Shown here: piece after piece, positions 1-64,000 of the stretch | Position numbering within the stretch: the stretch's first letter is position 1 | Layout of the letters: each line of letters opens with the position of its first letter | From: Symbiodinium natans | Taxonomy: Eukaryota > Sar > Dinophyceae > Suessiales > Symbiodiniaceae | NCBI GenBank assembly: GCA_905221605.1 | Contig: CAJNDS010001646.1 | Location: 336,001 to 400,000, forward strand | DNA: 64,000 bases | Reading direction: 5' to 3' | Notes under the pieces: generated by a model | Database searches by the model: none | Told to the model about the DNA's origin: nothing | What the model saw: the letters and a program-made list of their open reading frames with translations, nothing else | Program-made: the position numbers and the translations under genes

Positions 1-1259
1 AATAACATGGTAACTTTGAAGTGGTTTCCTTTTCGGCAACCCAGCAAAATGGTCAACCGGATCTTATCTTCACCTTTTGCTTGTCGATCGAGCCAAAAAC
101 AATATATAGTCAGGACCATACAGCAGTACTGCAAAGGAGCTTGGACACCTGTGTCCACGAACTGTCAGGTATAGATGAACACAGACGGATGCAGGCCGAC
201 GAGGTTCTACGGAGACTGGACTTGTCTGGGGCTCCTGCAGCAGCAGAGCCTGCACAAGGACGGCATATGACACCCTCACAGTGCGGACATGACGGTCATG
301 ACTTATCATGCCTCACTAAACCACTTTTTCAAAACAAACAGAAGCTCAATGATCGGGTAATCGCCCCCCCCTCTGGAAGCAACTCTGAGATTTTTCCCCT
401 CGATCTGCCGATCTGCGCCGGAAGACGAGGCCACGGAAGATGCCAGAGGCATCGTAGAGCCTTCCCAAGCTCAGGGTCGAGAGATTCCGAGAGATTCAGT
501 GAATGATTCTACAAACCGACAACAAGGCATGTGGCTTCCCTTTGGCTTCGGGCAACTTGATGCAAGCCTGCTATAAAGTCAAGACTTGACGATAATCAGG
601 ACTTGTTGATGCGAACAAGCCGGCTGACACCAAGCTGGCTTTGCTCGGCTATTTGAGTTTAGGTGAGGTCAAGCCCGCTGCCCTCTTTTATGCAAGGGAG
701 CCCTGTTGAACGACGCAAGCTTGCCAGCCCACGCCTCTCTTCCAATTTCAAGGACCCGAGGAGATCCGGTGGAGGGCTGTCAGACTTGCTGGAACCTGCC
801 ACGTGGGAGTAGGGTCTTCATGCAGATCCACCTTGAGAGCGCAACAACCCTTCGTTGTAGGTTGCCTATGCGTCCTATTATACAGGACCCCCCCTCACAA
901 AACGCCGGCTTGAGGATGGCATAGTCTCTCTCTCTGTCTTTTTTTTCCTTCTATCTCTCCCTCTCTCTCTCTCTTGCATAAGTAGTCTTTGCCAGCTCGC
1001 GCCTCGGCCGAAGAGCCGCCAAAGCATGCCCACAGCGTCCTGTAGCTGCGGCACATGCTGTGACGAGTTTTCGGGGCAAAAAACACAACAAAATCTCTCG
1101 GGCTGTGGGTTCAGGGCGTTACTGCAGGCGGCTCAAGCTGCCGCCACTCCACAAGGCAACTCAAGATCCTGTTCCATGGGCGCACCAGCTCCTGTAATAA
1201 AGCACACTGTCGTATATTAACAAGTCATACCTCCACACTCCGCTGTAAATGCTGTCAGA
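1..1259. other. Left-edge stretch, no gene identified
   Basis: Open frames exist on both strands, but none shows a family motif or a convincing exon. A CT-rich microsatellite lies near 925-975. If the methyltransferase gene to the right is complete, its last exons could lie in or beyond this edge. Confidence 0.4.
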
Positions 1260-1345
1260 AAAACGGGGTAGTAGGGGTACCGTACTGGGGTCCTATTTGG
1301 GGTCTTCTTTCGGGCTCCCCTATCTTCGTAAACCCCTAAACGAGT
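1260..1345. repeat. Foldback element family E, degenerate copy
   Basis: The right end, read on the minus strand, begins GGGGTTTACGAAGATAGGGG, close to the ends of the copies at 8564 and 61892. The left end keeps only the core AGGGGTACC. It looks like a decayed short inverted-repeat element. Confidence 0.45.
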
Positions 1346-1423
1346 CGGAGGAATATCGGAGCCCGGCACGAACAAATTGCGATTCGTGTGAGCGGATGTC
1401 GTGTGCCCTTCTGGGTCAAGACC

Positions 1424-1471
1424 GAAACCCTAAACCCTAAACCCTGAACCCTGAACCCTAAACCCTAAGCC
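1424..1471 (-). repeat. Interstitial telomere-type array (CCCTAAA)n
   Basis: Tandem CCCTAAA/CCCTGAA heptamers, i.e. TTTAGGG on the minus strand. One of several dozen such arrays in the window. Confidence 0.9.
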
Positions 1472-1544
1472 CGTTCCATGTTCGAGGAGCCTTGCAGCAA
1501 ACAGGGCAATGGCGCGAAGGGCCCGGGGGCTTTGGCGGCGGAGC
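1471..1544 (-). CDS. Weak candidate downstream exon of the HemK-like gene
   Basis: After an AG|G acceptor at 1546-1545 the minus strand reads an amphipathic stretch containing ALRAIALFAARLLEHG. This resembles the helix that follows the GG-x-DG region in HemK/PrmC proteins. It overlaps in role with the exon proposed at 3113-3063, and the phases between the two were not resolved, so it may be noise or belong to something else. Confidence 0.2.
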
Positions 1545-1570
1545 CTGCAGAGCCTTGTGGGGCTGCGGGG

Positions 1571-1670
1571 TTTAACCCTAGACCCTAGACCCTAAACCCT
1601 AGATCCTAAACCCTAAACCCTAAACCCAAAACCCTAAACCCTCAACCCTCAACCCTAAACCCTGTCCCTA
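1571..1670 (-). repeat. Interstitial telomere-type array (CCCTAAA)n, degenerate
   Basis: About 100 bp of CCCTAAA units with CCCTAGA and CCCTCAA variants. Confidence 0.9.
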
Positions 1671-1827
1671 GGATAGCTGAGTATGTCAGTTTGCGAGTCC
1701 CATGCATGGCAAGACTCGAATGCTGCCCACTTCATAATTCTGTTTACGATATGCCTTATGCTGTATGCACCACAAGCCATAAACACCTCCCAACTTCACT
1801 CAAGGCTGCTTTAGCTCACATAACAAA

Positions 1828-1911
1828 GGGGCCTCAATCATTGGAGTGGGGTCATATATCTACATAATGAATAGGGACCATAAGGGAGTAGCATTTTATT
1901 TATTGCGACCC
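1828..1911 (+). repeat. Dispersed repeat family A, copy 1
   Basis: Contains the family signature AGGGACCATAAGGGA followed by a GACCC end. Related copies lie at 12197, 17094, 36409 and 58769. Four of the five sit beside a poly-G or poly-C tract. Confidence 0.5.
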
Positions 1912-2173
1912 GTATATCATAGACAATCCCTCAACAAGTTTCAGTCCCGGCAAGCCCCTCCTTGCGGCCCGAAATCGTGCGAATCCTGAACAATCCGGCT
2001 GCTGGCAGAAGGTCTACCAAAAAACAATCCTCTTAACTTTTCATCACCCAGATATACCCAGATACCCGGGTTTAGGGTTTAGGGTTTCGGGTTTAGGGCT
2101 ACTGTGCACAGAACTGTGCCTTGGCGTGCGCCAGAGCTCGTGGGACCGAGGCCTTGTTTGGAAGGAGAGCATT

Positions 2174-2328
2174 GGGGAGGGGGGGGGGGGGGGCCCTCTT
2201 CAGTCTTCCGTGGGCCTCCTCTTGGGGCCGCGCAAAATCTTGAATTGAATTCTTGGAAGCGCAGTATCTGAGGGTTTAGGGTTTGTTTAGGGTTTATAGG
2301 GTTTCGGGTATAGGGTTTAGGGTTTACC
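2174..2328 (+). repeat. Poly-G tract and telomere-type array (TTTAGGG)n
   Basis: A G run of about 20 nt (2174-2193) is followed at 2271-2328 by degenerate TTTAGGG units. An A/T-rich trinucleotide stretch (ATA, AAT, ATG) follows to about 2430. Confidence 0.8.
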
Positions 2329-2429
2329 GCGACCATATTATAATAATAAGAAGAAGAATGGTAATAAGAACAATAATAGTGATAATACTAATCATAAGCA
2401 CAATAACAATGATGATAATAACAATAATA

Positions 2430-3062
2430 AAAGGCTTCGAGAACAGCCCTCTACTGCCCTACCTCCAAGGCGGCGGGGACCTCGAGGACCAGTAGGCCGC
2501 CCTCCTTGCGTGGGTGGGGCCCACACGATTCGGAGAAGTTGACCTTCAACCACTAGACTACTAGAAGCGCAGCTTCGCTCAACGGCTCAAGGGCTCAACG
2601 GACTTAGAACCCCCTTGACGAACTCCTGACAGAGCTTCCCGCCTCCAGCAAGTCGTAGCCAGACGTGTGGGCAGCGTCCTTGCAGAGTGTTGGCCCGGCT
2701 CCCGACTGTCCGCAAGTCTTAGGCTACTCATTAATTATTAGGGTTCGGGGTTTTTAAAGGGGCATGTTGGGGCAACTGGAAATCCGGCTTGTTGTGCTTC
2801 TCGCGATTGCCCTTCTCGTCCCAACTTTGAGACCCGACGTATTTGACTTGCACATTATTGTATACAGATTCTTCAGCCGCGGCTAGAGTTAGGAAAACCG
2901 AGAGCCTCGTACTCCAAAGGCTTTAAAAAAACCTGACGTGGCTCGAGGCTTTATGGTTTTGGGTCTCAGGTGCGTAGGACAGGTGACTCGGCATGTTGCG
3001 AGTTTCTCCAGCTAGCTTTCACTTCGGGGTTGTAAGAGGTGACTCTGTGCAGACCAAGATAC
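2430..3062. other. Intergenic or intronic DNA, no firm gene
   Basis: On the minus strand near 2690-2640 a frame reads WLRLAGGGKLCQEF, faintly like the LxPGGxLxxE segment of HemK proteins. Its phase does not join the proposed exon at 3113-3063, so it is not called. Nothing else stands out. Confidence 0.3.
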
Positions 3063-3113
3063 CAAGGCCATGAGGAGGACGGAGTATGCAGCGATTGCGC
3101 CGTCGACATGACC
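3063..3113 (-). CDS. HemK-like gene, exon 9 (GHVDGAIAAYSVLLMAL)
   Basis: The 51-nt exon starts after AG|G and ends before a GT donor, phase 0 at both ends. HVDGAIAAY corresponds to the GGxDGLxxY loop that follows the EPxxAL segment in HemK proteins. Joined directly to exon 8 it is about four residues shorter than usual in this loop, so a further micro-exon or another acceptor is possible. Confidence 0.5.
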
Positions 3114-6100
3114 CTGCATAAGACTTGCAAAGGCACACTCGGACCTCAGGAGCCTAAGCTAGGCCCTCGATCTGGTTTCCCAAGCCCCCGAAACTGGGCC
3201 GGGAGGCCTTTCAAAGTCCAGATCCTTGCAAGGCAACGGCGATAAATGCCAGCACCACGAGATTCTCAAAACCCTGCCCAAAATCCCGAAAACCTAGAAG
3301 CGATAGACCGGGCTTCTTATATTGGGTCTTGGACGTGTTCGTGCGGACGGGGGCTTCCCAAAAACAGCTGGACGCGTTTGGCAGATTGCTCTTGATTGGC
3401 TGTGGGAAGGTGACTGTAAACGTGATGGACGAACAAGCTCACAATGTCGAGTCACAGCAAGTGAGTCCTGAATCCTGCGTTCTCATGATTCGCATGCGGC
3501 CTTGTGACCACCAAGCGCGGCCATCACTTTGGCCGTTCGCTGGAAAACGAAGGCCTGCCCAGTTTAGAGTAAAAAGTCATACAGGGAAGGCAGTGGGGCA
3601 GTGGGGCAATAGTGGAAATCGTACGTAATTTTGGGCACCTCCATCTTTCGGTTATTCGGACTGGAGGGGGCTCAGAGCTCACCCTAAGGTTCAAGAGACA
3701 CAGAGCCCCCCTCCCCTAAACCCTAAACGAAAGTAGCACAGAGGCACAGAGGCACCTGCCAAGGCTCTTTGGCCTGGAGCCGCGGCCCCAGCAATTCTTC
3801 AGCCTAGCGAGGGCACAGCAGAACTGATCTGGGCTTAGGGTTTCTATGGGGTTTGCGTAGGGCTTCCATACGGTTTCTATGGGGTTTCGATGGAGTTTCT
3901 AAACTGTCTTTATAGGGTTTCTATAGGTTTGGGGAACCCCGCGTTGGCCTGGGCTCTGAAAGCAAACTCTCTTTTCAGGTTCCGGGGCGCAACCCTTGGT
4001 TCCCGGCTTCATTGGCTTCGAAAACTCCACAACACTATACAACTCCTGCAAGGAGGTTGCCACGTGAACTCGGGATGAAAAGTGCCCTGTCAGAGGTGAT
4101 CCGAATCCTAACAATCACGGTACATTTCCCCAAATAGGGATTACCCCCTTTCTAGCCCAAATAGAATAGAATCTTGAAGGGACCCAGAAGGGGTGCCCCC
4201 CTTTTTCTTGGAAACCCCAGATCCGCAGGTTGCTCGTTGCCTGCGCACGGGTGAGGTAGGGCGGGTTGGCGACAACAACGTCGAAGCCGAGACCAGAGGG
4301 ACTCATCAGCGTCCTCTTTTGGCCGCTGAACAGGCTTAGCTTTTTGATGGGTTTGGGCTGCCGCGGGTTGCGACTAACAATTCCGGAGCTTCGGGTCAAA
4401 GGCTTATCACAACACAAACTCTGGAATCCCTCATGTTCGTGCTTCCAAACGCAATGTATCAAGACCCTTCCAAATCTTTTTGGGTATTCAGGTCTGCCTT
4501 CGTGCTTGCTTGGCAGACACCTGTACGTTTGAGTAGTAAAGACAAGACCAGTTGCCCTCATACTTCTGGCATGCATACGCCCGCCACCAGTTGTATTGTA
4601 AGTCATTATGTTGTCTGGCTTCCTCCAAAGCATCCCGTTGTTGCATGTGCTTGGAGATGAGTAGGAGGTCATAGAAATCGGTTCATGTGCTGGTTCCTTC
4701 AGGAAACGGGCTTAGCATACAGACTAATTCATGCGGACTAATCCCTTCCCCCTTTTACTAAAGACCACCCTAATAATAAAACACTTTCCGGAAAAATCCC
4801 AAATCCAAAAAATCTATTTAAACCCCCATTTTGAATTGGGGGGGGGGTCAGGCCTCCAATAAACCCCTCAACACCAATAAAACCCTCAGAGGGTGTAGGG
4901 TTTGGGGTCTAGGGTTAAGGGTTTAGGTTTAGAGTCCAGTCTTTTCGCAGCACGATGCTGTCTGTGAGCTGCCTGTCCGGCTGCCTGTTGCTGTGCTGCG
5001 AGAGTTGAGCTATCCCCCTCCCCCACCCCCCCCCCACCCCCCACCCCACCCCCCCCCCCCTCAAACCCTTTAAACCTTGCTGCAACCCCCCAACCCCCCA
5101 ACATCCTTTTTTAGTGTTTTTTAACAGAAAGCCCTCTTTCCTCCTTTCCTGTGCTGGCGGCAAAGACACATTTCGAGTCTTTATTCGGGTGGGGGGGGGG
5201 GGGTTGGGGGCCCGTTTAATAAGGAATTACAGCACGCTGCAGACGCCCAGTGCTTGGATTCGAGGCTTGGGGTTGGAGTAGTGGGGTTTTTAATTGGGTT
5301 AGAAGTACAATTATAATTGGGTTACTAAGTGTCATGAACCTCCAAGTGGGGCATTGGGGAGGTGTGCGGCGTGTGCGGATGCAAGGACTATACCTCCGCA
5401 GGTGCCTGACATCTGGCCTGCTACGCAACCACAACTCAACAGAGCTTTCAGAACCATCCTGGCCCGTTAACACCTAAACCCTGAAATCCGGAAACCGATC
5501 AACCCATAACCCTAAACCCCCCCATTCCCCCCCATTCCCCCCCTCTAGGACAGTTCCTGGCAAAGGGAGATCCGAGGTCGGAGAAGCAAGCCTCCACCTG
5601 GAGACTTGTTTGTGCGGACTACCATGCTGGTACCATCTTAGAATCAGGGCACACCTTTTGTGGGGGTTGGTTGCTTGATAAGGGAACCTTTAGTTCATGT
5701 ACCGTCCCAGGTCTACGTTTCCCATAAGAAGGCAGGGAACCCCTTTGTGGGTTAAATGGGCTCAGAATTATGGGGTTCTAGCCGTCGTCCAAAAACAGTC
5801 AACACAAGGAAAAATCCAGCAGCACTGGTCTCTGGGTTGGGGATTGGGAAGTTTAGGAATGCAGCGGAATACATCACTTGGAGCGAGGTGCTTGCGAATG
5901 AAAGTCGCAGGGCCCTTAAGCCATATTCCGGTTTGGTCTGCTGGACTTTGGTCACTCGTACTCGAGATTTGCTCAAGCATCGGTCCCTGGTTGACGCGTC
6001 GAGAACATGCCAGCACAAGCAATGTTGCACCCCTCAGCCCATGACCCGAAATGAAGTCCTTCCCAAGCCTTCTAAACAAGCAAGAGCTGGAGCAAGTCCA

Positions 6101-9100
6101 CCGCTTGAAATCGCTGTGGGTTACGCAGGAGGAGCTCGGCGTTGCGAGTGGCCACAGCTAAAGCCTCTGCATTGACATTCGGGGGCGGGGGGGGCCTCTG
6201 ACAAACAGTCCGGCTCGGGGACAAGTGCGGCGGTCATGCAGACCACGCCGAGATCTCCAAAGGATGAGTGCGATTTCGGGCTTCAAGCAGAAGCTCCGAT
6301 GATTAAGTAGTGATTGAAGATGCAGTGAATATGTTGGGTTCTCAGACCTGGCGGGGTCACTAGCCCCACTCGGATCACTCAAGCACCATACCTGCTCTAC
6401 GGTTTCGAAGTTGTACAAGCTTCCCAACGGGTTCTGGAACTCTGCAGGTCTCAGAAAGAGTGTGACCTGCTGCTGTCGTGCAATGGCAAAGTCAAGACAC
6501 CTCAGCGCTGCTGTCCAAGCCGACGGCTTCGGCATCGCTTCCCTCCAGACGCGTGAGTGGGAAGGGGCGCACCGTGGCATGGAGAATAGGGGTTCTTGAA
6601 GGGCCAATAGTCACTTGGTCAGCGGCACCTCGCCGATTCTCCTCAACTCACGCCTAATTCTACTGCAAGCTTAATAATGTGCCGCTTCCTGCCAGGTCGA
6701 TGCTGAAGCATGTATCCAGGAAACCCGATACCTACTGCATGCACTTTGAGCCGGCGCGCAGAACAGCTACCTAGCTAGCTGTAAGTCACTGTCTCTCAAG
6801 GTCACTCAATAATGAAAGACCGGGCCTGGAGGTCGAGCAAAGCGGAGATGGCGATGCAGCCGCTGCCCGTCCTCAAATGCGTTCGGCTACGGGTTGAGGG
6901 ATAGTGCGGTTCAGTGCTGCCCGCCTGCTCAAGGCTCTTCTTGATGAATCGTTCAATCAGGGCTGGAAGGGGTTCACACGGTCTTGCCTCCTTCAGCAGC
7001 CAACTAATTATACGAATTACGGCTGCTACGTGAGTTGTACTTGCCACATGTATTACACCATCCGATAATCCTTAATGAACTCAATTACCTCTTCGTGGGG
7101 GCCCAAACATACGCTAATCAGCAAAGCCTTAACTAAATTGAATATTACATCGATAGTTACTATTCTGTGAGAAACAAAAACAGTGTGCGTACGGCAATCT
7201 CACATTAAAGACAATGACTACAGGAACTATTAGGTTCATGCTACTAACTGTAGTATGTTTATGAAGGGTTTGTTACATTCAGTATGTAACTTAAGATGTC
7301 TGTAATGTCCACACTCTAAGTTCATTGCATTTACTTCATTACCTCCAGCCCCCCTCCCCCCTAAACCTTGATTTGCTCCATTTGCCCTTATTGCTTGCTT
7401 ATTCTTCTTCTTCAGCTTGTAAGACATTTCTGACAAGAATGCAAAGCGTCGCGTCAGTGGCATTATTGTTGTCCAGAGTACGCGCTCGGCGTCTCGACCT
7501 CCCCTCTTGCAGGCAGGGGTCCCGAGATCCAACAATCGCAGGGGACCTGGCTTTTTGACAGCACCAAGCGCCTGTCCAGGGCGGCTGTATAGGGTTGTTG
7601 AAGCAAGTGCGAAGACCTGAACATTGCTTATATCATCTTCTCATGGGCTAGTTTCCAATTCGACTAGCTCTAGAGCTGAATATATTACTAAGATCCACGC
7701 CCATGCCGTCGGACTGGCGTCCGTATGAGTTGTCCTGTATCCTAGGGATATCTTCCACCGCAAAAAGGCTAAAGGTAGCCTACTCTACTACGGTTACAAA
7801 GTCTTGAGGTGTCAAGGCGAATTTTCAGGGGAGCGGGTCTTTAATTTGCAACACCCAGACTCCCGTATTAAATTGTTTGGGCTTTGGCTTAAGGGCTCTT
7901 TGGGTTTAAGGGTTTGGGCTTCCGTAGATACGGTTGGCTTACGGGTCTTGTTGTCTGACTTCTGAATCCAAGTTGAAGTCTTAAGCAAGCCTTCCCTGAA
8001 AGAGCCATCTCGCATGACCCTGAGAGTCCTGGCAGACCCGTTGCGCCACCACCTCCGTCCCACGGCGAGGCACCATCACAGCATCCGAGACCTGGAACCT
8101 GTAGCTGCGTTTGCTAAACCCTGAACCCTGAACCCTGAACCCTAAACCCTAAACCCCAAACCCCAAACCCCAAACCCGAAACCCTAAACCCTAAACCCTC
8201 ACCCTGGTGGGCCTATGACGGACCGGAGACCTGCAAGTGACCGTTTACGCCTTCATCTCATGCCAAAACAGTTGTGACCGAAACTTGTGAGGAAAACACA
8301 TCCTATCAGGACCTCAAGACCAGCACCTGAAAACCGGGCACCACGAAATACGGTAATTGCACGTCCACGGAACTTAGCACCCTCTCCACACTCTGACTCT
8401 TTCAAAAGGAGGAAGGCTTTGGGAAAAGGCGCAAGCAGTGACCCACCTGGAGGTCTTACATTCTTGAGGCGTCTTAAAGCTCCGACATGCTCTGCACCAA
8501 AGCAGCCGGTGGCTGCAGAAAAGCTCCCAGCCCCGCGCATAGGCAATCCTGAGTTGGTTCATTGGGGGTTTACGAAAATAGGGAACCCTTAATATAGATC
8601 CCGAATAGCAGGACCCCCTTACAGTAAGGACCCGAATGCGGTACCCGTAAAATCGCAAACCCCCATACAGGTGGAAAGGACACTTTGGACAGGGTTCAGG
8701 GCTCGGGGCTGTGAGCCGCTAGCATGAAAGAAGCACTTAGGAACTTAGTGGTTAGGGTTTAGGGTGTCGGGTTTAGGGTTGAGGGTTCCCTACAATATAT
8801 CGTCTGAACACTCTCGCCTCCTGTCCCCCGCGCTGCAGCTGCTCCGCACAAACCCCCCCCCCTCCTCCCACCCCAAACCCCCAACTTCTGAGGAAGCACA
8901 ACGAGAGGGATACACCCCACGTGCAGCCTGAGGAAGCAAACTGGTAGCAAGCAGGGGTATGCATTTCTCGAACCCCTGCTCATCTCGAGTTGCTGCGTCG
9001 CAGACGCTGCAGTTTCACCAGGCGCCGCTCGCTCCTTACGATCCGGAGTTGCTGTCTTCAAGCTCCACACTGTGAGGGTTCACCTTATAATTCTGGGGCC

Positions 9101-10249
9101 ATCTACACCACATCGGCCGCCGCGCTTTATGAACCCGAACCCCGGCACGGCACATCCCAAACCCCCCCCCAGAAGTTGCCCCGTCCTCTTCAGGAAGCCG
9201 TCCCTGGCGTGCACTCAGCGCTTCCTGATGCCTTCGCCACGTGGCGCAGGCCGCCTTAAAAAACGACAGGGCCGGGCTCGTCTGGGCTTGTATGAAGTTT
9301 TTGAACTTGGGCTCCAGGGTGGAACAGCGCTGCAGTGCTTGAGGTTGCAAAAGGTGCTACTCCCGTGAAGTGAAAGGGTATGGTAGGGCAGCTTGAGTCT
9401 GCGAGATGGCGAAGGTGAGGCGGTTGGTGTTCGGACTAGGAAGCCTCCACGAAGCAAGAAGCCTGAAGTTCCTCGCCGAGCAAGGCTTTAGAGGGTTCAG
9501 GGTTTAGGACGTTTAGGATCCCTCCGACTCTCCGCAGGGGCCTCGAAGGCCTTCAGCATCTGCGCCGGGGCTTCTGCCCTGAACTCGAAGCAGCCCTGAG
9601 GCAAGTCCAAGCTCCACGCAAGCACCTTTGGGATTTAGGGTTTCGGGTTTCGGGTGCGAAGTTTACTTTTGAGGTTCCGAGGTGCAAGATGACTTTCTCT
9701 TGCCTCGCCCCACAGCCCTAGCAAGCTGAGAAGTTGTTGACTTAGGGGCTGAATACGCTAGCCCCCAAAAAGGTTAACCTGTTATCTGTACTAGGATTAA
9801 ATATCACCAAAGTGAAAGGTTAACTGCACAGCCCCTAAGTTGATGAAGCCCCATGCCGCACTGCACCCCTCTTGCATTGCCATGGTCTGTTTGGCGCTGC
9901 AGGGAGCAGGTTCGAGAGATTGGAGAGCCAGGATCGGGTAGTGCTAGCCAGCGTCTCGGGCACATGGAGAACCAAAGTTAAAAAACACATTTTTCCTCAC
10001 GATTTCTTCCCAATAAGACTTGCCGACAACTGGGAATGCTCACAGCCACGGCGCGCATTTCAAAGGGCGGCCGCGGGTACCCTTGCGGCCTAGGATGTGG
10101 TAGCCTGGGAGCGGGGGATGTCACCGATGCCTCGAAATCATGCTGGCCCAGAAAGAACATATAACTTGGGATGTTCCCCCTTCTTCTAGCAGTCCTGGAC
10201 GGGGAATATAGTACCTCCGTTTTCCAAACATGTAACTCACTTCGGGGAC
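3063..10249 (-). CDS. HEMK1: HemK/PrmC-type protein-(glutamine-N5) methyltransferase gene, multi-exon, ends not found
   Basis: This family methylates the glutamine of the GGQ motif of class I peptide release factors using S-adenosylmethionine; eukaryotic members act mostly in organelles. Nine minus-strand exons (10249-10215, 8098-8029, 7571-7522, 6871-6826, 6542-6501, 6164-6082, 4313-4241, 3803-3756, 3113-3063) join in frame. In order they give the P-x-x-SYMFGKR segment, the VPRRGTE segment (family: IPRPETE), LLDLG plus TGSGCIAIS (motif I, SAM binding), VGLDSSAEALAVATRNAE (motif II region), FDVVVANPPY (motif IV, catalytic) and a KEPWQ...DGAIAAY segment (family: EPxxAL-GGxDGLxxY). All acceptors are AG|G; donors are GT, GA or GC. 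The N-terminal helical domain and the C-terminus were not found. The introns contain foldback elements and telomere-type repeats. Symbol given by family; orthology to HEMK1 rather than another HemK paralogue is inference. Confidence 0.8.
3756..3803 (-). CDS. HemK-like gene, exon 8 (AEELLGPRLQAKEPWQ)
   Basis: The 48-nt exon lies between an AG|G acceptor and a GT donor, phase 0 on both sides. It directly extends the NPPYLTRAQ end of exon 7. The EP pair matches the conserved yEPxxAL segment located some 15-20 residues after NPPY in the family. Confidence 0.7.
4123..4214. repeat. Foldback element family E, intronic copy
   Basis: The right end, read on the minus strand, begins GGGGTTTCCAAGAAAAAGGG and the left end contains CCCCAAATAGGGATTACCCC. 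It sits 26 nt inside the intron after exon 7 of the HemK-like gene. Confidence 0.5.
4241..4313 (-). CDS. HemK-like gene, exon 7 with NPPY motif
   Basis: The 73-nt exon starts after AG|G with one base completing a codon and ends at CAG before a GC donor. It reads TLMSPSGLGF then DVVVANPPYL then TRAQ. (D/N)PPY preceded by a hydrophobic strand is the catalytic motif IV of amino-methyltransferases; the asparagine-proline backbone holds the glutamine amide of the substrate. The open frame runs on past both splice sites, but that flanking sequence is intron and repeat, not coding. Confidence 0.85.
5003..5070 (+). repeat. Poly-C-rich low-complexity tract
   Basis: Interrupted C runs within the intron between exons 6 and 7 of the HemK-like gene. 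Another G run lies at about 5189-5206. Confidence 0.7.
5303..5347 (-). repeat. Family B solo terminal repeat
   Basis: About 45 bp matching the right inverted terminal repeat of the elements at 30703-31096 and 53827-53976 (core TAAGTGTCATGAACCTCCAAGT). No inverted partner was seen nearby, so this is a fragment. Confidence 0.55.
6082..6164 (-). CDS. HemK-like gene, exon 6 (ALAVATRNAELLLRNPQRFQ...)
   Basis: It starts AG|G in phase 0 and continues SSAE from exon 5 into ALAVATRNAE, the classical xxAlxvAxxNAe helix after motif II. The RFQAVDLL that follows fits the strand before the (G)DLL acidic position. The donor is uncertain: ending at 6082 before GC gives the phase needed by exon 7, but this junction lacks the AG before the donor. 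Confidence 0.8.
6501..6542 (-). CDS. HemK-like gene, exon 5 (GSDAEAVGLDSSAE)
   Basis: A 42-nt micro-exon, AG|G acceptor and GT donor, phase 0 at both ends. AVGLDSS matches the VDIS segment (motif II) whose acidic residue contacts the SAM ribose. Confidence 0.85.
6826..6871 (-). CDS. HemK-like gene, exon 4 (TGSGCIAISALLDLQ)
   Basis: The 46-nt exon begins AG|G, that G completing a glycine codon begun in exon 3 to make the motif I loop G-TGSGCIAIS. It ends CAG before a GC donor. Spacing to the motif II exon matches the family. Confidence 0.88.
7522..7571 (-). CDS. HemK-like gene, exon 3 (ALGAVKKPGPLRLLDL)
   Basis: The 50-nt exon, AG|G acceptor, ends with two bases of a glycine codon before a GA donor; the next exon supplies the third base. 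LRLLDLG is the beta-strand leading into motif I. A GA donor is non-canonical but known in dinoflagellate genes. Confidence 0.8.
8029..8098 (-). CDS. HemK-like gene, exon 2 (FQVSDAVMVPRRGTEVVAQ...)
   Basis: The 70-nt exon follows AG|G, that G completing an Arg codon begun in exon 1. It ends at CAG before a GA donor, phase 0. FxVxxxVMVPRRGTEVV matches the family signature FxVxxxvLiPRPeTExLV. The acceptor lies about 16 nt from an intronic telomere-type array. Confidence 0.85.
8115..8203 (-). repeat. Intronic telomere-type array
   Basis: Twelve or so CCCTGAA, CCCTAAA and CCCCAAA units directly upstream, in gene sense, of exon 2 of the HemK-like gene. Confidence 0.9.
8564..8664. mobile_element. 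Foldback element family E, intact copy in intron
   Basis: About 101 bp with inverted ends GGGGGTTTACGAAAATAGGG and, from the other side, GGGGGTTTGCGATTTTACGG. Lies in the intron between exons 1 and 2 of the HemK-like gene. No coding capacity; MITE-like. Confidence 0.65.
10215..10249 (-). CDS. HemK-like gene, exon 1 of those recovered (VPEVSYMFGKR)
   Basis: A 35-nt exon with AG|G acceptor and GT donor, ending with two bases of an Arg codon. P-x-x-SYMFGKR matches the PvaYilGkreF motif that precedes the IPRPETE loop. The frame is open upstream (ALLFAALYK), so its true start could be further right. Confidence 0.7.
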
Positions 10250-10860
10250 CTTGTAGAGGGCTGCAAACAACAAGGCGGACCCTACAACCCATTCCCGAAG
10301 CTGAGAGCCTCGACACCGTCCCCTCTGCACCTGTGCAAGCCCCACGCGCAAGATGTTGAAAGATCTTGAAACTTGAAAGAGGGGACGCGTAGAACATGTG
10401 GAGCCTCAAGTGCCGAACCTAGAAACTTCTGAGCCCAAGCCCGATGCACCATTGGGCCCCTGAAGACTGAAAAGTGGACCTCCTTCGGAGCCCAGACAAC
10501 CTCCTGAAGTCGGGATCCACGCTGCCCAAGTTGGCCAAGGAGGATGCGAACAGCTTGGACCCCGGAAGGGGTGCAGGGCAGATGCACTCCAAGACCTAGA
10601 GAAGGGACGTAGAGGGGACGACTATAGTGGGTAGGATCCTCATCGAAGGCGTTGTATTTTGGAGGCTTAAGCTTTAAAAGAATGGTTTTCGGCTTCTGAC
10701 TTTCGGGACCGTTCTCGGAGGATGCTGGTTGTCAAGCCGTTGGCCACGTGCTTCTGTGCTTGGATGGCAGATGCAAGAATCCGGCCGGATTTCCAAAGAA
10801 ACCTTTCCCAAAGCTAGCTTTGCCATGGACACAGAGGAGCCACAAGCTTTTGATTCATCT
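10250..10860. other. Expected N-terminal exons of the HemK-like gene not resolved
   Basis: The minus strand near 10,580-10,500 reads VQAVRILLGQLGQRGSRLQ before an AG|GA site, which could be part of the helical N-terminal domain. No conserved residue secures it. Confidence 0.25.
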
Positions 10861-10960
10861 GGGTAGTTTCCTAAATTAGGGTCCCTTTTTAGGTGCACAT
10901 TTTTGGGCGGCACCCTTTAAAAAGGGATCCCGAAAGGGACCCTAATTTAGAGAACTACCC
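10861..10960. mobile_element. Single foldback element, 100 bp
   Basis: Left arm GGGTAGTTTCCTAAATTAGG continuing into GTCCCTTT; the right arm on the opposite strand reads GGGTAGTTCTCTAAATTAGG then GTCCCTTT. A near-perfect hairpin with arms of about 28 bp and no coding potential. Confidence 0.75.
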
Positions 10961-11260
10961 ATATCTCGTCGGTCTCGCCACCGATGCAGCTTGAAACCAA
11001 TGACGCGACCTAGACCAGAATTTCTGCGGGGGGAGGCAGCTTCCCTCAACAGGAGAGGTATCTAGTATTTGCTAAAGAACCCCTCGAAAAGAAAAGATCA
11101 TAACATATGATAACCCCTAGATTCCGCCTCATAAGGAAGAGTGAGGGAGGGGGGGTATGGAGGCGCTTGTTTCCTCAAGCTCCCCCTTCTAAGCAACCCT
11201 CGGAAGCAAACAAAGAACAATGAAAACCCTGAGCCCTCAACCCTAAACCCTAAGCTCTAA

Positions 11261-11360
11261 CCCCCCCCCCCCCCCCCCCCCCCAAACAATAAAAAGAAGA
11301 ACAAGAAGAATAATAAAAAGAAGAAGAAGAAGAAAACAAGAAAATAAAAGAAAAGAAGAG
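11261..11360 (+). repeat. Poly-C run and GAA/AATAAA-rich low-complexity tract
   Basis: 23 C in a row at 11261-11283, then about 75 bp of purine-rich AAGAAG and AATAAA repeats. Confidence 0.9.
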
Positions 11361-11519
11361 CTAAGGCTATGTCTGCATGGTCTGCGTTGATCGCGGCACC
11401 TGCAACTGGCCCCTTCCGCGGATCCAGCGGGTGCTTCGCCAGGGCCTTTTTTTCTCACGGGTTTAGGGTTTAGGGTTTGAGGTTTAGGGTTTATGGCTTC
11501 GGGCCTTTTTGAGTTGGGA

Positions 11520-11609
11520 GGATCCAAGAAGTAGAACCCCAAATAGTGGCCTTGTACTACTATCGGTTCATTCCTAGGAACCCTTCAAGGGGATCTACTT
11601 TTTGGATCC
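11520..11609. mobile_element. Foldback element family C, copy 1
   Basis: 90 bp with ends GGATCCAAGAAGTAGAACCC and, inverted, GGATCCAAAAAGTAGATCCC. MITE-like. A second copy starts 59 bp away. Confidence 0.75.
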
Positions 11610-11667
11610 TTTCAGGTTTTTGGGGTGTAGTGCTGCAGGCTCTGGAGAGCGCCTGGGAGGCCGAGTT

Positions 11668-11750
11668 GGGATTCCAAAAGTAGAGCATAGTACCCTACTA
11701 TTGTGTCCTTCTTACGGACCCTTAAGCGGATCTAGTTTTTGGATCCTCCC
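11668..11750. mobile_element. Foldback element family C, copy 2
   Basis: Ends GGGATTCCAAAAGTAGA and, inverted, GGGAGGATCCAAAAACTAGA. Both copies are preceded by GAGTTGGGA. Confidence 0.7.
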
Positions 11751-11830
11751 AGAGGCCTGAGCTACTTCACTGCAAACGATCAGGGACACTACAGGGAAGC
11801 CAAAGCATTTCCAAAAAATTGCAGCCCCGC

Positions 11831-11925
11831 CTAACCCTGAACCCTGAACCCTGAACCCTGAACCCTGAACCCTGAACCCTAAACCTGAACCCTAAACCCT
11901 AAACCCTGAACCCTTAACCTCATTC
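11831..11925 (-). repeat. Telomere-type array, CCCTGAA-dominated
   Basis: Runs of CCCTGAA followed by CCCTAAA; a variant unit has been amplified within the array. Confidence 0.9.
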
Positions 11926-12196
11926 CATTCAGGCCCCTGTGCTTTCTCGAAGGCATGGCGAAGCTTCGGCCTCAGCAGCTCGAAGGGACCATCTCCGGGA
12001 CGCCACTCGTTGCCCGGGGCGCTGGCCTCCTTTCCACACTTAGGGTTGATAGGGTTGAGGGCCTTGAGGGTTCAGGGTTAGAATAGCCCATCCTGGTAGT
12101 GCAGAATATAGGGGTTTAGGCTTTAGGGTTCAGGGTTCAGGGGTTCAGGAGCCATAATAATATAGAACAGTTGTTTCTTGATTTGGGGGGGGGGGG

Positions 12197-12275
12197 GGTT
12201 GTTCTAGTATAATGAGATGGGGACCATCAGGGAATACCACTAGTAGCTATTCCGACCCCATATTACTTGCTTCCG
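12197..12275 (+). repeat. Dispersed repeat family A, copy 2
   Basis: GGGGACCATCAGGGAATACC, ACTAGTAGCTATTCCGACCC. Preceded by a 14-nt G run at 12186-12199. Confidence 0.6.
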
Positions 12276-12375
12276 ATAACCACAGATGCTGCTTTCGGGT
12301 GACCTTTTTGACCAAAGAAGGTGATTCTACTATGTTCTTGTTGATGCGGAGGGGGGGAGGGGGGGGGGGCGGGGC

Positions 12376-12532
12376 GTATATAAATCGAGACCTAGTTACA
12401 AAATTCGCCGACCTAGAAAGGAACGCGTCGAGCGGGCGTCTCTTACATGATATGGGCAAGTATCGTGCTCTTCGTGAAAAGCAGCAGAAAAGAAGAAAAA
12501 TGAAAGAAGTGGCCAAGATCTATTGGCAGTAG
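12376..12532 (+). CDS. Candidate plus-strand terminal exon, unidentified
   Basis: After a G-rich tract the plus strand reads a charged segment (INRDLVTKFADLERNA, then GKYRALREKQQKRRKMKEV, then AKIYWQ) closed by TAG at 12530-12532. The composition suits a basic helical C-terminus, but no family is recognised and no upstream exon was found. Confidence 0.3.
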
Positions 12533-13615
12533 ACGTACGCAGTAGCAACTGATTTTTCAAGGAGAGCCCAGACACACAATCCACCACCACCAGGAAATGG
12601 CACCGCGCCGCCTGAGCTGTGTCCGATCAAGCAGGGCGCCGCTTTGCTGCAGGCAAGCCAAACGCAATCAAGCAGGGCTGTTGCCTCGTGCTGATACAGA
12701 GGGCCACAAAAGGGCTTCGACTGGAGCCGAGGGCTGAAGGCTCTGTAAGCAGAATCTAAAGGCAGACGAAGCAGCTCGGAGCTCCTTTGGCTCCATGAAC
12801 TCTTCCTTCACTGCCTCCCCGGGATTTTCTGTCTCGAATTGCTGCGCAAAGAAGCGTCGTTTCTACCACTACCACTGACTCTCACACTCCTCCCTTGTAT
12901 TGACCGCGCTAGTGACTAGTGCTGCTCATGGCGTTCAATGCTCTCCTTGATTGGGTTTGCTCCCTTTTTGATTTGCGCGTTTGAGAGTGGGCGAGGCTGC
13001 TTAAGCCATCGAGCTAGCATGCAGAAGCGGCCGACCGACGCGTTCCTGCTTGCCACGTTTGCCAAGTACAGACAAAGGCTACGACTTAATGTTTTTTGTT
13101 GAGTTTTGTTTCAAGATTCTGTCAGTATGCCTTCGCATCTAGTAACTTGAAAAGCTGGGCACAAGACGTGACGGGCTTAAGAAAAGAGACTGTCATCTCT
13201 ACAACCTGAGCCGAACGCCTCAACTCCACACCATGACCTCGAACGTCACCTGCAACATGCATCCGCACACCTTTGAGGTTTCCCGGGCCTTGCCTCTTCG
13301 TTGCCAAGGGCTCGGCACAAAAGGCGCCAGCCGCTTGCGGATGTGGCAACGAGGACGAGTCCTTCTTCAGAGATCCGATTTTGAGATCAAACTGAAGTTT
13401 TCCGCCAGGGTGCAGTTCTTGCAAGCTTCGATTGGTGGATTTACACTAGGATGTCCAAATAGGCGAGCAATCGTCGTTTAGGCGCGGCCACTTAATTCAA
13501 CTCAGGGCCAAAATGGTGCTTTGTGGTTTGTGTTCGTCATGGAGCGCTTTGCAACCGTGCAAAGGGGCTTAATTAGTTGCCAAGGCTCTTCGGCGGTGTG
13601 TTTTGCGTCTCAACG
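12533..13615. other. No gene identified
   Basis: Short open frames on both strands near 13,120-13,480 overlap each other and show no family motif. Confidence 0.4.
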
Positions 13616-13820
13616 TTAGGGTTTAAGGTTTAGGGTTTAGAATTTAGGGTTTAAGGGAACTCTGCACACCAAGGCTCCGCAAAGGGACTGCTCCACGCTG
13701 GACGCTGCTTTCGGGTATCCCGGGTCGCCTCTGCGTCACAGAGGCGCTTCAAGGATGTGTCGGGATGGGTTTACGGTTTAGGGTGTAGGGCTTAGGGTTT
13801 AGGGTTTTAGGTTTAGGGTA
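13616..13820 (+). repeat. Two telomere-type arrays (TTTAGGG)n
   Basis: Degenerate TTTAGGG units at 13616-13655 and 13771-13820. An opposite-strand CCCTAAA array follows at 13941-13992, so orientation switches within 150 bp. Confidence 0.85.
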
Positions 13821-14099
13821 ATTTTTGGGGGGCTTCCCAAACTTGCCCAAACTTGGGAGTTGCTGGGATTTGGGATCGGATGACCGAGGATGGGGTTACC
13901 CCGGAAACCGCGACAGGAGGTCAACACCTTGAACCAAATCCCCTAAACCCTAAGCCCTAAACCCCAAACCCCAAGCCCTAAACCCGAAACTAACCCTGAA
14001 TCCTCAGCATCCCAGCTTCCATGCCCTCAAACTCCTTAAAGTGCCCATCCCAGGGCCGCCCGAAGTGGCCCAAAATAGGAGAGTGATCTCATGAAGCGG

Positions 14100-16380
14100 G
14101 GGGGAACTGTGCTCGAATAGCGGTACTTGCAACCAACTATACATTCCAAAAACCGCAGCTCCACTTGCGCCTTTTTGTTTTTAGTGACTTACTTGTGACT
14201 GTTTTGGTAGTGTACAAGTGAGTCTGGATTTTGGGGACAATGCATTGTCTTAGCCTGCGAAACTTGGCTTGCGTGTCATCGCTTCCGGTACATGAATGTG
14301 AGTTGGATGCCCTGCTCTGTCGGAGTTTTGCTTTCACCTCGCATATAATGACAAAGCCAGCAGATGAAGCGAACACTTCTCAGTTCAAATTGACATTCGC
14401 AACACCGTGACTTTCATGACGGTCACTTCGGCTCGGACCCAGGGAGGCAATGCTCGCCAACGGACCTGGAATCACAAAGCCAACTGCTAGCCATGCGTGG
14501 TGCTGGTTACCATAGTTCCCTTGGAGTGTTGCGAGATCATAGTCCACTTCGCTGGATCAAACAAGCGCTACATGGACCGCTTTCAAATCGAGAAGCTGAC
14601 GTCGATGTTGTTGCGATTCTCCGTATCGAAGATGAGGCATAAAGTCGCACATGTACAACAGATATTTGAAGGGTCGGCCTTTCGGAGCTGCGAATGTCGC
14701 CTCCACCAGCGGATCTTAAGGCTACCCATGAAGAAAGATAAACATCTGACAATGAATGGTTGACTTCACAAAAGAAAAAAACAACTGGGGCTATGACGAT
14801 TCCAAGTAGCAGCGGCAGCTCCAACATGAACATGGCGCCCAGGATACTCCAGAAGAACGATTTACGCATCACATCGACATCGACTCATACTCTAATATGT
14901 GTTTAGCTTTATTGCCTGCGCGATTCTTGCACACATACTATGGCAAGACTGTGCGCGGCTCATCCTCCTGTATGGCACGCAGACATCAGGCTCAAAGTCT
15001 TGGAAGAAAATAGTTCCGGCGAGATTCGAAAGCCACACAATACTGATACTGCCAAGCAAGGTCGAGAAAACAAGGAGATCGAACAGGAGACACATGCAGT
15101 GAACAGGCTTAAGGAGTGAGGCTGTTTGGCTGTTAAAACACACGCGCGACGCTGGCATGCACGTGCTTCGTAGCAGCAAGCGCGCACGTTGCATCGAGTT
15201 GAAATTGCCAGCACTTTGTTGTTTTTTTGCGGCGGGCACAGCTGGCTCCAGGTTAGCACACATCACGTCGCTACTATCGTCGCATATGGCGAATGCCTCA
15301 TTTTTACGAATTGAGGAGTTCTCAGCCCATGCAATCTCTCATCGCTTTTCCGGGAAGATAATTCGGGCTCCGTGTCGAAGTCGGTTCGTAAAGCACAGTG
15401 GAGGCCGCAGTCAACTTTGATATAGCAGTTCTTGCGATGGCGAATGCTCAATTTTCATGAATGGAAAAGATCTCAACCTATGCAATATCCTAGTGATGTT
15501 CGGTCGGTCTCGCGTCATAAACGATATTTAACAAACGCAAGTCCTCTTCACATGCCGTTGTTCGTCGAACATGTGGCCTGCAAGATGTGAAAGTTCAGTC
15601 CGATGATCACCGATAGTCAAGCTGAACTGACGTGGCGTCTGTTCTTGTGCAGTATGCTTCGGACAGAGCAAACATTGCTGCCATACAGTTGCTTTCGCTT
15701 CAGCTTTGAGCTGCTGGTTCCTTTGTGGATGTCCTACTATAGCACAGCCAGACGTCAATCACTGGGACCTCTGGCAATGGCTTATAGACTAAAATGATTC
15801 TCACACAACAGTGACGGTCACCACATTCACTGCTAGCGCAGATGTTGGAGCACCGTTGAGGGATTGCCATATCGTCGGGTTCGACTTCCCTGTTATAGCG
15901 AGCATGCCTTTCACCTGTCAAAGGCAATCATCAGTACCCTGCACAGGTCGTGATGCGTCGCAAGGAGGCGGACCAGAAACATTGCGGATGCATCGGTCTG
16001 ACAAAAACATAGAATCACTGAAGGAAGTGAGGACACTGGTGAACCCTGGGGGCAGGACGCTTGATAGACAGTTGTGTAGAACTGCTGTACACAACTGGCG
16101 TCCACATCCGTGCCTCCTCGACTGAGGGGTGTAACCTTCATTCGTACTTTCAAGAAATACGGCATCACATGACATGCTTGCACCAGGCATGAACATGAAA
16201 CGCTTTGAATGCAAAACAAGCGTTTGTCCGCCTGCGAGCAAACTGAGTCTTCTGACATAGGCCCGAATCGGTGAGCTGCAGGGTCAAGATGCAATCAATG
16301 TACGGTGCCCAACTGTTGACCGGGGCCAGCCTGCTGGGGTGAAGAGTAGAATTAACTGTTTTAACACTCAACTGCAGGGA
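14100..16380. other. Telomere-repeat-free block with hydrophobic open frames
   Basis: This 2.3-kb block lacks the CCCTAAA units that stud the flanks. On the minus strand, near 14,870-14,780 and 15,100-15,000, open frames encode hydrophobic stretches (KSFFWSILGAMFMLELPLL; LLVFSTLLGSISIVWLSNL) that could be membrane segments. Alternative frames are also open, so no gene is called. Confidence 0.3.
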
Positions 16381-16465
16381 AAGGCGGTGGGTACGGGAGG
16401 AAGGGGGGGGGGGGGCGTGGGTTTCATAATGGCGTGTTCCACTTGCTCCCCAACAACAGCGGGAC

Positions 16466-16585
16466 CCCCTAAACCCTAAACCCTTAACCCTAAACCCTTA
16501 TAAACCCCAAAAAACCCTAAACCCTTAAACCCTGAAACCCCAAAAAAACCCAAACCCAAATCCTAAACCCTAAACCCTAACGCCC
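16466..16585 (-). repeat. Telomere-type array, degenerate
   Basis: CCCTAAA units interspersed with CCCCAAAA and CCCTTAAA variants over about 120 bp. A 12-nt G run lies just before at 16405-16416. Confidence 0.85.
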
Positions 16586-17041
16586 CCTCAAGCCAGGAGG
16601 CCCGGGACTCCCATCTTTGGCAGCGCCGCAGCGCAATCCTGTGGCAGCTCGCAGGCTCTTCTTGGCGAAGGCACAAACAAACACGACGAGGCTGAGGGTT
16701 CAGGGTTTAGGGATTGGGGTTTAGGGTTCAGGATTGATGCTAAAACATGCACCACAAAACAAAAAGGATTGACATCGATTTTTGTCTTGTGTCTTGCGCT
16801 TGTAGAAGGATCATCCTATGAACGCAACCCCCAAATCACACTAGGAGGTGTGACGGAAGCCAAGTGCGCAAGACCCTCATGCCAATGTCTACTTCCTTTG
16901 AAAGCCGGGCTCTGCTCCCCTCAGAGTTCCCGGTTTGGTATAGCGTCCTTTAGCTGCTGCGCGATGCTGTGTGGCTTCATTAGGTATCTATAGATGTCAT
17001 GCCGCCGCAAGAACCGCAGCCATGGAGCCTCTGCTCGCTTG

Positions 17042-17196
17042 TTGGGGGAGGGGGGGGGGGGGGGGGGGGGGATGGCAAAAGGCGCAGCCACAAAGGGGCC
17101 TGAATAATTGGAAAAGGGTTTTTGGGGTTACTATAGTATGGTTACAAAGGGAACATAAGGAATGTAAGTTGTAGTTATTCCGACCCCTATACTACG
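17042..17196 (+). repeat. Poly-G tract and dispersed repeat family A, copy 3
   Basis: A G run (17051-17071) is followed at 17094-17196 by GGGGCCTGAATAATTGG...TTATTCCGACCCC. The element begins like copies 1 and 4 (GGGGCCTxAATxATT). Confidence 0.6.
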
Positions 17197-17295
17197 GTGC
17201 AGCCTCGGCACAGAGGCGCTGATTCCGGCGGGCTTCCAAGCCACGGCGAACCCGGACTCCTCAGGGTCCATCTATGTTAAGGCTGTTACTTGGAG

Positions 17296-17351
17296 TGTTC
17301 CTTAACAGGGAGCATACTACCGACTAGGATAATCCCTATCAAGGATCAGGG
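17296..17351. repeat. Foldback family D, partial copy
   Basis: GTGTTCCTTAACAGGGAGCA and AATCCCTATCAAGGATCAG are degenerate versions of the arms seen intact at 33331 and 34922. Another fragment lies near 18586-18622. Confidence 0.35.
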
Positions 17352-17944
17352 GAACATGCGAACATGCCAAGCTGCTACTTTCGAAGAAATACTACAAGTG
17401 CCCGGGGCTCAACGCCCTACCTGTGGCTCAGGGGGTGGGAGGTAAGCAGCAAAAGATCGTCGACGTGAAGTCCGGATCTTGAACGACAAAAGCTCGATCT
17501 TCGAAACGGCTATCAACCCAGAAGCTCTAAACCAAGAAATCGCAAACATCCCGTCAGTCAGCCCTTGGACCCCCCCGAACCCGAGCCGACGTGTGGTCCC
17601 ATGGTTTGCCTCCTTACAAGGAGCATCCGCGCTTTTCCGAACTCTCTTCTCCAGTGTCACAGATAATAGCTGAATCCAAAAAGGCCCCCCCCCCTGCCCC
17701 CTGCTTGATTGAAAAGGCTGGTACACAAGCTATAAAGCTATATCGTACTACTGGGTGGTCTAGAAAGCGGTGCAAGAACCCTCAACCCAACAAAGCACCA
17801 TGAAGCGCCTCTTCAATAAGGACAACCTGCAACCCTGCCAAGTTCTGTAAGGCGCCCCATTTAAAGCCCAAAATCAACTTACTGGCCTCGTGCAAGACTC
17901 TTACGCCAAGAGCGTCGGGATCTTCGGCCTTTGGGTAGTCGCTT

Positions 17945-18040
17945 GGGAGGATCCGAAAAGTGCTTAAGGTTCCTAAGAATGACCCAAGATAGCAGTCTGC
18001 GGTACTATTTGGGGGCTCTACTTTCTGGATCGATCTTCCC
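17945..18040. mobile_element. Foldback element family C, copy 3
   Basis: GGGAGGATCCGAAAAGTGC at one end and, inverted, GGGAAGATCGATCCAGAAAG at the other. The interior contains TTCCTAAGAATGACCC, shared with the copy at 26584. Confidence 0.6.
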
Positions 18041-20160
18041 AAAGGTCCGGGCAGTGCCCGGAATTGATGGCGAGGGGGGAGGCTTGAGGGTTCAGGGTTC
18101 AAGGATTTCGGATTAGGGCCCTTCCTGGGCCTCTGTTCGGTGCCCAAACAAGACAGACCAAAATCTAGTGCAGGTACGCGAAGGAATGGCAAAGGAATGG
18201 TCTACTACTACTAGCGTGCTAAATTTAAAGTCCAGGGGGGGGCCCCCAAACAGAAACACGACAACACCCGGGAAATGGGATGGCTTGTGTAGGGTCGGCA
18301 TTTTGTCGTTTGGAGCTAGGAACCCCAAGCCTTCATCTCGTTGGATTCCAAGCTTCACTGCTTCCCCGCCCAAGAGTCTGAACGCAAGCAGCATCAGGTC
18401 TTCGAAACCCTCCGAACCCTCCAAAAAAAATGCTCTCGAAAGCCCTGGATAGGATGTAGGGTCAGGGGGTTTGGGTTGATATATACTAAGTAGCCCAGGA
18501 ACCAAATAAAGCAACACGGGTATGTTTGGTTGGTTTTGGTTTACGTGATAAGGGAAAACTGAACCAAAAAGGAGTCCCCCAAACCCTTCTCCCTATTAAG
18601 GACTGTTCGCATAAGGGGGGACATGCCTACCGTCGGCTTAGGGCGCCCCAAGCCTCGATTGCAGGCGCTTGAGCCACCGCGGAGCTGGGAGGGACCAATC
18701 CTTTGCCCAGGATGACTCGACCCAGGGGTACCTAGGAATAAAAAGGGGCTTAGGGTTGGGTTTAGGGTTTAGCGTTTAGTGTTTAGCGTTTAGGGTTGAG
18801 GGCTTTGAGGGTTTTACCTGGAGGCACAGCTTACAATAACTGCTCACTCAATTTCTCGGCAACTATCGGCAACTATAGGATCTCTAGGCAGGGCAGGGCT
18901 TTCGAAGAAGCTGCTACCTGAACCGAGTACCAGGCATCTTGCGGTAGAAAAGCATCGGCAGAGACTGGTTGCTCTTGAATGACCGAAGTCCCCATGATTC
19001 TTGACAAATTCCTATTTGCAATAGCAGACTACCGTAGTACTGTTGCAGATGCATAGGAGCTGTTTCGCCGCGGAGCAACATACACACTCAGCAGTATTCA
19101 AAAGGAACCTTTTCTACACACCCGCCCAGTCATGTATCAGTGCCCTACTTCATCTAGAATCCCGGAGCTACGAAACATGCCACCAAACCCCGAACGCCCT
19201 GAGAGGCGCAAAATCCAGTCTGTTCTGCCCAGCATCTCGCCGGATCTTCGACGGGCACGCCGTCAATCTTCACCCGGCCCTCGCGGATGGCGCAGCGGGC
19301 CTGGCCCCAAAGGTACGATGTCATGGGCCCTGACGGAAGGGTTCAGGGTTTATAAATTAGGATTAATAGGGTTTAGGATAAAGGGTGGAGACCGCAAAGG
19401 CGTTGAAGGCTGGGAGAGTGAGCAGGGCACTGCAATGTTACGTCAGTTACGTCTCAAGGCAAGGCCTGCACTGAATTTTCGCCGACCCTCGACCTCCGGC
19501 ATAACCCCGACCACCACTGAGCTAAGACTACAAGAACCCAAAGCCTTCCCGTTTGGTTGCTTTAGAATGCTCAAGGGTGTTTATATGCGTTTGTGGTGGT
19601 CCGACAGATACATAAGTTTGGGGTTTCCAAGGTACGGCGACCCTAAACCAGACGCCTTGCCTCCTTGAGTGAGAGGCCCTCCTTCCTTGGTTATACCGTG
19701 AACTCTTTGGTTCCTCAATTCCTTACCCTGAATCCCTTCCAATCCCTTCCCTTCGTCCTCCCTACTCTTCAGGTCCCATCCTCTCTGCTCTGAAACCCTG
19801 GAGAGTAAAATCTGAAAGCGTGCAAGACTTGCAAGTCCAAACCCTCGTTCTCCAGACACCCCTTGCTGCTCTCTAACAGAAGAAAACACACACGAGCGCG
19901 CCGACACAAGAAGGCTTCAGAAAGCCGAGCGGCAGGTGCAGCCACTCCAAAAGTCGCAGGCTCCGAAGGCTTGTCGTCCGGTCAGCGCCGTCTTGCAGTG
20001 GCGGTGGAGTTTACCTTTAGAACCCTAGGAATCATTTCTTCAGGTATTCTGTGTTATTCTACGAAGGTAACCTCCAACAAAGTAGTACAGACAAGCAATT
20101 GGAATCCGTAGTAGTCTCCCAAAATGTTCTAAGCCTTATCATAGGAACCCCCTCTTTTCG
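18041..20160. other. No firm gene; open frames and telomere-type units
   Basis: A 134-codon minus frame (18517-18113) and its plus-strand counterpart show no known motif. TTTAGGG-like units occur at 18745-18800. Confidence 0.35.
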
Positions 20161-20470
20161 GAACCCCCTCCAGATATGTTGAAAAAAAAAAAAGCGACCC
20201 TTGTGGGCCTTGGTCTCGCAGTAGAGGCGCTTCCTCTCGCCTGCGCCGGAGAAGCTGCGCGGCTCGCACTTGCTTGGCCTTTTGCAGGGGGTCATGGGGG
20301 GGGCGGCCGGATTGGGGGAAAGGTTGCTTTTGGCATACGTGGTAATTCTGCTATCGGTCGAAAGGCTTCTGCTTCTTGGGGGTGATGAAGGGCGCATCTT
20401 CGGTTCTGCGAGAACTCGCACGATTGCTAGTGCAGACTTCACGCTGCAGGTAAACCAACAATTCTGGGTA
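20161..20470 (-). CDS. Candidate lysine/arginine-rich exons, unidentified
   Basis: The minus strand reads EDAPFITPKKQKPFDR near 20,400-20,350 and KAKQVRAAQLLRRRREEAP near 20,280-20,220, each near AG|G signals. They are protein-like and basic but lack a recognisable domain. They lie downstream, in minus sense, of the exon at 20761-20509 and could belong to the same gene. Confidence 0.25.
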
Positions 20471-20508
20471 CTTACGCGAAAGCCCTAAGCTAACCCCTTC
20501 TTTCAGGG

Positions 20509-20761
20509 TCAGTCGGAACTTCTTCGCCAACCAGAGGGCCGAGGTTCTACTTCGTTCATGATCGCTCCAGCAAGTTCAGTTCCATCAAAACTGCGCAGAG
20601 TCCCGACATCCCAAACCGGAGGTCCATCATCACCATCGATCTGCGAACCAGGATCTGCGAACCAAGAGGCATCGATGCACACGACGTCCCCAGGTTTCAA
20701 GGGGTGGTGCAGGAAACGCTCCGTTCTCCCATTCACCTCGGTGACTTCGCAAGCTGGCCAC
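20509..20761 (-). CDS. Candidate exon of a minus-strand gene, unidentified
   Basis: After AG|G the frame reads WPACEVTEVNGRTERFLHHP, then LKPGDVVCIDASWFADPGSQ, then PPVWDVGTLRSFDGTELAG, ending in TGA at 20511-20509. The sequence looks like a real globular segment, with a KPGDVVxIDAxW pattern reminiscent of small beta-barrel modules. No family could be assigned. It begins about 110 bp after the stop of the exonuclease gene on the same strand. Confidence 0.4.
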
Positions 20762-20869
20762 CTACGCTTTACAATACTTACACGATGACCACGTGGGTCG
20801 GTGTGAGGGTATACGAAAATAAGGGCCCCTCAAATAATTAGAGCCTCAAATAGAAGGATTCCCTGATAA

Positions 20870-20926
20870 TCAGGACTTCAGGAGCCCCCATATGACTTCT
20901 TGTAGCATGTACTGCAGACCATTGGC
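20870..20926 (-). CDS. Exonuclease gene, last exon (ANGLQYMLQEVIWGLLKS, stop)
   Basis: The AG|G acceptor in phase 0 continues HGGCAD into A-x-x-LQYMLQEVIW, the helix after Exo III (family: DAxAxMxLYxxxxxxW). Closed by TGA at 20872-20870. Confidence 0.8.
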   Translation of the reverse strand, partial: ANGLQYMLQEVIWGLLKS

Positions 20927-23900
20927 CTCATGCGTGACGGGGGAGCCCCCGAGCCTCAGGGAACTCCGAGCGGCTTTATGTAGCCCAGGCTCAGACACCA
21001 GACCGTCGCCGATGCGGAAACGGGCCACCTGGCAAGTATGGCAAGTATGGCATGACTGGGACGACAGCGGTCCGGAACATTTCCAGAATGCATTGAACTT
21101 ATAGGGGCCCGTTTTTGGAGGGTTTGGAGTGCTGAGCCGGTCTGGCACTCAGCTTCCTAAGCGCTCCTTGGGGGGGTCTTCTTGTCGGTACTTGGCTGAG
21201 GTTCTGTTGCACACTTAGACGATGGTCCTTAACAACGCATGGCGCGAAATCACATTTCGAAGTGCCAATGTTGGGGCCTTCTTTGAAAACCAGGAAGGCA
21301 GCAGATGCCGGAAGCGCGCGTGGACGAACGGCAGGAGCGTTGCCTCTCAAAGCAGCTCTGGGGGGCACTTGTCAGTCAAGTCCAGTCAGATTTCAGAGCA
21401 GGCGAGCTTCCATAGGTGACCTTTTTTGAGCCCGAAAAAGGCGCCCCGAAATCCTGAGGATAAGATCCCAAGATCCCGAGATGTCTGGGTTCAGTGGATC
21501 ATGGGGTGGGGGAGTCAGGTGACTTCTTCTGAGTCACCTCCTTCTCCTCCTCGGACACGACAGCCTTGATACATTGACCATTGTGCTCTATCTTGTGTTC
21601 TGTCACACGAGGGCTTGTCAATGGTTCGGCAAGTTCTGAGTATGCCGTTCGGATGTGTTTTTTGCTTCAGAGATCTCTGACGACATCAGCAGTTGATATC
21701 ATCCCGCTCTTTCACGTAGTCGCAGGCCAAGGAAGGCCAAAGACGGTCGAAGGCAAATTTAGCCAAGGAGCCTGCATCAGCGCAGCCGCCATGCCGCATG
21801 GAGCTGCGCGTCTGAACGCCCTACGCTGCCATTGTCAAAATTGTGGCCATTCTTATAACCCAGAGGGTCCATCTGTAGTACCACCATGGAATTGGGTGGA
21901 CTCTCTGGAGAATAGGGTTCTACGACTCCACGTCATCTTGGGCTTCAGGGCTTCCCTGCTGGGCGCGGGTGCCATCGGATCTGGGAGCCCAGTGGCTCGC
22001 GTGGTTGGCCTGGGGGCTGTTGGCCGAGCGGAGCCGATCTCACAACATCCCAGCTGTTCTTAAGCTGAGCTCATTCCTGATTTGCCTCCTTCCGAAGCCT
22101 CCTTCGCCTTTATGTATCGAAAAGGATCTGCTGTTCTTGAGCTGAGCTCATTCCTGAAGCCTCCTTCGGCTTTATAAGCTTCGGGCGTCTCGGGCATCTT
22201 CCTCGTAAAGTTTTTCTCGGCGCCTGGAAGTCGTTCTGCAGGCCATGGCCCACGACGATCTTGCCGTCCAACCTGGTGCAGAGAGAGAGAGAGGCACAAA
22301 GAGAGAGAGAGAGAGAGAGAGAGAGACGGCACTTGCAAGAGCAGCACAGAGGCAAGGCTTTGGAGCTCGGGGGCTCGGGGCTACAGACGAACGATGGGCG
22401 CCAGGCATTTTGGCAGCTTCTGCTCGGGCATCATCTTCTGAGATGACCTCGGGGGGCGCGGTTGACAAGAGAAGCGTATCTTGGCAATCACGGGCGTGGA
22501 TGCTGGCAAACCCTCCGAAGGCCTTTCCAGACTCAGCAGCGAAGGCCGAACCCTAAACCCCCCAACCTCTCAGCTCCATTGAAAATTCACCCCGTTCCCC
22601 GCCCTAAACCCTATAAACCCTAAACCCGAAACCCAAACCCCTAAACCCTAAGCCCTCTAAACCCTGCGCCCTAAACCCTGCCCATAACACCCATCACACG
22701 GATCCCGGCCCCTGGTCGCTTGAAGGTCCCCGGAGTGATGCCCGTGATGTGCGTGCGAAAGTCCGTGACCTCTGCAAAGCTGCATGAGATCTGTAGGGTA
22801 TCTTGTTATTGGTGTATTCTGAGATTGTGATACGTATTTCTTATATTGCGATTAGTTTATTCTTATATTGGTGTTTCACATATTTTTGCATTTTGATACT
22901 TCTCATGCTCTATATTCTTATAGTAGTAGATAAATATATTTGAATATGATTCATTATATCATCAGATTCATATATGTTTATGCTACTATACTCTTATTTT
23001 ATGTTCTAATATTTCTACATTCTGCATTACTATCATACAGGAGGCCTCTCTTTGAGGGGCCTCCTCTGCAACTCAGCTGAACCGCGATAACACAGTTTTC
23101 TCATGCTGTTATAGTACAATACAATCATATACGTTATATTCTAAGAATATTTTTATATTAAGTACCATATACTGATAAAGCAACATAGCGAATTCCAGCC
23201 TAACTACCTTGCTTGCTCTGAGGGCTTAAGCTGTCACAAGGCTCCGGCAAACTCGCGAGGCCGCACAAACCTGGCCAGATTTCGAGTTTATGGTTTGGGG
23301 TTTAGGGCCACAATTAGGGCGTAGGGTTCAGGATTTAGAGGATCTTGGGCTTCGAGGGCTCATGGGGCTGCAACTTTGGGATAACTTGGAGCGAATGGCT
23401 TTCCCGAATTCTTGAGGCGATGTGCCGCTCTGTGCGCAGACTGCAATTGCGCATGGCTTCTCCATCTTTCCCGAAAAGCCTACCCAGACCCAGACACGAT
23501 TCTTCATGAGGCGCCACTTGCCGCACTAGCCAACGATGGGCTTTTCATTGCCTCTTTGCTGACAGCAAGCTCGCAACCAGACACCAGACAATAAACAAGA
23601 ATAACAGCTTGAAAGCACCAATTCCTGCTCGTCGTCGGCACCGATAATGCTGGGTCAAGGCAGAGGACGGACTCTGAAAACGGGGGCATGTTTTAGGAAA
23701 CACCTTTCAAAGCCCCTCGATCCCATGTCCCCAAGAGCTTCTGGGCCCTTGGCTTGTCCATGAGCACTTTGCCCTCTGAGTCGACCTAGGAAAGCAGCCC
23801 CTGAAGTTCGAACGGGTTGGCAACCGGGTGATCTTCCCATCGGGCTACTTCCCGCAATGGATGTCGTCCCTTGTGTATGTCAAAATGTGATGACCCTCTT

Positions 23901-24439
23901 GCTATAGCAGTTTGCACAGATGAAAACGCAAAATGCTAGTAGTATGGCCGGTACCAATGAATTCCCCGAAAGACCCAACCCTGGACCTGCAATTGCCAGA
24001 GCAACTCCCTGGACGGGTTCAGCCCCTGCAGCCAGACTCAGCCTTTTTTCACCCCCCTCTTCCCCTGCCCCCTCCCCCCCCTCCGAAGGCACTGCCTCCC
24101 TAGCAGCCCTAGCATCGCAGCCCAAGCTGCGATGGACACGCGGGCTAGAACGGAGCGCTTGCCACCCGGACCTGTGCGAGAAAGCAGAATTGCGTCCGGA
24201 CATGCGTCAACAAGCTTGTTGATAGGTCGTGGTCCAGGGTTTGGGTGCCGAAGGTCGCTGTGGGCATGCTGGAGGTCTGCAGATCCTTTCTCTCCTACCC
24301 CAATATCAAGTGTTGGAGTCACTGCAGGCAGGCTGCGAGAGGAAGAGCGGTGATGAATCGAATAGGCAACTTAGGCAACTTGTGCCTTAAAACTGAGGCG
24401 CACGCCGACACCAACCATCTCACAGTCGAGGGCCACCAC
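20870..24439 (-). CDS. REXO4: REXO4/ISG20-type DEDDh 3'-5' exonuclease gene, multi-exon
   Basis: This family trims RNA, and REXO4/Rex4 acts in rRNA processing in the nucleolus. Eight minus-strand exons were recovered: 24439-24406, 24171-24131, 23785-23754, 23479-23431, 22522-22407, 22272-22224, 21820-21776 and 20926-20870. The first six join in frame and the last two join in frame; one or more exons between 22224 and 21820 were not resolved. Exo I is VALDCEMVGVG (D-x-E), followed by GGKRSVLARVSI and VDSEGKVLMDK. Exo II is GKIVVGHGLQNDF. Exo III is RHGGCADA, H-x4-D as in DEDDh enzymes. All catalytic residues are present and the gene ends in TGA. Donors are GC (six) or GA (one); all acceptors are AG|G. 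The N-terminal, usually basic, extension was not found. Assignment to REXO4 rather than ISG20 or AEN is by general resemblance. Confidence 0.85.
21776..21820 (-). CDS. Exonuclease gene, Exo III exon (GVQTRSSMRHGGCAD)
   Basis: A 45-nt exon in phase 0, AG|G acceptor and GC donor. VQ-x6-H-x4-DA matches the family's (I/V)QxxxHxSxxDA; the histidine and aspartate are the catalytic Exo III pair. Confidence 0.82.
21821..22223 (-). other. Intron region expected to hold an unresolved exonuclease exon
   Basis: The family has about 40-50 residues (RDT..., SLxxL) between Exo II and Exo III. Candidate frames such as KMPETPEAYKAEGGFR near 22,200-22,150 are suggestive, but no splice arrangement fits. The stretch also holds a tandem duplication (22054-22176). 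Confidence 0.3.
22054..22176. repeat. Tandem duplication, period 77 bp
   Basis: CTGTTCTTAAGCTGAGCTCA at 22054 recurs at 22131 with one difference, followed in both by TTCCTGA; GAAGCCTCCTTCGxCTTTAT follows each. Confidence 0.75.
22224..22272 (-). CDS. Exonuclease gene, Exo II exon (LDGKIVVGHGLQNDFQ)
   Basis: The 49-nt exon starts AG|G (one base completing Met) and ends CAG before a GC donor. GKIVVGHGLQND matches Exo II (GxilVGHaLxnD); the final aspartate is catalytic. A pure (CT)n tract in gene sense lies 8 nt before the acceptor. Confidence 0.9.
22280..22326 (+). repeat. (GA)n microsatellite acting as intron pyrimidine tract
   Basis: About 20 GA units with one interruption. On the gene strand it is (CT)n directly before the acceptor of the Exo II exon. 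Confidence 0.85.
22407..22522 (-). CDS. Exonuclease gene, exon with AFGGFASIHARD / ISEDDARAEAAKM
   Basis: 116 nt, the longest recovered exon. It corresponds to the RTxxSGIxxxxL segment and the helix leading to LxGkilVGH. AAKM joins LDGKIVVGH in the next exon, like AEMLKGRILVGH in animal REXO4. AG|G acceptor, GC donor. Confidence 0.75.
22551..22690 (-). repeat. Telomere-type units, interrupted
   Basis: Clusters of CCCTAAA, CCCTATAAA and CCCTGCG units, intronic to the exonuclease gene. Confidence 0.8.
22790..23190. other. AT-rich island split by a GC-rich hairpin
   Basis: About 400 bp of strongly AT-rich DNA (ATATTC, TTATAT motifs) inside an intron of the exonuclease gene. It is interrupted at 23039-23067 by AGGAGGCCTC...GAGGGGCCTCCT, which can form a stem-loop. 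Confidence 0.6.
23431..23479 (-). CDS. Exonuclease gene, exon LFGKDGEAMRNCSLRT
   Basis: 49 nt, phase consistent with both neighbours, AG|G acceptor and GA donor. It occupies the position of YVKPxxxVTDYRT; the terminal RT is the best-conserved part. More divergent than the other exons. Confidence 0.6.
23754..23785 (-). CDS. Exonuclease gene, exon VDSEGKVLMDK
   Basis: A 32-nt micro-exon joining ARVSI from the previous exon to give ARVSIVDSEGKVLMDK, matching LARVSIVNxxGxvxyDkyV. GC donor. Confidence 0.82.
24131..24171 (-). CDS. Exonuclease gene, exon PGGKRSVLARVSI
   Basis: 41 nt with AG|G acceptor and GC donor. It follows VALDCEMVGVG in phase and matches the GPxGxxSxLARVSIV segment after Exo I. 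Confidence 0.85.
24406..24439 (-). CDS. Exonuclease gene, Exo I exon (VVALDCEMVGV)
   Basis: 34 nt with AG|G acceptor and GC donor. ALDCEMVG is the hallmark Exo I motif of the REXO/ISG20 group; Asp and Glu are metal ligands. Confidence 0.9.
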
Positions 24440-24694
24440 CTCGGTTCAAGAACCCAGGGAAGTGGTTCACATGAGGTTACATTGCGCAAGTCCAACTCCA
24501 TATAAGACTATACACGTTTCATGAACTCCAGCTGCACATGGTGCGCAACATGCATTTTGGTGCGCCCTTTGCACGCCACTGTTGCCTCCACCATTCCTCT
24601 GCCCACAATTCCAAGACTGATCCAAGGATGCGATGTCACATAAGCAACCACGCCTTCAACGCTTTCATATCACTACTTTTGTGGTAGCTTCTTA

Positions 24695-24721
24695 GAAGAG
24701 AGAGAGAGAGAGAGGGAGAGA
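24695..24721 (+). repeat. (GA)n microsatellite
   Basis: A run of AG dinucleotides with one interruption. Confidence 0.85.
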
Positions 24722-24998
24722 GACTTGCAAGGAGCCCAATGCGTTGCAAGATCACGGGCTTAGAGCATGATGGGAGAGAAAGACGACCCTGAGGCCGAAG
24801 CATTTGTCGCACACCCGGGTGGCCTGGAAGCTGTCGAATTTTGCAATCAGGGCGAGTTGCTTCCGACGATGCCACCTTCGGCAGACTTTCATTGTACTGT
24901 GGCAAACCCTAAAACCCTCAATGACGTGGACGCACCATTCATAGGCTTGTTAAGGGAGGGGGTTTGGGGTTTAGGGTTTAGGGAGGGGGTTGAGTAGT

Positions 24999-25044
24999 AG
25001 GGAGTACTAGGGAACCTTGGGTTACGTAGCCTCTTTGAACCCCC
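24999..25044 (+). repeat. 46-bp repeat with an inverted partner at 31221
   Basis: TAGGGAGTACTAGGGAACCT TGGGTTACGT... recurs on the opposite strand at 31221-31264 with few differences. Confidence 0.6.
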
Positions 25045-27223
25045 CTCCCTTTAAACCCTATAAACCATGGCAAAGCTTGATTCGGTCTGCTTGGGTAGAT
25101 GAACCTCAGCCTAAACACGAGACCCTAAAGCCTAAACTCCAAGAGCCCAAAGATCCCAGAATCCGAAAGCAGCGCCTGGGGGCCGCTGCTTCTCGTGCCT
25201 CGGGACCACCAGGGAAAGGCGGGCTTCTAAACGGGTTATAGGGTTTATAGGGTTTAGGGATGTTTAGGGTTGAAGACGAGTAGCAAGAGTGTCTGTCAGC
25301 AGGTTGAGGGTACAGGGCTCTTCTCAATACGTGGCTAAATACAGCGATGATAAGCAGAGGGGAGGAAGAGTACAGTCTCAGGCCTGTGTTGACACACACT
25401 GCTACTGGAAGCTGATTTCGTGGTGAGGTCAGAAGCATGAATGTGGAAATTCTGGTGGTCCTGACCTGTAGAAATGTAGAAGCTTGCTAAGCTTGCTCTG
25501 GACTCTGGAGATGCTCCTTGGACGACACGCTGAAGCCTGGTATTTCGACATCTACGTCAATACTGCACGGGCTCTGCCATCTTGTGTTCCGAAGAGTCTA
25601 AAGCCAATGACGCGGCTGTCATATCACAACAGTAAGCCCCGAATTCCCGGCGATCTGGTTTTCCCTGCCATGAACACAAAACCTTACTAGTAATATGAAG
25701 AATCTACTTGATGATGAAGGGCTGCTAGATCCCCAAGACCCCGAAGTCTCACGTGTAGCCGACTTATGGGTTTTTCAGTATTTGCTTTGGGTATTCTACG
25801 TATGAAGGGATTAATTACACAGGGGGATATAAGCCCTAAGCGCTAAACCCTGAACTCCGGATAACTCTCTGCGCCCAGGTATTGGAGGTGCCTTCGGCGC
25901 CAGCTCGGGGCGTCTCTCCACCAACCGCTTCCAGTTGTGGCTGACGAAGAACCTGCGAGGTTCTTTGCGATAGTACCATGGAATCTTGATTTATTTATTA
26001 TGCGCTCCTATCGGAACCAGCTCCAGTTGCGGATCCTGGGTAATTCAGCGTGCAAGGGTTAGCGACTTTAGTTTAAGTCCCTTTTAGGCTAGAAGTGGTT
26101 CGAGGCGTTCGGCCTTTGCGGCCTTCGCGAATCAGCGTATGGGAGGAAAGTGGAAAATGCTGAATGCTAGAATGGGATTTGGGACGGGACGGCATCACAT
26201 CTCTACAAATATAACAGGCACTTACAGTAGCCAGAAGATCCCGGGACAGGCCTCCCACCCTTAGTCGTAGGGTAGTTACATGGTCCTTTAATACATACCT
26301 TCCTTTAGACATACGTTCGCAGACGTCAATGGGAACCTATGAACCCCAAACTTTGCATCGGGCGCACTTGTGCGCAGGCTCCGGCTGCTTCGACTTGGCC
26401 GCCTGGCGAGCAAGACCGACCCGGAGAGAACCGCATATTGTGCCCCGGCAGTTCAGAGCGACTATATCGAGGTCGAAAGAACACAACACAGAGCTGCATC
26501 TTAACATCTCGACACACGTCGCGCCGGGGAGGTGGCTTTGGAGATGCCGCTGCTTTGTTGCCTTGCGAGGATCCCAGACCCCTGGGAGGATCCAAAGAGT
26601 AGATTTTCTTGAGGGTTCCTAAGAATGGCCCACTAGCAGTATAAGGTACTATTCGGGGGGGGGTCCTTACAGGGCTCTGGGATGCTGAGAGCTGCGGTGG
26701 GTCCAGCGAGGGTGTGTTGTTCTTAGGAAGCCCCCCCAAAACACCCCCCCAAAAGTCGGCTTCCCTACTTTCTCTCCTTCGGATCTCAACCATGCTGGGC
26801 CACTCTGGCCTTGCTTTTTTTGGGAGTGGGGGGCAGGGGGGGGGCGGGGGGGGGCGGGGGGGGGGCGGGGGAGTTCCCTCTAGGCCCATACGGATGGACA
26901 GCCGGCCCTCAGCAATCGGCCGAGGACTCAGGCGCTGGCTTCTGCCGAGCTTTGGCATCCTGTCACTGACAAAAAAACACAGGGTTTAGCGTTTAGGGTT
27001 TAGGGCTCAGGGCTTAGGGTTTAGGGCAGCTTCTGATCCTCATCAAGATGCCGCCAGCTGCCTCTTGAGGAAGTCTCCGTCGTTACTCCGAGGCGGCTCC
27101 ATTAGATTCGAAACCCTAGGCCTGCTGATCAAGGCTTGCATAACCCCAAAGATCTTGGGCCCTCAAAACCCCAGGCCTTAGGGTAACAGCGAGTCTAATG
27201 CAGTATTCTCGAGTTTCTCCTAC
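25045..27223. other. No firm gene; N-terminal exons of the exonuclease expected nearby
   Basis: A 210-codon minus frame (26958-26326) is partly proline-rich because of a C/G tract and contains family C repeat sequence, so it is not taken as one gene. Telomere-type units lie at 26981-27026 and near 25240-25265. Confidence 0.35.
26584..26660. repeat. Foldback family C, copy 4, truncated
   Basis: GGGAGGATCCAAAGAGTAGA, then GGTTCCTAAGAATGGCCCAC, then GGTACTATTCGGGG. The right inverted end is lost. Confidence 0.5.
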
Positions 27224-27330
27224 AGAAACTCCAAAGCTTCTCTGCCACCCTGTCCCCCCTCCCGGGCCTTCTTCAAGACTTTCAGCACATCTTTGCTTCC
27301 CATGAAGCCGACCAGAAGGGTTCCGCAAGG
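27224..27330 (-). CDS. Candidate exon of a FAD-linked oxidase-like protein
   Basis: The frame reads TLLVGFMGSKDVLKVLKKAR, EGGQGGREALEFL and then a possible GT donor. The pattern of a hydrophobic strand, a helix with K/R-A-R, and a final (x)EFL resembles the FAD-oxidase C domain of D-2-hydroxyglutarate and glycolate dehydrogenases (xxvaFpsxxxvlxxxxxxr...lxaxEfld). No FAD-binding exon was found around it. A chance helix is possible. Confidence 0.35.
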
Positions 27331-27854
27331 CTTCCAGGACTTCTACTTTGGGGCAGGTATCATGCTGCTGGGGATTAGCCAGAAGGCACGCAATACCTGA
27401 GTCGGGACCTGAATGCGCCTGAAGGCATGATTGCAGCCATGAGCTTCGTTTCAGCTGTTGGACCTGCGGTTAATTTCACCGGGCTTTGAGCCGCGGTGTG
27501 CTGGAATCGATGCTACTAAGCCTTTAAGCTGCGATGGGTCGGAGGCTCCGACACCTGGAGAAACCGGATGCGGGGCTTGTGGCTAAGCTGAGACCTGGGA
27601 GGGCTTCGGGTTCTTGGCTTCTGACCTGGAACTCATCAACCTTTGGCCGTGCTGGTCGGGGGGTCGCACCAGCTGCGCAATGGCGGGACAGGCCTGGCAT
27701 CTGCAAAAAAACAGAACTCTGCTCTCACAGACCTTTGTAGGACCCGAAACCCTACCCGGAACCAACCAGGCTTGTGAAGGCGCACTGCCAATATCGTGTC
27801 AAACCCTAAACCCAAGCCTAGACAATAGAGCCTAGAGCCACTCAGTCAACCTTA

Positions 27855-28030
27855 CCAGGTTTAGGGTTATAGGGTTTAGGGTTTGGGGCTTAACCCATAA
27901 CGCCAGTTCATTCCATCTACAAGCGACGTCCTGACACACCCAGGCCTCCACTTGACTGGACGTGGAACCTGCGGATTTAGGATTCAGATTTACTTAGGGT
28001 TTAGGGTTTAGGGTCTAGGGTTTGCTAGTT
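27855..28030 (+). repeat. Telomere-type units (TTTAGGG)n, two clusters
   Basis: Clusters at 27858-27890 and 27993-28025. Confidence 0.8.
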
Positions 28031-28434
28031 TAGTTGCTGTGGCTGCAAGCGATTGGCAGGAATTCCCACATTGCCGGGGCACCGGTGTGCGAAGCGGGCA
28101 GTACATGAGCCGCGGCAGCGACGCTCCGTTTGCTGGCTTTATTCTACTTATATGAGGAATGACCAGTTCCACCATCGATCCTCTGCCGTTTCAAGGCCTC
28201 CCAGTCCAGAGGGGTGACTGGCAGCATGTTGACTACCGTCGAAGAGCCAACTTCGCAGTAGAGGCCCTCATTTCCGAGACTTTTTCTCAGATTCCCGGAC
28301 CGATACCTCGTGCCGCCTGAAAAAGCACAGGCCGCCTGGCCCGAACCCGACACAGGCACGCCGTGGCCTTTGAAGCACAATTCAAGCCAAGGGGCCTCGT
28401 ACTGAGCAGCCGAGCGGGGGGGCCATGGCGCCAC

Positions 28435-28533
28435 ATGATGCCTAAGCAAGTTGGCCACTAATCCCTGGAACTTTGGCTGGAACATCCGAAAGGCGACGCC
28501 GCGATGAATGCTCGGGAGCACCACAGATTCCGG
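28435..28533 (-). CDS. Candidate exon, Mei2-like RRM second half
   Basis: Reads VVLPSIHRGVAFRMFQPKFQ then GLVANLLRHH. VxLP followed by GxAFxxF resembles the RNP1 region of Mei2 C-terminal RRMs (vYLP...NxGYAFVNF). The loop is shorter than in the family. The frame stays open to 28144. Confidence 0.35.
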
Positions 28534-28653
28534 CTGTGTAGCTTCAGGCTAACGAGTCAAGGATCGACACGTGATGGCACTACTGTAGAAGCCTTTCATA
28601 TGGGGCTCTGTGCTCACACTTCTTTCCCAGGTGCAAGGTGCCCCTTCTTTTCG

Positions 28654-28804
28654 GTTTGAACCCAAAGAGTAGCTCGCGGAGCATCCTCGGAGTGAAGTCG
28701 CAGTTGACATTGTGGAGTGTCCTCACCGAGCGACCGCGTGTTTTTTGCAGACTTCGGCGCCGACTTGGGGCGATCCCTTGTGTGCCTTTTTGTTGCTTGC
28801 TCAA
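28654..28804 (-). CDS. Candidate exon, Mei2-like RRM first half
   Basis: A basic lead (SRRRSLQKTRGRS) runs into VRTLHNVNCDFTPRMLRELL. This resembles TTvMlRNiPnxyTrxMLxxlL at the start of the Mei2 C-terminal RRM (RRM_2). Order and strand are consistent with the candidate at 28533-28435. Splice sites were not fixed, so both are tentative. Confidence 0.4.
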
Positions 28805-30360
28805 CCCCCGCCGTGCCCCGCTCTTGAGAGTCCTGAAGCATCCTTAAGCGGACCCCAAACCCTGTCAGAGAGAACACTTTTGCCCGCGGTCACAAATCTG
28901 CCAGACTTTGCGAGAGGGGTTTCTTCGAGGCTGTGTCCCCCAGCTGCAGCCGAGACTTCGCCTCGCTTTTTGGTGCGACACTCCCTGCACTTGCATTGGA
29001 ATGATTCTACTGACCATCTGCCACGTTCAACGGGGGGACGCAACCCAAAGAAGCCCGTTCTGACGGAATGCTTCATGTCATTCTCATTCTCCCTGGCTCT
29101 TCTTGACTGACCCGACACACGGCGGGAGCAAGGGCCGCCTGGACTTTCAATGCCTAAGTCCGACGCTTCCAATGCAATCGACGCCAACAAGCAGCACCCT
29201 GAAACACCTTTGTGTAGTTCCCCAAACGGGGCATGTCTCCAAAACAGAGCGGGCTCCCCAATATGCCCCCTAGCAGACTCACACTTCTTATAGGACCTGA
29301 CCCCTTCCCCCTTCCCGGAACAAAGAAAAAGAGGGGGTCCCCAACTTGTGAGCTGCAATAGCTTCAGTTTAGTGGCCGGGTGTGTCTGGTTTCTCTAGAA
29401 GGTGCCTGTGCATGTGTTGGGTGAAGGACAGCGGCATACTTCCCAAGAGCACCGCCCAATTCAGGCTCGACTGCGAAGTTCAGAGCCCTGGAGTTGTTTG
29501 GCGCGCAGGTCTTCCTCTTCCCTTGAGGCTTCGATGGAGTTTTGCTGGCCCAACACTCCTTTTGGGCGTGCTCTCGTGGTTCTAGGGCTTGCCACTCATC
29601 ACTCTTTAAACGGTCTATGGGTAATCTCTCAGAGTCTCAATGTTTGCCACCCGTCACTCCTGCAGGGCACAGTTCGCGCCGGCCTACTGTAAAGGGTTAA
29701 CGGTTAGTTTGCCATCTCGAGGCTCAACTTTTCCTGCATTGTCCAATCAGCCCTTTGCGAGCCTGGGCTGTTTAAGGGGGGGGGGGGTGGGAATGCATGG
29801 CGCGAGCTTCCAATCTTCCCATCTTGAACCCGTCGTACATGGTCTTGTGTTTTCATGTGCGCAGGTGTCTGCCACTTGCTGATGAAGAGAATCACAGCGT
29901 CATAGTGGGTGTTTTGCACGAAGCTTGATGTGAGCAGCTGTCTCTGGGTTTGTTCGTTATGTAGTTGTTCCATGCTGACAGGTAACACCATGCCATTTGC
30001 AACTTGTTTCTTATGGAATTTTGGACTGGTACAGGTTGACTGCACTGCAGCGCACAAGAATGCACAGCAAAAAACATAAGCTCCAAGAGTTCTGCCCTGA
30101 CAGTATGGTCTTATTGTCACGTCAAAGATGCCCACACCGTTCATTTAAAAAAACACGATGGCTGTTTGAATGGACCCTGCTATTCCCCCCTCTCCCCCCC
30201 TCCCCCCCCGCATCCCAAAAGAGATGAAGGAACCACAAGCAACAACACACCACGCACATGGCAATTCGAAGCTCCTTTGGATTTCCTATGGGTTTGCCGG
30301 TTGAACCCTGGTGCGAAAGATACATTCCCTAAATGAGACGCCTCTCTTAAGCCCCAAGAC
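28805..30360. other. No firm gene
   Basis: Several frames are open on the minus strand (29358-28801, 185 codons; 30144-29704, 146 codons) without known motifs. Low-complexity G and C runs lie at 29777-29788 and 30186-30210. Confidence 0.35.
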
Positions 30361-30702
30361 TTTAGGGTTGAGGGTTTAGGGTAGGGGTTAGGGCCTACTT
30401 CTAATATTTATAATGCCAGCATGTTAGGGGCTGCGGTCACTCAAGCCAGACAAGAGCTTTGCTGCACCGGAGAAGCCATCCGAGAAAGGGACATCCGAAG
30501 CCGCAGGGGAGCTTCGAGTTCGCAAGACGTGGGGCTTCGGGATCGGGGTGTCGACAGGGACTTTAGAAGCCCTAAACCCAAAACCCAAAACCCGAAACCC
30601 TAAGCCCAAAAAACCGTAAAAGCCCTAAGCCCTACTTAAGGCTCTGAAGGGGATTGGTGTCTAGAGTCTAGTCTGAGTCTCTCAGGTCCTCCGAGCGGGC
30701 AG

Positions 30703-31096
30703 TACTTGGAGGTTCATGGTACTTATCAACCAATTATAACTGTACTTACAACCCACTTATGAGCGCAGTTATAAGTACAATCATCTTACTTGGAACATCC
30801 CCACCTTAGGGATTTGGATTTGACGGGGAGTCTCTGGGGTTGGGCACTCCAGGGAAGCCTCTGAGGTTGGGCTCTGGGGTTGGGCACTCCAGGGAGTCAC
30901 TGGGGTTGGGCAGTTGGGCATTTCAGGGAGTCTCTGGGGTTGGGCATTCAGAAGAGTTGAGTTTAAAATCTACCAACCCCACACCGAAGGTGGAGAATTA
31001 CCTACACCCCAACCCTAAACCCTAAATCCTAAACCCTAATAAGGCCCTCATAAGTACAGTTATAATTGGTTAATAAGTACCATGAACCTCCCAGTA
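30703..31096. mobile_element. Non-autonomous DNA transposon, family B, intact with TSD
   Basis: 394 bp bounded by 46-bp inverted repeats (30703-30748 and 31051-31096) with two mismatches; the ends start TACTTGGAGGTTCATGGTAC and, inverted, TACTGGGAGGTTCATGGTAC. Flanked by GGCAG at 30698-30702 and 31097-31101, a 5-bp target duplication. The interior holds a GGGGTTGGGCACTCCAGGGA repeat and telomere-type units but no transposase. Confidence 0.85.
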
Positions 31097-31169
31097 GGCA
31101 GCTGCAGCTGCGACACAGGCGCTGTTGTGGAGCGCAACTCAACGGACAAGGACTCATTTATAGGGTCCT

Positions 31170-31264
31170 TAAGGGGTTTAGGGTGCGTTTAGGGTTTAGG
31201 GTTGAGGGTTTAGGGTTTAGGGTTCAAGGGGGGTATGTAACCCAAGGTTCCCTAATACTCCCTA
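31170..31264 (+). repeat. Telomere-type array and inverted partner of the 24999 repeat
   Basis: TTTAGGG units at 31175-31228, followed at 31221-31264 by the opposite-strand copy of the 46-bp repeat. Confidence 0.7.
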
Positions 31265-33330
31265 CTGCTCCCTAAGCTTCTTTAAGGTTCCCTAGGTACC
31301 TACCCCGGTTGGCTTTGGGACTCGGGCAACTAGGGACCGGCCATGTTGCATTCTAAAGGGGAAAAAACCTCTTTAAATATTATTCATTCTTTACAGCCTT
31401 TTGCATACCATTTTATGTGGGCTTTTTGGAGATTCCGCAAGGTTAAACAGGCGGTTGGGGACTCGAGGGTGGGTTCTTACTGTGGGTCTCAAGGTTTACG
31501 TCGTGCCTGGCGGCTTTTTCGCCAAAAGCTCAGCTCCCCCTCAAGAAATCGGGAACATCAGCTTGGTCGCCGTGCGCCTTGCTTGTGTTGGGGTATGAAC
31601 AGTCATGTGGGCTGCCTTCACGATGCGAGAAACTCGAGACCTGAATCCTTAACCGTCCAATTTTGGGAACGTCTTCCAAGCGCAAATGATATCCTAAACT
31701 CGAAGGATTGGTTCGCTGTTCACTTCCGAGATAGGAACACTGAGTCCTATGATTTTCAATGATTTCCGGCTTTTACACCAGGAGTATTTCTGCTCATAGC
31801 TGGCTTCCTTTAGTGAGCAGATTCTGCTCAGGACGAAGACAGCTGGGCTTCTCTCCGCATCTGGAGCCCCCGAACTTCCAGCTGTCATGCGTTGCAGAGC
31901 CCCTGACTGTGGGTACCGAAAGTTCCATAAGCCTTTTCGGAAGACCCTTGAGCCCCAAACTCGGAGAAAAGCTCTGCTGGACCCCTGGGAGGTGCTTGCA
32001 AGGCATGGAAAATGGCGCAAGCAACCCTGGCGCCGGAACTTCCCCCCGGAAGCTAAGTGTGTCGAGATTCTCTTGGGGCTGTTTTTGTGACTTGAGGGTT
32101 CGTGGCTGGCATTGCTACGTTGGTCAGGGCATTTGGGATTCTTGAAGCTGTCCGGTACTGAGCAATTACGGGGGTAGGGTGTAGGGTTTAGGGTTTAGGG
32201 CTTAGGGTTTAGGGTTTGGGGTTTGGGGTTTGGGGTTTAGGGCTTAGGGTTTCAGAAGAAGCACCTGGGATCTCTTAGCGGGGACCAGTGGGGAGATGAT
32301 CCGGCTTCGGGGTCCCCTCTGGACTTTTCTGGCCTCTCCCAGTAGCCTCCGGTGGCCACGCGGCCCTCACATCTGCTTCTTTGGGGTTTAGGCTTTAGGT
32401 TTTAGGGTTTTGCAGTTTAGCTGGGGCCGAACTACTTCTTTTAATGGGTGTCTATCGTGAGAACATGGGTATGGAAACACCTTTGAAATTCCTAGACACC
32501 AGATTTGAAAAGGGATGATGTCGACGACATCAAATTACAGGGATTGCAGCGCACATCCCGCACTTGGGGGCAGTGCGAGTCAGGGGAGGCCAGCAGGCTC
32601 CCAAGTGCTGTCAAGACATCGGATGCTTAGGGTTTAGGGTAGAGGGTTTAGGGGTTGGGGCCCATCACAGCTTGAACAGGATGATAGGGGTTCATCGGGT
32701 TCACTGTGTGTACGGCCTTGCATCAAACCCTGAAAAGGTCCCTGTGCCCTGGGTTTTTGAGGGTTCTGTAGGTGCTTTGTCCATGGATTTTAAACGGTGT
32801 CCGCGTGGCCACGTCGTGCTTTGCCTGCCTTTCGCCGAAAGCGATGGAGTGAGCACCCCTCGACTGGCTCAGATGACCTGCCTGGGAATCTCGAAAGTTG
32901 TATTGACATCGGAACTGCCAAGAGCCCTCCAAAACTCGAAATCCTTAACAGGCTATGGCGCTAGGGCCGCTGAAGTCTTCTAGGGAGTGCTTGAGAGCGA
33001 GGTGGATGAGAAACTTCCGTGTCTCAGGCCTTTGCATGTCTCTCTCTGCTTGGAGCATGTGCGTTTGGTAAGCAGATATTTCTTAACATATGAATATGGC
33101 AGAGTGCATTGCTGAATTCCCCCCAAAAACCTCTACTACGCACTCACGTTGCTTCTGTCCTGCAAGTCTCGTACAGAAAAAGCTGTGAACGGGATCGCAA
33201 GGAAGGGCAGGGACTTCTCACTCCCTCCGCGTGCCAATCAATCTGTCAAGCCATGTGCGGGTCTGGAAAGCAATGTTGCGTAGTCGCAAGAGAAGCACCC
33301 CAGGTCCTGTGGGACAGGTATCAAGCCTTG
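31265..33330. other. No firm gene; telomere-type arrays
   Basis: Plus-strand frames of 139 codons (31343-31762 and 32564-32983) have no known motif. A clear TTTAGGG array lies at 32172-32252. Confidence 0.35.
32172..32252 (+). repeat. Telomere-type array (TTTAGGG)n
   Basis: About eleven units including TTTGGGG and TTAGGGC variants. Confidence 0.9.
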
Positions 33331-33426
33331 CTTGGGACTTCTACTAACAGTCCTGAATAGGGATTCGAATAGGGGGTACTATAATCCCTATTGAGGACTG
33401 TTAGTATAAGGGGGAACATCCCCAAG
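33331..33426. mobile_element. Foldback element family D, intact
   Basis: Left arm CTTGGGACTTCTACTAACAG continuing TCCTGAATAGGGATT; right arm, inverted, CTTGGGGATGTTCCCCCTTA continuing TACTAACAGTCCTCAATAGG. MITE-like. Confidence 0.75.
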
Positions 33427-34921
33427 CCTTGATCTAGGGCCGTGCTTGGGTGGCTTGAGATGTGCACCACAACCCCCGGGGTATGGCCACTGAAGGCGTG
33501 ACTCTGCCGGAGAAGGGCATCGGTGCACTTCGAGCGCAGGGCGGCTGCGACTTCAAAACGCAACATGGAAGAGCAACAGGAGTGTTTGCAAAATATTGGC
33601 AGCAGTAGCAACACGAACGACGCTGATCGCATGATTACATGAATACTTATGCCATAAAAAACACAACTAATACTAATAACCCAATAGCGACAGTGGCATT
33701 GCAGCAAGAATAACATGAAGAACACGAATGAAGCCAATAGCAATACTGACAATACTGACAGACGTACCACCAGTGATCATGATAACGACCTAATAAACCC
33801 TTCACCCCTAAAGCCCAAATCATGCTCGCGCAAGGGAGGGACCGCACACTGGCTGGAGAGTGCACCAACATGCCACAAGCACTGGCATGGCATAAAGAAC
33901 TCAAGGTTGGAAGAACCGGCTTTTGAGAACCCGAAGCCCCGCTACCAGGCGCCGGAAAAGCCAAGATGATCCAAGCAGTCCTCGTGCTGTCCACGGAACC
34001 TTTAGCAAGATTAGGGTTTAGGGGCTAGTGTTGCTCACCTTCCACACCCGCTACGCAAGAGAACAAGGGGAAGCCCTGAGCATCCAAGCTACTTCGCGAG
34101 GGCCCTATTTGCGGCCCAAAACTGCAAGTTCGCACACTTCTCCAACATAGTTGAAGCCTTGGAAGGGCGATGAACCCTGATGGCCCTGGTAGCCCTATTC
34201 AATAAACCCTCTAAACCCCACGCAATACCTCTAAACCCTACATACCATCAAGCCACCCTATGAAGCCTACCACCTCTTCAACTCGCAACAACTAATGTCT
34301 TGCTTTGGTTTGGTGATTGGTTCCTCGAACCTTCGAAGCCGACAGCACTGCAGGTGTCGCTGCTTCCCTGTTTGTACACAAAACCCCTCATGTGCTGCAC
34401 ACTAATTTGGGAAAAGGTTCAATTCATAAAGCCTTGTGGTGCTGCTCTGCTTGTGAGGACTGGTTTGGGAGGCAAAGGGTTCGGGATGCAGCTGACCTGT
34501 CAACACTCTTGTGCCGCCGTGCAGGTGAAACCATCGAATTCGCTGGTTGCGCTCCCTCCCTCCTTCATTCGAAGCAAACTTGTGTTAGCGACATGGGCCC
34601 TAAGTCTTATAAGCAGCGGCTCCACAGCTTCCAACTCCCCAATAGCCTGGCTTCTGGCAAGGCTAGAAAACCAAGACCATTCGCATACGCCCTGCACGTT
34701 GAATAGTGCAAGACGTGAAAAGCAAGATCTTACTTCATGTTCCCATTTGCCTTGGAGGAACCGTGGGTGTTGGCCACCCTTGAGCAACCTGCTGGATGTT
34801 TCGAGGCTCTCCAATCGCACAAACAAAGGCGCGTTTCGCCAATGTGCAAACGCCCGCTCTGGCACAAACCGCAGTGTGCAGGTGCGGCCTTGGCAAGGAC
34901 GAAGTCCGGAAAGCATGTCCC
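33427..34921. other. No firm gene
   Basis: At 34300-35050 three overlapping frames on both strands are open for more than 100 codons (for example 34300-34947, 215 codons) with no motif. This looks like a composition effect, though a gene cannot be excluded. Confidence 0.3.
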
Positions 34922-35007
34922 CATTGGGATGTTCCTCCTTATACTAACACTCCTCCCGAGTATAATCCCTATTAAGGATTGTCAGTATAAGGGGGAACGT
35001 CCCAATG
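34922..35007. mobile_element. Foldback element family D, intact
   Basis: Arms CATTGGGATGTTCCTCCTTA and, inverted, CATTGGGACGTTCCCCCTTA, extending through TACTAACACTCCT. The symmetry reaches into the flank (CATTGGGA / TCCCAATG). Confidence 0.75.
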
Positions 35008-36211
35008 TCCCCCCAAAGCCAAGCCGCCCAAGCCCTCGAAAATCCTCTTAATCTCCTTGACCTAGAACACCTCCCTGACGCTCCTTGACACCCCCCCCCT
35101 GTATTGCCTCTCTCTTGTAAAGCTTTCGGACTGTAGCCCTACTGTACTACAGATCTCATCGTGTGCTGTCCAGACACCAAGGCCTGTCGGGTTTTTGTTG
35201 GAGTTGGGGGCGGGGAGGGGGAGGAGGGAGGGGGGTAAGCCTGACATGTGTGTCCACAAGCCTCAACCAAGCCGAAGCACAGGCAAGCTACAACCTGCAA
35301 ACCAGATCACCCCCAGCTTCCAAGAAAGCATGATGCATGCCGAAGGTCGGCCTCTTGTTCAGGGCTTAAACTGAACCCACGCGCCCATTCGAGGCAGCAA
35401 CGGGGATTGCCGTGCCAGTCGCCCATCTCAGTGCGGTTAGAGGGTGTCACGCAGAAGTGTATGCAGAAGTGTGGCAACCCCGAAATCTCCTCAGAGGGCC
35501 AGGGCTACAAGTAACGACAACGCCGCGGCGGTTTCTACGATGACAGTGTGCTTTTGAGAGGAGATGGATAAGTCGTGGTTTCAGAGAAGACATTCTATAA
35601 GGTGCCGAATCATGTAGCCTAGAACCCTGCAGCATGCTAATGGGCAGGCGCCGTCAGGTTCTGAGAATTCAAGAGTCCAGAATGTTGAGAGGATCGTTTA
35701 CGGCTGCCAGGCCGAAAGCCCTTGTAAACTCGCCCAGGGAAGATATTGTGTCCTTGGCAAGAGACTCAGAAACTCCCTCTCAAAAAGGCTGAGCAAGCTG
35801 CCACCAGGAGTGACCAGACTCCTTCACGGCCGGAACCGGTTCAGGGGCTTCGAATTGTTTCAAGAGGAGAGCTGACGGGCCTCACAGATTTCAGTCTGAA
35901 ACAATTCATACAAAACCTCCAAAAGCCAGTGATGCAGTTGCCATGTAGGTACCAGGGTCCCCCCCCCCCCCGCCAAACATGCACTCTTTGCATAAATCCT
36001 GTCATTGTCAACTTTTTTGTGATGCCAACGATTCAGTCATGTTATTGTTCTTTGGTATTGATTCTGATACTCTTAAAGATTGCTGAATTGCTACGTAATT
36101 CTGAAATATGGCCCTTACTGAAGGTTCACAATGGCAAACTGAAACTCTCTGCGTGTTTGTTTCAAACAAAAGAGCCCTGAACTCCCTACATTCCCTAAAC
36201 CCTAGATTCCG

Positions 36212-36273
36212 AATTCCCATAATTCCCATTATTCCCATAATTCCCATAATTCCCACAATTCCCGAAATTCCCA
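36212..36273 (+). repeat. Short tandem repeat, AATTCCCAT unit
   Basis: About seven copies of a 9-10-mer (AATTCCCAT and variants). Its translation gives a PIIPIIP-type frame that is not a gene. Confidence 0.8.
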
Positions 36274-36370
36274 AAAAGCTCCCTAATCCTCAACCCCTAG
36301 ATTCCCTAAACCCCTACTAAACCCCTGCTAAGTTCCCTAAACCCCCTAAATTCCCTAAACCGGTACATTT

Positions 36371-36503
36371 CCCCCCCCCCCCCCCACATTTCCCCCTGAA
36401 TCCGAGTATAGGGGCCTTAATCATTAGAATAGGGTTTTGAGGGTCAGTATAGTATAGTTACAAAGGGACCACAAGGGAATACTAGTAGTAACCATTCCGA
36501 CCC
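36371..36503 (+). repeat. Poly-C tract and dispersed repeat family A, copy 4
   Basis: A C run at 36371-36385, then GGGGCCTTAATCATTAGAAT to ACTAGTAGTAACCATTCCGA at 36409-36503. Confidence 0.65.
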
Positions 36504-39446
36504 CTCTTTGGAAAATTCCGAGGGCTCGGCCCAGTGGTTGGAGCTGTCGCTCCAAGCGTTCCATGAGCTCCAGCGGCTCTGTGACCAGCCTCCTTTGAAC
36601 TCAAGGTTTAGGGTTCAGAGTCTTTGGGGTTTTAGGGTTCATACGGTTTAAGGTTAGGGTGTGGGGCTTCTTCGGGGTTTTTACACGGTGGTTAGATAGG
36701 GCTTTGGTGAGCGTCTATGGGGTTCTTGGCAGGGTTGTTATTTAAGTAGGAATGTTGTAGGGATTTTGTAAGGCATTTGTGCGGATTATAGGGTTTTAAC
36801 AGGCCTGAAGGCTCTTGGGGCTGAGGTTGGACCAAAAGAAGGCACTGCACATCCGTCTGGCCTGCGCTCCACCCGTCACTGGCTTCGTGGGAGGAAGCGG
36901 AAGCCTGGGGAGGGAGGAGGGGAAGCAGCGCCTCCGAAGACACGTTCGCTCAAAGCCGGTGCAGGATAAGTATAATTTGTGTCTTGGGAAGCGGAAAATA
37001 CAAGTGAATCATTGGTGAAAGCCTTGCCTTCACAATGGCCACGCCATCGGACACGGGAAATGGTACGTTACAACGCCTCATAGAACAGCGGCCTCGAAGC
37101 ACAGCTCAATGTGCTATTGAAACGCAGGCGTTACGCAAACCAACGCGCGCACGTACGTATACACATGCTCCCGCAAGCTTGTGCTTACACAAACTCACGC
37201 ATGGCACACGCACGCAGATATATATATATATATATAGACCTAAATAAGGTGGACTCACACACACACACACATGCGCGCGCGTGCGCACAGAGACAGACAG
37301 ACAGACAGACAGACAGGCAGGCAGGCAGGCAGGCAGACAGACAGGCAGGCAGAGACGCACGAATCTATCCATCCATCCACCCACACCTGCCTAATCACAC
37401 GGGCATGTACATGCACATCCAATTTACTACTGGGTGTCTTGGTGTTGTTTGTTGTTGTTGACATCGTTTTGCTACAGCTATGCTATCTCAACCTTCAACT
37501 CAACGTCAACATGTACCGATGCTTGCCTCATGTAGTGTTTTCGTCAAATCTAGAGTCCCGATATTCAAGTTGCGGCGGGCTTTGAAAGCCGTGAAAATAT
37601 AGTAAAGTCTTGATCGACTGGTAAGCCATTGTCTCTCCATGCACACGAACCTGTTAGTACGTCGCAGCATCTAAAATTCTACATTGCAGCCTACGTCTCA
37701 GGCAATCCGAAGAGTGAGGACAATCAACTGTGAGAGAAACTTCGAAGTTTTGACAGTTCAGTTGCGAAGTTGGAAAGTTGAAGACTGCCGGCTTTTCAAG
37801 ATCTGTTGCGGATTTGAGACCATCTGTCCGTGAAAAATGTTCACAGAACACTCGGTAAGCTTGGTGTTGTGGATGTTGAAGGTATTGAACCAGTACCCGG
37901 CAAACATTGCCCCGGACTCACGGGTTCGTTCATTGACTAGGTGCTGCTTACCTAGCTGTGCGGGAAGGCGTGCTCGCACTATTGTTGAATGCAATTCGGG
38001 GCATGTAGATCCATGAATCACATGTCCTGTTCGTATCATTACACGCAAGACAGGCCTACTTGCGTCCTACAATGTGACGCTTTCGCAAGCTTCCGCCGGT
38101 GCGACGGCTCAGGGCTTTGGGCTTGGGCCTCGTGATGTCCATGGCAGGTATGCCATGCACGCAAGAACGAACCCCGAGGCCCTGAAGTGAGCTTTCATTG
38201 CCGAGGGCCGGGCTCCCTTTCCACTGCCTGTGGGCGAAGGAGAAGTTTCTGTGGAGGGACAGAACCACATGGCGTGCCTGGTTAAGTTTTCAGGTCGGGC
38301 GTCTGCGAATGCCTTTTCATGCCTTCTTCCGGCTAATGGCTCAAACGGCTTCAGCTTGGGGGATTTGGGATTCCAGATGCCCGGGATCTCGGAACTGGAA
38401 GGTTGGTGGGGTATATGGGGCGGGGGTGGGGGGGGGTGCGAGGGGAAATGAGGTACCTGAGATCCCCCCCTCATTCCGTGCTAAGAATCGGCTCAGGCCA
38501 CCCTCCGCCCTTAGGACATTCGCTTTCGGGGATGAGCGAAGTCATAAGGGTCCTGAGCTGAAGACCTTAAGAAATCTCCAGGTTCTTCAGACCCGGACTG
38601 ACACCTCCAAAGCCCTAATGGTGATCGTAGCTTGCCGAAGCAGACTTGGAATGAAAAGGAGATGTATGTAAAATAAATGTATATGCATGAATATAATCGT
38701 TAGTATATGTATATATATATACACACATATGTATATGTTTCTCCACCACACTAGTGTGAAGGGTTTGACCTTCAAGGTGCCCCGAACAAGTACTGACAGA
38801 ATTTCGACGCTGAAGCCAGTGAATTGGGGTCCAGGGGAAATTGGGCGCGGGGTTTGGGGTTTAGGGTATAGGGGCACATAGGCCTACGGTAGGTACTTTC
38901 GGGCTTCTGTATGGGTTTAGGGTTTTTAGGGTTGGGGGTTTTGGATGTTTGGGGAGTTTGGGGAGTGTTGGGTTCCAGGGGTTTCCGGCTCCGACAGATT
39001 GCTTGAATTCTCCTGATAATGAGAACTTCCACGGGCCGCGGAATCGCTGCCATGGGACATCGGGTTTCAAGGAACACCACGAACAGAACTTTCAGCCGGC
39101 TTTCTGTTGTTTTGGGGGCGGGCTGAGGCGGTTTAGGGTCTCGGGCGTGCATTTTCGAGCCCTTCGGCAGCATGTCCACGGCCGGGGGCTAAAGCGGCTA
39201 GAGTAGATGACACACTCTGCAAATACTCCAAACAAGATCCTCAAAGCCATACAAAATGTCCCAAGTGGCCTACCTAGGAACATGTTCGCGTGTTCGTTCC
39301 GATCACTTCGGCTGGCCGGGCTGCGGCAGCATTACTCATCGAGCGTTCCCATGGGGCAGCTGGTGTGACATACGCCTAAAGCGCATCCAACCACTTGACC
39401 GAATCGCTATTCTTTAAGGACCTGGACAACTCAACCTCTGCAAGCC
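36504..39446. other. No firm gene; microsatellites
   Basis: Minus frames near 38,050-37,760 and 38,400-38,110 look moderately protein-like but carry no motif. (AT)n occurs at 38703-38740. Confidence 0.35.
37217..37357 (+). repeat. Compound microsatellite (TA)n, (CA)n, (GACA)n, (GGCA)n
   Basis: (TA)10 at 37217-37236; (AC)n at 37254-37271; then GCGCGC; then tetranucleotide GACA/GGCA runs to 37357. Nearby long frames are artefacts of this repeat. Confidence 0.9.
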
Positions 39447-39500
39447 TAAACCCTAAACCCTAAGCCCTAAGCCCCAAGCCCTAAACCCTAGTAAACCACA
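39442..39500 (-). repeat. Telomere-type array (CCCTAAA)n
   Basis: CCCTAAA, CCCTAAG and CCCCAAG units. Confidence 0.85.
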
Positions 39501-39868
39501 ACCCTCTAGAAGCCTAAACCACCAGACAGCACGCCGATCAAGAGACTCCCCCGTCCCTGCGAGCCTTTGCCACGATAGTGGCTGCCTGCCCCGAACTTGC
39601 GCACCGACTCAGATTCTAGCTTCTAGATCCGATGTGAGAAGGGGTTTAAGGGTCTGGTGCTGAAACAGGCTTCTTGCTCAGATTGTGTGCAGGCCATCGA
39701 GAATCAATGAAAGCGCAGGGTTTCTGATTCATCCGGTGCTTGAAACATTGGACGAGCCAGAAGAAGCCCGAACAGCAACTTGCTCGTGTCAAAACCTTTG
39801 GTTACTAGCTGCATGCTGCATAACGGTTGTGGCACGCTCCTGAAGCTGCCCTGTCCCTAAACCCTAAA

Positions 39869-39873
39869 CCCTA
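39869..39873. other. Target-site duplication, left copy (CCCTA)
   Basis: CCCTA directly abuts the LTR end at 39874. The same five bases follow the other LTR at 48762-48766. Both lie in telomere-type repeats. Confidence 0.75.
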
Positions 39874-40176
39874 TACGGGGGGCAACCAAAGGGGGAAGGG
39901 ATCAACCCCGAAGACCGCCCAGAACTTATATTCCCCAGATCGACCAGCACAACAAACACAGAACACGGACCAGGAGAACCAGGGAAGGGAGTAAAGGGGG
40001 CCTATGCCTAAGCACCTAGGAACCAACCCCAACCCCAACCACGCGGGCTCTACCTTTTTTGAGCTTGTGGCCTTAGTACTTCTGGCCATCCTTGAGCCAA
40101 ACAAGATTTCCGGGTTTGTTAACCCTTCCAACTCCCAACACTAACTCTTTTCTACAATACCAGCTGCAGCTCCGCA
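39874..40176 (-). repeat. 3' LTR, 303 bp
   Basis: Identical by eye to 48459-48761 (constant offset 8,585, no indel). On the minus strand it begins TGCGGAGCTGCAGC and ends CCCCCCGTA. It carries a GAATATAAG box (39925-39934) that could serve as a core promoter, and a spliced-leader-like 11-mer (40091-40101). A long open frame across the LTR is not thought to be coding. Confidence 0.93.
40091..40101 (-). other. Spliced-leader-like 11-mer in LTR
   Basis: TTTGGCTCAAG equals the last 11 bases of the conserved dinoflagellate spliced leader. It is repeated in the other LTR at 48676-48686. It may be a relic of a trans-spliced transcript or chance. Confidence 0.45.
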
Positions 40177-40184
40177 CTCCCCCT
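40177..40184 (-). promoter_or_regulatory. Polypurine tract
   Basis: AGGGGGAG on the minus strand directly before the TG of the 3' LTR, the expected position for plus-strand DNA priming. Confidence 0.7.
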
Positions 40185-40547
40185 GTCCTAGGATTTCCTA
40201 GGACACATTGGAGGTGCAGATCTTTGGCCAAAAGCTGCCATTAGGGCAGCAGCCAGCTGCTTGAAATGCACAATATGGTTTTACGTCTTCCAGGACGAAA
40301 TTATAGCACATTGGCTAAATCCACTAACCATAGAGAATCTTTTTTCCACCATGATCCTCTTATCATTGAAGACTCTTCGGCCTTCTTCACCACAAACCGT
40401 GGTCTTCGCTACGTGAAAAACTACTGACTTCTACTATCAGGGATTTCCATACCCTTAATAGTAACCACCACATTTTCAGCACATTGGCCGATCCAGCGCA
40501 CCTGTCTCCAGAAAGAGAAAAACCATCCCTTCATCCATACCATCCAG

Positions 40548-43500
40548 TCACTTCTTTTTCCGATGGTTTGCAATACTGAGGTGAAGTTGCAGCAGAATAT
40601 ACTCCAGGTCCGAAACTGCAAGAACAGGATCCTGCACGCACCTTTGAATTGAGGATACCAATCCTTCTCTCTTTGCGTCCTCAATCGCTTGGCAAGATTG
40701 ACCCAGCTCTGCACTCACAGCGGTAGACGCTTGCGCATCCACATCAGAGGGACGATCCTTTTCCTCAGGACCTTTCACCACCACCACTTCTTCCTTTTTG
40801 GGGCTCTGACTTTTCTCCTTCTTCTTCGCCTTTCCACCGACGTTTGACTTTGTGCGCATTTTCGAGGCTTTTTCCCCTGCAGAAACCACCGCATTGGATG
40901 ATGATCCACCCTTCTCAATGGTCGCCGGCATCTTCTTCGGCTTTGGAACCAGGAGAGTGTAAGGATCTTCGATAACTGCAGTTTTCCTCTTCTTTTTAAC
41001 CTTTGTTACCTCCTCCTCAACGGCAACCTCCGTCTCAGAAGTCTCAACCACCTCCTTTTCGGCAGGAATATCCTTGCTGGACTCCCTTTCTAGGGACCTC
41101 TTCTTGCCCCTTTTGGGATCTTTTTCTTCTTCCACGTTGGCTCGCTCGAACCATATCCTCAGGTCATTGACCCATTCTTCCACCTCCGCGAGTGAAACCT
41201 CATACGACTTCACTACTTCGTGAAGTTCCAGCACGGACAGCATACCGGTGGTCCACGAAACCCATTCTCTATCCATCTGGTCAGTATCTCCATTGAACTT
41301 CAGGAGTTTGAACAGTGGGTCCGCCTCTGCTCGAGCCAAATCTGTTTTGCCATTGGACAGAAATGAAATCGCCTCCATCAACAGTTCCGCCATTTTGGTA
41401 TCATCGTCATATGTCATGGAATACTCCTCACCATCATCGAACTGTTCAGGAGAGATCTCCTTTTCCCCACCTTTTGCACCAGAACTTCTCCTTGGACCAT
41501 CCCTTGGGGGCGTCCTTGGAGACCTTGGCCTCGGTTCATCCAGCGGATCACCATGCTCAAAAACACACCTGTCACCATAACGACACTTCCCAGACTGAGC
41601 AAACTGGATGCACCTCACACCAGTTGCATCATGCGAGAACGCACACTTCTTTCCAGCGAAACAGGGTCTCCCCGCCACATAGTATTTGCACCAATACGAA
41701 TGCAGCACCACATCATCTTCTGAATGGATGAATTTGCAGTCTTCACCAAATTTGCAGCGATCTTTTCCCTTACTGAACCAATAGCAGAAGCCTTTCTTCC
41801 TCTTCTCCAAGCGCTCCGCCTCGTACCGGTCCATAGGGCGATTCTGCTCTACATGAACATTGCCATGTGCCTGAAAACTGCTCCCTTCACCCAAGGTGCT
41901 ATCAGTACTTGATGCTTGGAGTACAGCTGGAAAACCTGGCCTTGGTCCTACCACCTTCATAATTTGTTTTCCGCCAGCTCCTGAGCCACGCTGAGACGAT
42001 CCAAAAACATTGAACTTCTTCATGAAGGCCTTCCTAGTGCCGATCTTCTGCACCCTTTTGATTGGATGTTTCATTGCTCCAACCTTGCATCCAGATACGT
42101 TCAAACGACACAACCTCCTATTCCCAGCTCTATATCCCTTTTTCCAAAGAGCCATAAGAATTTTAGAGGCAGTAACATTCTCCACCTCTACCTTTTCCAA
42201 CGGTCCCTCACTTCCCGGAACAAACCCATCCAACCCATCCATATCTGAAGACCTTTCCATCTTTTTTGACACCACTTCGTCGAGGTAGTCTTCAGAGATC
42301 CAGGGTAAGTTCCTCTTAGAGGAAGGATTGTCACCATTGTTTGGTCCTTCACCAGGATACCCCTTTGTGCTGTCAAAGATCTTACCAGTAGTGCGGTCCT
42401 GCGTAGAGAAATTGGAAGCAACGCGAGAGTACACTGACCACAAGAAAATCCTTGTGCCCGCCAGTCTTGACGACCCACTGGATGTCTCCTCTTCCGGAGA
42501 AACTTCTGGCGCTTTGCCATCCCTTCCAGTGTCACCAATTGTCTCACCTCCAGCATCTTCAATGGGAATAAGGGATTCATTGTTCCCTTGATCAAGTACC
42601 GCATCTTGTTGTTCGGGGATCTCCAGCACCATTCCTGTAGGATCCACTTCCTCATCAGCATCGTCGTCCATTCTTCTCCAGAGAACCTCCAATTGATCAG
42701 CGCAGGTCGCCGCCTGAAGGAACTCCATCATTTGGTCCCTCCCGTGCTGCCAGAGAAATTCGGAATTCACCACTGTCCCTTGGCCTCCTAGTCTAAGGAA
42801 TGGAGCGACCAGATTGGCTACCCTTGCCATAAGTTCCACATGAACTTCCATGCCTGGACTGCGACTCCAATCATAGGCTATTGCCTCCATAGCAGTTCCA
42901 AACTTTTCAGTATTTCTGAATTCCTTTTCCAGGCCAGGAGAAAGCAGTGCACCCATCACCGAAAGAGGATAATTCCCCACCACCGGCAAGCACGGATCTT
43001 CATGGAACGAATGATGCAAATCTCCGTAGTGTCCTTGATCTCTCCTTTCAAAAAGGAGTCTCCCAGTGTTCAACTGGGCATTCAGTTCATCCACTTGAAC
43101 CATTTCAGCACATATTCTCTGTGCCGCAGTCGCTATTGCCGGCCAGATAGCACGATCTGCCAACCCACGACGCATAACCCAAATAGTTGTTGCCGACTGA
43201 ATCAGTGTACCAGGGTCATATGCCATGACCACCAATGCACCATCATCCATTTTCTGATCAGCATCATCTTCCAGTGCCAGGTTCAAATCCTGTTCGCTTG
43301 CACCTTCAGATGACATGCTAATAACCAAATTTCGATCCATTTTATTGGACCCCTTCTGATAGTCCTTGTGCCCCACAGGCAACTTGCCGACAGCAACCTT
43401 CCAATAAATCCGATTCAGAAGACCTTTAACCAGCAATTGCTGAGGAACATTCTTCACCGGACGAACATCCAATGTCTTCGCACCATCACCACGGAGTTCA

Positions 43501-45434
43501 TTGCTCCCACCTTCTCCTTCGTTTTGGTCAGTCTCCTCGCCAGGAATTTGCACTGCTCCTTCCAGCGCCGTCTCCTGTCCAGCCACTTCTTGCCCAGGAA
43601 GAACTTGAGCGCTTCCAGATACATTCACCTGTCCAGCAACACCTTGCCCAGGTAAAACCTCATCCGTGGAGCCCACCGCCAGCGAACCAACTATAACTGA
43701 GCCATCCCTTGCTCTTTTTTGAGACTGTTCAGTTCGACGAGAAGGTTGTGGTAGCGAAAAAACTTGAGAAGTCACTTCTTGGCGGGTCTCCCCCCGCGAC
43801 GCTTTGTCGCGTTCTTCGCCAAGGTGAACCGATTTTTTCTGCCCGTCATTGGGGCCGGAAGAACCACCCATCGGAACATTGCCACGAATCGCAGTTCTCT
43901 GTGAATCCCTTTCTTGCAAAAGGATTTCCCTCATGCGTTGCACAGCATTGGTCTCTTCCTCGCTTGAATCGCTTGAGGAAGCGGCATAAGAAACCAAAGC
44001 CTCCGCCTGATCATCATCATCCACCACATCTGCCCACGCTCTGCTGAACCGATACGACAACCCACCACGAGGCTTCAGTTCCAGTGGTTTTGGTTTCTCC
44101 ACCACTTCCGCCGGTTGCGCTCGTCGCTGTGAACGAGAGCGTGGCACCTGTCGCACCTGTTTTTTATCCAGCAAGGGCCTTCCCCTTTTTACAGGGTTTG
44201 ATCTTGACCGATACTTTTTTGTTGGTGGGTTCACCGGCGGCATTCCAACTCCCACCAACTGCAGCTTCTGTACGCACAGTGGAGACCTCTGCGCAAGCGT
44301 CCAAGCGTCACGGTACCTGACCTTATCAAAAAGCTCCCGATAGGAGCCTCTCGGCATCGTTTTTGCACCGGAGCCTTCAGCTTCACGCATCTGAGTGAGG
44401 GTTCGCACCGCCTCTCTTCCAGCTTCCTTGCTCCCAGAAGATTGTTGTACTCGTACAGATGCATCGGAAGGAACTGCTTTTTCCGGTCCTCCCGGACGAT
44501 ATCGGACACCACTCACCAATTGCAAGATTTTACATGCTGTCACTTTGTTGATCCCTTTGTCAACCAAATCTTCCACAAAGATGAACTCTTGCAAGTCGGA
44601 CACGTTGGTCACACCAAGTGTAATCATCACCTCACTTACATGAGGGGTATACACCCAAAGGTGTTCGTTGCGAGCCATCCAATTTTCAATTGGCTCCTCT
44701 GGATTTTGAAGCCGAGTACCAGTGGACTCAGCCACCGAATTCTTTTGTTCATCATCTTCTGCTTCATCCAGATTACCCTTTTCACCTTCTTTTTGTGACA
44801 CATTGGTCATTTGCAGCGCTTTTGGTGCCGAGGAGGACGAAGATTCTGCTCCCCCACTTACCGGTGGTTGAAAGGCGTTCCTGTCGGGAATCTCCAATCC
44901 TCTTCCCCTTTGAAATGACACATGGTTCGCCACATTCACCAGATGCTTCAATTGGGCCAGCCGGTCTTCAGACATTTCTTCGTGAGAATACTTGCAGCCA
45001 AATCGCACACGACATCTCCCTTTGAGATAGTAGTCGAAACAGCACTGGTGGAACCCCGCGTCCCTTAGTGCCTTCCTGGAAGCATTGTCCCAAGATTTGC
45101 CAGGCTCCCAAGTCCCTTCCAATGCCATGTCATCGTCGTGAAGATACCTGCATGCAGTCCCATATTTACAACCACCTTGATTGTAATACAGACACAGCCG
45201 TTTCTTCGTTTCACCCAACGTAGGCTCACCTTTTGATGTCCCTTTGCCATAGTTGTACTGGGCACGGAAGGCCGAATCCTCCCGCTCCTGCTGCACCTCA
45301 TCCACTGCACCTTCATCAGTTGGAGGGCCACCGATCCTCGTCACCAGTTTTTTGGCTGTTCCTTGGCTCAGTTGGCTCTCCTTCAGGCCACCCTTCACCA
45401 TAACGACGATGTTCATAGGAACACCCATCTCCAT
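40548..45434 (-). CDS. Retroelement ORF B, 1,628 aa, five CCCH zinc fingers
   Basis: CCCH fingers lie at residues 81-99, 132-151, 1217-1237, 1249-1268 and 1275-1294; all keep C-x7-9-C-x5-C-x3-H. Residues about 264-309 (VMITLGV, then EDLVDKGINKVTACKILQLV) resemble a SAM domain. A basic R/S/K-rich stretch spans 406-440, acidic and low-complexity linkers follow, and the C-terminus (about 1430-1560) is Lys/Glu-rich. The 680-920 region is predicted globular but unrecognised. The first Met overlaps the last CCCH finger of ORF A in another frame, so this frame may be entered by +1 frameshift, by internal start, or the two may be one 2.6-kaa ORF broken by an indel. Likely role: RNA binding/packaging (Gag-like). 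No catalytic pol motifs were seen. Confidence 0.85.
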   Translation of the reverse strand: MEMGVPMNIVVMVKGGLKESQLSQGTAKKLVTRIGGPPTDEGAVDEVQQEREDSAFRAQYNYGKGTSKGEPTLGETKKRLCLYYNQGGCKYGTACRYLHDDDMALEGTWEPGKSWDNASRKALRDAGFHQCCFDYYLKGRCRVRFGCKYSHEEMSEDRLAQLKHLVNVANHVSFQRGRGLEIPDRNAFQPPVSGGAESSSSSAPKALQMTNVSQKEGEKGNLDEAEDDEQKNSVAESTGTRLQNPEEPIENWMARNEHLWVYTPHVSEVMITLGVTNVSDLQEFIFVEDLVDKGINKVTACKILQLVSGVRYRPGGPEKAVPSDASVRVQQSSGSKEAGREAVRTLTQMREAEGSGAKTMPRGSYRELFDKVRYRDAWTLAQRSPLCVQKLQLVGVGMPPVNPPTKKYRSRSNPVKRGRPLLDKKQVRQVPRSRSQRRAQPAEVVEKPKPLELKPRGGLSYRFSRAWADVVDDDDQAEALVSYAASSSDSSEEETNAVQRMREILLQERDSQRTAIRGNVPMGGSSGPNDGQKKSVHLGEERDKASRGETRQEVTSQVFSLPQPSRRTEQSQKRARDGSVIVGSLAVGSTDEVLPGQGVAGQVNVSGSAQVLPGQEVAGQETALEGAVQIPGEETDQNEGEGGSNELRGDGAKTLDVRPVKNVPQQLLVKGLLNRIYWKVAVGKLPVGHKDYQKGSNKMDRNLVISMSSEGASEQDLNLALEDDADQKMDDGALVVMAYDPGTLIQSATTIWVMRRGLADRAIWPAIATAAQRICAEMVQVDELNAQLNTGRLLFERRDQGHYGDLHHSFHEDPCLPVVGNYPLSVMGALLSPGLEKEFRNTEKFGTAMEAIAYDWSRSPGMEVHVELMARVANLVAPFLRLGGQGTVVNSEFLWQHGRDQMMEFLQAATCADQLEVLWRRMDDDADEEVDPTGMVLEIPEQQDAVLDQGNNESLIPIEDAGGETIGDTGRDGKAPEVSPEEETSSGSSRLAGTRIFLWSVYSRVASNFSTQDRTTGKIFDSTKGYPGEGPNNGDNPSSKRNLPWISEDYLDEVVSKKMERSSDMDGLDGFVPGSEGPLEKVEVENVTASKILMALWKKGYRAGNRRLCRLNVSGCKVGAMKHPIKRVQKIGTRKAFMKKFNVFGSSQRGSGAGGKQIMKVVGPRPGFPAVLQASSTDSTLGEGSSFQAHGNVHVEQNRPMDRYEAERLEKRKKGFCYWFSKGKDRCKFGEDCKFIHSEDDVVLHSYWCKYYVAGRPCFAGKKCAFSHDATGVRCIQFAQSGKCRYGDRCVFEHGDPLDEPRPRSPRTPPRDGPRRSSGAKGGEKEISPEQFDDGEEYSMTYDDDTKMAELLMEAISFLSNGKTDLARAEADPLFKLLKFNGDTDQMDREWVSWTTGMLSVLELHEVVKSYEVSLAEVEEWVNDLRIWFERANVEEEKDPKRGKKRSLERESSKDIPAEKEVVETSETEVAVEEEVTKVKKKRKTAVIEDPYTLLVPKPKKMPATIEKGGSSSNAVVSAGEKASKMRTKSNVGGKAKKKEKSQSPKKEEVVVVKGPEEKDRPSDVDAQASTAVSAELGQSCQAIEDAKREGLVSSIQRCVQDPVLAVSDLEYILLQLHLSIANHRKKK

Positions 45435-48390
45435 TTCGACACCTCCCTTGATTGAAGAACCTGCACAGCTTGCTGTATCCAGGTGACACAGTCTTTGGAG
45501 TCATGTGAGCCTTTTTGTACTGATCAGGATCCATATAGGCTTCCATTGGCCTGTTTTCCCTCTTACTCATCTCCTCGATTGCACCATCAAGCTCTTGCAG
45601 AAATCGCTTGGTATCCAACCACAGCTCGTTCCAAAGCTCATCTTTCCCTTTGCTCAGCAACATTGCCACCGTTTCACCCACGACTGGTCCACTAAATCTC
45701 CTTTTCTTGCGTGCCAGTTCGTAGAGCGCGTTGTGGTACTGCTTCCGGGAAAAAGTGATTGTTTTTTCCAAACCTGCACGTTCTGTCCCCTCGGGCTTCC
45801 AACCATCACTTTGCAAGATGCTGTATGCGCTCCGAGCCTCAACGTTCAGGAATGTATGATCTGCGATACACTCCATAATCACGTCCATTGGACGACTCAG
45901 CAACATCCCAGTGATTTTGCCCACATAGTCATTATCTATTGTTTCATCTTCCAGGAGATTTCGATAGATCTTTTCTCCATAGAGCTGCTTCTGCTCAGCC
46001 TCCTCTTGTTCCTTAGAGGATGTTTTTGAATCGGCAAACCACTCGCGAGACTGCCGTTCTTCCGACTTCCAGTCCCATTGACCGTCGGAACCTTGGTACC
46101 ATTGACCAGTCTGCCATGAGCCTGTCCACCATGTACCCCAGCCGCTGTCTTTCCATTTGCGCAGCGTCGAAGAGGAGTCCTCCTCGTCCTCTTCCAAAAC
46201 CAGAAAGGTGTCCAAGATTATGGTACCATCATCTTCCACTCGTTTCACTGTTCCATTGACAGTATCACCAAATTTGAACTGATGTACGTTGTTCCCTTCT
46301 GCAGGAATCAATACATTCATATCTCCATGGTCCAAAAAAGCTCCATACCCATTGATGCAGCGCACTAGACCAATGATCTCATCTCCCTCTTGATAGCAAT
46401 GTTCCCCAGGTGATTCCAAGGCTCCCGCTCGGGGCACTTTCTTTGCATGCTCTTCAGAAACCATCTCTGTATCATCGGCTCCTGGCACATCCTTTGTTTC
46501 CACCTTTGGGTCACACTGCTCGTCCTGCTCCGGCACGAGTTCCACAAGATCATCCATCTTGTGCTCCAGGGGCTCAGGACCTTCCTTTTTTCCAGCCAAT
46601 GGCTTTGCCTCATCCGTTACAGTTCGCTCGGTGTCGACTTCCGGCGAGCTTTCAGATGGCAACACTTCTCCCTTCCTGGGAGTGGACCCACCATTGGAGT
46701 CCTTTTTCAAACCTTCTGCAGCAGGCAAATTTTCTTCCACTACAGGGCTATTGGATTGGTCATCCGCGGTAGGCACATTTTCTTCCACCGCAGGCTCCTT
46801 TGGCTCCATGGTTTCCAAAAGAGAATCACCACTGTTATTGACCACAGCTGCCTCATTGGCTCCGGCGTAGCCTTCGCCATTTCGTTCCTCGCTGCTAACT
46901 TCAGGCTGCACCAGTGCGTCCACCTGTGAACCTCCATCGTCAGCTGCTACGGAGACCTGCGCCCCATTGTTGCAGTCATCCGCGGAACGTGACACCATAT
47001 GCGCCTCAACCCGTGCTTTTTCTGCACTCCAGGTACTATCTGGCACGTTGACCCGCGCTTCATTGGCGCTCCAGGCCTCATCTTTCCGATCAACCGTGTC
47101 TCCAGCAGTTTCAGAAGTTTCCTTTTTCCCTTGAATGGCAGAATCATTGGCACCAACCGAAGAGACCTCCTCAGGCGTAACGCACGACTTTTTCCCTCCG
47201 TCATCCAAATCTCCAGGACCATCTTCCTGAACGACAGGTACCACATCCACCACTCGCTCTTCTGCAGCCGACACAATTCCGATCTCCACATTGGGCATTT
47301 TTTCTTCTGGACCCACCGATTCCACCGCTGCCACACCCTCAGAAAGCGCCTCCATCTCTTCCCGATCCAGATGTTGAGCTTCAGCGATGTCTGCTCGGTT
47401 TCCAGAAATCCCCTCTTCATCAGGAGAACCCGAGGTCGGGGCGTCACCACCAGCCCTAGGACCGCTATCCCTGATAGTAGAGGAAAAATCTTTTTCACCT
47501 ACACTATTTACACTACCCTGGAATGCCTTCGTAGACTCAGGTGTCGGTGTAGTCGATAAAGGACCCAGTTCAGTCTCCACTTCCAGCCCATTGCCCGAAG
47601 GAGACCCAACCACGTTGTCGCTTTTCACCTTTTCACCTACATCCGACAGCGTCCACTTGCTTTCCTGCGTATCCAGGCAGTAGTAATATTGTCTCCCATC
47701 TTCGTGGAAGTGCCATTCCCACGTTGTCCCATCGCACGCTTTGATCAGATGCTCATCTTTCCGAAAACCATCCCTTTCAGAGACTTGATGCATCTCATCC
47801 TCTTCTTCTGACAACTGGCGCAACCTTTCAGCCTCCATCTGTAAGATCTCCTCTTCCCCCATGGCGTATTCAGCAGTTGGTGCGGCTTCAAAGCTGTCCG
47901 CACCCTTCTGTTCGTAACCGCTTCCACCACCCAGGGAACTCGCCGAGGGATCCCCTTTAATCTTGTTCAGAGGCCTCCTGGCAGCTTGCAGCACTTCTCC
48001 ACTCAGATTGGTCTGAGACCCTTGGTCTACCATTCGGCCCGAAGTCGAAGTAGACGGCTGATACCCATGTTTGTGCAACACGCGTAAAACAGTCACCTCC
48101 ATTTCACGGTCTATACCACCAGTCGCGTCCCAGCTCCTTTTTTCACCAGGCTTTGGCGATACAGAAACAGCACGTCCTTCAGCTTCAGCATTGCTAACCA
48201 TATCCACATTGGGATTCATACCCACATTGGAGTCTTCTGCAACCAAGGCTTCTTCCAGATGTTCTTCAGCGCCAGGCATCACCTCTTCCAGCACCGCCCT
48301 TTCACCCAGAGACTCAGCTGCACCATTTCCAGCTCCACCATTCTGTCCACCATCCGAGGAAGGCTGGAGCCATCGTTTGGGAGAAGGCAT
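45316..48390 (-). CDS. Retroelement ORF A, 1,024 aa: WW, S1-like, MLLE and CCCH domains
   Basis: The start ATG at 48390 is the first in frame after the LTR, 68 nt from the primer site. Residues 224-246 form a WW-type motif (W-x(7)-GRQYYYCLDTQESKW). Residues 251-660 are acidic and repeat-poor, probably disordered. Residues 669-732 match an S1/OB RNA-binding fold (GDEIIGLVRCINGYGAFLDH ... GTVKRV). A Trp/Gly-rich patch follows at 746-775. Residues 801-861 match the MLLE (PABC) domain of poly(A)-binding protein, with GEKIYRNL and the hallmark KITGMLL; MLLE domains bind PAM2 peptides of translation and deadenylation factors. A CCCH finger lies at 976-994. The frame ends with TGA TGA inside the overlap with ORF B. 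Interpreted as a Gag-like RNA-binding protein; which host RNA or protein it binds is unknown. Confidence 0.85.
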   Translation of the reverse strand: MPSPKRWLQPSSDGGQNGGAGNGAAESLGERAVLEEVMPGAEEHLEEALVAEDSNVGMNPNVDMVSNAEAEGRAVSVSPKPGEKRSWDATGGIDREMEVTVLRVLHKHGYQPSTSTSGRMVDQGSQTNLSGEVLQAARRPLNKIKGDPSASSLGGGSGYEQKGADSFEAAPTAEYAMGEEEILQMEAERLRQLSEEEDEMHQVSERDGFRKDEHLIKACDGTTWEWHFHEDGRQYYYCLDTQESKWTLSDVGEKVKSDNVVGSPSGNGLEVETELGPLSTTPTPESTKAFQGSVNSVGEKDFSSTIRDSGPRAGGDAPTSGSPDEEGISGNRADIAEAQHLDREEMEALSEGVAAVESVGPEEKMPNVEIGIVSAAEERVVDVVPVVQEDGPGDLDDGGKKSCVTPEEVSSVGANDSAIQGKKETSETAGDTVDRKDEAWSANEARVNVPDSTWSAEKARVEAHMVSRSADDCNNGAQVSVAADDGGSQVDALVQPEVSSEERNGEGYAGANEAAVVNNSGDSLLETMEPKEPAVEENVPTADDQSNSPVVEENLPAAEGLKKDSNGGSTPRKGEVLPSESSPEVDTERTVTDEAKPLAGKKEGPEPLEHKMDDLVELVPEQDEQCDPKVETKDVPGADDTEMVSEEHAKKVPRAGALESPGEHCYQEGDEIIGLVRCINGYGAFLDHGDMNVLIPAEGNNVHQFKFGDTVNGTVKRVEDDGTIILDTFLVLEEDEEDSSSTLRKWKDSGWGTWWTGSWQTGQWYQGSDGQWDWKSEERQSREWFADSKTSSKEQEEAEQKQLYGEKIYRNLLEDETIDNDYVGKITGMLLSRPMDVIMECIADHTFLNVEARSAYSILQSDGWKPEGTERAGLEKTITFSRKQYHNALYELARKKRRFSGPVVGETVAMLLSKGKDELWNELWLDTKRFLQELDGAIEEMSKRENRPMEAYMDPDQYKKAHMTPKTVSPGYSKLCRFFNQGRCRNGDGCSYEHRRYGEGWPEGEPTEPRNSQKTGDEDRWPSN
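45409..45465 (-). other. CCCH zinc finger of ORF A
   Basis: C-x7-C-x5-C-x3-H (CRFFNQGRCRNGDGCSYEH), nearly the same spacing as the five fingers in ORF B. It lies across the start of the ORF A/B overlap. Confidence 0.85.
45808..45990 (-). other. MLLE (PABC) domain coding segment
   Basis: Residues 801-861 of ORF A. KITGMLL is the signature heptamer of the C-terminal domain of poly(A)-binding proteins; the flanking GEKIY and the following helix (MDVIMECIADHTFL) fit in order and spacing. Confidence 0.75.
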
Positions 48391-48446
48391 TGCTTCTTGA
48401 TCCCAATCAACCTTGAAAGAACACTTAACCGCAGGGAACCTAATTT

Positions 48447-48458
48447 GGGCTCATAACC
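48447..48458 (-). promoter_or_regulatory. Primer-binding site for half tRNA-iMet
   Basis: The plus strand reads GGGCTCATAACC, equal to the anticodon arm of yeast-type initiator tRNA-Met, immediately next to the 5' LTR. Drosophila copia and yeast Ty5 prime from this internal tRNA fragment instead of the tRNA 3' end. Confidence 0.75.
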
Positions 48459-48761
48459 TACGGGGGGCAACCAAAGGGGGAAGGGATCAACCCCGAAGAC
48501 CGCCCAGAACTTATATTCCCCAGATCGACCAGCACAACAAACACAGAACACGGACCAGGAGAACCAGGGAAGGGAGTAAAGGGGGCCTATGCCTAAGCAC
48601 CTAGGAACCAACCCCAACCCCAACCACGCGGGCTCTACCTTTTTTGAGCTTGTGGCCTTAGTACTTCTGGCCATCCTTGAGCCAAACAAGATTTCCGGGT
48701 TTGTTAACCCTTCCAACTCCCAACACTAACTCTTTTCTACAATACCAGCTGCAGCTCCGCA
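48459..48761 (-). repeat. 5' LTR, 303 bp
   Basis: Identical by eye to the 3' LTR. It is followed in element sense directly by the primer-binding site. Confidence 0.93.
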
Positions 48762-48860
48762 CCCTAAACCCTAAGACCTAAACCCTAAGCCCTAAGCCCC
48801 AAGCCCTAAGCCCTGAGCCCTAAATGCCTAAACCCCTAAAGCCTAAACAGCTAAACCCTC
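48762..48860 (-). repeat. Telomere-type array with right target-site duplication
   Basis: CCCTAAA, CCCTAAG and CCCTGAG units. The first five bases (48762-48766) are the CCCTA duplication. Confidence 0.85.
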
Positions 48861-48983
48861 TCGAGGCTCCACCTAAAGCAGTCGGCCTCGACCATGGGAA
48901 GTCTCGGCCTCTCCCGGTTGGCCTGGGACAGTGGGACTTTCCTTCGCCCAAGAAGAGTTCGGCAGGTTCTGTCCCCAATCCTC

Positions 48984-49042
48984 CCTAAACTTACCCTAAA
49001 CCCTAAACCCCAAACCCTGAACCCTAAACTCTAAACCCTAGG
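48984..49042 (-). repeat. Telomere-type array
   Basis: Six to eight CCCTAAA-type units. Confidence 0.85.
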
Positions 49043-49322
49043 AGGCAGCCCACCCCGAACTTCCTAAACCCATGTCAGGCCCTTCGTGAAGGACGCGGCT
49101 GCCCTTCCTCCTCCACAACAGCCGAAATAATTACTAAGATTTTCTCCATGATCGTACGGTATGAACTCTTCTACAAACGATCCAAACTACACCCAGAACT
49201 CGAGATTCAGTGGTGAGTTGAGTCAAACCCTATACCCTAAGCCCTAAACCCTTTTTGGCTCTGGGGAGCCAGCGTCGATTTGAGGTCGCGCCCCATCTGG
49301 GCAGGAAGTTGGGGGTTGCGAG

Positions 49323-49412
49323 GTGTTCCCCCTTATAAAAAAAGCCCTTAATAGGGATTCTCATGGGGGGTACTAGAATCCTATCAAGGACTGTTCATAT
49401 TAGGCAACTCCT
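49323..49412. repeat. Foldback family D, degenerate copy
   Basis: TGTTCCCCCTTATAAAAAAAGCCC...AATCCTATCAAGGACTGTTC retains the family arms with changes. Confidence 0.55.
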
Positions 49413-50038
49413 GGCGTAGCGATCCTCTTTACGTACTCTCCCGATACCTCCTACGGCAGCTATATGACTAGCACCCCTGAACCCCGAACCCTATAGACCA
49501 CCGAGTCTGCGTTGAGCATCATTAACAAGACATCCCACCATTTCATGATGCTCTGGAATCTTGCAAGAGGACTACCCCCGCCTTTTTGCACATCATGACA
49601 TCAGCATAAGTCGACGATCACCCTCAACCAGGGACCCTGAACCCTAGACCTATATTATAAACCCAAAACCCAAAACCCTGTAGAGAGCTCTTGCCGCCGA
49701 CTCGAGCAGCACCCTGCACCTGTAACCCTTCCCGGCGCCGGCACGTCTGAGCTCTGAGCTCTGAGCTCTTGCTTTAAATCGATGCCCAAACCCATAAGCC
49801 CCCTAGAAGAACCCGATACCCCCCCCCCCCCTGTATCAACAGACCCTGTGGAAAGACCCGACTCATAGGCCCTACACTCACGGAAGCCTACATAAAGAGA
49901 CCCCCCACAAAACCCTAATGACCCCTAAACTCCCGAAGCCAAGCTGACCGAACTGCGTGGGCGGATGCCTAGAGCGGCTCCACTGCCCGGTGGACTCCTG
50001 TGAGACAAGTTTGGCGGGTGAAGAAAGTCAGATAGGAC

Positions 50039-50069
<31 letters not shown>

Positions 50070-50345
50070 GTGCACTCCCCGGCATCTCTAGGCCCACGTC
50101 GCACCTCTGTGTAGTCGTAGTCAAAGTCGGCATAGTCGTTGCGTTGGGATGACCTCCGCACCCAGAGCCCAAACTTCCCGGAAATCTATCTAGAGGAACT
50201 GCAAATGATGAGGTCTACTTCGTACAGGCGAACGCGCACAACGCGCTCAGTGAAAATCCTGGTTGGATATATTCCCATTATTAAGGTATACGAACCATAA
50301 ACCCTTGTAGGGTTCATATCTTCCCGAGGTAGAGGGGCGAAAAAC
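49413..50345. other. No gene; microsatellite and C run
   Basis: A (CT)n tract at 50039-50069 and a C run at 49829-49841. Scattered telomere-type units. Confidence 0.5.
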
Positions 50346-50514
50346 TCATCAAACCCTAAACCCTAAACCCTAAACCCTAAACCCTCAACCCTCAACCCTC
50401 AACCCTAAACCTAAGCCCTCAACCCTCAACCCTAAACCCTCAACCCTCAACCCTAAACCCTAAACCCCGAACCCTAACCCTAAACCCTAAACCCTAAACC
50501 CTAAACCCTAAACC
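50346..50514 (-). repeat. Longest telomere-type array in the window
   Basis: About 24 units, mostly CCCTAAA with blocks of CCCTCAA. The CCCTCAA variants occur in clusters, suggesting local amplification. Confidence 0.95.
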
Positions 50515-53500
50515 GCAATCGAGTCTGAGAACTGCCAAAAACATAAAGGTAGAAACTCCCTATATTACCCTTAGAAGGAAGAATCTCTTTTTCGGGACTA
50601 TAGGATCCTAAACTCGATAGCTTAGAGTGTAGGGCTTGGTGTTGAGGGTTGGAGATTTAGAGGGCTCAGGAGGTTCCTTGAAGGGTTTGGGGAAGACCAG
50701 GGGCGCAACCAACGGACGGGTCGGGATCGTGTCCAGGACCCACCTGGCTTGGCTCGGCATACAGGGAAGCCAACAAGGAAACCCCTCCTTGCGGGAGACA
50801 CTTCGCCACACTTCATCACACTTCGTCTGGGTGGGGGGAATTCGGGGTGGATGAGGGTTGAGGTTTGAGAGGATCGGCTGTTGAACGGAGTGAGTGCTGA
50901 TTGGCAGATCCAGGGGGTTAGGGTTTGGGGTTTGGGGTTTAGGGTTCAGGATGGAGAGCTCCACAGCCTTTTTGTTTGCTCGGCATCATGATCACAGGTG
51001 AGGTAAGTGAATATTCCCCATTCTGGGGAGGAATCCTCTTGTTGGATGTGTGGAGTTTGAACCCTTGACAAACCCACACGACCGCCACAACCCACTCTAG
51101 TTCCCAATCCTCGAGAGCTGAAATCCTGGCAGGTGCCAGACGTGCCAGAATTTGGAAGTGTTTAGCAGGGAGGACCATTGAGAGAAAGCCACCTACCAGG
51201 CCCAGAAGCTCCAATCCAGAATGTACCAAGGTTTCTGCTCAACCTACCTGCGGTCCTCCCTTGCTGACACATCGTGGGCGCAACGCCACTTAGCATGTTT
51301 CCTGTGTCGTGGGGCACTTTAAGTGCGCATCTTAGCGGTGCCCAGAAGCAGTATAGGGCGCGGAAGCGATGCGCGCTTGGGTTGCAACTTATAAGTGGTT
51401 CGTAAAGGAGTCCTTACTATGAGATCCAGAATACAGAGGTGCAGAACAGCCAGAGAAAAAAGGGGTGGGGGAATGTCGTATCGCTTCCGTGGTTCTTGCA
51501 GTTCGAGCTTCCAGGCTGGGTCCACGCCTTGGGGCTCAATTGGGGACGTGGACCGTTGACCCCCGTAGCCCACGTGCCAGGCAGCTGCTGTAGCACATCT
51601 CTCTATTTGGACTCCAACCACTCTGGCGGACCCACTCACAGGGGTTAGTTAGGGTTTAGGGTTTAGGGTTTAGGGGTTCAAGGTTTAGGGTCTAAGGAAG
51701 CATCACATGCCCCGTAAGCCTGCACATGAGCTGCCTGGTGAGGACACAAGGCGCCGCTCGACAAATCAGCTGAGACTGCTTCAGCACAGGTTTCTGCGTG
51801 CAATAGTCAGGCACGGTGGGTCATGCCGTCATGGTCTGCCAACGTGAAAATCTGCCCCTAAACCCTAAACCCTAAACCGCACATGCCAAGTGAAGCAGAT
51901 GCAGCTTTGGGAGGTGAGGCGGCCTTGTGATATTCAAGCTAAGGCAGCTAAAGGTCGAGGGCCGCTTCATTCCGGGACGTCCGAAATCAGCACAGCAAAG
52001 ATCTGCTGTTCCTTGAGGGTTCTGAGCATCAACCGTGCAGGCTTTCCAAATATCATCTTATTTCCTTGGGATGTAGGGTGCTTCTTCGCTCAGCATCTCG
52101 TGTTAGGGCTTCTGAATGCTTCCCACAACAAGATCTTTCTACAGGGCTCAGGGCTCGCCACACCTGGTTCAAGTGAAGGAAGTTTAGGGCTTTGTTTAGG
52201 GTTTAGGGTTGAGGGTTGATAAGGGTTTCGGGTTTAGGTATCAACAGCCGGGCGTCCTGGGGGGGGCCCGCAGCTTCTTTGTTTCTAGGCCGCAAAATGC
52301 GCCAACAAGGGTTGTGAGAGAGGCCCAGATCCCTGCTCCAAGGAAAGCCTGCGCTTGCTTCAACATGGCTTTTGCTACCTCCACCTGCGCTTGCTCCTCT
52401 AAGGGGGGGTTCACCCCGAAGCAGGCTCTCCCCGAAATTCAGAGAGAGCCCCCCCCCCCTTTCAACGGGATCATTATATTGAAAAGCCGAGAAATTCTTT
52501 CCTGAGAGGGGATTGTGGTGCTCTGTAGGGTGGGTGTGGGCCTGAGCACCATCACTCAAAATTTCTCTGAGGGACTGTTTTTGTGGCGCCAGAACACGAA
52601 ATCGTGGGTCGTTTCATGGTTGGGGTGGGGGTGGGGGGGGTCCGAAAGCAAACAGGAAACCGTCGGGTCAGGTTCGTGCAGTGGAAAGCTTCACAGCATG
52701 CATCTATGCATCTTCTTGTTGCAGAGTGCCTTCTGCTGTTTGGGCATAAGCCCAAAGCCCTCGACCACACCATCGCAAACAGCCATACGACTACACTGTA
52801 CACTTCAAAACCTTGCCAATGGCCGACACTGTTCCACATCAGTTCCATGTCGCATTTTGCGTCAGAAGTGATGCGTACAACGGCCTTCTTCCCGTGGCTG
52901 TCGATACTTTGCAGAACTTGAGCATGATGGCTGTGAAAGCAATGCTTCCCTCCGATACAGAAGCTAGCCAGTGCAGCGCTGATTCCCGCCACAGCTTACA
53001 TAGGCCATAGCCTCTATAGTAAACTGGAAACTAGGTCCCAGAACCGCCAGCGACCGAATGAAACGAACCCTAAACCCTAAGCCCTAAGCCCTAAACCCCA
53101 GTGTGTCTGCTTCAGAAGACAGGCACGTGCTTTTGCATCTGCACGAGTCGTGGCACGACTGCGCCACCACAGTTCGCTTGAGCTAAGGAAGACAACCGCG
53201 CTGGTCCGAGCGCATTGGAGGGCTTTAGTGGAAGCAGTCGAATCTAGCTCTCACTGTAAAAGCCCCCGAAAAACCACAGCCTGATGCGGTTAGAGTTCTC
53301 TTCTGAGCGAAAGTGCCCCCTTGCCGGTCTAGCATCACTAGCATCACTATACTGATTCGAACCACACGTGGACTAGAATCACTAGAAAAAGGCTTTTGGT
53401 GTTTCGACGTTTCGAAGCTCAGGACGCGTAACCAGGGCCGACGGTGGCAGTCGACTTCCACGCCGTGCAGATGGCTCTTTGCTTTCGCTTTGCTTGGCAA

Positions 53501-53826
53501 AAAAAGAAAAGGCCGCCCGGAGCCACACAGAGGGGCTTCTCGATCGTATACTTTGGGGTGGCTGAGGTGGCCCAAAACATGGATGGAAGATCTGGTCCGG
53601 CTTTTGGATTTTAAACGTCGCTGGTGCTCCGGCTAGCGGAACTGTTGAGAACGAGAACTGCTCATGGTAAGGGTGCGAAGTCACGCTAGCAACGAACCTC
53701 GTGATGTGAAAGGCCCGGACGGCAGACGCTGAATCTACCTTGAGCCATTTCTGCCCAAGCAAACAGCCGGACACCCCAGAACGACATCGTGCGGGGGGTG
53801 CATGGCCCTGGGACCTCACGTGACAG
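50515..53826. other. No firm gene; telomere-type units
   Basis: A TTTAGGG array lies at 51645-51695. A plus frame at 52813-53010 (FHVAFCVRSDAYNGLLPVAV, then DTLQNLSMMAVKAML) looks protein-like, but the opposite strand is also open and no motif is present. Confidence 0.35.
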
Positions 53827-53976
53827 TACTTGTATGTTCATGGTACTTACTCATTAACCAATTATAACTGTACCGATAACTGTACGTATAACCAGATTAG
53901 GGCACTTCAGGGGCTTGTAGGGGTGTAATATAAGTACAGTTATAACTGGGCAATAAGTACCATGAACCTCCAAGTA
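53827..53976. mobile_element. Family B transposon, short copy
   Basis: 150 bp with inverted ends TACTTGTATGTTCATGGTAC and TACTTGGAGGTTCATGGTAC, about 45 bp each. An internal deletion relative to the 394-bp copy at 30703. No target duplication seen. Confidence 0.75.
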
Positions 53977-54719
53977 CGGGTCGGGTCATGCCTTCGACTG
54001 TCAGCAGCCGCTGCTACCTCCCGTTGCACGCGTCGTTGCACGCTTGCAGTCGCAAGCAAAGGAGGCTCGCTGCAGCCACAGGAAGAGCGCCCATTCACCT
54101 CGGCACTTCGTACTAGCAAAGACCCAATGATCACTCCGTCCCGCAATGCTTGGCGATTGTCTCTTCCCAGGGCCGAGTACCGGCCCAGGGAGCTTAGCAA
54201 GAAGAAGGGTACTTGGAGGTTCTCTTGTGACCTGGTCTTACCAAGGTGCTAACGTTCCCAGGGCCCCTGAGTGTTGGTGCTCAGTTCGGACTCAATCGGG
54301 ACGGCTTTGGGCTTCTTGTGGATTCGGGTCTTCTCGGCTGTCCCGGGTTCTTGAACAGACTGTCGACGAAACCCCCGAAACCGCAGCGCAGTTTACGCGA
54401 GCTTGTGGTTTGGGTAGGAGTCCGCCCCCCCCCCCCCCGGCCTCTTCAATCTCCGAAATACCCAAGCCACCCACCGAACGTACCTTTGAGGGCCTCGTGC
54501 TTCAAGTGCCCCATCTACGAACAAGAAGCTCGGATGCTTCGGCACTTTTAAGCACTCTGGAGTTGAGTTCTCAATACAACCGGGGGGGGGGGGGGGAGCG
54601 CCTTACAGCAACTGGGGATGACATGAACCCTTGAAAGGGCTCAATCCGCCGAGGTCTCGGGCCGGAGGTGTTTCGGTTGTCAGAACAGGCACCCCCCTCC
54701 AAATCCTCACCCCCCCCCC

Positions 54720-54838
54720 ACACAACCCTAAACCCAAAAAAACCCTGGCCATAAGCCCTCAATCCTAAACTAACCCTCAACCCTAAACCCCAAACCATAA
54801 ACCATAAACCCGGAACCCTAAACCCTAAACCCAACCCT
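54720..54838 (-). repeat. Telomere-type array, degenerate
   Basis: CCCTAAA with CCATAAA, CCCAAAA and CCCTCAA variants. Confidence 0.85.
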
Positions 54839-55144
54839 TATTGCTTGGGTCCAGCGACTTGGGCGCTGCGGAATCACCATGCTCACGCGGATGCGCTGGG
54901 CCGGGCCGAGGCGGGTCGCGTAGCGTTAAAATTCGCCTCGGCTTCCTGCCGAGAAGCGTCTGGAACAAGCAGACCCGGATCGGGCCTCCTTCCCCCTAAC
55001 CCAACCCTTCCCCCCATGCCGAATTTTCTGACGCCACCCCCCCCCCCGCCCTGTGGGACCCCCCCCAATCCCTTGGAGGATCTGCAAACCGATGCCGTGG
55101 AGGGTCCCGCTTGTCGGTGGCTCCTACAGGGGGAGTGCCTCAAA

Positions 55145-55146
<2 letters not shown>

Positions 55147-55227
<81 letters not shown>
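55147..55227 (+). repeat. 81-nt poly-C run
   Basis: Uninterrupted C, the longest homopolymer in the window. Polyproline and polyglycine frames around it are artefacts. Confidence 0.9.
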
Positions 55228-55504
55228 ACCCGCTCTGCCCTTCCTCCCTTTTTTGCGAAACCCTCTTTCCTCCTTTCCTGTCCTGGGGCCGGCCCGGCTG
55301 CCGAGGCGGCGCGCGCAAGCGTTTACAATTATGGTTCATACGACCGTCATAGGAGCTATCGTGGTACTAGGGTAGATGAAGCCGTCACAAGCCGACCTTG
55401 CAGTTTGCAGCCGAAGGTGCCGGTGGTGAGTGCAATCGAGGCCCAGAGAGGGATGAACTTGTAGAAGAACACCCAGCGGATGATGAGATACCTTGTTCGG
55501 ATGT

Positions 55505-55612
55505 GTTGGGGGGTAGGGGGGGCGCGGAGGGGGGTAGGTGGGGAGGTGGGGGGAGGCGGGGGGAGGCCGGGGGGTAGGCGGGGGGGTAGGCGGGGTAGGG
55601 GCCGCTTCTTGT
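55505..55612 (+). repeat. G-rich tandem tract (GGGGTAGGCG-like)
   Basis: About 100 bp of GGGG runs separated by TA, C or A, able to form G-quadruplexes. Confidence 0.75.
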
Positions 55613-58343
55613 GGTCGGGTTTTTGAAGGTGGGCACTACACACTGCGACAACAATACAAACGAATTTGTGCAGTTCTGGGCACTTTCGCTACTTCGGGGC
55701 AGCCCAAATGGACGCTACGTGGTGGTGCTTGGAATGGCCCCAACGCGGAATCCGTACGATAAGGGAAGGGAGTCCTACTATTTGGAGACCTGTATTGGGA
55801 TTCGCCCATTTTCGGAAACCCCAAGTGTGGCAGCTAAGTCGAAAGACAAGTTCACACCAAGGAGCGACACAAGTCCATAGAAACTCACCTCAGAAGCTGC
55901 TGAAATGACCGAAATGAAGGGTTTAGGGTTTAGGGCTTAGGGTTTGGAGAATTGTAAGCAAAGTCCAAGCACTTGGTTGTGGGAATGAACCCAAGCGCAG
56001 GACCTGACCGACGTGCAAGGCTCTGCATGACGGTCGGTTTCCAACCCAAGCTGATCCCTGTTCGTTCGCCATTACTGAGGAAATCCTGCTGAGTTCCTTT
56101 TCCGCCGCATGCTTATATGCTTAAATTCGATGGGTTCACTTGTCTTTCTTCATGCTAGGAAGAAAAGACGTGAAAAGTTGATCAGTCAACCTAGTGGGCA
56201 ATGCCGCGAATGCCTAACACTGAGCATGCCAATGCGAGTTATGAGGGTAGCACACAGCAGCACCACCCCTTGAAAGGAGCGGAAGGACTAGGAAAACTAG
56301 AAGCGCTGAAGCAGACATGCTCTCAGGCATCGCAATGCACGTTCAAGAGGCCACCGGTTCACAGACTACAGCTTAGAGAGCTTGCCAAGTCCCAGCTAGG
56401 CTTTGGGGCCGTCAGTCTACCAGATTCTACCAGGATGGACCTCAAACCCCTCTGAAAAATGATCTTGAATGTGATCCTCTTTCACCCAATCAAGGAAAAT
56501 ATGAACAATATCCCTTAAGACCCTAAACCCTGATTAATTAAACCGTAAACCCTAAACCCTAAACCGCCTAAACCCGAAACCCTCATCCTAATCCCAAAAG
56601 CCTAAAACCCAATACGGGGGGAAACTATAAAAACAGGGCAGCTGCCATGTGGCCCCCGCGCACAGCACGGCGTTGAGGAGGAACTCCGAGGCTCGGGTGG
56701 AGCGCTTCCTTGTTGCTGGGTTCGCTGGGTTGAGGGTTAGGGTGCTCTGCCGAGATTGTGGGACGGGGCTGCCAGGTTCAGGACATATGAGACAGACATA
56801 TGAGACAGACAGGCGCCGCATCGGGCATCACACCTCCAAATCGAGTCCGGAGCTCCGAGCGAAGACGCGGCAGAGGCGATAGCCTCGGTTTCAGAGGAAG
56901 CCAGGGAGATGCCACATGAAGCTGTGTGAGGGCGGGCGGGGGGGAGTGGGGGCGGCACGCGAACTTGGGTATGAAGGTTTGGGGTTCTCTTGAGCACTGA
57001 ATGAACAAAGGGTGGCGACGACAGTAGAGTTGAAAAGGACAGCTCGGGATGGCTCGGGTTCGAGTTGAGGTTGGACGACAGCAGCAGCAGCAGCAGCAGG
57101 AGGAGTGAAGGAATCCGGCGCCAACCCCTGATATGCAGGCTCGAACTCTTCCCCTGTCTCTTTACAGGCTCACGACAAGCTCACGACAAGCTCATTACAA
57201 CCGGGCGGCTTAGTGGGATCAACGACAGCATGAATCCTGCCCAGCCTGGCAGGTCTGGAGCTTTGGATTCCTAGAGGAGCCCTTGAGAGTTTAGGCGATT
57301 GGGAAGCAAGGGGCAGTTTGAACACGTGTTTGTTTGTTTGGACTGGTCTTTGTCGAGTTCCTGTGCTTCCTGCTGACTTCCCCCTCACTTTCCTACGCTG
57401 ACTTGGTTCAGAAAGGTACAGGACTGAAGCTTGTAGCATTTGCCAAGGGTTCCAGGACACCACAAGACTGACTTCAGCTTGCCCCAGCTTAGGGTTTCGG
57501 GTTAGGGTTCGTATCGTCCGGACCACCGAAACGCCCATATTCGCTGAAGGATGAGCACAAAGGGCCACAAGGCGAGAAAGGACCCGCCTTTCTGGCCTTA
57601 GGGCTCGCCACCCAACGATTTCATTCAGGGGTTTAAGGGCTTGCCAGCCACCAGTTTAGGGCTCACCGCGAGCCATCTTAGGGGCCTCCTGTACAAAGTC
57701 AATTTAGCTGGGTTATTCAGGAAACCATTTAATTTGAAAAATTGGTTTCGTTCAATCCGACAAGGGGGCTGGTCCAGGAGCCCCGTTCGTCCCCGAATTG
57801 TGGCATGCCTGTTTTCCAACTATCCTCGCACCGGCTGACCCTTTCCAGATGGGAGCTGCGCTCTGAGAGTTTGTAGCCCTAAGCCCTAAACTCTAAACCC
57901 TGAACCCTAAAACCTAAACCCCAAGACTGCGGCCTAAGATGGGAGGATGGGTCCTCTCAAAGGGCATTATCAGGATTTGGGCTTTCGGGCGAACACGTAC
58001 GCCAAAGACTCCACAGAGACATCAAAAAACACCAGGTTCAAAAGGGAGACGCTGAGGTCCTTCCACCTCCTCGAATCAAAGAATGAATAGATCTGTGTTT
58101 GCCTAACAGGTTGCTAGGCCTAACCTTGCGTTGCCTTTCGCCTGCTTCCCTGTAGCTTGTTTCTTTTTGTGCAGGCCTCTCAGGGCTAGGGCTCTCCCCC
58201 CCGCCTGCTATGGGATGCTCCCTCTATGGGGTACAGCTCCGAGTTGTTGAGGCCCAGTTGGGACTCTTCGCAAGAATGCGCCTCTTTTCGTTAAAAAACT
58301 CGACTCAGAACTCATATGGCAGTTTGGAAATCACACCCCGCGC
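55613..58343. other. No firm gene; telomere-type array and CAG run
   Basis: CCCTAAA units at 56518-56592, a (CAG)n run at 57077-57099, TTTAGGG units at 55918-55948. Open frames have no motif. Confidence 0.35.
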
Positions 58344-58407
58344 CTGCGAAGATCGTGATTTTGACGGCCGCGTCATCCTCATAGTAGCCTGAAGCGATGT
58401 AGTCCAT
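58344..58407 (-). CDS. Candidate exon, unidentified
   Basis: Between GAG and an AG|GC donor the frame reads MDYIASGYYEDDAAVKITIF then A. Sequence quality, splice signals and the minus strand agree with the two identified genes. No family recognised. Confidence 0.4.
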
Positions 58408-58749
58408 CTCATTCAAGAGATGTGTCCTGCAGCTTCATCAGGCCCAATTCGGCTCGCCCACCCCCCGGCAGTCTATCAGTCTGGGATGCTGAACGGCAAG
58501 TTCCAAAAGTCCGCAGGCCCTTCAGGCACTGAGACTAGGTTTAGGGTTTTAGGGTTTTAGGGTTTCGGGTTTCGGGTTTAGGGTTGCGTGAAACGACAGG
58601 AACTCTAGAGCACCAAGTCTGCCAGTTCACCCCGAGGTGATGCAAGAGCCTGGCTGTCAAGATCACCCTCATCACGTCCCATATAACAATATTGTCTCGT
58701 ACCCCCCAAAACCATTTTGATTCTGATTGAATAGGCTAACTATAGAGGC

Positions 58750-58842
58750 CAGTTTTTTTTTTTTTTTTTGGGGGGGGGTTCTTATTGCATAACTATGTAG
58801 GGACCATAAGGGAATTTCTGTTACTAATTCTTCCGACCCCAA
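58750..58842 (+). repeat. Poly-T/poly-G tract and dispersed repeat family A, copy 5
   Basis: A T run and then a G run (58753-58778), followed by TAGGGACCATAAGGGAATTT...CTTCCGACCCC. Confidence 0.6.
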
Positions 58843-61112
58843 TATTCAGCACTCTAAAACCCTTAAGGCCCCAAGAACCCCTTAAGTCAGTACGGGTGGC
58901 CACAGCAATGGGAGAAGAAGCCGCGTCGGATAGTGGGTCTCCGGCCCAAGCCTTATCAGACAGCGCAGATAGCGGCTTCAGACAACAAGTTTAGAATTGA
59001 AGGACTTTTGGAGCCCCCAACCCAAATAAAGCAATTAAACAAGAAGGTTTTGCGTTTCGGGTTTTAGGGCTTAGGGTTGCATGTGCCAAGCCTGAAAGGA
59101 GATAAGGACCATTAGGCCATGAGGACCAGACCACGAAAGCAGCAATTCATGAAGCACTCTGGAGCGCCGCGGAAGAGTCCGCTCGGCCACTTTCAATTCC
59201 CAACTCCGAGCATTGGAGCGTAAGCCTGCGCTTCCAACAAAAAACCTCAACTAACAATCGCCTCCACCCTGATTTGGACTGGATAGAAGTTGGATAGGTT
59301 GGATTGGTCTGGTCGGATTCGGCGGTCGGGCTCCATGCTCTGCCTGCAAGCTCCCTGGAGCAGCCTGTACAACATCTGCTCCTCCCGAATGCGGGTGGGA
59401 GGGCTCCTGACTGTTGCAAGGGGTTAAGGGTGGGGCAAACCACCTCACCGCCCAAATGCAACCCTCTCAAGTCTCTTCAAGCCAGGTCGCGTATACATGA
59501 CCTGGTCACGCACCTTCATTCGCACGTGCCTAAGGAAAAGGGGCTGCTGCTCCAGCGGGTGACATGGGCCGTGATCTTCTTCAAGGGGCACGGATTTCGG
59601 GAGTCAGACAAAAGGCATCTGTATCCGCTTTGATTCAGGAAAGATGCAGGCCGAGTTATACGTGAGATCACAAGAGCTGCGCAAAAGGTCAGATGGGACG
59701 CAACTCATACCCCGCATTCCCCTGAAGAGCGCCAAGACCATCATTCCAATGAAAGGGCCACTGAAGGCAAGGCACATATTGCACTGCTCAAGGGTTCTGA
59801 ACCATCTCAGCATCGTGCCTTTCAGTGGTGCAGGGCTCAAGTTGCTCAGCTGATGCCCCAAACTCCCGCGCTTCTTGTGCCATGCACAACCTGACATTGA
59901 TCACTCCCTGGGTAGCCCAGAGGCCCCGAACTATAACAAGGGTAACCTTTTGGGGTCGTTGCTTTATGAGGGAACCTTGAACCCTAAAAAGGGAAAAGAG
60001 TAAACGACTGGGCTACCAAGCTCCACACTATAGGCGTTTCTCCGTTGATTCCGCTAATCGCAGACGTAGAGTTTGGTAAAAGAAGAGCAAAAAACTCCGA
60101 AGCGTCCCATTGTCAGAAAGCTCTCTCATGGCTTTAGTATGGCCAAAAGGCGTACGGCTTAGCTTCCAGCAAGTCCCCCTACAACCCCCGTAAGCAGAGG
60201 CGAGCCCAGCAAAAACCCCCGGGAAGGCAGCAGCACAACCAGCTCTCTGCAACCGAGCTGCGTTGCACGCGGATGCGATCCTCATTACGGGAACCTCGGA
60301 TCATCTCAGGAATTTGGGGTTTAGGGTTTAGGGTCTAGGGTTGAGGGTTGCGGGGGGGCTTCGGGTCTGTGGGGGTTCGGGGGCAAAGGCCCTCCCCTTT
60401 GACTCAATCAATGGACGGGCTAGCTACTGGTAGCTGACCAGACGGCTGACAGGCCAACCGCGGCAAGAGTAGGGGTTTAGGGGCTCGCCTGTCCTATGAC
60501 CAGCTGCACCCGGCAAAAGCGGTCAAAGCGACCACGAAGCGACGCTCATCAGTACAACATGCACCGATCCCGTTTCCAATGGCCTAACAAAGAGCAAAAA
60601 TGCGCCAACAAGGCCGGGGAAGCATTCAGCGTTCTCGATGCTGAAGTCCAGAAGCCTTGGTGAGCTCAGAGTCATGGTGCCATGGTCTGCCAACTGGTTT
60701 AGGGTTGTAGGGTTTCGGGTCTAGGGCTGCCTAAGCAACAGAGAACCTCAGAGTCGGCTCAACTCGTGCTCGTGACGGTTTGGGGCTGGGGGGAGCTTCG
60801 GGGACAAGCCGACGCTTACAGCTTACATACTCACGATGCAGCCTTGAGTTGAACCAGCCACCTTCCAGACCTTGGCGCCTGATAGCAATGAAACAGATTG
60901 TTCTGGGTTATCACCAACAATCTCTGCTTGATCATCCCGATTAGAATGCACGCCTCCAATTGACTTGATTGACCTTAAAAACTAAACAGGGCCTGAAACA
61001 GTCGGGCCTCAGATTCTCAGATTGGGTGCATGGTTTGGCAGGTTGCGCTGCTGCAAAAAGACTCTTGCGGTATGGGGGAATTCGGCATACTCACTGCGCG
61101 CCTCATAGACTG
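58843..61112. other. No firm gene
   Basis: Open frames at 59640-59900 on both strands and at 60285-60028 (minus) lack motifs. TTTAGGG units occur at 60318-60345 and 60700-60725. Confidence 0.35.
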
Positions 61113-61168
61113 ATATACATACATATATATATATACACATATGGATATATATATATATATGTATATAT
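61113..61168 (+). repeat. (TA)n-rich microsatellite
   Basis: ATACATATATATATATACAC and following TA runs, abutting a family E element. Confidence 0.85.
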
Positions 61169-61290
61169 GGGGGTTGCCGAAAATAGGGGTACCCTTGTTG
61201 GGGGGGGGGGGGTCCCTTTAAGGGAATTCTACTCTATTTGGGGTATTAACGGGGTACCGTGCCCCCTATTTCGGGAAATGTATGGCAACA
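61169..61290. mobile_element. Foldback element family E, copy next to (TA)n
   Basis: Ends GGTTGCCGAAAATAGGGGTA and, inverted, GTTGCCATACATTTCCCGAA then ATAGGGGGCACGGTACC. Interior has a 13-nt G run. Confidence 0.65.
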
Positions 61291-61891
61291 CTATAACATC
61301 ATGACAATGTAAATGTGCATGTACATGTGCATGCAGTGTACATGTCAAACGTTTCTTGACTCCTCTCGTCCACCACATGGCAAGCCGCCAGGACTTAAAG
61401 CACGACCTATAGACTCTGATCTAAGGCTCCGAGTATGGACCCTTCATGTGGGTCCCTTGCGATATAACCCTTTTGTTCACTGCAAATACCCAGGGCCCAT
61501 ACTTCGGATCCCTAGAAACCGGGGTAAGGAACCATACTAAGGGCCTAAGGGCCTTCCAACCTTAGATCCAAAAATCCACACCTGCTATGTTCTTGTACAT
61601 CTATGCTACAAAAGTAGGTCTTACGCTCAGAAGGCCCACCCTCAGAAGGCCAAGCTCGGGTGTGCCATGCTCCGCTGGCTACCAGGGAGGCTCAACACTA
61701 AGAGCCTACTACCAGCCGCTTTTTGCAAAACTTGGCAGCCCAGTAGCCATCTTAAGACAAGGGCACCCTTTTTTGGGCTTGGTTACCTTATAAGGGAACC
61801 TTTGAAACCAAACATGCATATGCGCTGCTTTCGGATTGGCACAGCCAGGGTGCGGACAGCGGAAAGAGGGGGAACCAATGAGAACACATGT

Positions 61892-61995
61892 GGGGGTTTA
61901 CGATATTGGGGCACCTTACTGGGGTCCTTATCATAAATAAAATAAAAAAAGTGTTCAGGACACGTCCCATCATAAGGGGATCCTACTATTTGTGG
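61892..61995. repeat. Foldback family E, partial copy
   Basis: Left end GGGGGTTTACGATATTGGGG; the right side (GGGGATCCTACTATTTGTGG) is degenerate. Confidence 0.5.
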
Positions 61996-62809
61996 TCTAT
62001 ATTAGGGTCCTTTATGCCCGTAAGCCTCCCCCCATATGCCTCCAATGCCTTTGCGAAGGAAGCCAGACCCTGAAGACATCCGTCAAAGGTCACCCGCGCT
62101 TTTCTAAACCCTATAAGCCCTACAGTAGACTCCAGAAAGTTGGAACATGGTGTCCACAGCCCTAACCTGAAGCCCAAACCTGAGCTTGAGGGGCTGCTCC
62201 GAGAGCTTCGCGCGGTCGCGGGCGTAAACCTTGGTTTGCATAGCTTTAAGAGTTGCTTTCAACAATGAGAGTCATCTCCAATCACAGTGTTTCGGAGTGC
62301 GGTTGCCGGGGCTAGACTGCTCTGACTCAAGACCGAGCGGAACGCCTCCACCCCCCCGCCAACCCCCCCCCAACCCCCCCCCCCCCTCCTCCCTTTTCGA
62401 TAGAAGTCCCGGTTGCGGTGAACCCCCCCCCCGGCCCCCCACCCCCTTGGACGAAGTTTGTAAACACTTAAGCACACACACACGCACACGGAGGCTGCAG
62501 CGAATGCTTCAGAGTTGCCTGGGTGAAGCAGTCACGGCCCTACTCCCAATGTGCTCGGGGCATATTGAACACCCCCTTTGTTCAGAAACTTGCACAAGCC
62601 TTGCTCGGTGACTGCACGTCCTAGCAAGCCAAAAAGTCCGGCCACCCACTTCGCGCATAGCCGGGAAGAGGAGTCAATCATGGGATTCACCCCGCTTGCC
62701 TGGGCCCCATCCTCGCGAGTTGTGCTGGTATGTTCAGTGGTTCTACCGGTTGTGGCTCATTTTGCATTTCCTGTTGCGGTCGAGGATTTCGCCATTCTCC
62801 AGCTCAGAA
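61996..62809. other. No firm gene; C-rich tract
   Basis: Interrupted C runs at 62350-62392 and 62425-62452. No motif in the open frames. Confidence 0.4.
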
Positions 62810-62985
62810 CATATGGTGGCTAACATCATCAGGAGAAACTCCGGTTTCATCAATGTGGGGGAAATTCCGTTTCCATGTAATGCTTATGCCGCAAGCTCCT
62901 GCATTCTTGACCTCCAGTTTTGGCTGATACCCACCACTCGGATCTGCTTTACGGCCCTCTTCTTCTCTGCCTGGGTGCCCGGAGC
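62810..62985 (-). CDS. Candidate minus-strand exons, unidentified
   Basis: The minus strand reads AEKKRAVKQIRVVGISQNWR before an AG|GT site, then, in another frame, GISITWKRNFPHIDETGVSP and DDVSHHMF. Both are protein-like, but no family or splice arrangement was fixed. Confidence 0.3.
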
Positions 62986-64000
62986 GTCGCCACCAGGACG
63001 TAAATCGAGGTCACGGACACCACAAACCTGGGACGAGTCGCGGGGTTTAGGCGGGGGGGGGGGGGGTTGGACTAAGGGGTGCCGAGCACTTAGCGGCTTC
63101 AGTCTGCGACCCTGGGCTCTACCCTAAGAATCGCTTGCCCGAACGCCGAAAAATGAAAAATTTCTGGAGCCCTGGAGGCTGCAATCGTCGACTTGGCTGA
63201 ATTTTTGGGTGGATTTATATTTAGGAATCCCCCCAAAAAAAGAGCCCTCGAACAACCCTCAGACCCATGGTGGTTGCCTAGAAGACCCTCCGGCCCTCGC
63301 AAGCTGCTCAACTTCAAGCCCATGTTTTTCCACATCTGGGTCGCGTGATGCCAAGGTCGATCATGCTCGTGTTCAAGTCCAACAGCCTTGTGGCCCAAAG
63401 GGCTAGACAGAGTGTTGGGGTTTAGGGTTTAGGGCTTCGGGTTAGGGCGTACATGCGGCGGCTTCGAATCTCGTGGCGGTTCGGGGGGGGGGGGGGAAGT
63501 GCGGGTTCAACTTCTCAGGTTAAGGAGGATGGTAGTTGTGCGGTGCTGCTGAATGCAAATACCTCCAGCCCACCAGATCGCCTGAACAAGCAAACAAGGA
63601 TGTTGAAACCTTTCATGGCAGAATCCTCGGAACTGGGGCAGGTGTGTGGGGGGGAGGGGGGGCCCTATAAAAAGAAGAAAAACAAGTTCTGGCTCAATAA
63701 GGATTATATCGGGATAATAAGTGCAAGAACGAAATTAAGATTATGTTCGAACCCAACACTTGCCGGCCTCCAAAACTGTATCAGCAGATAGATGGAGGAG
63801 AACACCAGCCAGGCAGAACAGCTTACCTGCCGAGTTCACCGAGCTGTTGCTTTACAAGCACGGTTTTTTTGTCTGCGAAGGTGTGTGTGTGTGTAACCAT
63901 TCGAGGCATCAAAGCCACGTCGTGGAAGCAGCTCTGGATGCAGGGGCTCATATGACTTGCAAAGTTGGGGGCGTCGTTTCTTTGAATTTAAAGGGGGCAG
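62986..64000. other. Right-edge stretch, no firm gene
   Basis: G runs at 63053-63066 and 63484-63496, TTTAGGG units at 63417-63445. Open frames without motif. Confidence 0.35.

Follow-up and report, generated by a model that had tools for sequence, protein, structure and literature searches.

The window analysed here, a stretch of 64,000 nucleotides from a contig of the dinoflagellate Symbiodinium natans, contains at 39874–48761 a young LTR element whose sense strand is the minus strand and which carries a complete LTR set (two LTRs, a 5-bp target-site duplication (TSD), a primer-binding site (PBS) and a polypurine tract (PPT)) and no pol (Table 1). With its two direct terminal repeats, 303 bp each and 100% identical, it has the structure of an LTR retrotransposon. 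The original prediction of a complete LTR element without pol is borne out: Pfam searches at E≤1 detected no reverse transcriptase, integrase, protease or RNase H domain in the element, be it in ORF A or in ORF B, the sole open reading frames of at least 250 aa within the window. Scans of the window with Rfam and for tRNA gave no matches. In the 759-Mb assembly there are 1254 LTR candidates, and since 34 of the 40 that were scored make up 17 same-contig pairs, an origin of the window LTRs by assembly duplication can be ruled out.

Table 1. Features of the LTR element and of its ORFs in the window.
Feature	Position	Strand	Remarks
Target-site duplication CCCTA, copy 1	39869..39873	.	within telomere-like (CCCTAAA)n repeat
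3' LTR, sense TGCGGA...CCCGTA, 303 bp	39874..40176	-	
TTTGGCTCAAG, dinoflagellate spliced leader (3'-terminal 11 nt), in 3' LTR	40091..40101	-	LTR position 76-86
Polypurine tract CCTAGGACAGGGGGAG	40177..40192	-	directly before 3' LTR; identical in 15/16 elements, single change in L155
ORF B, 1628 aa	40548..45434	-	3' part of single ORF in other copies
CCCH zinc finger, ORF B 1275-1294	41553..41612	-	Pfam + ligand columns
CCCH zinc finger, ORF B 1249-1268	41631..41690	-	Pfam + ligand columns
CCCH zinc finger, ORF B 1217-1237	41724..41786	-	Pfam + ligand columns
CCCH zinc finger, ORF B 131-151	44982..45044	-	Pfam + ligand columns
CCCH zinc finger, ORF B 81-99	45138..45194	-	Pfam + ligand columns
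ORF A, 1024 aa	45316..48390	-	in other copies the 5' part of a single ORF; frame interrupted near 45335
CCCH zinc finger, ORF A 976-994	45409..45465	-	Pfam + ligand columns
MLLE domain, ORF A 794-859	45814..46011	-	Pfam E 1.2e-7, above cut-off
S1-like domain, about ORF A 667-732	46195..46392	-	relatives below Pfam cut-off + fold
Primer-binding site GGTTATGAGCCCAA	48445..48458	-	directly after 5' LTR; complementary to tRNA-Met anticodon arm
5' LTR	48459..48761	-	same letters as 3' LTR
TTTGGCTCAAG, dinoflagellate spliced leader (3'-terminal 11 nt), in 5' LTR	48676..48686	-	
Target-site duplication CCCTA, copy 2	48762..48766	.	

Both long ORFs are present in the window as originally read; as the design of the element, however, the two-ORF arrangement does not hold. 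Among the relatives holding both halves, 31 of 32 read straight through the A/B junction (the sole exception, P0041, reads another frame there), so that a break in the frame of the window copy is the simpler reading, and 13 of the 46 scored genomic copies have a stop-free single frame of 2611–2631 aa. ORF A and ORF B are a single ORF, broken in the window copy. A programmed +1 frameshift from A to B, in the manner of Ty1, was dropped on account of the same continuity, and L009 was rejected as an intact copy, being in frame across the junction yet meeting a stop further on. The A/B protein is under purifying selection, as had been proposed: dN/dS against the window protein was 0.28–0.32 in 4/4 diverged copies, calculated on in-frame aligned stretches of at least 60 columns with no frame repaired and excluding the first 33 residues of ORF B as well as any codon pair that contained a stop. 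Coding and under selection, the internal region is not the long non-coding one of a LARD. Scans of viral contigs confirmed no relatives.

As to the domains that had been ascribed to this protein, the CCCH fingers and the MLLE domain were recovered by Pfam and the S1-like domain stands as well, being weak in sequence (three relatives, below cut-off) and supported by the predicted fold, whereas WW and SAM-like domains gave no Pfam match in the window ORFs at E≤1. The 24 CCCH ligand columns are 93–100% identical, compared with 78–89% in neighbouring columns (9 to 32 proteins per column). The AlphaFold model of ORF A 640–1024, poor overall (58.9), gave 11 of 724 PDB matches at E≤0.001 with S1 domains among them; that of ORF B 640–1240 has a mean pLDDT of 36.7, and none of its 75 Foldseek matches in the PDB reached E≤0.001. 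The domain content (CCCH fingers, S1-like, MLLE) suggests that the ~2,620-aa protein may serve as an RNA-binding scaffold.

Related elements with pol were found in the genome. L022 and L024+L025 encode a copia reverse transcriptase and have LTR, PBS, PPT and telomere-repeat target in common with the window element; RVT_2 scores E 9.1e-11 in L022, above the Pfam cut-off, and in L024 RVT_2 (E 3.2e-5) and the integrase domain rve (E 0.003) both fall below their cut-offs. These two are the only pol-bearing partners found, each with its pol split over several ORFs, and among the elements fetched the A/B sequence is absent from both. The window element and L022 align in the LTR, in 31 nt after the 5' LTR and in 57 nt before the 3' LTR, with no other alignment over 70 nt (E≤1e-4). 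The first 14 nt of the PBS are identical in 16/16 tabulated elements, L020 (C2507) and L026–L028 having been left out of the 16-element tables for want of an LTR start, for having one LTR only, or as flank. The window element thus lacks the RVT_2 and integrase of an autonomous Ty1/copia element and has its LTR, PBS and PPT in common with a pol-bearing copia of the same genome, as a non-autonomous satellite does. Given that the telomere-repeat target is shared as well, it is, judging from these sequences, most likely a satellite of the copia lineage that is copied in trans. Of the “distinct class” of dinoflagellate element originally envisaged, the dinoflagellate affiliation holds, but the element is better described as a non-autonomous satellite of a Ty1/copia lineage with which it shares LTR, leader and PPT.

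TR-GAG, BARE2 and other plant non-autonomous LTR retrotransposons also have no pol, and their mobilisation is ascribed to a relative that shares their LTR, PBS and PPT and acts in trans. The window element resembles TR-GAG and BARE2 as an LTR element without pol whose LTR, PBS and PPT are common with a relative, but differs from them in its dinoflagellate host and in encoding a protein of ~2,620 aa with MLLE, six CCCH fingers and an S1-like domain in place of the recognisable gag domain of TR-GAG or gag-only elements.

Two tRNA-Met genes in the same genome have an anticodon arm with which the PBS GGTTATGAGCCCAA pairs over 14 nt. A pattern search of the genome returned 0 tRNAs of the elongator T-loop form and 6 of the initiator form, and we take the tRNA-Met matched by the PBS, by its features, to be of the initiator type. 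Copia-type elements of Drosophila use half-tRNA priming; the window PBS is like theirs in adjoining the LTR and complementing the tRNA-Met anticodon arm, unlike Drosophila copia the window element has no reverse transcriptase of its own. In C1724 and C136, two further copia families, the PBS corresponds, by eye, to the 3' terminus of that tRNA with CCA added; the scripted test gave no match there, CCA not being genome-encoded.

All 16 insertions match at least 14 of 24 bases of the telomere-like repeat and 14 of them match at least 16, a level reached by 4.4% of window positions and by 0.9% of positions in the other fetched loci. The TSD is perfect in 14/16 elements, and in 11/16 the 5-bp duplication is CCCTA or TAGGG. 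To judge by this family, a preference for telomere-type repeats as target is possible in a copia lineage. Yeast Ty5 inserts into or near such repeats, as does the window family. SART1 is likewise described as a telomere-repeat-specific retrotransposon (PMC7265360), but it is a LINE, whereas the window family is LTR/copia and targets interspersed CCCTAAA-type repeats.

Each LTR of the window element contains an 11-nt match, first noticed by eye, to the 3' end of the dinoflagellate spliced leader (DinoSL), and this match ends at the splice junction. The last 9–11 nt of the leader, out of 21–22 nt in all, are likewise found in three further copia families (C1724, C604 and C136; LTR pairs 100% identical in each), where they end 71–86 nt from the LTR start. 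All five LTRs tested (5/5), from four families, thus hold a sense, genomic copy of the leader 3' end of 9–11 nt, that is, a DinoSL relict. The match was reached in 7 (window), 49 (L022), 4 (C1724), 7 (C604) and 32 (C136) of 20,000 shuffles, and in antisense the leader 3' end is matched over at most 5 nt. In the window, TTTGGCTCAAG with at most one mismatch occurs 5 times versus 2.1 expected, the two exact occurrences being the LTR copies, and the full DinoSL was not found there at up to 3 mismatches; in the assembly the 21-nt DinoSL occurs exactly 205 times and its reversed control 0 times, as befits a host that uses DinoSL. The leader-bearing families may share one ancestral LTR (the C1724 and C604 pol proteins are 36% identical) and hence are not fully separate events. 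Copia loci were inspected in part (C652, C1724, C604, C1877 and C136, from a list of 20 in the RVT_2 table). The C1877/C575 group has leader-like letters but no LTR pair was found in it, C575 having been chosen on account of the leader at that place, and GGCTCAAG is not in eight 3.7-kb pieces round other RVT_2 matches, pieces that extend only 1.5 kb past the RT. The tandem GGCTCAAG of L015 is perhaps a product of simple slippage. Dinoflagellate DinoSL-tagged retrogenes carry genomic copies of the leader 3' part ending at the splice junction (PMC6050394, PMC12014239), as the window LTRs do; unlike in those retrogenes, the leader end here sits in both LTRs, at a comparable spacing from the LTR start and in four families. 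No report of a spliced leader inside LTRs was found in the literature searched, most subscription papers lying outside its reach.

In sum, the window contains a non-autonomous LTR retrotransposon whose single large ORF is interrupted in this copy, and we consider it probable that the element is copied and inserted in trans by the copia bearing the same LTR, the 11-nt leader end being the predicted start of R. The element RNA would receive the DinoSL by trans-splicing at the AG closing the leader match and would thus begin with it, and a half-tRNA-Met would prime at the PBS. Minus-strand strong-stop DNA would then finish in a leader copy, pair with the leader match of the 3' LTR and be extended into U3, whereby the leader match would be kept in place in each cycle. 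The partner's integrase would put the cDNA into CCCTAAA repeats, and the ~2,620-aa protein may help its own RNA to enter the partner's particles. A full leader copy on the strong-stop DNA would, however, leave 10–13 unpaired bases, which would need trimming or non-copying. More broadly, and somewhat more readily than we would deny it, we propose that dinoflagellate copia elements, autonomous and satellite alike, have built the host spliced leader into reverse transcription, R beginning with the leader and first-strand transfer landing on the leader end in the LTR, which would be renewed in each cycle.

The leader match could instead be a fossil, a copia ancestor having once captured a spliced leader that now either has no role or works as a promoter motif of the TTTG type. 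Relicts of DinoSL are indeed well described upstream of retrogenes and a promoter role has been proposed for TTT(G) (PMC6050394, PMC12014239), yet the same 9 nt, ending at the splice junction, persist in LTRs whose alignments between families are limited to 9–17 nt around the leader match (E≤1), and it is the TTT part that varies (TATCT, TCTTT, TGTCT) whereas GGCTCAAG is unvarying in 16/16 aligned 3' LTRs. We thus regard a mere fossil as unlikely.

We are similarly doubtful that A/B is the family's own divergent Gag, making the element the gag-only partner of a split gag/pol system in the manner of TR-GAG and BARE2. Purifying selection on A/B and zinc fingers that could act like a nucleocapsid are compatible with such a Gag, as would be the long helical stretches predicted, in a poor model, at ORF B 760–925; the partner's own putative Gag, the 813-aa first ORF of L022, is itself without a Pfam match and gag-like by position only. 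However, the protein contains no gag family in Pfam (E≤1), bears no BLASTP similarity to that first ORF (E 2.2 and 0.36) and yielded no PDB fold match in its ORF B segment, so that the “gag-only” label of the original prediction is unsupported; moreover, if the partner's first ORF is a Gag, a second one is not needed. An ordinary dead or truncated copia, its pol decayed and a host gene captured by accident, would account for the missing pol and for the broken frames of the fetched A/B copies, but this highly improbable account is already contradicted: the same LTR flanks A/B in 14/16 elements, the ORF B protein is found again at 46 scored genomic places, and diverged A/B subfamilies exist (47–82% identity in aligned pieces), against which dN/dS is near 0.3.

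Spliced-leader trans-splicing swaps the mRNA 5' end, and the strand transfer from R to R on which LTR elements depend should suffer from it. Copia elements are nonetheless numerous in dinoflagellates, which also make heavy use of retroposition (PMC5890265, PMC6050394). A leader end at a similar spot in the LTRs offers a simple and testable answer to this problem, and may serve as a mark delimiting U3 from R in dinoflagellate LTRs. The satellite, for its part, shows that selection can maintain a 2,600-aa protein in an element devoid of pol. If the leader is indeed the start of R, spliced-leader capping would be compatible with LTR retrotransposition, and the persistence of these elements in a host that replaces its mRNA 5' ends would be explained.

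The simplest reading of the pol-less LTR element in the window is that it would be a satellite of a pol-bearing copia partner. Neither of its long ORFs yields a reverse transcriptase, integrase, protease or RNase H by Pfam at E<=1, as the original prediction had stated, and the related elements with pol for which that prediction proposed a search do exist in the genome. L022 and L024+L025 have the LTR ends, PBS and PPT of the window element, lack its protein and carry copia pol (RVT_2 at E 9.1e-11 in L022; RVT_2 at E 3.2e-5 and an integrase piece at E 0.003 in L024+L025, both below the Pfam cut-off). The window element and L022 align over the LTR, over 31 nt past the 5' LTR and over 57 nt ahead of the 3' LTR, the last alignment continuing 19 nt into the flanking repeat, and no further alignment longer than 70 nt was found at E<=1e-4. 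The common stretches are the cis sequences required by reverse transcriptase and integrase acting in trans. For the first ORF of the partner, 813 aa at the place expected for Gag, Pfam returned nothing at E<=0.1, and this ORF is similar to neither ORF A nor ORF B. Between the integrase-like and RT parts of L022 lies a stretch with an HRD...H pattern, which we take to be 2-oxoglutarate/Fe(II) oxygenase-like, and for which Pfam gave no match; the partner on C155 (L024) is ~3 kb longer than L022 and contains a block of degenerate repeats.

The window corresponds to positions 336001-400000 of contig C1646. Both LTRs of the window element measure 303 bp and do not differ from each other, the TSD is CCCTA, and PBS and PPT lie at the expected places. 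Drosophila copia is primed internally from a tRNA; likewise, the PBS here fits the anticodon arm of tRNA-Met, with a 14-nt pairing to two such genes of the same genome that begins at the first base past the LTR (the tRNA-Met motif tested occurs at 6 places in the genome). The element thus probably uses internal tRNA-Met priming in the copia way.

Positions of the features discussed (contig or locus coordinates, except for the window element)
Feature	Location	Position	Strand	Remarks
LTR element	window	39874-48761	sense on minus	LTRs, TSD, PBS, PPT
ORF with oxygenase-like stretch	L022	6023-9139	+	stretch at roughly ORF residues 130-260
Degenerate-repeat block	L024 (C155)	about 2747-5351		
Copia PPT with full DinoSL	L050 (C575)	40200-40800		601-base piece
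Six full DinoSL	C479	102078-129887	one strand	

The two ORFs originally described, ORF A (1024 aa) and ORF B (1628 aa), lie in different frames and overlap each other; in relatives they are one. Among 48 related public proteins, all of them gene predictions, 32 include both A and B, and 31 of the 32 read straight through the point at which the window changes frame. A 989-aa piece of ORF B gave 2143 candidate places in the genome, of which 46 were scored (identity 91-100%); 13 of the 46 have a stop-free frame of 2611-2631 aa, versus 1650 aa for the window copy at the same scoring. This continuity and these frames show that the window copy is broken and that its large family has intact members. 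At the junction the window copy is 8 bases shorter than L009, a close copy. The 13 other A/B elements examined with both LTRs all lack an intact frame; their break points differ, and some of the breaks could be assembly errors. In L017 and L019 a piece of ORF B is inverted within the element, with frames in the opposite direction.

The joint A/B protein contains, by Pfam, an MLLE domain (E 1.2e-7) and CCCH fingers, six by motif count, which confirms two of the domains originally claimed. Another of them, S1-like, is weak by sequence, being sub-threshold in the three longest relatives (Pfam E 0.049, 0.19 and 0.11), and is backed by a fold search (best E 9.2e-5, an RNA exosome chain; S1 domain 1wi5 at 6.7e-4). 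Conservation reaches 93-100% at the CCCH ligands and 78-89% at neighbouring positions. Versus four diverged copies (L018, L019, L021, L023; dS 0.68-0.96) dN/dS is 0.28-0.32, with 0.40-0.54 for A and 0.23-0.27 for B; versus eight close copies (L009-L016), in which changes are few, it is 0.28-0.73. The protein is therefore under selection over successive element generations, as had been proposed, and we infer that it serves as an RNA-binding scaffold.

The LTR also contains the end of the spliced leader (DinoSL) that dinoflagellates trans-splice onto their mRNA 5' ends. The host is a dinoflagellate, and its assembly (759 Mb, 2543 contigs) holds the exact 21-nt DinoSL 205 times, versus 0 for a reversed control; six full copies on C479, with start-to-start spacings of 3766, 3792, 12671, 3773 and 3787, are possibly a spliced-leader gene array. 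TTTGGCTCAAG, the final 11 nt of DinoSL, lies in sense at LTR position 76-86 of the window element, and several genomic LTR matches start at LTR base 76 or 78. GGCTCAAG is invariant in 16 aligned 3' LTRs, with several LTR types upstream (U3) and similarity kept downstream. This match was first spotted by eye and then tested on five copia loci, C652, C1724, C604, C1877 and C136, chosen from the RVT_2 table blind to the leader. At three of them the bounds of both LTRs could be set, and in each a sense leader end stops at the splice junction: 11 nt ending at LTR position 86 in C1724, 10 nt ending at 75 in C604 and 9 nt ending at 71 in C136, equalled by 4, 7 and 32 of 20,000 dinucleotide shuffles, respectively. 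These LTRs align with the window LTR and with each other over just 9-17 nt around the match, and in antisense they hold at most 5 nt of the leader 3' end and at most 7 nt of any leader piece. In C652, 5000 bases of which are N, the C136 letters occur close to the 3' end; C1877 has a 12-nt leader match about 520 nt past the PPT, and no second LTR was found within 15.5 kb. GGCTCAAG is absent from eight 3.7-kb RVT_2 pieces, which stop 1.5 kb past RT, short of the observed LTR distances. C575, chosen because the leader lies there, has the full 21-nt DinoSL about 70 nt past a copia PPT (L050), and the intervening 70 nt are hairpin-like; this may represent an LTR in which the leader is complete, or else an insertion unrelated to the element.

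Leaders are joined to dinoflagellate mRNAs at an AG. Splicing of element RNA at the AG within GGCTCAAG, if it occurs, would give this RNA a 5' end made of DinoSL and the remainder of R, and strong-stop DNA would terminate in a leader copy, for which the leader end retained in the 3' LTR would offer a matching landing place; copying onward into U3 would restore the same LTR. Splicing at this AG, the R ends and the strand transfer are inferred steps. Such a mechanism would account for three features: only the leader 3' end is retained, the junction is where it stops, and in four families this point lies 71-86 nt into the LTR. In L015 the 3' LTR carries a tandem-doubled GGCTCAAG (TTTGGCTCAAGGCTCAAGGATGG) at the presumed U3/R boundary, by slippage or by misaligned strand transfer, and the 311-bp length of its 5' LTR is compatible with the same doubling.

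All 16 elements of a target set (14 A/B, 2 pol), taken from the best-scored LTR matches and not a random sample, sit in telomere-like repeats. At least 14 of 24 telomere-repeat bases are matched in 16/16, versus 7.6% of window positions and 2.0% at other loci, and at least 16 of 24 in 14/16, versus 4.4% and 0.9%. TSDs are perfect in 14/16, 11 of these being CCCTA or TAGGG. Two-unit telomere-like matches (CCCTAAACCCTA or TAGGGTTTAGGG) occur at 61 places in the window, about one per kb; the target is therefore interspersed and not just terminal. One insertion each of C136 (L048/L049) in (TTTG)n, of C1724 (L038+L042) in a GGGGGGCTTAAA repeat and of C604 (L039+L043) in a TTTG/GT repeat hints, as a lead only, that different copia families target different simple repeats.

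In the portions of the literature searched, we found no report of a leader end within the LTRs of several copia families; the nearest idea there is the 5' DinoSL of a dinoflagellate RNA virus, described in the part consulted as possible mimicry (PMC10235124). Pol-less LTR satellites, half-tRNA priming, telomere-repeat targeting and DinoSL relicts are each already known separately; what is new is a copia satellite that encodes an MLLE/CCCH/S1-like protein.
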